In this document: one piece after another, positions 1 to 46,437 of the stretch | Numbering within the stretch: position 1 is the first letter of the stretch | Layout of the letters: each line of letters begins with the position of its first letter | Assembly (NCBI GenBank): GCA_900314395.1 | Contig: OMVB01000008.1 | Coordinates: forward strand, 1 to 46,437 | Source of the DNA: an uncultured Prevotellaceae bacterium | GTDB taxonomy: Bacteria; Bacteroidota; Bacteroidia; Bacteroidales; UBA932 | Direction: 5' to 3' | Length of the DNA stretch: 46,437 nt | Notes under the pieces: generated by a model | The model's input: only the letters and a program-made list of their open reading frames with translations | Told to the model about the DNA's origin: nothing | Database searches by the model: none | Program-made: the position numbers and the translations under genes

Positions 1-9
1 AAAAGGAAT

Positions 10-70
10 AATCTATTTGTACCTGAGCGACATAGACCCTTATAATCGGAGCGAATGGTACAAATAGATT
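10..70. repeat. Long intergenic inverted repeat (14-bp perfect arms)
   Basis: The arms at 10-23 (AATCTATTTGTACC) and 57-70 (GGTACAAATAGATT) are perfect reverse complements around a 33-nt centre. No gene or promoter motif lies inside it, and no T-tract follows that would make a clear intrinsic terminator. It could be a small non-autonomous mobile element, the end of a larger element lying off the window, or a terminator for a gene to the left. The sequence alone does not decide between these. Confidence 0.7.
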
Positions 71-86
71 TTCCGTTCATGGAAAG

Positions 87-122
87 AGATTTCTCGACTC
101 GCTGCGCTCGCTCGAAATGACA
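87..122 (-). repeat. Dispersed 36-bp repeat, copy A (TGTCATTTCGA...AGAAATCT)
   Basis: Read on the minus strand this segment begins TGTCATTTCGAG and ends GAGAAATCT. It matches 31 of 36 positions of the segment at 21454-21489 inside trmB, with no gaps. Shorter relatives with the same TGTCATT start and AGAATC end lie at 9484-9510 and 35341-35367. This is intergenic, whereas the trmB and 35341 copies overlap coding sequence. Confidence 0.85.
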
Positions 123-176
123 AGAAAGAGCGCTCGAAATGACAAGAAAGAGCGCTCGCTCGGAATGACAGAGAAC
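111..176. repeat. Short tandem array of the right part of the dispersed repeat
   Basis: The unit CTCGAAATGACAAGAAAGAG plus CG (22 bp) occurs at 111-132 and again at 133-154 without change, then continues as a degenerate third copy containing CTCGGAATGACA. The unit contains the terminal CTCGAAATGACA of the 36-bp repeat at 87-122, so the array looks like local duplication of one end of that element. The copies have no unique spacers, so this is not a CRISPR array. Confidence 0.8.
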
Positions 177-213
177 AGAGCAAATATATTTTGCGATATT
201 GTAGGAGGCGGAG

Positions 214-1401
214 TTATATCCGGCAGATGATGTAGGTGGAGAAGGCAAGGTTGTGGAAGCTGCCGTTCCAGTGGATGTTGTAATAGTAGTCGTCCGGCTT
301 CTTTGTAGAGTGGTAGCTCTTGAAAAGCGAACTGTCGTAGGTGACGCGCGTACCGAACGAAAAACGATCGACATTAATACCGAAAGAAACGCTTCCGGTC
401 CAGTTAATCTTGGGCGTACTCTTGACGTTTTTAACCACTCCGGCAGACTGCTGTTCCAGATGAATCTGGTTGAAAGTCGTGAACAGAGGGATAGCCGTCA
501 TGCTAAGCGTGATATTGCGAAGCCCTCGGCGGGCGTTAGAGTTGAAAAAGCGGTAAGTTGCATGCTGCGGATTCCTGTGCCAGAATACAAGGTTGTAGGA
601 ATAACCGGCGCCAATCGCAACCTGATACGAAGTATATGAGTCGATGTTTCCCAGGCTGCGGGCCAGATACTCGTCCGGATGGAAGGAAATAGTCGCCTGC
701 ATGTACCGGGCGGCCAGAATCGCGGACCCGGCCGACTTTCTCTGAAGCGTTTTCCTGCCGAATGCGGCATCCTGGGCGAAATGCCTCTTGTTCAGGTTAT
801 AGAAAACATCCACAACACTGTACTTCAGCGACCAGTCAAGGTCGGAAATATAAAGGTTGTCATAGTAATAAGGCTGCGACGGGTCGTCACCGATTGTAAT
901 GCGGTACTTCATGTCGTCCTTAATGTTGTAGTGGCTGTAAGTGATTGACCAGGCGCCGCTTTTGTAGTTTAAAGAAAACTTCTTATTGTGCCATTTGCGC
1001 TTTTTGTTCAGTTCAAAAGACATGCTGAAGCCAAACTTGTTATATGAGGCACTGAGGCCGATGTTTTTGGTAAGCCCGCCCAGCATTCTGGACTGAACTT
1101 TTCCCGGAACAGCAATGGTCCTGACGCTGCCGTCTTCAAGAATCTGGTCGTAATTGTCCTTGAACTCCCAGTTAATCTTCATTCCGGTTCTCTTGAAAGA
1201 ATTGCTGACCTGCAGCTTAAGTTCCGGAGGAGCAATCCACAGAAAGTTGGTATCCCTGTCCGTATTGGGCTTTATCATCTGGTTCATCACCCATTTTATG
1301 CCCCTGACCACTTTGCCGTCATTCTCACCAACAGGAAAATACTGAGCCCGGGCCACAAAACCTGAGAAAACAAACAAGAATATGAGTGCCAGGCGACGCA
1401 T
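214..1401 (-). CDS. DUF4421-like outer-membrane beta-barrel protein
   Basis: This encodes 395 aa. The start at 1401 is chosen because it places a clean signal peptide first (MRRLALIFLFVFSGFVARAQ). The frame stays open upstream into yidD but without signal-peptide logic. The mature part is rich in alternating aromatic and polar strands and ends in a short strand closing ..STYIICRI, as expected for an outer-membrane barrel. The segment around residues 210-245 (FYNLNKRHFAQDAAF, then QRKSAGS) resembles the DUF4421 family of Bacteroidota, whose function is unknown. It is the last gene of the leftward block, but has its own -7 motif only seven bases before the ATG. The family call rests on recalled motif similarity and is the less certain part. 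Confidence 0.65.
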   Translation of the reverse strand: MRRLALIFLFVFSGFVARAQYFPVGENDGKVVRGIKWVMNQMIKPNTDRDTNFLWIAPPELKLQVSNSFKRTGMKINWEFKDNYDQILEDGSVRTIAVPGKVQSRMLGGLTKNIGLSASYNKFGFSMSFELNKKRKWHNKKFSLNYKSGAWSITYSHYNIKDDMKYRITIGDDPSQPYYYDNLYISDLDWSLKYSVVDVFYNLNKRHFAQDAAFGRKTLQRKSAGSAILAARYMQATISFHPDEYLARSLGNIDSYTSYQVAIGAGYSYNLVFWHRNPQHATYRFFNSNARRGLRNITLSMTAIPLFTTFNQIHLEQQSAGVVKNVKSTPKINWTGSVSFGINVDRFSFGTRVTYDSSLFKSYHSTKKPDDYYYNIHWNGSFHNLAFSTYIICRI

Positions 1402-1407
1402 AGGATG

Positions 1408-1415
1408 CAAATATA
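1408..1415 (-). promoter_or_regulatory. Promoter -7 element (TATATTTG) for the DUF4421-like gene
   Basis: On the minus strand the sequence reads TATATTTG, a full match to the Bacteroidota TAnnTTTG consensus. Its last base lies six bases before the A of the ATG, so transcription should begin at or almost at the start codon. No good TTTG -33 element is visible at the usual spacing. Confidence 0.55.
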
Positions 1416-1429
1416 CAAAAACAATTGTA

Positions 1430-1675
1430 TTATGGTACGGGGTCGTAACCCGAACCGCCCCATGGATGACAGCGCAGAATCCTGCGGACCGCAAGATACG
1501 TCCCTTTGAAGGGTCCGTGCTTACGAAGCGCCTCAAGGGCGTACTGTGAGCAAGTGGGAGTAAAGCGGCAGCTTGGCGGTTTGAACGGCGATATGCAAAC
1601 CTGGTAGAATTTTACCAGGAAGACCAGCGGAAAGATGGCAATCTGTTTAAGCACAGACTTAAATTTAGGGCTCAC
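1430..1675 (-). CDS. yidD: Membrane protein insertion efficiency factor YidD
   Basis: At 81 aa this has the usual length of YidD, a small amphipathic membrane-associated protein that helps YidC-dependent insertion of inner-membrane proteins. The family signature is complete: a hydrophobic/amphipathic N-terminus ([17 protein letters not shown]), then [20 protein letters not shown] with its conserved cysteines, and the C-terminal [12 protein letters not shown]. The start overlaps the stop of rnpA by four bases, so the two are translationally coupled. The rnpA-yidD pairing is common across bacteria, which supports both calls. Confidence 0.96.
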
Positions 1676-2079
1676 TGTGCCACCACCTCCTTCTGTGCGG
1701 CCTTCTCTGAAATATAATTCAGAATATTTTCTACTGCTTGCTTAATCTCCTGATAATCAGCTATTTCCTTGGAGTTGTAAACAAACATTAAATCGCAGAA
1801 GCCCGGCACGTCAAGCATGCCCTTTGACCTGCGGTAAGCCTCGCGCAGCCGGCGCTTCAGAAGATTCCTCTTTACAGCCCTTTTGAAAAAGCGCTTGGAC
1901 ACGGAAACCATGATGCGGTTGCCGCTGTCAGCATCGGTGCGGAGCAGCCAGCAAAACTTCAGAACACCCTCATGGCCGAACCGGCCATCCTTCAGCAACC
2001 GTCCTATATCCGCTTTCCCGCTGAGCCTTTCTTGTTTGGAAAGGCCCTCAGGTCTTCGCGTCTGACGGACAGGAATCAT
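1672..2079 (-). CDS. rnpA: Ribonuclease P protein component
   Basis: This 135-aa basic protein is the protein subunit of RNase P, which assists the catalytic RNA in trimming tRNA 5' leaders. The RNR-type motif is visible at about residues 66-84 ([18 protein letters not shown]), preceded by the [10 protein letters not shown] strand. The start ATG overlaps the hemD stop (ATGA), and the end overlaps yidD. The gene sits in a hemD-rnpA-yidD chain rather than beside rpmH and dnaA, an arrangement I recall as usual in Bacteroidota. Confidence 0.95.
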
Positions 2080-2816
2080 AATGAAGAAAGATATACCTCC
2101 AGTGCTTTGGCTACGGAAGGAACCTCCGGGGTGGGGGCAGAAATGGCGATGGGCAGGCCCTGCTGCTCCAGCTCGCTTACAATGTGGCGGCCGAAGGTGA
2201 CGAACTTAAGATTATCCGCCTTGAAGTCGGGGAAATTCTCTTGCAGGGACTTCAGGTCTGCCGGGTTGTAAACCACAGCCAGGTCATAAGATTTTATGTC
2301 GATGTCCTTCAGGTCCTGGGAAACAGGCTTTACAAACACGCCGGTAACATAGTTGAGCCCGGCCTGGTCGAACAGTTTGGTAAGAGCCTCGTTGTTGCTG
2401 CCCTCGGAGGTGGTAATAAGGAACTTCTCTCCTTTATGTTTGGCGGTAACAAGGGCTACGACGGACTGGGGAGTGCCTGTGCCGTAAAAAATCTTTCTTT
2501 TGCGGAATACGATGTGCTTCTGGAGATAAACTGCTACGGCCTCCGTGGTGCAGAAGTATTTCATAGTGTCCGGAACCTTGACGCGGAGCTCTTCGCAAAG
2601 AGCGAAATAAGAGTCGATGGCGTGTCTTGCAGAGAAAACGATGGCTGTATAATCTGCCAGATTAAGTTTCTGGGCTCTGAATTCCCTGGAAGAAAGGGGC
2701 TCTATAAGGAAAAAAGGTTTGAAATCGATGGTAACACCGAATTTTTCACGCAATGCGTCATACGGTGCCTGATTGGCAGGTTCTGCCTGTGAAATCAGAA
2801 TTTTGCTTACACTCAT
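2076..2816 (-). CDS. hemD: Uroporphyrinogen-III synthase
   Basis: This 246-aa cytosolic protein fits HemD, which closes and inverts ring D of hydroxymethylbilane to give uroporphyrinogen III in heme and siroheme synthesis. HemD sequences are poorly conserved. The visible support is the two-lobe alternating beta-alpha pattern with the segments YTAIVFSARHAIDSY, GEKFLITTSEGSNNEALTK and YDLAVVYNPADLKSL, and the C-terminal TFGRHIVSELEQQG followed by PSVAKALE. Position upstream of rnpA and downstream of a DUF4271 gene is the familiar Bacteroidota order. No other heme gene lies in the window. Confidence 0.88.
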   Translation of the reverse strand: MSVSKILISQAEPANQAPYDALREKFGVTIDFKPFFLIEPLSSREFRAQKLNLADYTAIVFSARHAIDSYFALCEELRVKVPDTMKYFCTTEAVAVYLQKHIVFRKRKIFYGTGTPQSVVALVTAKHKGEKFLITTSEGSNNEALTKLFDQAGLNYVTGVFVKPVSQDLKDIDIKSYDLAVVYNPADLKSLQENFPDFKADNLKFVTFGRHIVSELEQQGLPIAISAPTPEVPSVAKALEVYLSSL

Positions 2817-2822
2817 ATCGTC

Positions 2823-3587
2823 CTAAAATAATATCCCACTGATTACCAGTAAAATCACGGGTATCAGTTCGAGGGCGCAAAGGTACAAAAAAGCTTTGAA
2901 TCGTTGTCCTTTCCAAGACAAAATTTCAAAATTTCGGTACAAAATGACCACAAATAATATTGTGGACTCATGGTAAAGTACACTCCTGACAGAGCTGTCC
3001 GGAGCCCCTGCCACAGTGGCGATTCCGGCTGTAAGCAGCCCCAGGACCGTTGCCACGATTGTGCCGTTGTAAATATTGGTGCGGGAAACCTTCCATTGGT
3101 CTGAAAGCGTGCGCGGAGAGAAGTAATTAACCAGTACCCACCGGAACCCGAAGGCAAGAAGCAGGGCGCCCAGGGTGACCAGCGAAACCTGCCATGGAGC
3201 CATTCCTTCCATCAAGTCCAGACGGTACAGCCCGTAGCGGGAAGAAAGCAGCGCAAGCGGCATCAGACACGCGTTAAACAGGATATTCCGGTCCCTGCTA
3301 AGGCGTACGCTTGCGAACAGGTTCGCAGTTTCTTTCCAGCGCAGCAGCCCCCCGAAGAGGTATTTTGCCAGTTCCATGAGGCGCGGCAGGCAGATGATGA
3401 CGAAGATAACGGCCGCCACTACAAGGGCGCCGTTTATGCTGTCCGCCGCCCACTGTTCCCCGTACAAGTTTTCCGGCGCGGGAAGGGCTTCCGACGGGGC
3501 CGGCACAACGCCGCCCCGGAAAGCTTCCGACGCGCTGCGGATACCTGCGGTATCAACGCCGGTAATATCAGAGACTATCCCCGGCAT
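2823..3587 (-). CDS. DUF4271 integral membrane protein
   Basis: This is a 254-aa polytopic membrane protein with about six hydrophobic segments, beginning near residue 55 (LVVAAVIFVIICLPRL) and ending at the C-terminus (LIPVILLVISGILF). The N-terminal 50 residues are hydrophilic, Ala/Ser/Pro-rich and probably unstructured. The C-terminal half (ESTILFVVILYRNFEILSWKG then FLYLCALELIPVILL) matches my memory of the DUF4271 family that precedes hemD in Bacteroidota. Its function is unknown. The first 20 bases overlap the end of the DUF2723 gene in another frame, implying co-translation. No catalytic motif is visible. Confidence 0.82.
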   Translation of the reverse strand: MPGIVSDITGVDTAGIRSASEAFRGGVVPAPSEALPAPENLYGEQWAADSINGALVVAAVIFVIICLPRLMELAKYLFGGLLRWKETANLFASVRLSRDRNILFNACLMPLALLSSRYGLYRLDLMEGMAPWQVSLVTLGALLLAFGFRWVLVNYFSPRTLSDQWKVSRTNIYNGTIVATVLGLLTAGIATVAGAPDSSVRSVLYHESTILFVVILYRNFEILSWKGQRFKAFLYLCALELIPVILLVISGILF

Positions 3588-6500
3588 CCTCCAGATCGTA
3601 CGGGTAATCGTCCTCGTCTTCCTCCGCCCCGATCAGGGCCTTGATCTTCTCTTCAACAGCCGTGTCGAACTTCTTTGCAAGTGTGCCGTCTCCGTATTCC
3701 TTCAAGGTGTCCGTAAGGTCGTAGAGAAGCTGTACGCAATACTGGAATTCCGTGTCAGATTCCTCGTAGAAATCCAGGAAGAAACCGGCCGTCTTAACGA
3801 GCTCGTTGCCATACTGCTCCGCCAGGGCGCGGCCCTTTTCAGGGGCGCCTGCGGCATAGTAAGCTGCTACCATGTAGCCTACATACAGGTCGTTGCCGGC
3901 AAAGCCTATGCATACACTCTCCAGAGGATAGGTTGTCGCAGGAACGCTCTCCTGGCATTTGTCCAGGACTGCGATGGCCTTTTCGTTTTCCCCGTTCTTA
4001 ATGAGGGCGTCGGCAACCTTGACAAATATATCCCTCTGGGGAACGGTGCCAAGGAAGGTGATAAGGTTCTGGTAATCAACGCAGTAGTCCTGGCGCTTAA
4101 GGGCATCCCAGGAGAATACGTTCATAATCTTGTTATAAAGGTCGTCCAGATCTGCCTTGCCTATTCCGTTGCTGGAGGTGATGCTGTTGCGAATCGGAAC
4201 CAGTTTTGCGGAGAAGCCTTCGTAAACAAGGTATTTCTTGAGGCCGATGTTGATGTCGCCTCCCTGGCTGAGCATATTCAAGGGCCTGTCCCACTGGTAG
4301 TTGTTCAGCAGGTCAAGGAAGAACAGCTCCTGCTTGGAAACAAATTCCTTGTTCTCCGGCAGCTCAAGCACGATTTCATCCAGGATATCCTCTGCGGGAA
4401 CGCCCTTCGGGACGATTCCGTATTTAATGGCATTCTCCTTGTTCACGGGAACGCTCATCTTTCGGGAAACGATGTAGTCTACCTTGCGTCCGTCGCGCAG
4501 CGGCAGTTTTATCTGAGGATGCTGGAACACCTTCATTACATCCGACAGCGCAACCACGGTGTCGCGCGGGTCATAGATGTAAACGAAGTCGTTGGTTCCG
4601 TACAGATACTGCTCCTGGGAAACCGAAAGCGGAATGGCTGCGGACTTGTTGCTTGCATATTTCATCTGGCCGATATACCAGTCCGTACCAAGCAGAGATG
4701 TGTTCAGCACGCGGACATCGGTACGGACACCCTCGACCTCCTGGGCATACCAGAGAGGGAAGGTATCATTGTCCCCGTGGGTGATGATATATCCGTTGGG
4801 GCCCACGGAGTTCAGGTAGTTCTTTGCCAGCTCAACTGCGGTGGCACGGTTGCTGCGGTCGTGGTCGTCCCAGTTCTGCCGGGCCATGAGGGCCGGGACG
4901 AAGAGGCACAGTGCCGATGCTGCTATTCCGGGGGCTAAACCCTTGCTGCGCAGTAACTTGGAAAGAACTTTATACAGCCACATAACGGCAAAGCCAATCC
5001 AGATGGCGAACATATAGAAGGAGCCGGCGTATGCATAATCCCTTTCGCGAACCTGGAACGGAGGCTGGTTAAGATATACAACCACGGCCAGTCCTGTCAT
5101 GAAGAACATCAGGAACACCAGCCAGCTGCCGCGTTTGTCGCGGGAGAACTGGAAGAACAGGCCGATGATGCCAAGCAGCAGCGGAAGCAGGAAATAGTGG
5201 TTCTTGCCCTTGTTCTCCGCCAGGATTGCCGGAGCGTCGCTCTGGTCCCCGAGTCTCCAGTCGTCTATGAAGCTGATGCCGCATTCCCAGTTGCCGTAGA
5301 AGCGGTTCCCGGGGGACGGCGAGTGAACGTCGTTCTGCCTTCCGGCAAAGTTCCACATGAAGTATCTCCAATACATCCAGTTGCACTGGAAATCCAGGAA
5401 GAAGCCAATATTGTCAAAGAAGGTAGGTTTCTTGTATGTTGCGCCTGGCAGAGTTGTGCCGCGGTTGCCCATGTAGGAGGCGTAGAACTGCTCGTTCCGG
5501 CCGTCAGTGGAGCTGCTCCACATCCTGGGGAACAGCATCTTTCCGGCAGATGAGTATTTGGGCTCCATCGGACCGTCCACCTTTTTATATTTGTCGCCGA
5601 CGCGGGTCCAGTATTTGGGGATGTTGATCTCGTAAGGAGCATCGAAGTACTGGCCGTAAATGAGCGGCTGGCTGCCATACTGCTCGCGTGAGAGATAGCG
5701 TACAAGGGAGAAGGCGTTGTCCGGCTGGTTCTCGTTGGACGGCGGCATCACGCTTGAGCGGATTACTACGACGGTGAATATGCTGAAGCCTATCATTACG
5801 CAGGTGAAGCAAAGCAGGATGGTGTTCAGGAGCACTTTCCCTTTCTTCATCGTCCAAAACAGTCCCAGGAAGCAGAGGGCGATGAAAAGAATCATGAAGA
5901 CAGCCGCACCAAGGTTGATGGGAAGGCCCAGCGAGTTGGTGAAGAACAGGTCTACGTAAGCTGCCAGTTTGGGCACCCAGGGGATGATGATGAAGTTCAC
6001 GATGCCAAGGATGACCATCGATATAAAGAATATCTTTACAATCTCCTTGAAGGTGTAGGGACCGTCTTCGCGGGCCCTGTAATAGTACATGAACACGATA
6101 GCCGGGATTGCCAGGAGGTTCAGCAGGTGAACGCCAATCGACAGTCCCATAAGGAAGGAAATCAGTACAATCCAGCGGTTGGCGCCGGGGCGGTCAGCCT
6201 GCTCGTACCACTTTGTCATCGCCCAGAATACAATGGCGGTGAAGAGGGACGACATCGCGTAAACCTCTCCCTCAACGGCGGAGAACCAGAAAGTGTCGGA
6301 GAAACAGTAGGCAAGGGCACCTACGGCTCCGGCACCCATTATGGCCACTGATGCGCCTTTGGTATAGTTACCGTCGGCTCCGGTCTTGAACATACGTTTT
6401 GCAAAGAAAACGATGGTCAGGTACAGGAAGAAGATGGTGAATGCAGAGCAGAGGGCGCTGAGTATGTTTACGGCGACGGCTGCTCCGGAGGCACCGGTGA

Positions 6501-6705
6501 ACAGGGTGAAAAACCTTGCTATCAGCTGGAAAACCGGGTTGCCGGGAGCGTGTCCCACTTCCAGTTTATATGACGATGCGATGAATTCTCCGCAGTCCCA
6601 GAACGAAGCGGACGGCTCTATTGTGGAAATATATGTAAATGAGGCGATTACCAGCACAACTACCGATGTCACCAGGTTCCACAATCTGAATTGTTTTTTA
6701 TCCAT
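3568..6705 (-). CDS. DUF2723 membrane protein, GT-C glycosyltransferase-like
   Basis: This encodes 1045 aa. The start at 6705 gives MDKKQFRLWN followed directly by the first membrane helix; the frame is open for 22 more codons but those run into the promoter. The family signature follows helix 1: ASFWDCGEFIASSYKLEVGH with the acidic DCGE at 37-40 and GHAPG at 51-55. This resembles the first periplasmic loop of GT-C fold transferases, where the acidic residue is catalytic. About a dozen helices fill residues 10-630, then comes a large soluble C-terminal region (NGYIITHGDNDTFPLWYAQE) and an acidic tail. Bacteroidota members have been linked to protein O-mannosylation; that role is inferred here. 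It is the first gene of the leftward operon, with promoter at 6758-6790. Confidence 0.88.
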   Translation of the reverse strand: MDKKQFRLWNLVTSVVVLVIASFTYISTIEPSASFWDCGEFIASSYKLEVGHAPGNPVFQLIARFFTLFTGASGAAVAVNILSALCSAFTIFFLYLTIVFFAKRMFKTGADGNYTKGASVAIMGAGAVGALAYCFSDTFWFSAVEGEVYAMSSLFTAIVFWAMTKWYEQADRPGANRWIVLISFLMGLSIGVHLLNLLAIPAIVFMYYYRAREDGPYTFKEIVKIFFISMVILGIVNFIIIPWVPKLAAYVDLFFTNSLGLPINLGAAVFMILFIALCFLGLFWTMKKGKVLLNTILLCFTCVMIGFSIFTVVVIRSSVMPPSNENQPDNAFSLVRYLSREQYGSQPLIYGQYFDAPYEINIPKYWTRVGDKYKKVDGPMEPKYSSAGKMLFPRMWSSSTDGRNEQFYASYMGNRGTTLPGATYKKPTFFDNIGFFLDFQCNWMYWRYFMWNFAGRQNDVHSPSPGNRFYGNWECGISFIDDWRLGDQSDAPAILAENKGKNHYFLLPLLLGIIGLFFQFSRDKRGSWLVFLMFFMTGLAVVVYLNQPPFQVRERDYAYAGSFYMFAIWIGFAVMWLYKVLSKLLRSKGLAPGIAASALCLFVPALMARQNWDDHDRSNRATAVELAKNYLNSVGPNGYIITHGDNDTFPLWYAQEVEGVRTDVRVLNTSLLGTDWYIGQMKYASNKSAAIPLSVSQEQYLYGTNDFVYIYDPRDTVVALSDVMKVFQHPQIKLPLRDGRKVDYIVSRKMSVPVNKENAIKYGIVPKGVPAEDILDEIVLELPENKEFVSKQELFFLDLLNNYQWDRPLNMLSQGGDINIGLKKYLVYEGFSAKLVPIRNSITSSNGIGKADLDDLYNKIMNVFSWDALKRQDYCVDYQNLITFLGTVPQRDIFVKVADALIKNGENEKAIAVLDKCQESVPATTYPLESVCIGFAGNDLYVGYMVAAYYAAGAPEKGRALAEQYGNELVKTAGFFLDFYEESDTEFQYCVQLLYDLTDTLKEYGDGTLAKKFDTAVEEKIKALIGAEEDEDDYPYDLEDAGDSL

Positions 6706-6757
6706 ATTTTTAATGTTTTCTTTTGGGCCGGTCTTTCTTTTTGAAGACACTAACCTG

Positions 6758-6790
6758 CAAATATACGGCAATAATCGTTATCTTTGCAAA
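6758..6790 (-). promoter_or_regulatory. Promoter for the DUF2723-DUF4271-hemD-rnpA-yidD block
   Basis: On the minus strand a TTTG at 6787-6790 is followed after 21 bp by TATATTTG at 6758-6765, matching the Bacteroidota TTTG/TAnnTTTG arrangement. The ATG lies 52 bases downstream. This promoter overlaps the divergent one serving the SUI1-like gene. Confidence 0.6.
6779..6786 (+). promoter_or_regulatory. Promoter -7 element (TATCTTTG) for the SUI1-like gene
   Basis: TATCTTTG fits TAnnTTTG and lies 33 bases before the ATG at 6820. It sits between the -7 and -33 boxes of the opposing promoter, so the two divergent transcription units probably compete for polymerase. No convincing -33 TTTG is seen for this direction. 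Confidence 0.55.
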
Positions 6791-6819
6791 AATTGTGCTT
6801 GTAATTAAAGTATAGGACA

Positions 6820-7167
6820 ATGGATAATGACTGGAAAAAACGGCTTGGAGTAGTGTTCTCCACCAACCCGGACTTCAACTATCAGACGGAGGAGACTGCC
6901 GCTCAGGCAGAGACTCTTCCCAAGGCCAGGCAGCGCCTGATAGTGGGTATAGACCGCAGGAACCGCGGGGGTAAGACTGTCACCCTTATCAGCGGTTTTG
7001 TGGGCAGCAAGGAAGATCTGGCGGAACTTGGCCGTACCCTTAAGGTGAAATGTGGGGTTGGAGGCGCTGCAAAGGATGGGGAGATCACCATCCAGGGAGA
7101 CCTTAGGGAAAAAATTGTAAATTTGTTACATTCAATGGGTTACACCTTAGCAAAAAGAGGAAATTAA
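6820..7167 (+). CDS. SUI1/eIF1-like translation initiation factor (YciH type)
   Basis: This 115-aa protein belongs to the eIF1/SUI1 family, whose bacterial members (YciH) are thought to bind the small ribosomal subunit near the P site and affect start-site fidelity. The SUI1 domain covers about residues 35-112: RQRLIVGIDRRNRGGKTVTL, then GFVGSKEDLAELGRTLKVKC, GVGGAAKDGEITIQGD and the final helix KIVNLLHSMGY. The N-terminal 35 residues are variable. It is separated from the following methyltransferase by one base, so the two are probably co-transcribed. The bacterial role is not well settled. Confidence 0.9.
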   Translation: MDNDWKKRLGVVFSTNPDFNYQTEETAAQAETLPKARQRLIVGIDRRNRGGKTVTLISGFVGSKEDLAELGRTLKVKCGVGGAAKDGEITIQGDLREKIVNLLHSMGYTLAKRGN

Positions 7168-7168
7168 T

Positions 7169-8092
7169 ATGAAACTTGAGTTCCCCTCCGATGCCTGGAA
7201 GGACTACGAGCTGCTGGACAGCGGCAACTATGAGAAACTGGAGCGCTTTGGCTCCGTGGTGATGTCGCGCCCGGAACCAAAAGCCCTGTGGGACAAGACT
7301 TTGACCGATGCCGATTGGGCCAGGCTTTCTCATACACACTTTGTTCCCGGAGCCGGATTCGGCAAAGCCGGAAAAGAGGACAGCGGCACCTGGGAGCGTC
7401 TCAAGAAGATGGACGACCAGTGGTACATCCGTTATGCCGGCGGCCCCAGGTTCCGCCTGCGCCTTGGCCTTACATCCTTCAAGCATGTGGGCGTTTTCCC
7501 TGAGCAGGCGCCCAACTGGGAGTACATTTACGCCCACACCTCAAAACTTGCCGCCGATGCCAGGGCGGCCGGCGCTCCCGCGCCCAAGGTTTTGAACCTC
7601 TTTGCCTATACAGGGGCGGCGTCGCTCGCCGCCAGGGCCGCCGGCGCCGATGTCACACACCTTGACTCCGTACGCCAGGTGGTTACATGGGCGCGTAACA
7701 ACATGGAAGAGAGCAACTTGGACGGAATAAGATGGGTTGTTGAGGACGCTCTTAAATTCGCTAAAAGAGAGCTAAAAAGGGGCAACAAATACCAGGGTAT
7801 TATCCTTGATCCGCCGGCTTACGGACACGGCCCGGACGGGGAGAAATGGAAGCTGGACGAGCTCCTCTTCGGCCTGCTCAAAACAGTGGCGGGGATACTG
7901 GCTCCGAAGGACAGCTTCATGGTGCTGAACCTTTATTCCAACGGCTATTCCGCCACACTTGGAGAGACGCTTGTAAAGCAGGCTTTCCGGCTGTCCGGCC
8001 AGGAAGCCGGGCTTGAAAGCGGGGAACTGGCCCTTATGGACAAGTTCGGGAAGGCTTTGCCACTGAGCATTTTCGTCCGTCTGGCCCGGTAA
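7169..8092 (+). CDS. Class I SAM-dependent rRNA methyltransferase (RlmI/RlmK-like, no PUA domain)
   Basis: This 307-aa methyltransferase has the SAM-binding motif VLNLFAYTGAASLAARAAGA near residues 142-161, the acidic loop DVTHLDSVRQVV, and the DPPAYGHGP motif near 212 that marks the RlmI/RlmK branch of 23S rRNA methyltransferases. The N-terminal 100 residues (AWKDYELLDSGNYEKLERFG) form the usual RNA-binding lead-in, but the PUA domain found at the start of E. coli RlmI is absent. The exact target base cannot be told from sequence. It starts one base after the SUI1-like stop, suggesting a joint translation or ribosome role. Confidence 0.85.
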   Translation: MKLEFPSDAWKDYELLDSGNYEKLERFGSVVMSRPEPKALWDKTLTDADWARLSHTHFVPGAGFGKAGKEDSGTWERLKKMDDQWYIRYAGGPRFRLRLGLTSFKHVGVFPEQAPNWEYIYAHTSKLAADARAAGAPAPKVLNLFAYTGAASLAARAAGADVTHLDSVRQVVTWARNNMEESNLDGIRWVVEDALKFAKRELKRGNKYQGIILDPPAYGHGPDGEKWKLDELLFGLLKTVAGILAPKDSFMVLNLYSNGYSATLGETLVKQAFRLSGQEAGLESGELALMDKFGKALPLSIFVRLAR

Positions 8093-8122
8093 AACGATAA
8101 AGTTCGCGCAACCTGCACGATA

Positions 8123-8151
8123 TTCCGCAAAAGATTCTTACTTTTGCGGAA
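8123..8151 (+). promoter_or_regulatory. 11-bp inverted repeat overlapping the pgk -7 element
   Basis: The arms TTCCGCAAAAG (8123-8133) and CTTTTGCGGAA (8141-8151) are perfect complements around a 7-nt centre. The sequence TACTTTTG at 8139-8146 fits TAnnTTTG, so the presumed pgk -7 box lies across the centre and right arm. The symmetry could be an operator for a dimeric repressor, or a terminator for the preceding gene; no T-tract follows the right arm. The pgk ATG is 36 bases further on. Confidence 0.5.
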
Positions 8152-8182
8152 CGCAAAACGGAAAATTTAATCGTAATATATT

Positions 8183-9436
8183 ATGCAACAGCACATTGAT
8201 TCCTACAATTTCAAAGGAAAAAAGGCAATCGTAAGAGTAGACTTCAACGTTCCTCTCGATGCAGACTTCAACATTACCGACGACACCCGTATCCGCAGGG
8301 CAATCCCCACCCTTAAGAGGGTTCTTGAAGGCGGCGGTTCCCTTATCATCATGAGCCATCTGGGCCGTCCTAAAAAGGTAGAGGATAAATTCAGCCTCAG
8401 GCACATTGTAGCCCGCGTAAGCGAGTGCCTGGGTGTTCCCGTACAGTTTGCAGACGACTGCATGAAGGCTGCAGACAAGGCTGCCGCCCTTAAACCCGGC
8501 GAGGCCCTCCTTCTTGAGAACCTTCGTTTCTACGCAGAGGAAGAGGGTAAACCCCGCGGTCTTGCAGAGGACGCTTCAGAAGAGGAAAAGAAAGCTGCAA
8601 AGGCTGTTGTAAAGGCTGCCCAGAAGGAGTTCACCAAGACTCTTGCTTCTTACGCAGACTGCTATATCAACGACGCTTTCGGTACCGCACACCGTGCACA
8701 TGCATCAACCGCCCTTATCGCAGAGTACTTCCCCAATGACAAGATGTTCGGTTTCCTCATGGAAGGCGAAATCAAGGCTATCGACAATGTTCTCAAGAAC
8801 GCAGAGCGTCCCCTTACCGCCATCATCGGCGGATCAAAGGTAAGCTCAAAGCTTGCAGTGCTTAAAAACCTCATCGGCAAGGTGGACAACCTTATCATCG
8901 GCGGCGGAATGGGATATACATTCATCAAGGCACAGGGCGGCCACGTAGGCGCATCCCTGCACGAGGACGAGCTTATTCCGGATGCACTTGAGATCCTGAA
9001 GGAAGCAAAGGAGAAGGGCGTAAATATCTCACTATCAGTCGCTACCGTATGCGGCCAGAAGTTTGACAACGACACTCCCCGCAAGATTTTCCCTATCAAC
9101 GAGATTCCTGACGACTGGGAGGGTATGGACGCAGCTCCCGCTTCCCTTGAGAACTGGAAGAAGATAATCCTTAACTCCAAGACTATCCTCTGGAACGGTC
9201 CTGTAGGCGTATTCGAGCTTCCTAATTTTGCCAAGGGAACCCTTCAGATTGCAGAAGACCTGGCAGAGGCCACCAAGAACGGCGCTTATACCCTTGTGGG
9301 TGGCGGAGATTCCGTTGCTGCTGTTACCAAGATGGGCTATGCAGACAAGGTCAGCTACGTTTCTACAGGCGGCGGCGCAATGCTTGAGGCTATCGAAGGC
9401 AAGATTCTTCCGGGAATTGCTGCTATTCAGGATTAA
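8183..9436 (+). CDS. pgk: Phosphoglycerate kinase
   Basis: This 417-aa glycolytic enzyme transfers phosphate from 1,3-bisphosphoglycerate to ADP. Motifs run the full length: the substrate-binding RVDFNVPLD at 18-26, HLGRPK at about 55-60, [11 protein letters not shown] near 112, [16 protein letters not shown] near 160, GGSKVSSKL near 216, the nucleotide-binding GPVGVFE near 340 and the C-terminal GGGDSVAAV. Length is normal. It stands as a single gene with its own promoter, followed by a repeat element before lgt. Codon use is strongly biased (many GCA and CTT), consistent with high expression. Confidence 0.98.
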
Positions 9437-9466
9437 ATCTTTAGATTTAGCACGATTGTTGATAAT

Positions 9467-9530
9467 AGTTTAGGGCTGTCCTCTGTCATTCTGAGCTAAG
9501 CAAAGAATCCAACAGAGGTGGCCCTAAACT
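9467..9530. repeat. Nested inverted repeat carrying a TGTCATTCTGAGC-type repeat core
   Basis: The outer arms AGTTTAGGGC (9467-9476) and GCCCTAAACT (9521-9530) and the inner arms CCTCTGT (9480-9486) and ACAGAGG (9512-9518) are perfect complements. Together they form one long hairpin with a 3/2-nt bulge. The core (9484-9510, TGTCATTCTGAGC to AGAATCC) matches the reverse complement of 35341-35367 at 24 of 27 positions. It lies between pgk and lgt and could act as a bidirectional transcription stop, but there is no T-tract. Confidence 0.8.
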
Positions 9531-9553
9531 GCATAAAAGGAAAATAAACAGGT

Positions 9554-10411
9554 ATGACAGATATTTTGGCAATTAACTGGAACGCGGATCCCGTGATTTT
9601 CAATCTGTTCGGGCTCTTTCAGGTACGATGGTATTCACTGCTGTTCGTATCGGGTTTTGTGCTCGGGTGGTTTATTTTCCAGTGGTTCTTCAAAAGGGAG
9701 AGGCTTAATCCCAAGCTTTTGGACTCCCTTCTTGTCACGCTTATTGTCGGAACGATAGTGGGCGCCCGCCTGGGCCACTGCCTCTTTTACCAGCCGGATT
9801 ACTATCTGGGCAGCTGGAAGGGCTTCCTGGAGATTTTCATGCCCTGGAAGGGCGGCCTGGCCAGCCACGGCGGCACGATAGCCCTGTTCATTGCCATGTG
9901 GTGGTACGCCCGCAAATACGGCAAAAAGAATAAATTCGATTTCGTATGGCTGCTGGACCACCTTTGCATTGCGGTTTGTTTCGCAGCCTGCTTCATCCGC
10001 CTTGGGAACCTCTTTAATTCAGAGATTTACGGCGGTCCCACAAACCTTCCCTGGGGTTTCGTGTTCCTCCGCAACGGAGAAACTGAGCCTCATCACCCCA
10101 CACAGCTTTACGAGGCGCTGTGCTATTTGCTGCTGGGGCTTGTACTGATGGCTCTTTACAGGTACAAAGGAGAAAAAATCTACCGAGGCATATTCATCGG
10201 CCTGTTTTTTATCGGCTGCTTCGGTTCAAGATTCCTTATCGAATTCATAAAGAACGATCAGGTTGACTTCGAGGCCGGAATGGCCCTGAACATGGGCCAG
10301 CTGCTCAGCATTCCCTTTGTTTTGCTGGGCATAGGCTTCCTGGTATATGCATATAAGAAGAAAATTCCCGCCCTCACTGACGGCGGTTACGTTGAACAAA
10401 ACAAGAAATAG
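9554..10411 (+). CDS. lgt: Prolipoprotein diacylglyceryl transferase
   Basis: This 285-aa inner-membrane enzyme moves diacylglycerol from phosphatidylglycerol to the lipobox cysteine of prolipoproteins. About seven membrane helices are visible. Key motifs are present: KGGLASHGGTIA (His at about 105), RLGNLFNSEIYGGPT (Arg at 149, the family signature) and HPTQLYEALCYLL near 180. The C-terminus is lysine-rich (YKKKIPAL). The next gene, a TolC-type channel, starts three bases after the stop, so lgt appears to head the efflux operon. Its products include the lipoprotein substrates encoded nearby (adaptor, OmpA, GldH, GH20). Confidence 0.97.
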   Translation: MTDILAINWNADPVIFNLFGLFQVRWYSLLFVSGFVLGWFIFQWFFKRERLNPKLLDSLLVTLIVGTIVGARLGHCLFYQPDYYLGSWKGFLEIFMPWKGGLASHGGTIALFIAMWWYARKYGKKNKFDFVWLLDHLCIAVCFAACFIRLGNLFNSEIYGGPTNLPWGFVFLRNGETEPHHPTQLYEALCYLLLGLVLMALYRYKGEKIYRGIFIGLFFIGCFGSRFLIEFIKNDQVDFEAGMALNMGQLLSIPFVLLGIGFLVYAYKKKIPALTDGGYVEQNKK

Positions 10412-10414
10412 ATA

Positions 10415-11869
10415 ATGAAAAAATCAGTGAATTTTTTAGTGTCTCTGGCAATTTTGCTTTTGCCTGGCGCAGTGAATGCGCAGGACACTACGGTACTCAC
10501 TCTGGAGGATGCAATTAAAATCGCCCTCAGCGAAAACGCATCCGTACGCGTCGCAGACAAGGAAATAGAGCGCGCGCAGTACGCCAAGAAAGGCACCTAT
10601 GCCTCCCTGTTCCCCCAGGTAAACGGAACGGGCACATTCCAGAGAACAATCAAGAAACAGGTAATGTACATGGACGGAATGTCCGGCGGCAGCATGTTCG
10701 CCAGCATCTTCGAGCCTATAATCACCGCCCTTGAGCAGAACGGAATCCACGTGGACATGAGTACCCTTACAGGCGGTGGAGACCAGGAAGAGGGGAAATC
10801 TTCAAATGAAGGTATTTCCGTTGGCCGATGGAACACGTTCAACGGCGGTATTTCCGCTGCGATGCCCCTTGTGAACGCCCAGCTTTGGGAAAGCCTCAAG
10901 GTTAGCAGGCAGAGCGTGGAACTGGCAGTTGAGCAGGCCCGCTCGTCCCGTCTTGACGCCGTGACACAGGTTAAGCAGGCCTTCTTCAACGTGCTTCTGG
11001 CAAAGGAGGCTTTCGATGTTTACAAGGACGTTTATGAGAACGCGATGGAAAACCTCACCCAGGTCCAGCGCAAGTTCGACGTCCAGAAGGTATCGGAACT
11101 GGAGCTCACCAGGGCAAAATCCAATGTAGCATCGGCAATTCCTAACGTCTACAATGCAGAGAGTTCGATCATGCTCGCGCTGTGGCAGCTTAAGGCTATC
11201 ATGGGCGTAGACCTGGAAATGGACATCGACGTTGCAGGCAAGCTGGAGGACTATGCGCAGACAATGTTCTATGACATCCATGAGAACGACGACATCAACC
11301 TGGACCGCAATACCACCATGCGTCAGCTTGCCATCCAGGCAGACCAGCTGGCATCGGCGGTGAAAATCCAGAAGTATGCATACCTTCCCACTTTGTCGCT
11401 GTCATTCTCTTACAGCATGAATGCGATGACAAACGACTTCAAGTTCAGCGAGTACAAGTGGACCCCGTATTCTTACCTGGGCCTTAGCCTGAACATCCCT
11501 ATTTTCTCCGGCGGAAAGCGTCACGCAGACCTCAAGGCCGCCCAGATTCAGTCAGAGTCCCTGGATATCACCCGTACCAATACGGAGCGCCAGCTCAGGA
11601 TTGCCATCCGTTCTTACCTTAACACGATGGAGACCAACATGAAGAGCTACGCTTCTTCCCAGGAGGCCGTAGAACTGGCCAGGAAGGCATACGATGTTTC
11701 CCAGAAGTCCTACAATGTGGGAAAGAGCACGCTCACAGACCTTCATGACGCGGAACTGGTTCTTACCCAGGCCCGTCTTGGAAGCAGCCAGGCGATATTC
11801 AATTTTGTAAACGCAAAGGCATCCTTGGAGCAGATACTTGGAAACGATTTTACAGCAGAAGAAAAATAA
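10415..11869 (+). CDS. TolC-family outer-membrane efflux channel
   Basis: This 484-aa protein has a signal peptide (residues 1-22, ending GAVNAQ) and the two-fold outer-membrane efflux protein repeat. The first half begins LTLEDAIKIALSENASV and the second half has QADQLASAVKIQKYAYLPTL followed by SLNIPIFSGGKRHADLKAAQ, both typical of TolC/OprM. The helical parts are rich in Ala, Gln and Leu, as in the periplasmic tunnel. It carries no lipobox. It precedes the adaptor gene by seven bases and, with the pump that follows, forms a complete tripartite exporter. The substrate cannot be read from sequence. Confidence 0.95.
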   Translation: MKKSVNFLVSLAILLLPGAVNAQDTTVLTLEDAIKIALSENASVRVADKEIERAQYAKKGTYASLFPQVNGTGTFQRTIKKQVMYMDGMSGGSMFASIFEPIITALEQNGIHVDMSTLTGGGDQEEGKSSNEGISVGRWNTFNGGISAAMPLVNAQLWESLKVSRQSVELAVEQARSSRLDAVTQVKQAFFNVLLAKEAFDVYKDVYENAMENLTQVQRKFDVQKVSELELTRAKSNVASAIPNVYNAESSIMLALWQLKAIMGVDLEMDIDVAGKLEDYAQTMFYDIHENDDINLDRNTTMRQLAIQADQLASAVKIQKYAYLPTLSLSFSYSMNAMTNDFKFSEYKWTPYSYLGLSLNIPIFSGGKRHADLKAAQIQSESLDITRTNTERQLRIAIRSYLNTMETNMKSYASSQEAVELARKAYDVSQKSYNVGKSTLTDLHDAELVLTQARLGSSQAIFNFVNAKASLEQILGNDFTAEEK

Positions 11870-11876
11870 ACGAGAT

Positions 11877-12923
11877 ATGAAAAAGAACATTTTTAAGACA
11901 ATTATCCTGGGCTTTGGCGCCGCAGCTTTGGTTTCTTGCGGCGGAAGCGGTTCCGGTGACAAGCAGGCTGCTCAGGCCGCACAGGCTGCCGCAGAGGTTA
12001 CCCACAATGTAGAGGTAGTATCCGCAAGCTATTCCCAGGTGCCCCAGCAGAGCTCTTATTCAAGCACAATCGAGGCCTTCGCCGTCAATAATATCGCACC
12101 CCAGAGCGCCGGCAGAATTCGCAAAATCAACGCAGAGGTAGGTGACTATGTAGTTAAGGGTCAGGTACTTGCAGAGATGGATCGCGTTCAGTTGGAACAG
12201 CTTAAACTCCAGCTTCAGAACGACAGCACGGAGTACAGCCGTATCAAGACCCTGTTCCAGCAGGGCGGCGTTTCCCAGAGCGACTTCGAGGCCGTAGAAC
12301 TGGCATACAAGGTTCGCAAGACCAACTATAACAACCTTCTTGAAAATACCGTTTTGCGTGCGCCTATCACTGGTTTTGTAACAGCCCGCAACTATGACCA
12401 GGGCGACATGTACAGCATGGCCCAGCCTTTGTTCACCGTCCAGCAGGTGCTTCCCGTGAAGCTCCTTGTAGGTATCTCAGAGAGCGAATACACCAAGGTT
12501 AAGAAGGGTGACAAGGTGGAAATCACCGTGGACGCTCTTCCCGGCCGCACATTCACCGGCAGCGTCAACCGTCTTTATCCGGTTATCGACCCTGCAACCC
12601 ATACTTTCCAGGCAGAAGTGCTGGTTCCCAACGCAGACCGCCTTCTCCGTCCCGGAATGTACGCCAGGGTTACCGTTACCTTCGGTGTAAACCGCAGCAT
12701 CGTGCTTCCTGACCAGGCGGTGGTAAAGATGGAAGGAACCGGCCAGAAGTATGTTTACGTTGTAAACGACAAGGGTACGGTAAACTTCATTCCTGTGGAA
12801 CTGGGCGTTCACAACGGCTTCAACTATGAGATTCTCTCCGGCATAAACGAGGGTGACGTGGTAGTTGTCAAGGGTGCAGCCGCACTCAAGGAAGGAGCAA
12901 AGGTCAAGGTTATCAACAAGTAA
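11877..12923 (+). CDS. RND efflux periplasmic adaptor lipoprotein
   Basis: This is a 348-aa membrane fusion protein linking the inner-membrane pump to the TolC channel. The start at 11877 is chosen because it yields a lipoprotein signal with lipobox LVSC (Cys 21); the frame is also open upstream, overlapping tolC. Order of parts: lipoyl/biotinyl-like half (NNIAPQSAGRIRKINAEVGD, then VVKGQVLAEMD), a short helical hairpin (QLKLQLQNDSTEYSRIKTLF), the second lipoyl half (VLRAPITGFVTARNYDQGD), then beta-barrel and membrane-proximal domains ending GAAALKEGAKVKVINK. It is co-transcribed with the channel and the pump. Confidence 0.95.
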   Translation: MKKNIFKTIILGFGAAALVSCGGSGSGDKQAAQAAQAAAEVTHNVEVVSASYSQVPQQSSYSSTIEAFAVNNIAPQSAGRIRKINAEVGDYVVKGQVLAEMDRVQLEQLKLQLQNDSTEYSRIKTLFQQGGVSQSDFEAVELAYKVRKTNYNNLLENTVLRAPITGFVTARNYDQGDMYSMAQPLFTVQQVLPVKLLVGISESEYTKVKKGDKVEITVDALPGRTFTGSVNRLYPVIDPATHTFQAEVLVPNADRLLRPGMYARVTVTFGVNRSIVLPDQAVVKMEGTGQKYVYVVNDKGTVNFIPVELGVHNGFNYEILSGINEGDVVVVKGAAALKEGAKVKVINK

Positions 12924-12941
12924 TCATCGGGAGGAATCTAA

Positions 12942-15900
12942 ATGAGTATATATCGTTCATCGGTAAACAAACCGGTAACAACGTTCCTCATCTTCCTGGC
13001 CTTCGCCATCCTGGGTCTCTTCTGCCTGTCCAGGCTGCCGATCGACTTCTTCCCGGATGTGGAGTCCAACACCATCATGGTGATGTCTTCCTATCCCGGA
13101 GCAAGCGCCGAGGATGTAGAGAACAACCTTACCAAGACGCTGGAAAACACCCTCAACGGTGTCAGCAACCTTAAGAATATTACCTCCCAGAGCAAGGAGA
13201 ACCTGTCTTTCCTTACCTTGGAGTTCAAATACGGAATAGATATCGATGAGGCAACGAACGATGTCCGGGACAAGTTGAGCATGGTTTCATCCAACCTGCC
13301 GGACGGAGTCTCCACCCCCGTTATCTTCAAGTTCAGCGCGGACGATATCCCTATCCTTATGCTGTCCGCTTCTGCAAAGCAGAGTGTTTCCGCCCTGGAT
13401 AAGATCCTGGACGATAAGGTGGCAACCCCTCTTGCCCGTGTAAGCGGAGTCGGTACCGTCAGCGTAATCGGTGCGCCCCAGCGTGAGATCCAGGTTTACT
13501 GCGACCCTACAAAGCTTGAGGCTTACCACCTGTCAATCGCCGCTATCTCCGGCATCATCGCCGCAGAGAACAGGAACGTTCCTTCCGGAAACATCGACAT
13601 CGGTTCAGAGACCTATACCCTTCGCGTAAAGAAAGAGTTCAAGGACCCGTCAGAGCTTCTTGACCTTGTTGTAGGCCACTTCGGCGGCAATACCATCTAT
13701 CTCAGGGACGTAGCCCGTATCAACGACGGCCTTGAGGAGCGTTCGCAGGAAGCCTTCACAAGCGGAGTCCGCGGAGCCCTTATCATGATCCAGAAACAGT
13801 CCGGCTTCAATTCTGTACAGGTTGTAAAGGATGTGAACAAGGCGATGGAAACCATCAAGCCTACACTTCCTCCGGACATCCAGTTCGGCGTGGTAATGGA
13901 TACATCGGACAATATTATCCGAACCATCAACACCCTGAAGGAGACCATCATGATTACCTTCCTGGTGGTTATGCTCATCGTTTACATCTTCCTTGGCAGA
14001 TGGAAGGGAACTTTCATTGTTATCCTGAGTATCCCTATCGCCCTGCTGGCATCGCTGATGTACCTCTTTGCAACCGGCAATTCGCTGAACATTATCTCGA
14101 TGTCGGCCCTGACCATTGCGATAGGCATGGTGGTGGACGATGCGATTGTGGTGCTGGAGAACGTCACCACGCATCTTGAGAGGGGAGAAAAACCCAAGGA
14201 GGCAGCGGTACACGGCACCTCAGAGGTGGGTATCTCCGTTATTGCATCCACCCTTACGATGCTCTGCGTGTTCCTGCCGCTTACCATGATTCCCGGTATG
14301 GCCGGTATCATGTTCAAGCAGCTTGGCTGGATTGTGAGCATCATCATGATTGTGTCTACCACCGCAGCCCTTTCCCTTGTGCCGATGATGTGCTCCCAGA
14401 TGCTTGGCAATGAGAACAAGAGCGGTAAGGTTTATCACATTATCTTCGACCCTGTCAACAGGTTCCTGGACAAGATATCCCGCGGATACGCCAAGTTTAT
14501 TTCCTGGTGCATGGGGCACAAGAAACGCGTTCTCCTTGGCGCATTCATTGTCTTCATCGTTGTGATGGCGGTGCTTGGTTCAAGGGTCAAGACGGAGTAC
14601 TTCCCCCGTTCCGATATGGGACGAGTCAGTGCTTCGATTGAACTGCCGATAGGTACTTCCCAGGAGGTTACAAAGGACGTTGCTGCCCGCATCTATGATA
14701 AAATTGTTGCCGATGTTCCTGAGATTAAGGTATTTAACTACCGCTTTGGCCAGGCCGACTCCGACAACGCCTTTGCAAGCATGCAGAATAACGGTACGCA
14801 TATCATCTCCATGAACATTAACCTTGGAGCCAAGAGTACCCGTAAGCGCAGTACTGCGGAAATCCTTGATATCGTCCGCGCCGACATCCTCTCCTTCCCG
14901 GAGGTCCGCAAGGCAAATGTTTCCGAAGGTCAGGGCGGAATGGGCGGTGCTGCTTCCGTTTCCATTGAGGTATATGGATATGACTTTGAGGAAACAGAGG
15001 CTGTCGCCAATGAACTCAAGAAGCACCTTGACAGTACAGGAGTGTTCGCGCAGATTATCCCCAGCCGCGACCAGTACACACCGGAGTATCAGGTAGACTT
15101 CGACCGTCACAAACTGGCCCTGAACGGCCTCACGTCAACATCGGCCGCAAGTGCGCTAAGTTCTGCAATGAACGGCAGCGTGGCGTCTTACTACCGTGAG
15201 GACGGAGAAGAGTACGACATCCGCGTACGTTATGCACCGGAGTTCCGAAACAGCACGGAAAGCATCGGCAATATCATTGTTTACAATACTGCAGGCACCG
15301 GCATCCGTATCAAGGATCTGGGCGATGTCGTTGAGGACAAGGTTCCGCCTACCATCCAGCGCAAGAACCGTGAAAGGGTAATCACCCTCACCTCAATCAT
15401 TGCAACGGGACGCGCCCTCAGTGAGGGTGTGGAGGCAACCAATGCCGCCCTTGCCAAGATGGAGATTCCTTCAAATATCAACGTTGTGATCGGAGGAGAT
15501 TATGAAGACCAGCAGGATACTTTCTCGGACCTGATTCTGCTCATGGTGCTGATTGTAATCCTGGTTTACATGGTGATGGCATCGCAGTTCGAGTCGTTCA
15601 TGGGACCGTTCGTAATCATGTTCTCCATCCCGTTCGCACTTGTAGGTGTGATTCTGGGCCTCTGGGTTACCGGAACCCCGCTGGGCGTAATGGCGATGAT
15701 CGGTATTATCATCTTGCTGGGTATCGTGGTTAAGAACGGTATCGTGCTTATCGACTACACGATTCTTTGCCAGGAGAGGGGAATGGACGTAAGGTCCTCT
15801 TCCGTAACCGCAGCAAAGAGCCGTCTGCGTCCTATCCTTATGACAACCCTTACCACAGTCCTTGGTATGCTGCCGATGGCCATCGGAAACGGAGACGGTG

Positions 15901-16061
15901 CAGAGATGTGGCGCTCCCTTGGTATGACGGTGGTTTGGGGTCTGTCAATATCGACAATCATCACCCTTGTGATTATCCCTACCCTGTATTGCGGTATCTA
16001 TGAGCGCAAGGAGCGCCGCAAGGCTCGCAAGAAAGCCCGCCTGGCAGCTAAAACCCAGTAA
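12942..16061 (+). CDS. RND-type efflux pump, inner-membrane subunit (AcrB/HAE family)
   Basis: At 1039 aa this has the normal RND permease length, with two large periplasmic loops and about 12 helices. It opens with SVNKPVTTFLIFLAFAILGL and RLPIDFFPDVE, the classical first helix. Helix 4 carries GMVVDDAIVVLENV, holding the paired aspartates of the proton relay seen in HAE1 drug pumps rather than the heavy-metal type. The second half repeats the fold (VVKNGIVLIDYTILCQERG). Tandem MGG near residue 665 follows GEGQ in the porter domain. A strong Shine-Dalgarno-like GGGAGGA lies at 12929-12935, unusual in this genome and perhaps raising pump translation. Confidence 0.96.
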   Translation: MSIYRSSVNKPVTTFLIFLAFAILGLFCLSRLPIDFFPDVESNTIMVMSSYPGASAEDVENNLTKTLENTLNGVSNLKNITSQSKENLSFLTLEFKYGIDIDEATNDVRDKLSMVSSNLPDGVSTPVIFKFSADDIPILMLSASAKQSVSALDKILDDKVATPLARVSGVGTVSVIGAPQREIQVYCDPTKLEAYHLSIAAISGIIAAENRNVPSGNIDIGSETYTLRVKKEFKDPSELLDLVVGHFGGNTIYLRDVARINDGLEERSQEAFTSGVRGALIMIQKQSGFNSVQVVKDVNKAMETIKPTLPPDIQFGVVMDTSDNIIRTINTLKETIMITFLVVMLIVYIFLGRWKGTFIVILSIPIALLASLMYLFATGNSLNIISMSALTIAIGMVVDDAIVVLENVTTHLERGEKPKEAAVHGTSEVGISVIASTLTMLCVFLPLTMIPGMAGIMFKQLGWIVSIIMIVSTTAALSLVPMMCSQMLGNENKSGKVYHIIFDPVNRFLDKISRGYAKFISWCMGHKKRVLLGAFIVFIVVMAVLGSRVKTEYFPRSDMGRVSASIELPIGTSQEVTKDVAARIYDKIVADVPEIKVFNYRFGQADSDNAFASMQNNGTHIISMNINLGAKSTRKRSTAEILDIVRADILSFPEVRKANVSEGQGGMGGAASVSIEVYGYDFEETEAVANELKKHLDSTGVFAQIIPSRDQYTPEYQVDFDRHKLALNGLTSTSAASALSSAMNGSVASYYREDGEEYDIRVRYAPEFRNSTESIGNIIVYNTAGTGIRIKDLGDVVEDKVPPTIQRKNRERVITLTSIIATGRALSEGVEATNAALAKMEIPSNINVVIGGDYEDQQDTFSDLILLMVLIVILVYMVMASQFESFMGPFVIMFSIPFALVGVILGLWVTGTPLGVMAMIGIIILLGIVVKNGIVLIDYTILCQERGMDVRSSSVTAAKSRLRPILMTTLTTVLGMLPMAIGNGDGAEMWRSLGMTVVWGLSISTIITLVIIPTLYCGIYERKERRKARKKARLAAKTQ

Positions 16062-16072
16062 ATCAAAGTATT

Positions 16073-16369
16073 ATGAAAGCGATATTCGTAGCATACAACC
16101 AGGCCTACAACGAGGAAATTGTAGAGCTTCTGGAAGAGTTCGGCCAGAGAGGCTATACCAAGTGGGAAGACGTTGGCGGCCGTGGTTCCATAGATGGTGA
16201 ACCCCATCTTGGAAGCCACGCATGGCCTACCCAGAACCACGCCCTTTTCACGGCCGTGCCGGACGACAAGCTGTCCGACATCATGGAGGCCCTGCGCCGC
16301 AAGGACGCTCAGTACAAGGACCTTGGCCTGCGCGCTTATTCATGGACAATTGAACAATTTATAAAATAA
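16073..16369 (+). CDS. Small PII/CutA-like ferredoxin-fold protein linked to the RND pump
   Basis: This 98-aa protein starts 11 bases after the pump stop. It opens MKAIFVAYNQAYNEEIVELL, a beta strand and helix like the first unit of PII and CutA-type proteins, then has a polar loop (WEDVGGRGSIDGEPHLGSHA) in the place of the PII T-loop. A second strand-helix unit (HALFTAVPDDKLSDIMEALR) follows, and it ends RAYSWTIEQFIK. It is not a canonical GlnB/GlnK: the T-loop uridylylation tyrosine is not evident. Small PII-like proteins next to RND pumps are known from other lineages (the DUF3240 proteins of metal exporters). A regulatory or metal-sensing role is inferred only from that and from position. 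Confidence 0.6.
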   Translation: MKAIFVAYNQAYNEEIVELLEEFGQRGYTKWEDVGGRGSIDGEPHLGSHAWPTQNHALFTAVPDDKLSDIMEALRRKDAQYKDLGLRAYSWTIEQFIK

Positions 16370-16387
16370 CACTTAACCACTTATATT

Positions 16388-16702
16388 ATGGCTAAAGTAG
16401 CTACAAAAAACAATTTTGCAGAGATTCTTGCAACAGACAAGCCCGTGTTAGTTGACTTCTGGGCTGTATGGTGTGGCCCCTGCCGCATGCTTTCCCCTAC
16501 CGTAGACGACATTGCCGCCAAGTATGAAGGCAAGGTAGAAGTAGTAAAATGCAACGTGGACGATTGCCAGGACATTGCAATCGAATACGGCATCCGCAGT
16601 ATTCCTACCCTTATTTTCTTCAAGAACGGAGAAGTTGTAAAGAGAACAGTCGGTGTTGTTTCCGCTTCAGAGATAGAGGGCATACTTGAAGGTCTCCTTT
16701 AA
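16388..16702 (+). CDS. trxA: Thioredoxin
   Basis: This 104-aa cytosolic thioredoxin carries the redox motif WCGPC at residues 28-32 and the cis-proline strand IRSIPTLIFF (Pro 73). The conserved VLVDFWAVWCGPC and KCNVDDCQDIAIEYGI context and the final helix (ASEIEGILEGLL) complete the fold. Extra cysteines at 55 and 60 are unusual for TrxA but are outside the active site. The gene starts 18 bases after the PII-like gene, so it may share that transcript. The next gene, a PorT-like barrel, begins just after its stop. Confidence 0.97.
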   Translation: MAKVATKNNFAEILATDKPVLVDFWAVWCGPCRMLSPTVDDIAAKYEGKVEVVKCNVDDCQDIAIEYGIRSIPTLIFFKNGEVVKRTVGVVSASEIEGILEGLL

Positions 16703-16715
16703 TCCTGCAAGGCGT

Positions 16716-17240
16716 ATGGCACGGAAATTATTCCTCGCAGTAATCCTGTTTGTCATGGCGGGCGCAGTTGCGTCCGCCCAGGTAAAATTCGGTGTAAAGG
16801 CAGGTTTTACTTCTTCCAACGCATCGCTTAAAGAGATTAATACAAAGGCGGTTAACGCATATCATGCGGGTCTTGCCGTCCAGTTGGACCTTTTGGCCGG
16901 CTTTGCCGTACAGAGCGGCGTGCTGTATCAGGTAAAAGGTGTTTCCCTTGAGGACGACAACACCAACCCCCTGGTAACCCTCCCTAAGATTGTAGACAAG
17001 AAATACCGTTTCGTGGAGGTTCCGGTGCAGTTGCAGTGGGGCCTGGACCTTATCTTTGTGCGTCCTTATGTACTTGGAGAGTACTATTGGGGCTATTCCC
17101 TTAACGAGGACAATGCCAAGGAGCACGGTTTCGCCTATGGCTTCGGTATAGATGTCATGAAGATGCAGTTCTCTGCCAAGTTCTTCAAGAACAAGGACGA
17201 CCTCAAGGGTCTTCAACTGTCGGCAGTACTTTTCTTCTGA
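16716..17240 (+). CDS. PorT-like outer-membrane beta-barrel protein
   Basis: This is a 174-aa secreted protein. The start at 16716 gives a clean signal peptide (MARKLFLAVILFVMAGAVASAQ); an in-frame ATG ten codons earlier would overlap trxA and spoil it. The mature part begins VKFGVKAGFTSSNASL, continues with alternating strands (AVQSGVLYQVKGVSL, RFVEVPVQLQWGLDL, RPYVLGEYYWGYSLN) and ends in an aromatic closing strand GLQLSAVLFF. These are features of the small Bacteroidota barrels grouped with PorT and outer-membrane beta-barrel domains. No function beyond that is readable. Its stop overlaps the ATG of the prenyl synthase gene by one base. Confidence 0.82.
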   Translation: MARKLFLAVILFVMAGAVASAQVKFGVKAGFTSSNASLKEINTKAVNAYHAGLAVQLDLLAGFAVQSGVLYQVKGVSLEDDNTNPLVTLPKIVDKKYRFVEVPVQLQWGLDLIFVRPYVLGEYYWGYSLNEDNAKEHGFAYGFGIDVMKMQFSAKFFKNKDDLKGLQLSAVLFF

Positions 17241-18205
17241 TGAATACTCTTTTCGCATATCTTCAGGCAGATTTGGAAAAAGTGAATGCTCTTATGGAGG
17301 ATTCACTTAAGTCCGATATCCCTGTCCTTGTCAACTGCAACCGGCATATCCTTGACCACAAGGGCAAGCAGGTACGTCCTATCGTCGCACTCCTCATGGC
17401 CAGGGCGGTATCCGGGGAGTGCAATGAGGATACCATACGTTTTGCCGCTGCGGCGGAACTGATTCACAATGCCACCCTGCTTCATGACGATGTGGCGGAC
17501 AATTCGTCCAGCCGCAGGGGCGTTGCCACGATAGGGTCCATCATCGGCCCCAGGCCGTCCGTCCTTTTGGGGGACTTCTGGCTGGTGAACGGCATCGCCC
17601 GCATCCTGGACGGGGAAAAGAGTTCCGCGCGCGTTATGCGCCTCTTCGGAAAGACGCTGGCCTGCCTGGCAGAGGGCGAGATGTTGCAGCTGGAGATGGC
17701 TTCTACCGGGGAAACCACGGAAAAAGAGTACTACAGGATTATCTACGACAAGACTGCGACTCTCTTTGAGACATCGGCTTTGGCGGGTGCAATATCGGCC
17801 GGAGCAATGGCGGAGCAGGAACTTGCAGCCGCGGAATACGCCCGCTGCATAGGCTATGCTTTCCAGATCCAGGACGATATCCTGGATTACATCGGCAATG
17901 AAGCGGTAGGCAAACCTCTTGGCCAGGACCTGCGGGAAAAGAAAATCACCCTCCCTCTCCTTGGGGCGATGAAGTCCAATGCTGCACTGGTCCCGGAGAT
18001 AAGGCAGCGTATCGTTAATATAAGCCCGGAAAACGTGGTCTTTGTAAGGAGGTTCGTCCTTGAAAACGGCGGAATAGAGTATGCAAGGGCCGCTGCGGGG
18101 GCCTATCTCCAGAAGGCCATGGACACTTTGAAAATTTTCCCGGACGGCACCGCAAAGGATTGTCTCATAAGGCTTGCGGAGCTTTTGAGGGAACGTAATA
18201 AATAA
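17240..18205 (+). CDS. Polyprenyl (octaprenyl-type) diphosphate synthase
   Basis: This 321-aa trans-prenyltransferase extends farnesyl diphosphate with isopentenyl units, probably making the side chain of menaquinone. The first aspartate-rich motif is LLHDDVADNSSSRRG (DDxxD at 83-87), the second is FQIQDDILDYIGN near residue 214, and the KGKQVRPIVALLMAR segment binds the isopentenyl substrate. The length and the small residues before the first motif suggest a long-chain enzyme rather than a geranylgeranyl or farnesyl synthase, but the exact chain length is not certain. It overlaps the barrel gene's stop and is followed 10 bases later by holB. Confidence 0.93.
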   Translation: MNTLFAYLQADLEKVNALMEDSLKSDIPVLVNCNRHILDHKGKQVRPIVALLMARAVSGECNEDTIRFAAAAELIHNATLLHDDVADNSSSRRGVATIGSIIGPRPSVLLGDFWLVNGIARILDGEKSSARVMRLFGKTLACLAEGEMLQLEMASTGETTEKEYYRIIYDKTATLFETSALAGAISAGAMAEQELAAAEYARCIGYAFQIQDDILDYIGNEAVGKPLGQDLREKKITLPLLGAMKSNAALVPEIRQRIVNISPENVVFVRRFVLENGGIEYARAAAGAYLQKAMDTLKIFPDGTAKDCLIRLAELLRERNK

Positions 18206-18215
18206 TTGACAGTCA

Positions 18216-19274
18216 ATGAGATTTGCAGAGATACCCGGTAACGGAAGCGTCAAGCAGGCCATGATAAACATGGCCCGCGGCGGACGCGTGCACCACGCCC
18301 TGCTGCTTTACGAGAATGAAGGCTGCGGCGCGCTGGCTCTTGGCCTGGCGTTCCTGCAATATCTTAACTGTGAGAACCCCACTGAAGAGGATTCCTGCGG
18401 GGAGTGTCACAGCTGCCGTCAGATTTCCCGCCTGAGCTATCCGGACATGAGGTTCACCTTCCCTATAACATCCGGAAGCAAGGTGAGCGGTGCGGCCAAG
18501 GACCTTACCTGCGATGAGTATGCGCCAATTTTCAGGGAACTTATCCAGAAGAATCCCTATTTCCTTGAAAATGAGCTTGGTGCGGCGCTCGGAATAGAGA
18601 AGAAAAGCGGCCTTATCACTGTGGCGGAGGGGCGCGCGATTATGCAGAAGCTGTCCCTTGCTCCCGTCACTGACGGTTGGCGCGGCATCTTTATCTGGCT
18701 CCCGGAAAAAATGAACCAGCAGACCGCCAATATGCTGCTGAAGTCCTTGGAAGAGCCACAGGAAAAGACTATTTTTATCCTGATTACGCATAATCCGGAA
18801 AGCGTCATCTCCACTATCACTTCCAGGTGCCAGGGAATACGTGTCATGCCGCTGACCAAGGCAGAGAGGGCTTTGATAAAGAGAGAGTCCGATGATGCCG
18901 ATGCCTCACTTTATGAAGAACTGTTCAAATCCTTGATAGAGACGGTTTCATCCCGCGATTTGCAGGCCGCCCTTGAGGTGGGAGAGGCCTTGGCGGGATT
19001 GGAATCGCGTGAAAAACAGAAAGCTTTTTGTATCTTTGCGGGTGAAGGCATCCGCAACCTGATGCTCTTCGGCCGCAAAATGGAGGCTGTCGCCGATGTT
19101 TCAGAAGATGCTGATTGGTACAGGAATATGGCCTCCAGGCTGCCCGGGAGCTTCCCGGAAGCCGCTTCAGGAGTCTTCGGCAAGACATACAGCATGCTGG
19201 AGAGGAACGTCCTGGCAAAAATACTGTTCTGCAATATGGTGACAAGGCTGTTCGCCGCAGCAGGACAACGCTGA
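18216..19274 (+). CDS. holB: DNA polymerase III delta-prime subunit
   Basis: This 352-aa clamp-loader subunit opens and loads the sliding clamp with gamma/tau and delta. The zinc module is clear: Cys at 52, 61, 64 and 67 in the segment NCENPTEEDSCGECHSC. In place of a Walker A there is YENEGCGALALG without the GKT, as expected for delta-prime, which does not hydrolyse ATP. The conserved PEKMNQQTANMLLKSLEEP and the SRCQGIRVMPLT strand (with Arg in the SRC motif) follow. The position just before ricT is typical of Bacteroidota. The final 100 residues are helical. Confidence 0.93.
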   Translation: MRFAEIPGNGSVKQAMINMARGGRVHHALLLYENEGCGALALGLAFLQYLNCENPTEEDSCGECHSCRQISRLSYPDMRFTFPITSGSKVSGAAKDLTCDEYAPIFRELIQKNPYFLENELGAALGIEKKSGLITVAEGRAIMQKLSLAPVTDGWRGIFIWLPEKMNQQTANMLLKSLEEPQEKTIFILITHNPESVISTITSRCQGIRVMPLTKAERALIKRESDDADASLYEELFKSLIETVSSRDLQAALEVGEALAGLESREKQKAFCIFAGEGIRNLMLFGRKMEAVADVSEDADWYRNMASRLPGSFPEAASGVFGKTYSMLERNVLAKILFCNMVTRLFAAAGQR

Positions 19275-19287
19275 TTAGAAAGAATAT

Positions 19288-20442
19288 ATGCAAGATAACG
19301 AGAATACACAGTTTGACTGCTTCCGTGGCTGCGCCGTAAGCCGCGGCGCGGACGATCAGCTTCAGTGCGAATACCGTCCCGGTTGCTGCAAACTTGAAAC
19401 ATACGACTGGCTGTCCGGAGTTAACCAGGAACAGTACGACCCATACTTCGAGGTTCGCTTCAAGAACACCCGTAAGGGCTTCTATGTCAATGCCTCAGGG
19501 CAGAATGTAAAGATGGGGGACATGGTTATTGTCGAGGCCCAGTCCGGCCACGACCTTGGAATCATCACCCTGGAAGGCCCTGTCGTAGGCCGCCAGATGA
19601 GAGCCAAGGGAATCAACCCCCAGACATACGAGTTCAAGAAGATTTACCGCAAGGCAAAGCCCTTCGACATCGAAAAATGGCAGGAAGCCATCGCCCGTGA
19701 GCAGGACACCATGATTCGTGCCCGCGAGATAGCCGCGGAGCTTGGCCTGGAGATGAAAATAGGCGACGTAGAGTTCCAGGGAGACGGCACAAAGGCCATT
19801 TTCTATTATATAGCAGACGGCCGTGTAGACTTCCGCCAGCTCATCAAAGTCTTCGCGGAGGAGTTCCGTATCAGGATAGAAATGAAGCAGATTGGCGCAC
19901 GCCAGGAGGCCGGCCTTATAGGCGGTCTTGGCGTCTGCGGCCGCGAGCTTTGCTGCGCCAACTACATCACCCAGTTCAAGTCCATAACCACCACGGCGGC
20001 CCGTGTGCAGGACCTGTCCCTGAACCCACAGAAACTGGCCGGCCAGTGCGGAAAGCTCAAATGCTGCCTCAATTTTGAAGTTGCAAACTATCTGGACGCC
20101 CAGAGCCGCCTGCCGCGTGTAAGCGAGCCGCTGGAGTTCGAGGACGGCCTGGCCTACCTTGTCAAGACGGACATCCTTAAGGAACTCATGTACTTCTCTT
20201 ATGACAAGAACTCCCTGGTGGATATCTATCCGCTGGATGCGTACGAGGTCCGGGAAATCATCAAGATGAACCGCAACGGAATCCGCCCCGAGTCCCTTAA
20301 ACTGGAGCCGGAGCCGGTTTCTCCGGAGTTTGTAACATCCGTCGGCGACGACAGCATAACCCGCTTCGACAAACCGGAGCGCGGCAAAAAGAGAAACGGT
20401 CGCGGCAACCGCCGCCGCAAACAGCAAGGCGGCAATCAGTAA
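19288..20442 (+). CDS. ricT: RicT / PSP1-domain protein (cysteine-rich)
   Basis: This 384-aa protein has the PSP1 C-terminal domain, which in Bacillus (RicT/YaaT) forms a complex with RicA and RicF that carries iron-sulfur clusters and aids RNase Y-dependent mRNA maturation. Cysteines are conspicuous: C11, C15, C27, C33, C34 near the N-terminus, then LGVCGRELCCANY (217, 222, 223) and QCGKLKCCLNFE (254, 259, 260), the expected cluster ligands. The C-terminal tail is basic and Asn/Gly/Arg-rich. Its stop overlaps the gldH start. Whether this lineage has the RicA and RicF partners cannot be judged here. Confidence 0.92.
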   Translation: MQDNENTQFDCFRGCAVSRGADDQLQCEYRPGCCKLETYDWLSGVNQEQYDPYFEVRFKNTRKGFYVNASGQNVKMGDMVIVEAQSGHDLGIITLEGPVVGRQMRAKGINPQTYEFKKIYRKAKPFDIEKWQEAIAREQDTMIRAREIAAELGLEMKIGDVEFQGDGTKAIFYYIADGRVDFRQLIKVFAEEFRIRIEMKQIGARQEAGLIGGLGVCGRELCCANYITQFKSITTTAARVQDLSLNPQKLAGQCGKLKCCLNFEVANYLDAQSRLPRVSEPLEFEDGLAYLVKTDILKELMYFSYDKNSLVDIYPLDAYEVREIIKMNRNGIRPESLKLEPEPVSPEFVTSVGDDSITRFDKPERGKKRNGRGNRRRKQQGGNQ

Positions 20443-20861
20443 TGAAACTGCTCACAACAGTATCGGCAATACTTTCGGTGCTCCTGGCCTCCTGTGCCCG
20501 TCCGGCATCGGACGAGTCGTATTCGCTGCTGGGACCGGACGGCTGCGCCGGGTTTTCCCTGGACATGACGGACTCGCTGGACTACAGCCTTCGCCTTTAT
20601 GTCTACGCCGATGCCGCCCCGTCGGACAGCCTTCCGGTACGGATAGATTACCTTTCCCCGGATGAAAAGGTTTATCGGGAGGATATTATTCTTACCAATG
20701 CCGATGCTGCATCGGGTTCTGCCCGCCAGATGGTCCTGTGCCGTGACCTGAGGCTTGGTTTCCGTCCGGCCTGCTACGGAGTCTGGAAGGCATCGGTATA
20801 TATTAAAGACAATGAAAACATTACCGGAGCAGGGCTCCGGCTATATAGGGAAAAGCGCTGA
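20442..20861 (+). CDS. gldH: GldH-type lipoprotein
   Basis: This 139-aa small lipoprotein has lipobox LLASC with Cys 18. The mature domain is a short beta-sandwich-like run (YSLRLYVYADAAPSDSLPVR, then DLRLGFRPACYGVWKASVYI). Position directly after ricT, with a shared ATGA, is where GldH lies in Bacteroidota, including non-gliding gut members. The name therefore comes from synteny and general pattern, and gliding is not implied. It is slightly shorter than typical GldH (about 150-160 aa, from memory). Its stop overlaps the trmB ATG. Confidence 0.7.
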   Translation: MKLLTTVSAILSVLLASCARPASDESYSLLGPDGCAGFSLDMTDSLDYSLRLYVYADAAPSDSLPVRIDYLSPDEKVYREDIILTNADAASGSARQMVLCRDLRLGFRPACYGVWKASVYIKDNENITGAGLRLYREKR

Positions 20862-21676
20862 TGGGACACGGAAAACTAAAGAAATTCGCAGAGAACGAGA
20901 CCTTCCGCTGCCTGCTTCAGCCGGCCGCGGAGGAGGTTCTGGCCGGCAGGGGAAAGGAGTTTTTGCTTAAGGATCATCCGATAAAAGGGCATTGGAACGA
21001 GCAGATGTTCAGCGGCGCCGCGCGCCCCATTGTCCTGGAGCTCGGCTGCGGCCGCGGAGAATATTGCATCGGCCTTGCCCGGCGCACTCCGGACAGCAAT
21101 TACATAGGCGTGGATATCAAAGGCGCAAGGCTCTGGAAGGGGGCCAGGGAGGCTACTGTCAACAATATGGGAAATGTGGCTTTCCTGCGCACCAGGATAG
21201 AGTTTATCGAGGCTTTTTTCGCCCCTGGGGAGGTGTCGGAAATCTGGCTCACTTTCTCTGACCCGCAGCTGAACCATGAGAATTCGCGGCTGTCTTCACC
21301 GCTTTTCCTGGAACGCTACAGCAAGTTCCTCAAGCCGGGCGGGCTTGTCCATCTTAAGACGGACAGCCGCTTCCTGTATGAGTACACCCTGGCTCTCTGC
21401 AAGGAGAACGGCCTTGAAATTGTGGCCGCTACAAATGACCTTTACGGAGACCCTGTCATTTCGACCGGGCAAAGCGAGTGGAGAAATCTTAACCCCGCAG
21501 TCCGCGAGGTGAAAACCTACTACGAGACAATGTTCAGCCGCCAGGGCTACAAAATCACCTACCTTTGCTTCCGGCTGTCTCCTTCCCTGCACAGTCCGGC
21601 GTCATTTGACGCGGACTACTGGCGCTCCGTCGAGGGCCCGCGCCACAGCGTAGCCCTTCCGGATTTTCAGTTATAA
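20861..21676 (+). CDS. trmB: tRNA (guanine-N7-)-methyltransferase
   Basis: This 271-aa enzyme methylates N7 of G46 in the tRNA variable loop. The SAM motif VLELGCGRGEYCIGLA lies near residue 60, the acidic NYIGVDIKGARLWKGA follows, and the DPQLNHENSRLSSP and KPGGLVHLKTDSRFLYEY motifs complete the catalytic core. The C-terminal signature REVKTYYETMFSRQGYKITY is intact. Between NDLYGD and that motif the protein has extra residues PVISTGQSEWRN (198-209), which are encoded by a 36-bp dispersed repeat. The tail beyond residue 245 also seems longer than usual. The reading frame is kept, so the enzyme is probably active. Confidence 0.94.
   Translation: MGHGKLKKFAENETFRCLLQPAAEEVLAGRGKEFLLKDHPIKGHWNEQMFSGAARPIVLELGCGRGEYCIGLARRTPDSNYIGVDIKGARLWKGAREATVNNMGNVAFLRTRIEFIEAFFAPGEVSEIWLTFSDPQLNHENSRLSSPLFLERYSKFLKPGGLVHLKTDSRFLYEYTLALCKENGLEIVAATNDLYGDPVISTGQSEWRNLNPAVREVKTYYETMFSRQGYKITYLCFRLSPSLHSPASFDADYWRSVEGPRHSVALPDFQL
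21454..21489 (+). repeat. Dispersed 36-bp repeat inserted in frame in trmB
   Basis: This segment starts TGTCATTTCGACC and ends GAGAAATCT. It aligns without gaps to the reverse complement of 87-122, with 31 of 36 identical positions; the differences fall at positions 12, 15, 18, 19 and 27. The length is a multiple of three, so the trmB frame continues. The codons read here give residues 198-209 in a surface-type loop just before the conserved C-terminal TYYE motif. Confidence 0.85.
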
Positions 21677-21684
21677 CCGGATGG

Positions 21685-22137
21685 TTAAAATTTGCGGCCG
21701 AGTTCCCGCTTGAGATCTTTTTCCTTGATGGATTCGCGCTTGTCGTACTCTTTTTTACCCTTGGCAAGGGCAATCAGCAGCTTTGCATAGCCGTTTTCCG
21801 CTATGTACAGCTTTACCGCGACGATGGTGTTGCCTTTGAGCTTGACATCCTGGCGGAGATGACGCAGTTCGCGTTTTGTCAGTAGCAGCTTCCGGTCACG
21901 GACCGGCTCGTGCTGGCCCCAGGAACCCCAGAAATACTGGGCTATGTTCATCCCTTTTACGTAAAGCTGGCCGCGTGAGTCAAAGTAGCAGAAAGCATCC
22001 ACCAGGGACGCTTTTCCCGCCCTGATGGACTTGATTTCAGTGCCAACCAGCTGGATTCCGGCTGTGAATGTTTCAAGGAATTCATAGTCGAAGGAAGCCC
22101 TGCGGTTGCTGATCTGTACTTTACTCTTGGCTTTCAT
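21685..22137 (-). CDS. smpB: SsrA-binding protein
   Basis: This 150-aa protein binds tmRNA and brings it to stalled ribosomes for trans-translation. The OB-fold shows [20 protein letters not shown] at residues 11-30, then [18 protein letters not shown] and the [20 protein letters not shown] segment. The C-terminal tail [20 protein letters not shown] is the helix that enters the mRNA channel. Length is normal. It faces trmB with only eight bases between the stops, and it has its own promoter motif at 22166-22173. No tmRNA gene was seen in the window. Confidence 0.97.
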
Positions 22138-22165
22138 AATAATTTGCCTCGTAAAAACGGGAATG

Positions 22166-22173
22166 CAAAGATA
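22166..22173 (-). promoter_or_regulatory. Promoter -7 element (TATCTTTG) for smpB
   Basis: The minus strand reads TATCTTTG, a full TAnnTTTG match, 28 bases before the smpB ATG. No -33 TTTG is seen at the expected distance. Confidence 0.5.
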
Positions 22174-22200
22174 CTTGCTTTAAATTCAAAAAAAAATTAT

Positions 22201-22208
22201 TATATTTA
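22201..22208 (+). promoter_or_regulatory. Probable -7 element (TATATTTA) for the OmpA lipoprotein gene
   Basis: TATATTTA differs from TAnnTTTG only in the last base, and TTTA lies 18 bp upstream at 22179-22182. The leader to the ATG at 22278 is about 65 bases and contains CACCCTTTTGGGGGTG at 22228-22243, a short imperfect hairpin that may stabilise the message of an abundant outer-membrane protein. Confidence 0.4.
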
Positions 22209-22277
22209 CAAATTGAGAGCAAAAGCCACCCTTTTGGGGGTGAAACAGTGATATAAATCATTAAAAATTAAATAGTT

Positions 22278-22979
22278 ATGAAAAGAATTTTTATTGTAGC
22301 TCTTTGCGGGCTCATTATTGCTTCCGGCTGTATGTTCACTAGCTGCGGAGTTCTTCAGAACAATACTCAGAAAGGTGCAGCCGTCGGTGCAGGCGGCGGC
22401 GCAGCACTCGGTGCAGCCCTTGGCGCACTGTTCGGCAAAAGCGGTAAAAGCGCTGCGATTGGCGCTGCAATCGGCGGCGTAGTAGGCGCCGGCGCTGGTA
22501 CCATCATCGGCAAGAAGATGGACAAGAAGGCAGAGGAGCTTGCTGCCCTTGAGAATGCAAAGGTAGAGACTATTACCGATGCTAACGGCCTCACCGCCAT
22601 CAAGGTTACCTTCGACAGCGGAATCCTCTTCGCAACAGGAAAGAGCGACCTTAACAACATCTCAAAATCCCAGCTCCAGAGCTTCGTCGCCAAGATGAAG
22701 GACATGCCCGACACCGACCTTGCAGTGCTCGGCCACACAGACAACACCGGTTCCGCTGCCGTTAACGAGAAACTTTCCGTTGACCGTGCAATGAGCGTTG
22801 CAAACTACCTGAACGCTTGCGGTATCAACATGAACAGAATGAGCATTGACGGTCTTTCTTACACCCAGCCTGTTGCCAGCAACGACACCGCAGAAGGCCG
22901 TGCACAGAACCGTCGTGTAGAGATTTACATCTATGCAAACGAGCAGATGATCAAGTCAGCAGAATCTGCACAGAACTAA
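22278..22979 (+). CDS. OmpA-family lipoprotein with glycine-zipper segment
   Basis: This encodes 233 aa. The signal peptide offers two lipobox-like cysteines, IIASGC (Cys 18) and FTSC (Cys 23); the second is the better lipobox by spacing but either could be used. Residues 33-80 form a glycine-zipper membrane segment (GAAVGAGGGAALGAALGALF and AAIGAAIGGVVGAGAGTIIG). Residues 105-225 are the peptidoglycan-binding OmpA domain, with LGHTDNTGSAAVNEKLSVDR and AQNRRVEIYI carrying the Asp and Arg that hold the diaminopimelate group. It is likely an abundant anchor between outer membrane and wall. The next gene starts one base after its stop. Confidence 0.94.
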   Translation: MKRIFIVALCGLIIASGCMFTSCGVLQNNTQKGAAVGAGGGAALGAALGALFGKSGKSAAIGAAIGGVVGAGAGTIIGKKMDKKAEELAALENAKVETITDANGLTAIKVTFDSGILFATGKSDLNNISKSQLQSFVAKMKDMPDTDLAVLGHTDNTGSAAVNEKLSVDRAMSVANYLNACGINMNRMSIDGLSYTQPVASNDTAEGRAQNRRVEIYIYANEQMIKSAESAQN

Positions 22980-22980
22980 A

Positions 22981-25389
22981 ATGAAGAAAATCATATTTTT
23001 ACTTGTCTCCGGCCTCGTTGCCCTCTCGGCAGCGGGGCAGGAGCCTAATTATGAGCTGGCCTCAAGGTTCTCTGCCAAGCGCGTGAACCAGATGGTCTTC
23101 TCTACCAGGATCACTCCTGAATGGTTCAGGAACAGTAATAAGTTCTGGTATTCCTGGAAAACATCGGAAGGAACAAAATACTATATCGTAGACCCTGCCG
23201 CGGGAACGCGCAAAGAGGTCTTCGACATGGAGCGCCTGGCCATGCAGATATCGGAGAAGGTTAAAGATCCGTTCGAGGCTAAACACCTTCCTCTCAAGGA
23301 TTTGCGTCTGGTGGACGATAAATTCTTCCTCTTCGATGTAGCCAGCACCGCAGATACCAAAGATCCTGACGACAGCACTAAAACCATCAAGAAAGTCTTC
23401 CACTTCCGCTACGACATCGCATCGGGCGGTCTCACGGAAGAAAAGAACGGCCGCAAGGACAAATATCCCCGCTTTGCAAGCGTATCCCCGGACGGCAGCA
23501 TCGGCATATATGTGAAAAATCACAACCTTTGGTGGGCGGACTCCACATCGCTCCGCAAAATGGCCAAGGACGCGAAGGATACTACCATCGTGGAGCATGC
23601 GCTAACAAAGGACGGCACGGCCGACTTCAGCTGGAACGGAAACAATTACACCGGAGACACGCAGAAAGATTCCACAAAGAGAGTGGGAACAAACCTGCTT
23701 TGGGCACCCGACGGCAGGCACTTCGCCATCATGCGCTGGGACATGTCCAAGGTAAAGGAGTTCTGGGTAATCAATTCTGTAAAGAGTCCGCGCCCGGAGC
23801 TTGAAACCTATAAGTACCAGATGCCGGGAGAGCCCGGTCCTACAGGCTCTCTGTACGTGTTTGAAATGCCTTCAGGACGCTCCCGCAAGGTAAAAACGCA
23901 CGCTTTCAAGGACCAGGACATTGATATCTGCGGCGCCCGCGAGACCGCGCAGACCAGCTACGAAGAATATAATTGCCGCCGCTGGCTGGGAGACGATAAA
24001 GGCTTCTATCTCCTGCGCGTGAGCCGTGACCTCAAGCGCCACGACCTCTGCTATGTCGGCGTAAACGCGGATTCAACCCATGTGGTAGTAAAGGAAAGGA
24101 GCAACACCTACGTAGAAAACCGCACTCCCTTCTTTATCAAGGGCGGAAGCCAGTTTATCTGGTGGAGCGAGCGTAACGGCTGGGCCAATCTTTATCTTTA
24201 CAATGCCGATGGTACCCTTGTCCGCAACCTTACTGACGGTGCTTATCATGTGAACGATGTCCTTGGAGTAAACGAGGCCGCCGGTTACGTACTCTTTGGA
24301 GCCTGCGGTGTCAACAAGGACGAAAACCCTTACCAGACACACAACTTCAAGGTTTCCCTTGCCGGGGGAGCTATCAGGCAGTTGGATATGCCCGATATGG
24401 ACGTACTTGCAACCGCAAGCTACGATGCCAAATACTTCGTGGCCAATTACTCCCGTGTTGATGCCAAACCTGCCGTAGCCCTTTATGATGCGGCTGTCGG
24501 AAGAAAGGTTTGCGAACTTGAGGAGGCCGATTTCTCCCTGCTTCTTGCAGCCGGCTACAAGTTCCCCGAGCGCTTTAAGGTTAAAGCCGCCGATGGCGTC
24601 ACGGATCTTTACGGCGCGATGTACAAGCCCTTTGATTTTGATTCCACAAAGACTTATCCTATAATTGATTACGTTTATCCGGGCCCTCAAGTGGAGGCAA
24701 ATAACATCTCCTGGAGCAGGGGCTTCCTGCGTACGGACCGCCTGGCCCAGATAGGGTTTATTGTAATTACGGTAGGTAACCGCGGAGGCCATCCCAACCG
24801 CTCGAAGTGGTATCACAACTATGGTTACGGAAACATGCGTGACTATGGCCTGGATGACCAGAAATACGCAATCCAGCAGCTTGCAGGCAAATATTCCTTC
24901 ATTGACGGCAGCAAGGTGGGCATCCACGGCCATTCCGGCGGCGGATTCATGTCTACGGCTGCAATCCTGACTTATCCGGATTTCTTCAAGGCCGCTGTTT
25001 CCTGCGCCGGAAACCACGACAACCGTATTTACAACCGCTGGTGGAGCGAGCAGCATCACGGCGTCCTGGAGAAAATCAAGAAAGGTGATACCACCTTTGT
25101 GTACAGCGTAAAGACCAACCAGGAACTTGCATCGCGCCTGAAGGGACACCTGATGCTTGTCACCGGAGACCAGGACAACAATGTGAACCCCGCCAATACA
25201 ATCAGGGTCGTAAACGCCCTCATCAGGGCAAACAAGCGCTTCGATTTGCTTGTCCTGCCCGGCCAGAGGCACGGATTCGGAGATATGAACGAATATTTCT
25301 TCTGGAGACTTGCCGATTACTTCAGTGAATGGTTGCTTGGCACCAGCAAGCGCTGGCAACCGGATATCGTCGAATTAAATAACGATTAG
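22981..25389 (+). CDS. S9-family dipeptidyl peptidase (DPP IV type)
   Basis: This 802-aa secreted or periplasmic serine peptidase has a signal peptide (residues 1-19, ending SAAGQ). Residues 60-540 form the DPP IV beta-propeller, with YPRFASVSPDGSIGIYVKNH and LLWAPDGRHFAIMRWDMSKV. The alpha/beta-hydrolase part carries the triad: Ser 652 in GIHGHSGGGF, Asp 732 in GDQDNNVNP and His 764 in GQRHGFGD. It probably removes X-Pro or X-Ala dipeptides from peptide N-termini as part of protein feeding. It starts one base after the OmpA gene stop and probably shares its transcript. Confidence 0.94.
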   Translation: MKKIIFLLVSGLVALSAAGQEPNYELASRFSAKRVNQMVFSTRITPEWFRNSNKFWYSWKTSEGTKYYIVDPAAGTRKEVFDMERLAMQISEKVKDPFEAKHLPLKDLRLVDDKFFLFDVASTADTKDPDDSTKTIKKVFHFRYDIASGGLTEEKNGRKDKYPRFASVSPDGSIGIYVKNHNLWWADSTSLRKMAKDAKDTTIVEHALTKDGTADFSWNGNNYTGDTQKDSTKRVGTNLLWAPDGRHFAIMRWDMSKVKEFWVINSVKSPRPELETYKYQMPGEPGPTGSLYVFEMPSGRSRKVKTHAFKDQDIDICGARETAQTSYEEYNCRRWLGDDKGFYLLRVSRDLKRHDLCYVGVNADSTHVVVKERSNTYVENRTPFFIKGGSQFIWWSERNGWANLYLYNADGTLVRNLTDGAYHVNDVLGVNEAAGYVLFGACGVNKDENPYQTHNFKVSLAGGAIRQLDMPDMDVLATASYDAKYFVANYSRVDAKPAVALYDAAVGRKVCELEEADFSLLLAAGYKFPERFKVKAADGVTDLYGAMYKPFDFDSTKTYPIIDYVYPGPQVEANNISWSRGFLRTDRLAQIGFIVITVGNRGGHPNRSKWYHNYGYGNMRDYGLDDQKYAIQQLAGKYSFIDGSKVGIHGHSGGGFMSTAAILTYPDFFKAAVSCAGNHDNRIYNRWWSEQHHGVLEKIKKGDTTFVYSVKTNQELASRLKGHLMLVTGDQDNNVNPANTIRVVNALIRANKRFDLLVLPGQRHGFGDMNEYFFWRLADYFSEWLLGTSKRWQPDIVELNND

Positions 25390-25396
25390 AAGAATT

Positions 25397-25951
25397 ATGA
25401 ACGGAGAAAAGACTTGGATCGTAACCCGCGTGGACGGAAAAATCGCCTCAGTGTCAATCGATTACAAGGGTGCGGCCGCCCTGCTGGCCAAGATGGCAGC
25501 CTTTTCTCCGTCCAGATTCTCAAAAGTAGAGACCTGCAAAATATCGGTAACGGAATTGTTCCGTATTGCGCATGACATCTCCTGGGAGGACTTGCTGGTC
25601 TTCGGAACGCCTTTTCAGCAGACAGTGTGGAAGGCTCTTTTTGACCTTACCCATCCTGCGGACAAAGGAGTGAAACTAATTTGTTATACGGACTTTGCAG
25701 AGTCCCTGGGAAAGGGCCCCGGCGTGCGTGCAGTGGCACACGCAATAGGTTTGAACCCTCTGCCGGTCATTATCCCCTGCCACTTGGTTATCCCCAAGGA
25801 AAGCATTGAGCGTCTCCACGACCTTGAAGAGGAAAACGGACTCTTCAAATGGGAGACGCTTTATATGGTGGACAAGTACATCGACTATGGGGAATACGCC
25901 TTTGGAACCGCCCTCAAGCGCGAACTAATCCAGATACACCTGAATTTATGA
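25397..25951 (+). CDS. Atypical O6-alkylguanine-DNA alkyltransferase-like protein (PCHL)
   Basis: This 184-aa protein has the C-terminal alkyltransferase (Ada/Ogt) domain at about residues 68-165: FGTPFQQTVWKALFDL, the recognition segment GPGVRAVAHAIGLNPLPVII with the finger arginine (Arg 111), and active-site Cys 128 in PCHLV. The canonical motif is PCHRV, so the Arg after His is replaced by Leu. The usual GGYxxG binding loop downstream is also missing (here IERLHDLEEENGLFKWE). It may be a real repair enzyme with altered specificity or an alkyltransferase-like protein that binds but does not repair. Its stop overlaps the GH2 start (ATGA). Confidence 0.8.
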   Translation: MNGEKTWIVTRVDGKIASVSIDYKGAAALLAKMAAFSPSRFSKVETCKISVTELFRIAHDISWEDLLVFGTPFQQTVWKALFDLTHPADKGVKLICYTDFAESLGKGPGVRAVAHAIGLNPLPVIIPCHLVIPKESIERLHDLEEENGLFKWETLYMVDKYIDYGEYAFGTALKRELIQIHLNL

Positions 25952-28395
25952 AAAGAACAATAATCGTATCGGCTGCCATTGCGATTGCGGTGGCAGCATC
26001 GGCTCAAACGCTTAACCGTCAACTGTTTAACGAAGGCTGGACCTTTGCCAAAGACGGGCAGACCAAGGTCCTGGACCTTCCCCACGACTGGGGTGTGGAC
26101 GGACCTTTCCGGCAGATTTTCCCCGGAGAAACCGGCAAGCTGGAGTGGTGGGGCTCGGCCTCATATTCCAAGACTTTTGATGTCCCGGACTGGCAGATCA
26201 AGGCCTCAAAGCAGTTCATACTGGAGATTGACGGCGCTTTTTCAAATGCGCAGGTATATTGCAACGGTAAACTTGCCGGCGGCTGGCCCTATGGCTACGC
26301 TTCCTTTGCCGTTGACCTGACTCCTTTTGTCAAAGTGGGTTCCAACGAAATCCGGGTGGATCTTGACAACCCGGAGAATTCAAGCCGATGGTATCCCGGA
26401 GGCGGCATCTACCGTAACGTGTGGCTGGATATTCTGGACCCTGTCGGCATCGCCCATTGGGGAACAAATGTTACACTTTCTTCCGTAGGCGCCGATGCTG
26501 CCGTGGTCAAGGTCGATATCACCCTCAGGAACAAGTCTGTCCGCGCAGAGGGAGAAAAAACTCCCGGAAGGGTGACGACCGCTGTTTATCCTGACGATGT
26601 TACCCGCGGCGCAGGCCGCCTGGCGCCCATTGCCAAAACGGTGACTGAGCTTAAGGATATCGCTGACGGTCAAGTACTTGCGCAGGAAGTCAGCATCGGC
26701 AATCCGAATCTTTGGAGCCCGGAGAATCCTGTCCTGTATTATGCCCTTACAACCGTGGAGAGCGGTACATATGTAGAGGAATATATTACCCCCGTCGGCA
26801 TAAGGACTTCTGAATTCCGTCCCGATGGTTACTATCTTAACGGCACAAAAACCTTCATGAAAGGCGTGTGCCTGCACCATGACGCCGGCGCCCTGGGTGC
26901 CGCATGGAACACCACGGCATGGGAGCGCAGGCTGAAGCTGCTCAAGGAGATGGGCTGCAACGCGATACGTACTTCGCACAATCCTCCCGCACCGGAGTTC
27001 CTGAACCTGTGCGACAGGCTGGGCTTCCTGGTGATGGATGAGCTTACAGACACCTGGACTTATCCCAAAAAGCCCAACGGCTACGCAAAACTGTTTAAAG
27101 ACTGGGCAGAAAAGGACCTCGTTGCCTTGATTCACAGGGACCGCAACCATCCGTCGGTAGTTATGTGGAGCATCGGCAATGAGTGCTGGGAGCAGGGCGA
27201 TACCCTTCGCTGGTGGGTGCCCGTGAAACTAACCGATATCTGCCACCGCGAAGACCCCACCCGTCCTACAACGGCCGGAAACGACAATATGTGGGCTTCC
27301 ACCCAGCCTTATGCCGCAACAATTGACGTGTACGGATTCAATTATAAACCACATGCTTACGAGGCTTTCCATACCGCGCGTCCGCATCAGCCGGTGCTTG
27401 GCAGCGAGACCGCTTCCTGCATCTCTACCCGCGGCTGGTACCAGTTCCCTGTAACCGAGGACAAAGGTTCCGGCTGGCCGGAGGCTGCGCCCTTCCAGGT
27501 TAGTTCTTACGACCTGTATGCTCCCGGATGGGCTTCCTGCCCGGATTACGAGTGGTTCTACGAGGACCAGGCCCCGTATGTCTGCGGAGAGTTTGTCTGG
27601 ACGGGTATCGATTATCTTGGAGAGCCCACACCGTACAATGTGGACTGGTCTATCCTGACAAACTTCCATGATCCGGAGGAAAAGGCCAAGGCAGAGGCTG
27701 CGCTCCGCGAGCAGGCCCAGACGCCTCCGCCTTCACGCAGCTCCTATTTCGGAATCATCGACCTGGCCGGCTTCCCTAAGGACCGGTATTGGCTGTATCA
27801 GGCACGCTGGCGCCCGGAACTTCCTATGGCTCACATACTTCCGCATTGGAACTGGGCTTCCCGCAAGGGAGAGGTTACGCCGGTTCACGTGTATACTTCC
27901 GGAGATTCCGCAGAGCTTTTTGTAAACGGTGTTTCGCAGGGCCTTAAGGTCAAGGAGCCGCTGACTTACCGTCTGCGCTGGGACGATGTCGTCTATGAAC
28001 CCGGTACCGTGGAGGTTGTGGCTTACAAGGATGGCAGGGAGTGGGCCCGTGACAAGGTGGTTACTACCGGAAAGCCTTACAAGGTTGTCCTTAAGGAGGA
28101 TTATGCCGGCGGAGACCTTATATATATACGCGCGGAGGTGCAGGACCGTTCCGGCAATGTAGTCCCTGATGCCGCCAATGTGCTTAAGTTCGCCGTTTCC
28201 GGCGGAGCCGCTTTCGTTGCCGCCGATGCCGGCGACCCTACCAGCCATATCCCGTTCTACAGCCCTGAGCTCCCGGCCTTCGCCGGTCTCTGCTCCGTAA
28301 TCGTCCGCAGGACATCATCCGACCCTGTAAAGGTTACAGTCACCTCCAAAGGTCTCAAAAAAGGGCAGTTGGTTGTGGAAAACTTTGTGAAATAA
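25948..28395 (+). CDS. Glycoside hydrolase family 2 (beta-galactosidase-like), secreted
   Basis: This encodes 815 aa. The start at 25948 is chosen because it gives the signal peptide MKRTIIVSAAIAIAVAASAQ and an ATGA overlap with the preceding stop. Domain order is the GH2 sugar-binding sandwich (residues 25-180, with HDWGVDGPF and GNPNLWSPENPVLYYA), immunoglobulin-like domain, TIM barrel (TSHNPPAPEFLNLCDRLGFL) and C-terminal sandwiches (PVHVYTSGDSAELFVNG, DUF4982-like). The acid/base is Glu 412 in SIGNECWEQ; the nucleophile is probably Glu 487 in LGSETAS. The substrate is uncertain (beta-galactoside, glucuronide or mannoside). No transporter, SusC/D or regulator lies alongside, so it is not in a standard polysaccharide utilisation locus. 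Confidence 0.94.
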   Translation: MKRTIIVSAAIAIAVAASAQTLNRQLFNEGWTFAKDGQTKVLDLPHDWGVDGPFRQIFPGETGKLEWWGSASYSKTFDVPDWQIKASKQFILEIDGAFSNAQVYCNGKLAGGWPYGYASFAVDLTPFVKVGSNEIRVDLDNPENSSRWYPGGGIYRNVWLDILDPVGIAHWGTNVTLSSVGADAAVVKVDITLRNKSVRAEGEKTPGRVTTAVYPDDVTRGAGRLAPIAKTVTELKDIADGQVLAQEVSIGNPNLWSPENPVLYYALTTVESGTYVEEYITPVGIRTSEFRPDGYYLNGTKTFMKGVCLHHDAGALGAAWNTTAWERRLKLLKEMGCNAIRTSHNPPAPEFLNLCDRLGFLVMDELTDTWTYPKKPNGYAKLFKDWAEKDLVALIHRDRNHPSVVMWSIGNECWEQGDTLRWWVPVKLTDICHREDPTRPTTAGNDNMWASTQPYAATIDVYGFNYKPHAYEAFHTARPHQPVLGSETASCISTRGWYQFPVTEDKGSGWPEAAPFQVSSYDLYAPGWASCPDYEWFYEDQAPYVCGEFVWTGIDYLGEPTPYNVDWSILTNFHDPEEKAKAEAALREQAQTPPPSRSSYFGIIDLAGFPKDRYWLYQARWRPELPMAHILPHWNWASRKGEVTPVHVYTSGDSAELFVNGVSQGLKVKEPLTYRLRWDDVVYEPGTVEVVAYKDGREWARDKVVTTGKPYKVVLKEDYAGGDLIYIRAEVQDRSGNVVPDAANVLKFAVSGGAAFVAADAGDPTSHIPFYSPELPAFAGLCSVIVRRTSSDPVKVTVTSKGLKKGQLVVENFVK

Positions 28396-28414
28396 AAAAA
28401 AAGTCGTAAATTTG
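28384..28414 (+). promoter_or_regulatory. str-operon promoter (TTTG, 19 bp, TAAATTTG)
   Basis: TTTG at 28384-28387, inside the last codons of the GH2 gene, is followed after exactly 19 bp by TAAATTTG at 28407-28414. This is a full match to the Bacteroidota promoter. Transcription should begin near 28420, leaving a leader of about 45 bases before rpsL. Confidence 0.75.
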
Positions 28415-28417
28415 CGG

Positions 28418-28435
28418 TCCCCAAAATTTAGGGGA
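28418..28435 (+). promoter_or_regulatory. Small hairpin at the start of the rpsL leader
   Basis: TCCCC (28418-28422) pairs with GGGGA (28431-28435) around an 8-nt A/T loop, right where the transcript should start. It may stabilise the mRNA 5' end or help regulate this operon. No known leader motif is recognised. Confidence 0.4.
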
Positions 28436-28466
28436 ATGTACATAAATTAAAGATTTACAATCATTT

Positions 28467-28850
28467 ATGCCAACAATTCAACAGTTAGTTCGCAAAGGAC
28501 GTGAGAGACTTGAGGTAAAGAGCAAGTCCCGCGCGTTGGATGCTTGCCCTCAGAAGAGGGGTGTTTGCGTACGTGTGTATACAACTACACCTAAGAAACC
28601 TAACTCAGCAATGCGTAAGGTTGCCCGTGTACGCCTCACCAACTCAAAAGAGGTCAACGCTTACATCCCCGGCGAAGGTCACAACCTCCAGGAGCACTCA
28701 ATCGTGCTTGTACGCGGAGGCCGTGTAAAGGACCTTCCTGGTGTACGTTACCACATCCTTAGAGGAGCTTTGGATACCGCTGGTGTAGAGGGCAGGATCC
28801 AGTCCCGTTCACTCTACGGAGCCAAGAGGCCGAAGAAATCTAAGAAGTAA
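28467..28850 (+). CDS. rpsL: 30S ribosomal protein S12
   Basis: This 127-aa small-subunit protein lies at the decoding centre. The family sequence is complete: [40 protein letters not shown], then [20 protein letters not shown] and the basic C-terminus. The conserved KKPNSA loop (the streptomycin and accuracy site) appears unmutated, with KKPNS intact. The first gene of the str operon, it has its own promoter, and is followed 30 bases later by rpsG. Confidence 0.99.
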
Positions 28851-28880
28851 TTTTTTTAATTTCACCTAATTTTTCAAACA

Positions 28881-29357
28881 ATGAGAAAATCGAAGCCTAA
28901 GAAGAGGATTCTACTTCCTGATCCCAAGTTTCACGACGTGCAGGTTACACGTTTCGTGAACAACCTTATGTTGCAGGGAAAGAAGAGTATCGCGTATTCT
29001 ATTTTTTACGATGCCATTGACATGGTAGGCGAGAAGATGAAGGATTCTGACAAGGCTCCTCTGGATATTTGGAGGAAAGCTCTCGAGAACGTGACCCCTC
29101 AGGTAGAGGTTAAGTCACGCCGTATCGGTGGAGCTAACTTCCAGGTGCCTACAGAGTTGAGACCGGAAAGGAAGATTTCAGTTTCTATGAAGAATATGAT
29201 TACCTTCGCCCGCAAGCGCTCCGGCCACTCTATGGCAGAAAAACTTTGTGCAGAAATAGTGGCTGCATATAACAACGAAGGTGGTGCATTCAAACGTAAA
29301 GAGGATATGCACAAGATGGCAGAGGCCAACAAGGCATTTGCTCACTTCCGTTTCTAA
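28881..29357 (+). CDS. rpsG: 30S ribosomal protein S7
   Basis: This 158-aa primary binder of the 3' domain of 16S rRNA contacts the E site. Typical features: basic N-terminus [20 protein letters not shown], the hairpin [19 protein letters not shown] and the C-terminal helix ending [12 protein letters not shown]. It lies between rpsL and fusA as in nearly all bacteria. In E. coli, S7 represses its own operon by binding the rpsL-rpsG gap; here that gap is only 30 bases and A/T-rich, with no visible S7-target structure. Confidence 0.99.
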
Positions 29358-29369
29358 TCAGATAAGACA

Positions 29370-31481
29370 GTGGCAAGAGATCTTAAATATACCAGAAACA
29401 TCGGCATAATGGCCCACATCGACGCCGGAAAGACGACGACGTCTGAACGTATACTTTATTATACGGGAAAGACTCATCGTATCGGAGAGGTTCATGAGGG
29501 TGCCGCTACAATGGACTGGATGGTTCAGGAGCAGGAAAGGGGTATCACCATTACCTCTGCTGCTACTACGGCCTTCTGGCATTATAACGGAGAAACCTAT
29601 CAGATCAACCTCATCGACACTCCCGGACACGTGGACTTTACCGTAGAGGTGGAGCGTTCCCTCAGGGTGCTTGACGGCACTATCGCAACTTTCTGCGCTG
29701 TGGGCAGGGTCCAGCCTCAGTCGGAGACCGTATGGCGCCAGGCGGACAAGTACGGTGTGCCTAAGATCGCTTATGTGAACAAGATGGACCGCGTTGGTGC
29801 GGACTTCCTCGCATGTGTAGAGGAAATGCACACCAAACTGGGCGCCACCGCTGTTCCTGTTTGCCTTCCTATCGGTGCAGAGGACAAGTTCAAGGGTATC
29901 GTAGACCTGATTTCCCGCAAGGCAATCTACTATGATTCCACAGACGAGCTTGTTAATTATACTGTAGGCGAGGTTCCAGCAGACATGGAAGAGGATGTCA
30001 ATCTCTGGAGAGACAGACTCGTAGAGACCGCTGCGGAGCTTGATGAGGCTCTTATGGAGAAGTTCTTCGACGACCCTGCTACAGTCACCGACGAAGAAAT
30101 AATCGCCGCCCTGCGCAAGGGTACAATCTCTATGAAGATTGTCCCCGCATGCTGCGGTTCTTCCTTCAAGAACAAGGGTGTTCAGTTCCTTCTGGACTGC
30201 GTTATGCGTTACCTTCCTTCTCCTCTGGACAAGGGAAATGTAACCGGAACCAATCCTCACAACGGAAAGGAAATCTCTTTTGCTCCCTCTGCCTCCGAGC
30301 CGTTCTGCGGCCTTGTTTTCAAGATTGCGACAGACCCTTACGTAGGCCGTCTCGCATTCATGAGAGCATATTCAGGCAAGGTAGACGCCGGGTCTTATAT
30401 TTACAATACCCGCACAGGTAAGAAAGAAAGAATAGCACGTCTGTACCAGATGCATTCCAACCACCAGAACCCTATCGAGTTCGTTGAGGCGGGAGACATC
30501 TGCGCTGCAGTAGGTTTCAAGGACCTTCGCACAGGTGACACCATCTGCGACGAGTCTCATCCTATCGTCCTTGAGTCCATGGTATTCCCGGATCCCGTTA
30601 TCGGTATCGCAGTGGAGCCCAAGACCCAGGGAGACCTTGACAAGTTGGGTATCGCCCTCAGCAAGCTCGCAGAGGAAGACCCTACCTTCACCGTCAAGAG
30701 CGACCATGAGACCGGCCAGACCGTCATCAGCGGTATGGGTGAGCTCCATCTGGATATCATCGTAGACCGTCTCCGCAGGGAGTTCGGTGTAGAGATTAAC
30801 CAGGGCGCACCTCAGGTTAACTTCAAGGAAACCATTACCAGCACTGTACAGCACCGCGAGGTGTTCAAAAAGCAGACCGGCGGCCGTGGTAAGTTTGCCG
30901 ATATCATCGTTGAGATCGGCCCTGCCGATGCCGGCGTTACCGGACTTCAGTTCGACAATCAGGTCAAGGGCGGAAATATCCCCAAGGAATATATCCCTTC
31001 TATCCAGAAGGGCTTTGAGTCCGCCATGGCTAACGGCTGTCTTGCAGGATACGAGGTTCCTTCACTGAAGGTTACCGTGCTTGACGGAAGCTACCATCCG
31101 GTAGACTCAGATCAGCTCAGCTTTGAGATTGCAGCCCGTCTGGCATTCCGTCACGCTTACCGCAAGGCCAACCCTGTCCTGCTTGAGCCTATCATGAACC
31201 TTGAGGTTGTCACCCCTGAGGAGTACATGGGCGATATCGTGGGAGATCTTAACCGCCGTCGCGGCCAGATCAATGCCATGGACACTACTGCCAATGGCGC
31301 CCGCATTATCAAGGCCTTCGTTCCCCTTGCAGAGCAGTTCGGTTATGTAACCGTGCTTAGGACCCTTTCTTCCGGCCGTGCTACCAGCACGATGAGCTTT
31401 GACCATTACAGTGAGGTTCCTGCGAACCTGGCCAAGGATATCATCGAAAAGAGCGGCTACAGGGTATCTGATGATGAATAA
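29370..31481 (+). CDS. fusA: Elongation factor G
   Basis: This 703-aa translational GTPase drives translocation. The start is a GTG at 29370, 12 bases after rpsG, giving [21 protein letters not shown] motifs are present: [17 protein letters not shown] and NKMDR. Domains II-V follow through to the C-terminal [17 protein letters not shown]. The length and the [15 protein letters not shown] switch region indicate the canonical factor rather than a paralogue. It is followed by rpsJ at a gap of 34 bases. No tuf gene lies in this window, although it is commonly nearby in other phyla. Confidence 0.99.
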
Positions 31482-31515
31482 TAAAAAAGTTTAACTATCG
31501 GTAATAAAATTTGAT

Positions 31516-31821
31516 ATGAGTCAGAAAATCAGAATCAAACTCAAATCATTCGATCATATGCTGCTTGACAAGTCAGCCAAGAAGATCGCCGACACAGTAT
31601 CTGCTACCGGTGCAAGGGTATGCGGTCCTATTCCGCTCCCTACCGACAAGAAGATATTCACTGTCAACCGTTCCACCTTCGTGAACAAGAAAGCACGCGA
31701 GCAGTTCGAGCTCAATTCTTACTGCCGTCTCCTTGACATTGACGATTCCAACGCCAAGACAGTTGACGCCCTGATGAAGCTTGAGCTTCCTTCAGGTGTT
31801 GAGGTCGAGATCAAGGTATAA
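31516..31821 (+). CDS. rpsJ: 30S ribosomal protein S10
   Basis: This 101-aa protein contains [20 protein letters not shown], the [19 protein letters not shown] loop and the C-terminal [12 protein letters not shown]. It is the normal S10 (NusE), a ribosomal protein and antitermination factor. In Bacteroidota it usually begins a run with rplC, rplD, rplW and rplB. Here it is the last gene of the operon and is followed within 10-20 bases by a hairpin and then a tRNA gene. Confidence 0.99.
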
Positions 31822-31828
31822 CTTTCTG

Positions 31829-31842
31829 CTCCCGCGAGGGAG
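31829..31842 (+). terminator. Hairpin after rpsJ, possible terminator
   Basis: CTCCC (31829-31833), GCGA loop, GGGAG (31838-31842) form a strong 5-bp stem with a GNRA loop eight bases after the rpsJ stop. No T-tract follows, so it is a weak terminator or an mRNA 3' end stabiliser. Confidence 0.4.
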
Positions 31843-31858
31843 GTTTACAGAAAAGTGT

Positions 31859-31866
31859 TATATTTG
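31859..31866 (+). promoter_or_regulatory. Promoter -7 element (TATATTTG) for the tRNA gene
   Basis: TATATTTG is a full TAnnTTTG match 30 bases before the tRNA 5' end, so the tRNA has its own start after rpsJ. No TTTG is found at the proper -33 distance. Confidence 0.55.
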
Positions 31867-31896
31867 CAGTGGTGTCTTAAGGCATCATTGCACATC

Positions 31897-31970
31897 GGTC
31901 CCATAGCTCAGTTGGTTAGAGCATCTGACTCATAATCAGGGGGTCGCAGGATCATGCCCTGCTGGGACCA
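31897..31970 (+). tRNA. tRNA with CAT anticodon (elongator Met, or Ile2)
   Basis: The 74-nt cloverleaf folds fully: acceptor GGTCCCA with TGGGACC (31963-31969), D-arm GCTC/GAGC, anticodon stem TCTGA/TCAGG with loop CTCATAA (anticodon 31931-31933), T-stem GCAGG/CCTGC and discriminator A at 31970. CCA is not encoded. It lacks the three G-C pairs and the position 1-72 mismatch of initiator tRNA, so it is an elongator Met tRNA or an Ile tRNA needing lysidine; sequence alone does not separate these safely. The T-loop is odd (ATCATGC): the usual T54 and A58 are swapped to A and T. Confidence 0.95.
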
Positions 31971-31976
31971 CAAATT

Positions 31977-32001
31977 AAGGCAAGCTTTTGGCTTGCCTTT
32001 A
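31977..32001 (+). terminator. Intrinsic terminator after the tRNA
   Basis: AAGGCAAGC (31977-31985) pairs perfectly with GCTTGCCTT (31991-31999) around a 5-nt loop, and the right arm runs into TTTAT. It lies six bases after the tRNA and just before the end of the opposing anmK gene, so it can stop transcripts from both sides. Confidence 0.75.
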
Positions 32002-32007
32002 TAAAAT

Positions 32008-33078
32008 CTAGATTTTAAAGAGCATGCCGCCGATGTTGTCCTGCTGCGCGCCGGTTACCGATGCAAGGCAAGACGGCTCGTCGGCCATGTAAAGAACCCC
32101 AAGGAAGGCGAAAATTAGTGCCTCCTTGAACTCTATGATAGCGCTCTCCGGGATGACGATTTTGCAGCCGCTAAGAGCTTCCATCCTGCTAATTAAGAAC
32201 TTGTTATATGCCCCGCCGCCGGTTACAAGAACGGTTTTGCCCGGCTCCGTAACGCGCGCGAACTGGTAGGCGCAGTGCTCATAGAAAGTGCAAAGTTTAT
32301 CCTCCATGGAAAGCCCGCAGCTGTCCAGAAGCGGGAAGACATTTTTCTCTACCCACTCACGTCCGAGGGACTTCGGATAAGTCTTGCCGTAGTAATCCAG
32401 CGCATCCAGCTTGGCCTTAAGTTCCTCATTTACAGTTCCTTTGCTGGCAATGATGCCATCGCGGTCAAATTCCAGCCCAATCTCACGGCAATACTTGTTA
32501 ATCACATAGTTAACCGGCGAAATGTCAAAAGCAATCCTCTTGTCCCCTTTGCGGAAGGATATATTGTCAAAGCCGCCGATGTTAAGGCAATAGTCATAAT
32601 CTCCGAACAAAAGATCATCGCCGATGGGAACCAGAGGCGCGCCCTGGCCGCCCAGCATTATATCAAGGCGGCGGAAATCAGACACCGTCGGCACCTTGGT
32701 AACCGCAGCAATCGCGGCACCGTCGCCAATCTGGTACATTACCTTCTTTGCCGGCTCATGGAAGACGGTGCTGCCGTGGGAGGCGATGATGTCCGGATGC
32801 ACGCCGAACTCCTTCATAAAGTCGTTCACTCTCTCCCCGAGGAAGAAACCGTACTGGCTGTGGAAGGTGATAAACTCCAAGGCCGACATATTCTGGACCT
32901 TGCGCCCCAGCTTCTCTTTAAGCTCCTGCGGGTAATCATATCCCCTTGCGCAGTCAATTTTGAAAGACCATTTGCCGCCCTCTTTTGTAAAGGTTGCGCA
33001 GCAGACGTCCAGCCCGTCCACCGATGTCCCGGACATAAGTCCGATGCTTTTGTATGATTTATCCATTGTTGTTTTCAT
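32008..33078 (-). CDS. anmK: Anhydro-N-acetylmuramic acid kinase
   Basis: This 356-aa kinase opens the anhydro ring of anhydro-MurNAc and phosphorylates it to MurNAc-6-phosphate, a step of peptidoglycan recycling. The ASKHA-fold motifs are visible: IGLMSGTSVDGLDVCC at the N-terminus, HGSTVFHEP near 105, FDISPVNYVINKY and the VLVTGGGAYNKFL phosphate loop near 290. The start at 33078 is chosen for its ATGA overlap with metX; a TTG two codons upstream and an ATG four codons downstream are alternatives. MurQ is not nearby. The GH20 hexosaminidase 3 kb away would supply amino sugars in the same pathway. Confidence 0.93.
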   Translation of the reverse strand: MKTTMDKSYKSIGLMSGTSVDGLDVCCATFTKEGGKWSFKIDCARGYDYPQELKEKLGRKVQNMSALEFITFHSQYGFFLGERVNDFMKEFGVHPDIIASHGSTVFHEPAKKVMYQIGDGAAIAAVTKVPTVSDFRRLDIMLGGQGAPLVPIGDDLLFGDYDYCLNIGGFDNISFRKGDKRIAFDISPVNYVINKYCREIGLEFDRDGIIASKGTVNEELKAKLDALDYYGKTYPKSLGREWVEKNVFPLLDSCGLSMEDKLCTFYEHCAYQFARVTEPGKTVLVTGGGAYNKFLISRMEALSGCKIVIPESAIIEFKEALIFAFLGVLYMADEPSCLASVTGAQQDNIGGMLFKI

Positions 33079-34097
33079 TTGCAAGCCTCCTTTACTATCG
33101 GGCCGATGATGGCTTCCATTTGGGGAAACTCAATCAGGAAACCGTCGTGGCCGAAGTGAGTCTGTATAACGTGATAATCGGCACCCATCATCCGGGCCAT
33201 CGGCTCCATGTCAACGGGAGGGAAAAGGATGTCGGTGCTAAGCGTGATGACGGTGGCGGGGCACTTAATCATCTTAAGGGCGGCTTCCACACCGCCGCGG
33301 CCGCGGCCCACATTGATGCTGTCCACAACGTAGGTCAGATACCAATATGAATATGCGTCAAAGTCGCGCACGAACTTGCTGCCCTGATACCTCTGGTAAG
33401 AGGCGGCTTTGTCTGCAAAGACGATGTCTTCCGAATCCTCCCACTGCTTGATGTTATAACCTTCCTCGCATCTGTAAGACATAATGGCTATTCCGCGGGC
33501 GCACTTAAGGCCGGCCAGGCCGCCCTTAAGGTCACGGCGAAGCCGGAAGGTCGGGTCTGCCTCAAGGGCCATTCGCTGAGTCTCCTCAAAGGCTGTAAGC
33601 CAAGGCGTTACGCGTGAAGTCGTGGCCATGAAAACCGCCCTTTTGATAAGCTCCGGGTGCATGATTGCAAACTCCTGCGCGTGGAAGCCGCCCATGGAAG
33701 CGCCTACAAGCAGGTCTATTTTTGTTATGCCCAGATGCTGGCAAAGCAGGTAAAAAGCGTTGATGGAGTCGCGGACCGTTACCTTCGGAAAGTCAAAGTA
33801 ATACGGCTGCCCGTTAAGCGGATTGATGCTTGCAGGACCGCTGGAGCCAAAGCAGGAGCCAAGGGAGTTGGCACAGATTACAAAATACTTTTCCGTGTCG
33901 AACATAAGGCCCGGGCCGGTAATCTGGGCCCACCAGTCCCGCGGGTCTGCGCTGGCGGTTACAGCGTGGCAGAGCCAGATGACCTTCTGGCCGTGATATC
34001 CGCCCTTAGAGCAGACATATCCTACTTCCAACCGGGGCAAAACCTGCCCGCCTTCTACCTGAAACGGCTTATCGTATACAAAAACTTTCTTCTCCAT
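33075..34097 (-). CDS. metX: Homoserine O-acetyltransferase-family alpha/beta hydrolase
   Basis: This 340-aa protein of the MetX family transfers an acyl group from acyl-CoA to homoserine in methionine synthesis. The triad is visible: Ser 134 in LVGASMGGFHAQEFA, Asp 289 in LSTDILFPP and His 317 in FGHDGFLIE. Upstream, CANSLGSCFGSSGPASINP matches the MetX GSxxGSSGP segment. The nucleophile elbow reads GASMGG rather than GGSMGG. Acetyl versus succinyl use cannot be told from sequence with certainty. It shares an ATGA with anmK, an unrelated pathway, and has its own promoter with a 6-bp hairpin in the leader. Confidence 0.9.
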   Translation of the reverse strand: MEKKVFVYDKPFQVEGGQVLPRLEVGYVCSKGGYHGQKVIWLCHAVTASADPRDWWAQITGPGLMFDTEKYFVICANSLGSCFGSSGPASINPLNGQPYYFDFPKVTVRDSINAFYLLCQHLGITKIDLLVGASMGGFHAQEFAIMHPELIKRAVFMATTSRVTPWLTAFEETQRMALEADPTFRLRRDLKGGLAGLKCARGIAIMSYRCEEGYNIKQWEDSEDIVFADKAASYQRYQGSKFVRDFDAYSYWYLTYVVDSINVGRGRGGVEAALKMIKCPATVITLSTDILFPPVDMEPMARMMGADYHVIQTHFGHDGFLIEFPQMEAIIGPIVKEACK

Positions 34098-34110
34098 TAA
34101 CAGTTTTATG

Positions 34111-34128
34111 CCGATTTTGAGTAATCGG
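34111..34128 (-). promoter_or_regulatory. Small hairpin in the metX leader
   Basis: CCGATT and AATCGG form a 6-bp stem with a 6-nt loop between the metX -7 element and its ATG. The leader is only about 30 bases, too short for the common SAM riboswitches, so it may simply affect translation of metX. Confidence 0.35.
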
Positions 34129-34133
34129 ATTCA

Positions 34134-34141
34134 CAAAAATA
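34134..34141 (-). promoter_or_regulatory. Promoter -7 element (TATTTTTG) for metX-anmK
   Basis: The minus strand reads TATTTTTG, matching TAnnTTTG, 36 bases before the metX ATG. The -33 position carries no clear TTTG. Confidence 0.45.
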
Positions 34142-34174
34142 GCCATAAATTTTAAGATTTCAGGAGAAAACCGC

Positions 34175-34182
34175 TATATTTA
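34175..34182 (+). promoter_or_regulatory. Probable -7 element (TATATTTA) for the GHL10-type gene
   Basis: TATATTTA matches TAnnTTTG except at the last base, with TTTA 20 bp upstream at 34151-34154. The ATG is 19 bases downstream. Confidence 0.45.
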
Positions 34183-34201
34183 AACTCCAAATCGATGAAA
34201 C

Positions 34202-35365
34202 ATGAAAATACTTGACTTATCTTTTTCTATTGCAGCACTGCTGATGATGGTATGGCCTGCGCAGGCCCAGGTTGCCAAAAATCAGGATCAGGAAGCCAGG
34301 ATTGCCTGGCTCACAACAGTTAAAGGCATTGACTGGCCACGCCATGAAAAGGACAGCACTGGCGCAGAAATAATTGATTTCCAGGCAGATAAGGAGGCTT
34401 TGGTAAAAATAATAGGCGACATCAAGGACGTTGGATGCAATACCGTTTTCTTCCAGCTGGTTTCCAATATGGATGCCATTTATCCGTCCAAGATTCTCCC
34501 GTGGAGCCATGTTCTTACCGGCACCCAGGGCGTGGACCCGGGCTATGACCCGCTGGCGCTTGCCATTGAGACCTGCCGCAGTCTTGGCCTTGAAATCCAT
34601 GCCTGGCTTAACCCGCTGCGCTGCGGAGCAGAGGATATGCAGCGCGACAGCAGCCATATTGTCATCACCCATCCGGAGATGATTCAGACTTACAACAAGT
34701 CATATTTTCTTGATCCGGCCCTACCCCAGACCAGGGAACATTTAAGTTCGATTATTGCGGAACTGCTTGATAATTACGACCTTGACGGAATACATATCGA
34801 TGATTATTTTTATCCGGAGGGCTTCCAGGCCAATCAGGGTACCTGGGAAGATGCAGACCAGTATGAGGAATACCAGAACGAGGGCGGCGAACTGGACCGC
34901 GAGGGCTGGCGCTTTGCCAACATCAACGCCTGCGTGGCCGCAATGTACAATACAACCCACAGCTATCCGGGCAAAGTATTCGGGATTTCCCCCGGCGGCC
35001 GCCTTGTTAACACCGTTCGCCTGTATGCGGATCCCCGTTTCTGGATAGAGGAAGGCACCATCGACTATCTGATTCCCCAGATTTACTGGCAGCACGGGCA
35101 TCCCATCGCAGACTTCTTTACGGTTCTGAACAGCTGGGAAGAGATTATGAAGGACGTGCCGATGTACGTTGGCCTTGCCGCCTACCGTCTTGGCCAGAAG
35201 GGTTTTGAGTCTGTCGATGAGTTCAAGAAGCAGATAGAGGAATGCCGTCAGGCATCATGGGTAAAAGGACACGCCTGGTTCAGCACCAAGTGTATCCTTA
35301 CCGATGAATTCAAAAAGTTCCTCAAAGAGGGACCTTACTCAGATTCTTCGCTTTGCTCAGAATGA
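34202..35365 (+). CDS. Family-10-like glycosyl hydrolase (GHL10/DUF187), secreted
   Basis: This 387-aa protein has a signal peptide ending WPAQAQ at residue 23. The TIM-barrel signatures are ARIAWLTTVKGIDWPRHEKD near 32, GCNTVFFQLVSNMDAIYPSK near 79, GLEIHAWLNPLRCGAED near 130, the DNYDLDGIHIDDYFYP acidic loop near 190 and DYLIPQIYWQHGHP near 285. This family hydrolyses glycosidic bonds and includes enzymes acting on denuded peptidoglycan glycan; no specific substrate is visible. The last seven residues (DSSLCSE) and the stop codon come from a dispersed repeat at 35341-35367, so the natural C-terminus was probably rewritten. It is a single gene. Confidence 0.9.
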   Translation: MKILDLSFSIAALLMMVWPAQAQVAKNQDQEARIAWLTTVKGIDWPRHEKDSTGAEIIDFQADKEALVKIIGDIKDVGCNTVFFQLVSNMDAIYPSKILPWSHVLTGTQGVDPGYDPLALAIETCRSLGLEIHAWLNPLRCGAEDMQRDSSHIVITHPEMIQTYNKSYFLDPALPQTREHLSSIIAELLDNYDLDGIHIDDYFYPEGFQANQGTWEDADQYEEYQNEGGELDREGWRFANINACVAAMYNTTHSYPGKVFGISPGGRLVNTVRLYADPRFWIEEGTIDYLIPQIYWQHGHPIADFFTVLNSWEEIMKDVPMYVGLAAYRLGQKGFESVDEFKKQIEECRQASWVKGHAWFSTKCILTDEFKKFLKEGPYSDSSLCSE

Positions 35366-35367
35366 CA
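35341..35367 (-). repeat. Dispersed repeat copy forming the C-terminus and stop of the GHL10-type gene
   Basis: On the minus strand this reads TGTCATTCTGAGC... to AGAATCT and matches 9484-9510 at 24 of 27 positions. It contains the TGA stop (35363-35365) of the upstream gene. The family resemblance extends to the longer copies at 87-122 and 21454-21489, which share TGTCATT at one end and AGAAATCT at the other. Confidence 0.8.
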
Positions 35368-35396
35368 ACTTATCTCTAGAATGACAACTTATCTCT
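35361..35396. repeat. 17-bp direct repeat at a convergent gene junction
   Basis: AATGACAACTTATCTCT occurs at 35361-35377 and again, identical, at 35380-35396. The first copy begins with the tail of the dispersed repeat; the second encodes the final residues and stop codon of the GH20 gene on the minus strand. The pair looks like a recent slippage duplication or a target-site copy. Confidence 0.85.
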
Positions 35397-37419
35397 TTTT
35401 ATAGCGAAGGCCAAGGGCTTCGTATTTAGGGAATTCCTTAGCTGCCAGGATGCTGTAGAAGCGGTCCCAATCGGCCAGGAAAGCATCATCGTCCGGCCAT
35501 GAAGGGCGGGCGTTCCAACCCCTTTCAAAGGCACCTATCGCCTTGGGGAAGATGCTGTAAGAGTAGTCCCCGAAGTTCCTCAGGTTCTCGCTCCAGAGCT
35601 GAACCTGCACGCCAATTATGTTCTCCGGACGCTCAAGGGCCATTTTGCCGTCGGCGATGCCTGTCAGGTCTTTGGGCGTATCAACATCGTCCCATCTTAC
35701 GGACTCGTAAATGCGGTACGGCTGCAGGGCGAAGGTCTTGCGCTCGTCTACGTAGCCGCCCCATGTGAGGCCTTTCTCGTCCGGGCCGTCAGAGTAAGCC
35801 AGGTCTATATACAGGTTTTCCACATTGGAAAGAAGGGTGGGGAAGCCCTGGTTCGCAAGCCTGTAAGGGGTTTCCGCCAGGCGGCCCTGGGTGCTCCATG
35901 CGTTTACAAAATACAGTTTTGTGGCCAGTTCAGTTGCAGTTTCCGGCTTGATGTTCTGGGTGATTTCCTGCCAGCCTGCCAGCTTTACGCCTTTGCGGTC
36001 TGCAATCTCCATCATCCTGCGGATGAAGAGGTCTTTCATCTCTATGCGGCTGCGCCCGCTCCATGCTCCGTAGGGAACTTCGTCTCCGCCAATATGGATA
36101 GCCGCCAGCGGAACGCCGGCGTCCTTGTGCATCTTTATTACATTGTCGAAGATGCATTCCATGAATTTATATACGCCCGGATATTCAACTTCCAGGACAT
36201 TGTCGTTAAAGCTCTGTGCCGATGTATACTTAGACGTATCGGCCGGGTTGGCAAGGCGGAAGCTGCCGTCGCCGGTGCGGCGCTCGTAAGCCTCCATAGA
36301 GCGTATGGCGGCACGGGAATGCCCCGGTGAATCGAACTCCGGAATAACCTTAATACGGCGTTCCCAGGCGTATTTGATAATCTCCTTGTAGTCTTCCTGT
36401 GTGTAGAATCCGTAGCTGGAAGAAGCCTCGCTCACGCGGCCGTCGGTGCTGGGCATAAGGCCGTCGGGCTCATAAAGATCGCCCTTCTTTGCAAAGAGGT
36501 CGTCATCGGCTTCACAGACAACCGGCAGAGCGTGGCGGGAGGCGAATGTTGTCAGCTCCGGGAGCTGGGGAATCTCAATGCGCCAGCCTTCGTCATCGAC
36601 AATATGAAAATGCAGGTGGTTGACTTTATAGCCTGCGACGATGTCGATAATCTTCTTGACTCCCTCTTTGTCCAGGAAGTTGCGGGCCACGTCCAGCATT
36701 ATTCCCCTGTAGGGAAGGTCCGGCCAGTCGGTGATTTCCGTAGGAGGCAGCTGCTGCGGAAGCTTTTCATAGGTTGTGCGGGCATAGAAGAAACCGTCTT
36801 CCTCTGCTGCTTCTACGCTAGCCCCTTCTTTGCCGATGCTTATACGATACCAGCCAACGGGGTGCTTTCCGGCGGGTGTAACGGTAATCTTGGCAAGGGA
36901 GTAGTCCGGTTTGTTAACATGGCCTTCTCCGTAGGTCACTTCTTTTACTGCGGGGATGATATCGGCCGGCTTGGGCTCATAGGTCTTTGCAAACCATTTT
37001 GCCTCCGGCTCTGTGCCTTCGCGCGGGATAAAGTTGTACTCTACAGCCAACTCCTGGTCCTTTTGGCCCTTGCGCTGCAGGACAAAGCCTTCCGGCGCCC
37101 AGGATTTGCGCGGCAGTGCGGTAGATAAATACTTGATGCTTAGTTCTTTGCCCTCATGCTCCGGCACGTCGAAGTAAAAACTGTTGCCTTTGTAGTGAGT
37201 GATTTCCGTTACGGATTCCGGGGACATTTCCAGCTTTCTGGGAATCCTGGCAAACCAGATGCGGCTGCCGCCGGGTACATTCTTAAGGATAATCTCGTGG
37301 CAGGCTTTTCCGGCATCATCGGCCTGGCCTTCATTCCAAACAACGGAGGGGGTTTTGTCTGTGCAGGCGGCTGCAAAGAGTACGGGAACCGCTGCGGCAA
37401 TCAGTTTTATCAGTTTCAT
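35389..37419 (-). CDS. GH20 beta-N-acetylhexosaminidase lipoprotein
   Basis: This encodes 676 aa. The start at 37419 gives the lipoprotein signal MKLIKLIAAAVPVLFAAAC with lipobox AAAC (Cys 19); the frame is open upstream but would run through the promoter. Domain order: N-terminal carbohydrate-binding-like domain, a GH20b domain (residues 150-260) and the GH20 barrel with YRGIMLDVARNFLDKEGVKK, the catalytic pair Asp 446-Glu 447 in IHIGGDEVPYGAW and VNAWSTQG later. It should release terminal GlcNAc or GalNAc from glycans or peptidoglycan fragments at the cell surface or periplasm, using substrate-assisted catalysis. The natural substrate is unknown. Confidence 0.95.
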   Translation of the reverse strand: MKLIKLIAAAVPVLFAAACTDKTPSVVWNEGQADDAGKACHEIILKNVPGGSRIWFARIPRKLEMSPESVTEITHYKGNSFYFDVPEHEGKELSIKYLSTALPRKSWAPEGFVLQRKGQKDQELAVEYNFIPREGTEPEAKWFAKTYEPKPADIIPAVKEVTYGEGHVNKPDYSLAKITVTPAGKHPVGWYRISIGKEGASVEAAEEDGFFYARTTYEKLPQQLPPTEITDWPDLPYRGIMLDVARNFLDKEGVKKIIDIVAGYKVNHLHFHIVDDEGWRIEIPQLPELTTFASRHALPVVCEADDDLFAKKGDLYEPDGLMPSTDGRVSEASSSYGFYTQEDYKEIIKYAWERRIKVIPEFDSPGHSRAAIRSMEAYERRTGDGSFRLANPADTSKYTSAQSFNDNVLEVEYPGVYKFMECIFDNVIKMHKDAGVPLAAIHIGGDEVPYGAWSGRSRIEMKDLFIRRMMEIADRKGVKLAGWQEITQNIKPETATELATKLYFVNAWSTQGRLAETPYRLANQGFPTLLSNVENLYIDLAYSDGPDEKGLTWGGYVDERKTFALQPYRIYESVRWDDVDTPKDLTGIADGKMALERPENIIGVQVQLWSENLRNFGDYSYSIFPKAIGAFERGWNARPSWPDDDAFLADWDRFYSILAAKEFPKYEALGLRYKKR

Positions 37420-37444
37420 GGTTATCGGGTTTTTCCAGTTTCTA

Positions 37445-37452
37445 CAAAGATA
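37445..37452 (-). promoter_or_regulatory. Promoter -7 element (TATCTTTG) for the GH20 gene
   Basis: The minus strand reads TATCTTTG, a full TAnnTTTG match, 25 bases before the GH20 ATG. It diverges from the sigma-factor promoter. Confidence 0.5.
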
Positions 37453-37479
37453 TTCCATTTCTTCGAATAATAAAAATGC

Positions 37480-37487
37480 TATATTTG
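37480..37487 (+). promoter_or_regulatory. Promoter -7 element (TATATTTG) for the ECF sigma operon
   Basis: TATATTTG matches TAnnTTTG exactly, with TTTC 18 bp upstream at 37458-37461. The sigma-factor ATG is 47 bases downstream. Confidence 0.5.
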
Positions 37488-37534
37488 CAACAATCGGCAT
37501 TCGCGGACGTTATTAATGTGGAAAGCAAGAAAAA

Positions 37535-38032
37535 ATGACAAGAGAAGAAGCAACAGCATTTTACCGGAAGCATTACCGGAGAGTCTTCAACATTTGCCTG
37601 CGCATAGTCGGCGACAGTGCAGATGCAGAGGAGATAATGCAGGATACGCTTCTCAAATACATTACCGGCGGACCGGCCGGCCTGTCACAGCAACAGACAG
37701 AAGCCTGGCTCGCGCGAACAGCCATCAGAAAGTCCCTGGACGTACTCAGGGCCCGCAAACGCAGCAATCTCTTCAAGGAAGAGCTCCGGGCAGAGCAGGA
37801 AGAGCCGGCAGGAGCGGATGTATCGGAGGAAAGCCTTACACCGGAAGCGGTTGCCGAAGCTATTAAAGACTTGGGAGAACCTTATAACATAGTGCTTGGC
37901 CTTGTACTTATAGAAGGGCTGGATTACGAAGAGATATCGGCCTGCACAGGACAAAAACAAACGACCATAAGGTCTTCATACTCAAGGGGTTTGGCGAAAT
38001 TAAGAACAAAGCTTTCAAATAAAAGGATATGA
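37535..38032 (+). CDS. ECF-type RNA polymerase sigma factor
   Basis: This 165-aa protein has two helical domains. Sigma region 2 is at about residues 5-75 (FYRKHYRRVFNICLRIVGDS with ADAEEIMQDTLLKYI), and region 4 is at 110-162 (YNIVLGLVLIEGLDYEEISA, then KQTTIRSSYSRGLAKLR, the -35 recognition helix-turn-helix). The linker is acidic. No additional C-terminal domain is present. It overlaps the next gene by ATGA, and that gene encodes a membrane protein in the place of an anti-sigma factor, so the sigma is probably held at the membrane until a signal arrives. Likely targets include its own operon. Confidence 0.93.
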   Translation: MTREEATAFYRKHYRRVFNICLRIVGDSADAEEIMQDTLLKYITGGPAGLSQQQTEAWLARTAIRKSLDVLRARKRSNLFKEELRAEQEEPAGADVSEESLTPEAVAEAIKDLGEPYNIVLGLVLIEGLDYEEISACTGQKQTTIRSSYSRGLAKLRTKLSNKRI

Positions 38033-38520
38033 CAGATTTAGAAAAATACATCAAAGAGAACGGCCGTAAAATGGATATGGCGGAGCCTTCTGCCGGCCAT
38101 GAGGACCGTTTCCTGGACAAGCTGGAAAAGGCTGGCAAACCGGTGGCATCGGCAAAAATTGTCGTGTGGAGAAGGTTTATGGCAGTGACAAGCCTGGCAG
38201 CCGCAGTCATTATCGGGATTATCCTTATCAAACCGGGAGCCGGCGGCAGCCTTAATGCGGACAAAGATTGGTTTGCCGATGCCGGAGATTCCCCGCAGGC
38301 GATTTTCGATGCCTACTACAGCCAGTACCGGCAGAACTGTACTGAGCTCGCGGAATATGGTGAGGATGAGACACTTGCGGCCATTACAAGAGAGGCGATT
38401 CCGCTTCTGGACCAGCTTCCGGACGAGCTGTCGGATCAGGAAAAGGGGGAGATTCTCAGGAGTTATTACGGCACGATGTTAACCGCGATGAACGATTTTA
38501 AAGATAATATAAAAAACTGA
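38029..38520 (+). CDS. Single-pass membrane protein in anti-sigma position
   Basis: This 163-aa protein has a cytosolic N-terminus of about 48 residues (LEKYIKENGRKMDMAEPSAG), one membrane helix at about 49-67 (RRFMAVTSLAAAVIIGIILI) and an extracytoplasmic, acidic helical domain (QAIFDAYYSQYRQNCTELAE). No zinc-binding anti-sigma motif (HxxxCxxC) is present, so it is not a ZAS type. The start overlaps the sigma-factor stop. The topology (short cytosolic region, helix, periplasmic sensor) supports an anti-sigma factor. I do not recognise its family, so the function is inferred from position only. Confidence 0.75.
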   Translation: MTDLEKYIKENGRKMDMAEPSAGHEDRFLDKLEKAGKPVASAKIVVWRRFMAVTSLAAAVIIGIILIKPGAGGSLNADKDWFADAGDSPQAIFDAYYSQYRQNCTELAEYGEDETLAAITREAIPLLDQLPDELSDQEKGEILRSYYGTMLTAMNDFKDNIKN

Positions 38521-38524
38521 CGAT

Positions 38525-39370
38525 ATGAAAAGCATTATTAGGATTGCAGCTGTATTTGCTGCCATGACAATCGGACTCTTCAGCGCTTCCGGCGCAGGGG
38601 TACCCGTTGCTAAAAGCTACGACTTTACGGGCTTTAACAAATTGGAATTCAGCTGGGTATGGGCCGTAGAGGTGGTTCCTGGCTCCTCATGGTCAATTGA
38701 CGTTGAGGTAACGGAGGAAGCCATGCCTTATGTAGATGTGAATATGATCGGGTCCACCCTTACCCTTGGCGTCAGGAACCTGCCCAGGGAGCTTTCCAAC
38801 GGAAGGAATTGGAACCCTACTGCAAAGGCAAGGATTACCATGCCGGAGCTGTGTGATGTCAAAATGAGCGGAGCTACCAAGCTGAGTGTTGCCGGCAGCC
38901 TGAATGTAAGGGGTGAATTTGAGCTGGATGCCGCCGGAGCAGCGGTGATTTCCAAGCTGGATTTGACGGCAGATAAACTTGACCTGGACTGCAGCGGAGC
39001 TACAAAAGCTACCATTACCGCCAAGGTAAGAGATGCCTCTTTGGACATTTCCGGTGCATGTAAAATCAACGCCGATGTTACAGCGGATAGCGCAGAAATA
39101 GAGGCTTCCGGCGCCGCAAGCGTAAAGCTTGCCGGGAAAGTGAACAAGCTGGATGTAGACTGCTCCGGCGCCTGCGACCTGAACCTGCTTCAGACAGACG
39201 TACGGTCCGCTATGGTAGAGCTGAGCGGCGCTGCAAAGTGCCATGTGAACGCCCTGGAGAAACTGGCTGTCGAGCTTAGCGGCGCTTCTTCATGCCGGTA
39301 CGCCGACAACGCCGGCCTCAAGGTGGACATCATCTCCGTCAGCCGCGGCGCCTCCCTTAAAAAGCTCTAA
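38525..39370 (+). CDS. DUF2807 (head GIN domain) secreted protein
   Basis: This 281-aa secreted protein has a signal peptide (residues 1-23, ending SASGAG) followed by the DUF2807 repeat fold: many short beta strands of near 20-residue period containing SGA, SGAS and CSGA (CDVKMSGATKLSVAGS, LDLDCSGATKATITAK, KLDVDCSGACDLN), which build a right-handed beta helix. The function of these proteins is unknown. It is the third gene of the sigma operon, four bases after the anti-sigma candidate, and is the natural effector or sensed envelope component. Its C-terminus ends KLDIISVSRGASLKKL-like without an anchoring motif. Confidence 0.88.
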   Translation: MKSIIRIAAVFAAMTIGLFSASGAGVPVAKSYDFTGFNKLEFSWVWAVEVVPGSSWSIDVEVTEEAMPYVDVNMIGSTLTLGVRNLPRELSNGRNWNPTAKARITMPELCDVKMSGATKLSVAGSLNVRGEFELDAAGAAVISKLDLTADKLDLDCSGATKATITAKVRDASLDISGACKINADVTADSAEIEASGAASVKLAGKVNKLDVDCSGACDLNLLQTDVRSAMVELSGAAKCHVNALEKLAVELSGASSCRYADNAGLKVDIISVSRGASLKKL

Positions 39371-39447
39371 GCACCACCGCTCCCGGTCTGCGAAAGACAG
39401 AGAGGCTTCAAATAGTAAAAATCTGAATTAAAATTCGTATATTAGAG

Positions 39448-39466
39448 GCCGTAATCAAAATACGGC
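39448..39466 (+). promoter_or_regulatory. Hairpin in the leader of the aminopeptidase P gene
   Basis: GCCGTA (39448-39453) pairs with TACGGC (39461-39466) around a 7-nt loop and is followed by TTCTTTT up to the ATG at 39474. A near-match -7 box TATATTAG lies at 39438-39445. The hairpin plus T-run resembles a terminator placed just before the start codon, so it could act as an attenuator. Confidence 0.4.
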
Positions 39467-39473
39467 TTCTTTT

Positions 39474-40859
39474 ATGTTCAGTAAAAAAGTATACGAAAAC
39501 CGCCGCAAGGTACTTCTTCAGAAGATGGCGGCCGCCGGACAGAAAGGTCTGGTGTTCTTCCTTGGCAACGTAGAGGCTCCGGCCCAGTACAAAGACAACT
39601 GCTACAAATGGCGTCAGGACAGCTGCTGGCTGTATTACTTCGGTTTGGACGACCCTCGCTATGCAGCAGTTTTGGACATCGACAGCGGCAAGGAAACCAT
39701 ATTTGCCGATGATGTAGAAATTGGAGACATTATCTGGATGGGCCCGCAGCCAACCGTACAGTCTAAGGCGGATCTTGTTGGCGTTGCCAACACGGCTCCT
39801 TATGAGAAAGCCTTTGAGGCCGTAAAGGCTGCCAAGGCTTCCGGCAGGCCGGTACATTTCCTGCCCCCGTCAAGGTATTATAATACGATGGTTACGGAGA
39901 AGCTTTTCCCCGGAGAAAAGCCTTCCGTAGAATTAATCGAGGCTGTCGTAAGCCAGCGCCTTGTAAAGGAGCCCTGCGAAATCGAGGCTATCGACGACGC
40001 ATGCGCCCTTGGCTATGAGATGCACTCAGTCGGACGCGACAACATCCGCATCGGCATTATAGAACAGGAAATCGTCGGCAAGATGGAAGGACTGACGCTT
40101 AGCAAAGGCTGGGGCGTATCCTTCCCCACCATCCTTACCCAGCACGGAGAAACCCTGCATAACCACCTGCATGACAAGGTGATAGAGCCCGGCAAGCTCA
40201 TGGTTATCGACGCCGGAGCAGAGAGCAACATGCACTACGCTTCAGACTTTACGCGTACCTATCCTACCAGCGGCAAGTTCACCACCAAACAGAGGGAAGT
40301 TTATCAGATAGTATGCGACTGCAACGAGTTCGCGTTCAGCATCACCCGTCCCGGGATTACCTACCGTGAGGTTCACCTTGCCACCGCACGCAAAATGCTT
40401 GAGGGCCTGAGCGCGCTGGACCTTGTAAAGGGAGACCTGGACGTAATGGTTGCAGAGGGAATCGCCGGACTGTTCCAGCCTCACGGCCTGGGCCACAACA
40501 TGGGACTCGATGTCCACGACATGGAGGACCTTGGAGAAAACCTTGTCGGCTATGACCGCGAACAGGTTCGCTCCAAGCAGCTTGGCCTTGGCAGCCTGCG
40601 CATGGCCCGCAAACTTAAACCTGGCTTCGTAATTACCGATGAACCAGGTATTTACTTCATTCCGGCCCTCATTGAAAAATGGAAGAAAGAAGGCACCGGC
40701 AAGGACTTCGTCAACTTCCGCAAACTGGAAAGCTACTACGACTTCGGCGGCATCCGCCTGGAGGACGATGTCCTGGTAACCGAGACCGGCGCCCGTCGCT
40801 GCGGTCCCAAGCGTCTGCCCATCCTGCCGGATGACGTAGAGGCAGCAATGGCAAAATGA
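39474..40859 (+). CDS. Aminopeptidase P (Xaa-Pro aminopeptidase), M24 family
   Basis: This 461-aa metallopeptidase removes an N-terminal residue from peptides with proline second. The N-terminal AMP_N creatinase-like domain (residues 5-145) contains FFLGNVEAPAQYKDNCYKW and PQPTVQSKAD. The M24 pita-bread domain carries all metal ligands: Asp 246 and Asp 258 (VIDAGAESNMHYASDFT), His 341 (HGLGHNMGLD), Glu 390 (TDEPGIYF) and Glu 430 (GGIRLEDD). It lacks a signal peptide and is probably cytosolic. Its stop overlaps the DUF456 gene start by ATGA. Confidence 0.94.
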   Translation: MFSKKVYENRRKVLLQKMAAAGQKGLVFFLGNVEAPAQYKDNCYKWRQDSCWLYYFGLDDPRYAAVLDIDSGKETIFADDVEIGDIIWMGPQPTVQSKADLVGVANTAPYEKAFEAVKAAKASGRPVHFLPPSRYYNTMVTEKLFPGEKPSVELIEAVVSQRLVKEPCEIEAIDDACALGYEMHSVGRDNIRIGIIEQEIVGKMEGLTLSKGWGVSFPTILTQHGETLHNHLHDKVIEPGKLMVIDAGAESNMHYASDFTRTYPTSGKFTTKQREVYQIVCDCNEFAFSITRPGITYREVHLATARKMLEGLSALDLVKGDLDVMVAEGIAGLFQPHGLGHNMGLDVHDMEDLGENLVGYDREQVRSKQLGLGSLRMARKLKPGFVITDEPGIYFIPALIEKWKKEGTGKDFVNFRKLESYYDFGGIRLEDDVLVTETGARRCGPKRLPILPDDVEAAMAK

Positions 40860-41335
40860 TAGGAGACATTCTTTTAGCCGCGCTGGGCGTCTTTCTTGGA
40901 CTGTTCGGCATCATCGGCAGTATAGTCCCGGTATTGCCCGGCCCGCCAATCAGCTGGCTGGGCATGCTGGTAATGTATCTCCACTTCGACGGGGAAATCT
41001 CTCCCAAAAAGCTGTTAATCTGGCTGGGCATCACCATCGTCGTAACCGTTATCGACTATGTGGTCCCGCCGCGAATCACCAAATATGTCGGCGGCAGCAA
41101 GGCGGCCGTATGGGGGTCTACCATCGGCATGATATTGGGAATCTTCCTTACTCCCGTGGGAATGATCCTGGGAGGCCTTATGGGGGCGTTTATCGCAGAA
41201 TACGCCTGGGGCAGCAAAGATGGTATTAATTCCACCACTGCTGCCCTGGGTACGTTCGTCGGTTTCCTGCTTGGAACCGGCCTGAAGCTCTTTACCGCCG
41301 TATGGATGATGACCATCATCATCGGCGCGATATAG
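40856..41335 (+). CDS. DUF456 small membrane protein
   Basis: This 159-aa protein has about four to five hydrophobic segments and the glycine-rich repeats of DUF456: LFGIIGSIVPVLPGPPISWL near residue 20, then IGMILGIFLTPVGMILGGLM and GAFIAEYAWG. The PxLPGPP motif and the glycine zippers are the family mark. Function is unknown. The start overlaps the aminopeptidase P stop (ATGA), so the two are made together. It ends 20 bases before the end of the convergent nhaA gene. Confidence 0.85.
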   Translation: MIGDILLAALGVFLGLFGIIGSIVPVLPGPPISWLGMLVMYLHFDGEISPKKLLIWLGITIVVTVIDYVVPPRITKYVGGSKAAVWGSTIGMILGIFLTPVGMILGGLMGAFIAEYAWGSKDGINSTTAALGTFVGFLLGTGLKLFTAVWMMTIIIGAI

Positions 41336-41355
41336 GTTAATGCTCAATCGGTGTA

Positions 41356-42735
41356 TTAGCGGCGGGAGTGGAAAAGGTTCACGAGGATGCTGCCAAGGAT
41401 GCCGGCGCAGAGTGAACCCATAAGCACGGCCACCTTACCCATATCGCGCAGCTGCTGGGCTACCTCCGGATGGTCTCCGAATGACAGGGTGTCAACAAAG
41501 ATGGACATTGTGAAGCCGATACCACCAAGGCAGGCGACGGCAAACAGCATCTTCCAGCTGGCCTTTGCGGGCATCGCACCTACCTTTGCCTTAACGGCAA
41601 TCCAGGATGCCAGGGTGATTCCGATAGGCTTGCCAAGAAGAAGGCCAAGGAAGATACCCATGCTCACGCTGCCAAGAGCCTGGTCAAAATTGAATACGTT
41701 AAAATACTCTACGCTGGGGATGGTTACACCGGCATTGGCCAGGGCGAAAATCGGCATTATAATAAAGTTCACCCAGGTGCCAAGGGCATGCTCCAGACGG
41801 TAGCTCATGCCTATACAGTTGCGGCTTGTTTTGCTGAGCTGGCGCAGGATATGCCTCTGGGGGCCGTTGGGGAAGCCGCCCTCCTCATGAATGGAATCGT
41901 ACTCTGCAAGCATGTGACGGTAATGGTCGCGCTTGTGATAGTAGTATTCCTTGGTGTACCGGGGAGTCATCGGCACAAGGAAGGCCATGACAACACCGGA
42001 CATGGTGGCATGGATACCGGAATAGTAGAACAGGATCCAGATTGCCACGGCAGGGACAATGTAAAAAATCATCCTCTTTTCTCCCAGTTTGTTCATCATC
42101 AGCACAAAGATGATAAGCAAAACGGCAATGCCAAGGAGAACCAGGTTGATGCTTCCTCCGTAGAACAAGGCCACAACGAGTATGGCTATAAGGTCATCGG
42201 CAATGGCCAGGGCGGTAAGGAAAACCTTCAGGGAAACGGGGACTTTGTCGCCAAGGATGGAAAGGATTCCGACGGCAAAGGCGATATCGGTAGCAGTAGG
42301 GATTCCCCAACCGGAGGAGGCGTCGGTGCCATGGTTTACAAGGGTATAGATGAGGGCCGGGACAACAACTCCGCCAAAGGCGGCGATGATAGGCATGACG
42401 GCCTTCTGGCGGCTGCTGAGCTCTCCGTTCACGACCTCCCGTTTGATTTCAAGGCCTACGGTAAAGAAGAAAACGACCATCAGTATGTCGTTGATGAACT
42501 TTTCCACCGTCATTCCGTGAGGGAACTCGAAGCTGCCTATTTTAATGGAAAGAGTGGTCTCCAGGACCTCTTTGTAGGCCTCGCTGGTCCAAGGAAGATT
42601 GGCCAGAAGCATTGCTATGACAACGCATACAAGAAGCACTACGCCCTGCGCCCAGGGCCTTTTGATGAACTTTTCCTGCTTGGTCTCAAAAATGTGAACG
42701 CCTTTGTTCCAGGCATAAATCGGAATCAGTTTCAT
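41356..42735 (-). CDS. nhaA: Na+/H+ antiporter NhaA
   Basis: This 459-aa inner-membrane antiporter exchanges sodium (or lithium) for protons to control cytoplasmic pH and sodium. The start at 42735 gives MKLIPIYAWNKGVHIFETKQ; the longer frame would begin inside ahcY. Family motifs are present: GLEIKREVVNGELSSRQKA, GIPTATDIAFAVGIL, the essential Asp pair in ALAIADDLIAILV and PIFALANAGVTI. A hydrophilic loop of about 60 residues between halves (KEYYYHKRDHYRHMLAEYDS onward) is longer than in E. coli. It begins two bases after the ahcY stop. Confidence 0.95.
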   Translation of the reverse strand: MKLIPIYAWNKGVHIFETKQEKFIKRPWAQGVVLLVCVVIAMLLANLPWTSEAYKEVLETTLSIKIGSFEFPHGMTVEKFINDILMVVFFFTVGLEIKREVVNGELSSRQKAVMPIIAAFGGVVVPALIYTLVNHGTDASSGWGIPTATDIAFAVGILSILGDKVPVSLKVFLTALAIADDLIAILVVALFYGGSINLVLLGIAVLLIIFVLMMNKLGEKRMIFYIVPAVAIWILFYYSGIHATMSGVVMAFLVPMTPRYTKEYYYHKRDHYRHMLAEYDSIHEEGGFPNGPQRHILRQLSKTSRNCIGMSYRLEHALGTWVNFIIMPIFALANAGVTIPSVEYFNVFNFDQALGSVSMGIFLGLLLGKPIGITLASWIAVKAKVGAMPAKASWKMLFAVACLGGIGFTMSIFVDTLSFGDHPEVAQQLRDMGKVAVLMGSLCAGILGSILVNLFHSRR

Positions 42736-42737
42736 GG

Positions 42738-43985
42738 TTATTTCCCGTATAGGTAAAGTCTTTGTTTTTCTGTCAGTGTGTCTATGCCGATGCCCCATGC
42801 GGCCAGTTTCCTGAATGCGACATCCTTGTCAATCTCTTCCGGGACAACCAGCAGCATGTCGCCCTTCCGGCGCTTTTCCTCCCTGTGCTCTGCAAGGTAT
42901 TTTGCGCTCAGGGCCTGGATGGCGAACGACATGTCCATAATCTCTGCCGGGTGGCCGTCTCCTGCGGCAAGGTTCACCAGGCGGCCTTCTGCGAGCACGT
43001 AGACGGTTTTTCCGCCTTCAAGGGTATAGGACATTATGTTTTCCCTTGCGGGACCTTTCTTTATTGCCGATGTCTCCAGCCAGGCGACATCCACCTCGCA
43101 GTCGAAGTGACCTGCGTTGCAAAGGATGGCTCCGTCTTTCATCCTGGAGAAGTGTGCCGCAGTTATGACGTCATCGCAACCGGTAACGGTGATGAAGAGG
43201 TCCCCGAGCGGGGCGGCATCGGCCATGGGCATAACCTGGAAGCCGTCCATTACGGCTTCAATCGCCTTTACCGGGTCGATTTCCGTTACGATCACCTTGG
43301 CTCCGAGGCCTTTAGCCCTCATGCAGACGCCTTTGCCGCACCATCCGTATCCGGCCACCACGACGGTCTTGCCGGCGACGATAAGGTTGGTGGTACGGTT
43401 GATTCCGTTCCAGACGGACTGTCCGGTGCCGTACCTGTTGTCAAAGAAGTGTTTGCACTGTGCGTCGTTTACAAGGACCATGGGGAACTCCAGCTGCCTG
43501 GCGGCGTCCAGCCTGCGAAGGCGCATGATTCCGGTGGTTGTTTCTTCACAGCCGCCGATGACTCCGGGAATCAGGTCCCTGAACTCCGTATGCATCAGGT
43601 TTACAAGGTCTCCTCCGTCGTCGATGATGATATTCGGTCCGATTTCCAGGACCTTCCTGAGGCAATGCTCATATTCCTCCGGGGTCGCTCCGTGAAGGGC
43701 AAATACGTTGATTCCGCTGCGGTCCAGTGCCGCGGCGACATCGTCCTGGGTGCTGAGGGGATTGCATCCCGTAGCGTACATTTCCGCTCCGCCGGCGGCG
43801 AGCACCTGGCACAGGTAGGCTGTCTTTGCCTCCATGTGTACGGAGAGGGCTATCTTGAGTCCTTTGAAGGGCTTGGTTTTGGAGAAGTCCTTCTCCAGGC
43901 CGTTCAGAAGCGGCATATGCGCACGTACCCAGTCTATTTTCAGCTGGCCGGACGGGTACAGTTCCTTGTTTCTTAGTTCGCTCAT
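42738..43985 (-). CDS. ahcY: Adenosylhomocysteinase, short (archaeal/Thermotoga-like) type
   Basis: This 415-aa NAD-dependent enzyme cleaves S-adenosylhomocysteine to adenosine and homocysteine, recycling SAM. The start at 43985 gives MSELRNKELYPSG. Substrate and NAD segments are NPLSTQDDVAAAL, the catalytic region NDAQCKHFFDNRYGTGQS, the Rossmann loop VVVAGYGWCGKGVCMRAKGL and the GHFDCEVDV strand. The C-terminus ends DTLTEKQRLYLYGK rather than the KPDHYRY tail of the long type, and the roughly 40-residue insertion of the long type is absent. Bacteroides relatives, as I recall, carry the long type. nhaA follows two bases after its stop. Confidence 0.93.
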   Translation of the reverse strand: MSELRNKELYPSGQLKIDWVRAHMPLLNGLEKDFSKTKPFKGLKIALSVHMEAKTAYLCQVLAAGGAEMYATGCNPLSTQDDVAAALDRSGINVFALHGATPEEYEHCLRKVLEIGPNIIIDDGGDLVNLMHTEFRDLIPGVIGGCEETTTGIMRLRRLDAARQLEFPMVLVNDAQCKHFFDNRYGTGQSVWNGINRTTNLIVAGKTVVVAGYGWCGKGVCMRAKGLGAKVIVTEIDPVKAIEAVMDGFQVMPMADAAPLGDLFITVTGCDDVITAAHFSRMKDGAILCNAGHFDCEVDVAWLETSAIKKGPARENIMSYTLEGGKTVYVLAEGRLVNLAAGDGHPAEIMDMSFAIQALSAKYLAEHREEKRRKGDMLLVVPEEIDKDVAFRKLAAWGIGIDTLTEKQRLYLYGK

Positions 43986-44011
43986 AATTTTTTCCTTTGG
44001 AAAAAGGTCTG

Positions 44012-44019
44012 CAAAATTA
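44012..44019 (-). promoter_or_regulatory. Promoter -7 element (TAATTTTG) for ahcY-nhaA
   Basis: The minus strand reads TAATTTTG, a TAnnTTTG match, 26 bases before the ahcY ATG. TTTG also lies 23 bp further upstream on the minus strand (44043-44046), somewhat beyond the best spacing. The leader is too short for an SAH riboswitch. Confidence 0.45.
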
Positions 44020-44028
44020 GCCAAATAT

Positions 44029-44059
44029 TTTGGAATTGATTACAAAGGAATTAATTTTG
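44029..44059 (+). promoter_or_regulatory. fabG promoter (TTTG, 19 bp, TAATTTTG)
   Basis: TTTG at 44029-44032 and TAATTTTG at 44052-44059 are separated by exactly 19 bp, a full match to the Bacteroidota promoter. The fabG ATG lies 39 bases downstream. It overlaps the divergent ahcY promoter region. Confidence 0.7.
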
Positions 44060-44098
44060 CGGAATAAAGATATTTTGAAACTGTAAAATTTACTTAAT

Positions 44099-44845
44099 AT
44101 GGGACTTTTAGATGGTAAGGTAGCCCTCATTACCGGAGCTGCCAGAGGTATCGGAAAAGCAATCGCTCTCAAATACGCATCAGAGGGCGCAGACGTCGCT
44201 TTCACCGATCTTATTATTGACGAAAATGCACAGAAGACCGTAGACGAGATCGCCGCATTCGGTCATAAGGTTAAGGCTTACGCTTCAAACGCCGCCAACT
44301 TTGAAGAGACACATCAGGTTGTAGAGCAGATTAAGGCAGACTTCGGCAGAATCGACATTCTTGTAAACAATGCCGGCATTACCAAGGACGGCCTCATGCT
44401 CAAGATGACCGAGCAGCAGTGGGACGCTGTCCTTGCAGTGAACCTTAAGTCTGCATTCAACTTCATCCACGCATGTGTTCCTGTCATGATGCGCCAGAAA
44501 GGCGGCAGCATCATCAACATGTCATCTGTTGTAGGTGTTCACGGCAACGCCGCCCAGGCTAACTACGCAGCCTCCAAGGCAGGCCTCATCGCCCTTGCAA
44601 AGAGCATCGGCCAGGAAATGGGCCGCAAAGGCATCCGTGCAAACGCAATCGCTCCCGGTTTCATTGAGACCGCTATGACACAGGCTCTCCCGGAGGAGGT
44701 TCGCAAGGAGTGGATGGAGAAGATTCCTCTGCGCCGCGGCGGTACCCCGGAGGACATTGCAGACGTAGCAACCTTCCTTGCCAGCGACATGTCTTCATAC
44801 GTTTCCGGCCAGGTTATCCAGGTCGATGGCGGAATGAATATGTAA
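44099..44845 (+). CDS. fabG: 3-oxoacyl-ACP reductase
   Basis: This 248-aa short-chain dehydrogenase catalyses the first reduction step of fatty acid elongation with NADPH. Motifs: nucleotide-binding TGAARGIG at 12-19, NNAG in LVNNAGITKDGLMLKM, the catalytic Ser 143, Tyr 156 and Lys 160 (YAASK), and the C-terminal SSYVSGQVIQVDGGMNM, which is diagnostic of FabG. Length is normal. It stands alone with its own promoter; fabD, acpP and fabF are not in the window. Confidence 0.96.
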   Translation: MGLLDGKVALITGAARGIGKAIALKYASEGADVAFTDLIIDENAQKTVDEIAAFGHKVKAYASNAANFEETHQVVEQIKADFGRIDILVNNAGITKDGLMLKMTEQQWDAVLAVNLKSAFNFIHACVPVMMRQKGGSIINMSSVVGVHGNAAQANYAASKAGLIALAKSIGQEMGRKGIRANAIAPGFIETAMTQALPEEVRKEWMEKIPLRRGGTPEDIADVATFLASDMSSYVSGQVIQVDGGMNM

Positions 44846-44874
44846 TTTTGCTCGCTACCATTGAGTGTCAGCGA

Positions 44875-44945
44875 GTTACGCACTTTAACTCTGAAGATTT
44901 TGCGGAGTTAAAGTGCGTAACTGCTTGATAATCAGTGATGGGGCT
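44875..44945 (+). repeat. Left hairpin and tail of the RAYT-like element
   Basis: The 17-bp arms GTTACGCACTTTAACTC (44875-44891) and its perfect complement at 44905-44921 flank a 13-nt loop. The tail at 44923-44945 contains the palindrome TTGATAATCA. The right end has the same loop length and tail layout. Confidence 0.85.
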
Positions 44946-44974
44946 AAATTTTTCGCTGAAAATGTTCGTATCTC

Positions 44975-45005
44975 TTTGATATGAACAGGCGGCTTTGTAA
45001 CTTTG
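44975..45005 (+). promoter_or_regulatory. Promoter of the transposase gene (TTTG, 19 bp, TAACTTTG)
   Basis: TTTG at 44975-44978 is followed after exactly 19 bp by TAACTTTG at 44998-45005. This is a consensus Bacteroidota promoter 39 bases before the ATG, so the element carries its own transcription signal. Confidence 0.65.
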
Positions 45006-45009
45006 TGGG

Positions 45010-45038
45010 TAAGAGGGCTTGTAAGTCTTGCCCTCTTA
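45010..45038 (+). promoter_or_regulatory. Hairpin in the transposase mRNA leader
   Basis: TAAGAGGGC (45010-45018) and GCCCTCTTA (45030-45038) pair perfectly around an 11-nt loop, from the likely transcription start up to six bases before the ATG. It probably limits access of ribosomes to the start, as seen with other tightly controlled transposases. Confidence 0.5.
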
Positions 45039-45044
45039 TGAGAG

Positions 45045-45968
45045 ATGAGTCGCAGGAGATTTAGCGCTGATGCTTGGATGCATATTTACAAGAGACGTGA
45101 GGATGGCTTTTTGATTTTTTATACAATCAAAGATTTTCTGGTTTATTTCACGCTTTACTCTGTATTGTCAGTTAAACATGGAATAAAGGTTTTCGGCCTT
45201 TGTATCATGTTTGACCATATCCATTCTATAGTTAAAGCAGGAAATCTTAGGCAGCTGTCTGGGTTTGAGCATGAGTCGAGCCGTTTATTTGCAAGAGAAT
45301 GGAATTCTGAATACGGCAAAACCGGTCAGATGTTCGGCCCGTTCGGCAGTGCTCCCAAGAACGGAAGCAAAGAAAGGCGTACTGTGTATGCATATGTCGT
45401 CAATAATCCTGTAGAAAGACATTTATGTAAGCGGCCAGAGCAATTCAAATGGAATTTTATGCATCATGTGCTACCTGTTGGCGGGCCTAAATCAGGAGAA
45501 CTTCTTTTTGCAATGGAAAGAGTGTCGGCCCTTAGGCAAAGACTTCGTCCTCTAACATATTCCGTACTGGAAAATCTTGTAAAAGACTTAGATAAGCATG
45601 AGAGGGGAATCCTTGTAAACCATATCATAAATACTTATAACATAATTGATTATGATTCTGTAACTAGTCTGTATGGTAGTTTTGATCAGTTAGTTGTGGC
45701 TGTTAATTCCAATGTTGGAGGAGAGTATGAAATAAAGGAATCGTTCACTGGGTTTTCTGATAAACCATACGCTTCTTTCATGTCTGCCCTTCAGAAACTA
45801 TATCCGCAAGTTCCCATTACGGATATTTTGAATTGGGAAACAAACAAAAAGATGGAAGCCTTGCACTATCTTGAAAAAACCACTTCTGCTACAGGCCGGC
45901 AGATTGCCAAATATCTTCATTTAAAAATTTTGGATAAAGCCGATGTTGATTATCAGTACTTTACGTGA
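45045..45968 (+). CDS. RAYT/IS200-like (Y1, HUH) transposase
   Basis: This 307-aa protein has a Y1-type HUH nuclease core in the first 150 residues: strand and helix start (MSRRRFSADAWMHIYKRRED), the HUH pair His 58 and His 60 in MFDHIHSIV, and the catalytic tyrosine in TVYAYVVNNPVERHL (Tyr 117, with Tyr 115 nearby). These match REP-associated tyrosine transposases, which cut and join single-stranded DNA at hairpins. The C-terminal half (160-307) is an extension ending in a possible helix-turn-helix (TSATGRQIAKYLHLKILDKA). The ORF is uninterrupted, so the enzyme could be active. A/T-rich codons differ from neighbouring genes. Confidence 0.85.
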   Translation: MSRRRFSADAWMHIYKRREDGFLIFYTIKDFLVYFTLYSVLSVKHGIKVFGLCIMFDHIHSIVKAGNLRQLSGFEHESSRLFAREWNSEYGKTGQMFGPFGSAPKNGSKERRTVYAYVVNNPVERHLCKRPEQFKWNFMHHVLPVGGPKSGELLFAMERVSALRQRLRPLTYSVLENLVKDLDKHERGILVNHIINTYNIIDYDSVTSLYGSFDQLVVAVNSNVGGEYEIKESFTGFSDKPYASFMSALQKLYPQVPITDILNWETNKKMEALHYLEKTTSATGRQIAKYLHLKILDKADVDYQYFT

Positions 45969-46030
45969 TTTAACTCCGAAAATTTCGCAGAGTTAAAACG
46001 TGTAAGTGATTGATAATCAATGAGGGCGCT
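45961..46030 (+). repeat. Right hairpin and tail of the RAYT-like element
   Basis: TTACGTGATTTAACTC (45961-45976) pairs with 45990-46005 with one mismatch and two G-T wobbles, around a 13-nt loop that contains CGAAAATTTCG. The transposase TGA (45966-45968) lies in the left arm. The tail at 46008-46030 matches the left tail at 19 of 23 positions. Confidence 0.8.
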
Positions 46031-46055
46031 GGCGGAGACAGGATAAAAGCATATT

Positions 46056-46437
46056 ATGAGAGTATTAAGGGCGGTAAGGGATTTGCTTATTCCGGCAAAA
46101 TGTGTGGCTTGCGGGAAGACTCTGCTTTGCGATGAAGAGCACCTTTGCCTGGACTGCCTTGCCGATATGCCCTTGACGTATTTTTGGACTACGCCACATA
46201 ATAAAATGGCCGATGCTTTCAACGGCCTGATTCAGAGCTCGCTACCGGAGGATGCACCTTACCAGCCTTATTCCAAAGCTACGGCTTTGTTTTACTATCA
46301 GGGAGATTACGAGAAGCTTACCAAGGCGGTAAAATATGGTGGAGATGCCCCGCTGGGAATCTGGCTGGGCCGGATGCTGGGGAGGCGGCTGAGGGACGCC
46401 GGCTTTGCCGGCGCGGCGCTGGCGGCCGGGCAGGCCC
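46056..46437 (+). CDS. ComF-family phosphoribosyltransferase-like protein (partial, cut by window end)
   Basis: The first 127 codons are present. The N-terminus has the zinc ribbon KCVACGKTLLC..LCLDC (paired cysteines near residues 17-20 and 26-36), then LIQSSLPEDAPYQP, ATALFYYQGDYEKLTKAVKY and GGDAPLGIWLGRMLGRRL, the usual start of ComF/GntX proteins. The phosphoribosyltransferase domain lies beyond the window. ComF homologues take part in DNA uptake in some bacteria, but the role in Bacteroidota is unsettled. The start codon lies 26 bases after the right end of the RAYT-like element, so the element was inserted in or next to its promoter region; no clear TAnnTTTG box is left between them. 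Confidence 0.88.
   Translation, partial: MRVLRAVRDLLIPAKCVACGKTLLCDEEHLCLDCLADMPLTYFWTTPHNKMADAFNGLIQSSLPEDAPYQPYSKATALFYYQGDYEKLTKAVKYGGDAPLGIWLGRMLGRRLRDAGFAGAALAAGQA

Follow-up and report, generated by a model that had tools for sequence, protein, structure and literature searches.

The window, i.e., the whole analysed stretch of 46,437 nucleotides, carries on its forward strand a trmB gene coding for a tRNA (guanosine(46)-N7)-methyltransferase, in which a segment of 36 bases closely resembles an intergenic repeat located at the beginning of the same stretch. The features concerned are the following:

20861..21676, forward strand: trmB, tRNA (guanosine(46)-N7)-methyltransferase of 271 residues (NCBIfam NF001080; Foldseek)
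21454..21489, forward strand: in-frame REP-type copy (TGTC tag, left arm, loop, right arm), 31/36 identical to 87-122, member of the repeat family and also occurring in genome G324 (locus L144)
21512..21526, forward strand: KTYYE segment K218-E222 with the conserved TxxE (alignment A2), shortly after the insert
87..122, reverse strand: full intergenic copy of the repeat, matched by the palindrome pattern at C170:88-121
123..170, reverse strand: two upstream half-units, each a left arm plus a short spacer, with arms at 134-144 (TGTCATTTCGA) and 160-170 (TGTCATTCCGA)

The host protein matches the NCBIfam model NF001080 above the equivalog cut-off (E 9.4e-74, 247.4 bits for a cut-off of 132), and its top Foldseek matches are 2fca (BsTrmB), followed by 7nyb. 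Residues T219 and E222 are invariant in alignment A2, which was read without L155, a locus with a stop codon. By position, T219 and E222 of the K218-E222 TxxE segment would be the equivalents of T217/E220 of E. coli TrmB, as these residues appear in the accessible part of PMC10130221. The AlphaFold2 prediction, built from 36 alignment rows, reaches a mean pLDDT of 88.7 but falls to 56 for residues 201-210, with 82 and 88 in the adjacent blocks; the C-terminal end is low too. According to this model, the insert would form a low-confidence loop within a confident TrmB fold.

The likeness of 21454-21489 to the reverse complement of 87-122, pointed out in a preliminary description of the window, was recomputed at 31 identical positions out of 36 without gaps. 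The runner-up ungapped placements of the 36-mer in the window reach 23/36. At the base composition of the window, the probability of 31 or more identities is 2e-14 per placement, rising to about 2e-9 when one 36-mer is compared with the two strands and to 5e-5 for all against all. Both segments are members of one dispersed palindrome of the form GTCATTTCGA...GAGAAATC. The same description had presented the segment as an in-frame insertion of exactly 12 codons. The length corresponds to 12 codons and the reading frame is open through to the TxxE motif, as claimed, but the 36 bases lie out of phase with the codons, since they begin with the third base of CCT (P198), run through 11 complete codons (V199-N209) and end with the CT of CTT (L210). 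Owing to this offset, the repeat alone encodes VISTGQSEWRN, the P and L residues being common to the flanks.

Copies and structure of the palindrome

The pattern GTCATTTCGA-gap-GAGAAATC gives 36 matches, 18 per strand, in the 2,297,140 bases of the window genome (G000), and the same pattern read backwards as a control gives none genome-wide. Since three of the matches are nested readings of copies already counted, 33 distinct copies are dispersed in this genome, the 36-mer of trmB being one of them. Genus-wide, the element occurs in 39/81 genomes with 1 to 86 matches each; order-wide, it occurs in 27/149 genomes, many of them with other inner sequences, and the length of the inner part is variable.

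The 34-base form consists of five outer pairs, mismatched G/A positions, four inner pairs and a 3-base loop, and is devoid of a CCA tail. Covariation was assessed on 44 distinct 34-base copies, related to each other, that were taken from the own-genome and genus listings. The nine-pair hairpin is formed in 99.5% of the cells, and for each of the four inner pairs at least one copy differs on both sides, which adds up to 30 cells, a value as high as this occurring in 0/500 shuffles. Only the four inner pairs count in this respect, because the search pattern fixes the GTC tag as well as the five outer pairs, neither of which thus brings covariation evidence. Nearest-neighbour DNA folding of five copies gave values no better than those of dinucleotide shuffles and therefore failed to provide thermodynamic support for the hairpin. 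The G and A residues sit between the outer and inner pairs on both sides of the hairpin, where we take them to form sheared G-A pairs, and the GNA loop presumably corresponds to a stable DNA mini-hairpin; a literature search on GCGNAGC hairpins returned no papers. No target-site duplication was identified at the element.

The common short form is free of stop codons in five of its six frames (read by eye), and peptides from all five open frames are seen in proteins, namely CHFDRA, VISSEVEKS or VIST, SFRPE, DFSTSLEMT (in the window genome) and RFLD...ARND, the latter from the TrmB of genome G006 (L042).

The left arm GTCATTYCGA occurs 76 times in the window genome, in 42 clusters. In 18 of these clusters, left arms of the same strand follow each other in tandem at intervals of 20 to 27 bases, and inverted pairs were seen in L042, C48 and C148. 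Tandem left half-units stand upstream of full copies at 123-170 of the window and in contigs C13, C103, C106, C135, C138 and others of the same genome. Inside genes, the spacing of the arms is a multiple of three in all 13 cases (8/8 in the bracketed genes defined below), compared to 5/19 outside genes (Fisher 3e-5; 6e-4 for the bracketed genes only), a contrast with some circularity in it, as frameshifted genes would escape recognition. As a guess, the half-units could originate by slippage at a stalled hairpin.

Acceptor sites in TrmB and other genes

The trmB gene was found in 56/61 genomes of one search and in 286/300 of another. Among 120 different TrmB frames read, 115 possess a recognisable linker, defined as the stretch from the DLY strand to the TxxE motif, and five are devoid of a recognisable motif. 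The linker comprises 21 residues in the window protein; the shortest ones of the genus measure 11-12, and those of outgroups of the same order 10-11 (11 of 14 outgroup loci, L075 and L076 being mis-parsed and L073 lacking the motif). The shortest relatives, with linkers of 10-12 residues, thus lack the additional residues, as the preliminary description had anticipated for repeat-free relatives, and the TrmBs with similar residues, namely those of G324 (L144) and G006 (L042, VISTERREWRDL), contain this repeat at the DNA level. Genome G324 (RGIG4399, a MAG from roe deer omasum) is the nearest relative found. Its linker contains the same element at the corresponding position, GTCATTTCGACCGAGCGAAGCGAGTGGAGAAATC, with two differences in 34 bases from the window copy, preceded by a second, shorter element. 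Most simply, the insertion predates the split between the window genome and G324, and the window copy is starting to decay.

Across the genus, the parsed linkers range from 11 to 93 residues, and most of the long ones contain no element seen by a tagged-palindrome detector, the background of which is one match in 20 mononucleotide shuffles of the window. This detector recorded 13 elements in 10/115 TrmB genes, ten of them in the linker (8.2 kb in total) and three in the other 96.7 kb; the latter (L046, L081, L082) lie near the TrmB C-terminus, which represents a second acceptor site. The linker of G097 contains a different palindrome, GTCCTGCCCGACCTGATCGGGCAT, recognised by eye. When L140, whose arms show one and two mismatches, and L081, assigned by eye, are added to the rows retained by the detector, a GTC-tagged element occupies the linker in 9/105 rows, consisting of genus genomes plus some near loci of uncertain genus. 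On a quick protein-core tree with several long branches, this distribution takes eight changes, of which at least five are forced by starred branches, compared to a shuffled mean of 8.8; the element is thus unclustered on the tree. At another position, site B, the segments SVMSSEVETS (G324, L144), SVIAGSDRQS (G097, L146) and SVMPDQIGHL (G321, L147) of the three nearest relatives are followed by the same residues, and the window protein has no inserted segment.

Copies inside genes were likewise found elsewhere in the window genome. For eleven of the 42 left-arm clusters, the gene concerned is bracketed by a family model or homologues; these genes correspond to AroC, a phosphonopyruvate-decarboxylase-like enzyme (first site), TruB, an M16 peptidase, MetG, CitC-CitG, an AGE-type epimerase, SodB, UDP-glucose dehydrogenase, TrmO and TrmB. 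Seven further clusters are less certain: four occur in frames with a family hit, not clearly within the matched span (the second site of the decarboxylase, an AddB-like frame, an HU-domain protein and an alpha-amylase), and the frames of the other three (C48:858, C70, C159) have no family support. The remaining 22 are apparently intergenic upon frame inspection. Two clusters, in apparent rplC and aspS genes (named by eye), were discarded as chance arms.

The sites were compared in G324, G097, G321, G016, G013 and G068, the genes read varying between genomes. UDP-glucose dehydrogenase contains the element in the window genome and a different insert in G097; in G324 and G016 the site is empty. 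SodB has two sites in the window genome and none in G016, while that of G324 shows one CHSERSEES copy and, at site 2, a different palindrome. Depending on the gene, the number of units varies as well: TrmO has four units in the window genome, two groups in G324 and none in the other four rows, and the AGE-type epimerase has three, five and none in the other five rows, respectively, these other rows being more distant genus members. TruB shares elements between the window genome and G324, plus one private to the former. In one alignment each, the segments are absent from 1ues_A and 3pid_A, the best-aligned proteins of solved structure for SodB and UDP-glucose dehydrogenase, respectively; the solved homologue of TruB aligned only outside the insert region. 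The recurrence of VISSEVEKS, CHSERSEES and DFSTSLEMT in unrelated proteins is a warning for annotation, since such peptides can be repeat DNA rather than protein motifs.

Spread of the element

The window genome possesses three Y1-type transposase genes, with open frames of 268-310 residues, and the search for a transposase covered this type only. Their locations, based on open frames, are:

C141:506-775, Y1-type transposase gene
C58:4825-5076, Y1-type transposase gene
C83:4021-4188, Y1-type transposase gene

No left arm with up to one mismatch occurs around these three genes, where a single right-arm-like match with one mismatch was seen, and 33 Y1 stretches from the genus, with the C141 gene counted twice, contain no copy of this element type. 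Tagged palindromes with other stems number three in 100 kb of Y1 stretches and six in 156 kb of background flanks; as four of the latter fall by position within trmB itself, two are left outside it, and three against two are too few for an enrichment to be either shown or excluded. Genomes with the repeat account for 35/61 of the Y1-positive and 4/20 of the Y1-negative ones (Fisher p 0.0045, Spearman 0.31), a difference confounded by completeness and kinship. A Y1 (RAYT-type) transposase mobilising the element in trans is considered as a possible agent.

It is very probable that the trmB segment is a TGTC-tagged, REP-type element spread as DNA, which inserted in a permissive loop and persisted where it remained in frame. 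A dispersed, non-autonomous palindrome with a TGTC/CGTC tag would spread as DNA, probably as a single-stranded hairpin moved in trans. It would have entered trmB in an open frame, in the permissive loop located just ahead of the TxxE motif, most simply before the split from G324, and the protein would have retained its fold with a lengthened loop. Because the common form is open in five of six frames, insertions falling in loops in a suitable frame would survive selection and the others would be lost. We infer that the mobility proceeds by transposition, that the added peptide is neutral and that single-stranded DNA is the active form. The insertion event itself, assumed in the preliminary description, finds support in the repeat-free relatives, the dispersed copies and the copies inside genes. 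Neither of the two outcomes named there as refuting, the same residues in TrmBs unrelated to the repeat or a match at chance level, was encountered.

The same element could also have entered and changed its sites by recombination, through ectopic gene conversion together with slippage of the replication machinery between hairpins, rather than by a transposase. The different site B segments that precede identical residues in G324 (read at the protein level), G097 and G321, the three units of the AGE-type epimerase compared to five in G324, and the lack of a linked transposase in the Y1 stretches all speak in favor of such recombination. However, conversion hardly reaches new sites devoid of homology, and the clean empty site in UDP-glucose dehydrogenase indicates that new insertions do occur, so that we hold recombination to be the unlikelier origin, although one to be taken seriously. 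Selection for a useful peptide or mRNA hairpin, regulating TrmB or its activity, might be suspected from the repeated hits in a loop that adjoins the TxxE motif. Elements, stems and lengths nevertheless vary or are absent among the genomes, many unrelated enzymes hold the same repeat, and the element does not cluster on the TrmB tree, all of which makes this usefulness improbable. A chance resemblance, or an ordinary lineage-specific growth of the loop unrelated to the repeat, could draw on the broad range of linker lengths and on the long loops free of detected elements; it is practically dismissed by the 31/36 match, the exact arms, the better-preserved orthologous copy of G324 and the genome-wide count. 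The genomes compared are drafts, largely MAGs, and that of the window is distributed over 187 contigs with 4.24% contamination, which could suggest an assembly or binning artefact. Such an artefact is scarcely credible in view of the same element in a separately recorded genome (L144, RGIG4399) and of other copies occupying the same loop elsewhere.

With the spread of a REP-type element as the preferred reading, one observation goes beyond simple transposition: at some genic sites, the stems differ between relatives whose flanking residues agree. It is conceivable, albeit rather doubtful, that these loops serve as standing REP slots, in which the tag and the tail are kept in frame over long periods while the hairpin between them is replaced by that of a different REP type and stalled replication adds half-units of 21-27 bases. 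Should this hold true, the proteins concerned would carry a continually rewritten, DNA-driven loop.

Relation to known repeat families

The closest likeness is with the CGTC-tagged REPs which, in the accessible text of Di Nocera, De Gregorio and Rocco 2013 (PMC3733652), possess an unpaired C/TGTC tag, occur in multiple copies, some of them head-to-head and some intragenic, and have no linked transposase, all properties encountered here. The same text lists the Bacteroidetes among the phyla with CGTC repeats and describes REPs, of either class, that lie within the genes for TruB and tRNA synthetases in other bacteria; its authors found no transposase next to CGTC repeats. TGTC stands ahead of the stem at 21454 and in the other full copy of the window; in the remaining copies the GTC tag is not independent evidence, since it is part of the search pattern. 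The A-T pairs at the first two stem positions, described for the CGTC-tagged REPs in PMC3733652 as far as accessible, are present in 44/44 copies (columns 4-5 with 32-33), being fixed by the pattern except in the two copies of the window. Families 1-4, as described in the part of PMC3733652 at hand, have stems of 8-9 bp, loops of 4-5 bases and a CCA-like tail; with its five outer pairs, mismatches, four inner pairs and 3-base loop, the present element falls outside them. According to the same portion of that source, head-to-head dimers predominate among the CGTC REPs and half-unit arrays, present here, are not described. The GTAG REPs associated with RAYT transposases (REPtrons; PMC3733652, in its accessible text) are short, palindromic and dispersed, as is this element, which differs by the lack of a GTAG tag and by zero copies of its type beside the Y1 genes in the stretches read.

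The comparison with the palindromic elements of Rickettsia (RPE), proposed in the preliminary description, appears apt as an analogy. In the accessible parts of PMC10969869 and PMC3733652, these are short palindromes lying in frame in many unrelated genes and adding an extra peptide, as in the present case. Compared by description only, the RPE measure about 150 bp and form ten families (PMC10969869, accessible part), in contrast to about 25-40 bp for this element of gut Bacteroidales.

Intragenic palindromes of Rickettsia and other bacteria, as well as CGTC repeats in Bacteroidetes, are already in print. The literature searched, which excludes most subscription papers, lists no Bacteroidales gene reported to contain such repeats. 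As far as this literature goes, the host group, the broken-stem type, its frequent presence in genes of this genome and of the genus, and the repeated use of two TrmB loops would be new, and so would the arrays of half-units and the stems that differ while their sites stay fixed. Protein-invading palindromes, best known from Rickettsia, would thereby be extended to a large genus of gut Bacteroidales. In its hundreds of species genomes, one and the same gene can be compared with its site empty, filled or decayed, so that a spread of very short palindromes without a known transposase becomes testable, together with the way proteins absorb them.

Other segments were observed as well. An unrelated-looking IPPTP(N/D)GAGPS segment lies in frame both in TrmB site B of G023 (L048) and in the UDP-glucose dehydrogenase of G097 (L239), and perhaps belongs to another gene-invading repeat family. 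The long linkers of L053, L055, L066, L151 and L154 have in common, in either orientation and as judged by eye, a GC-rich motif around CCCTCGGCCACGTAAGAGGGGGGACC, which probably corresponds to a third repeat family in the same TrmB loop. Finally, the TrmB of G031 (L056), in which the detector sees no element, displays a low-complexity linker of 93 residues rich in G, E, V and A.
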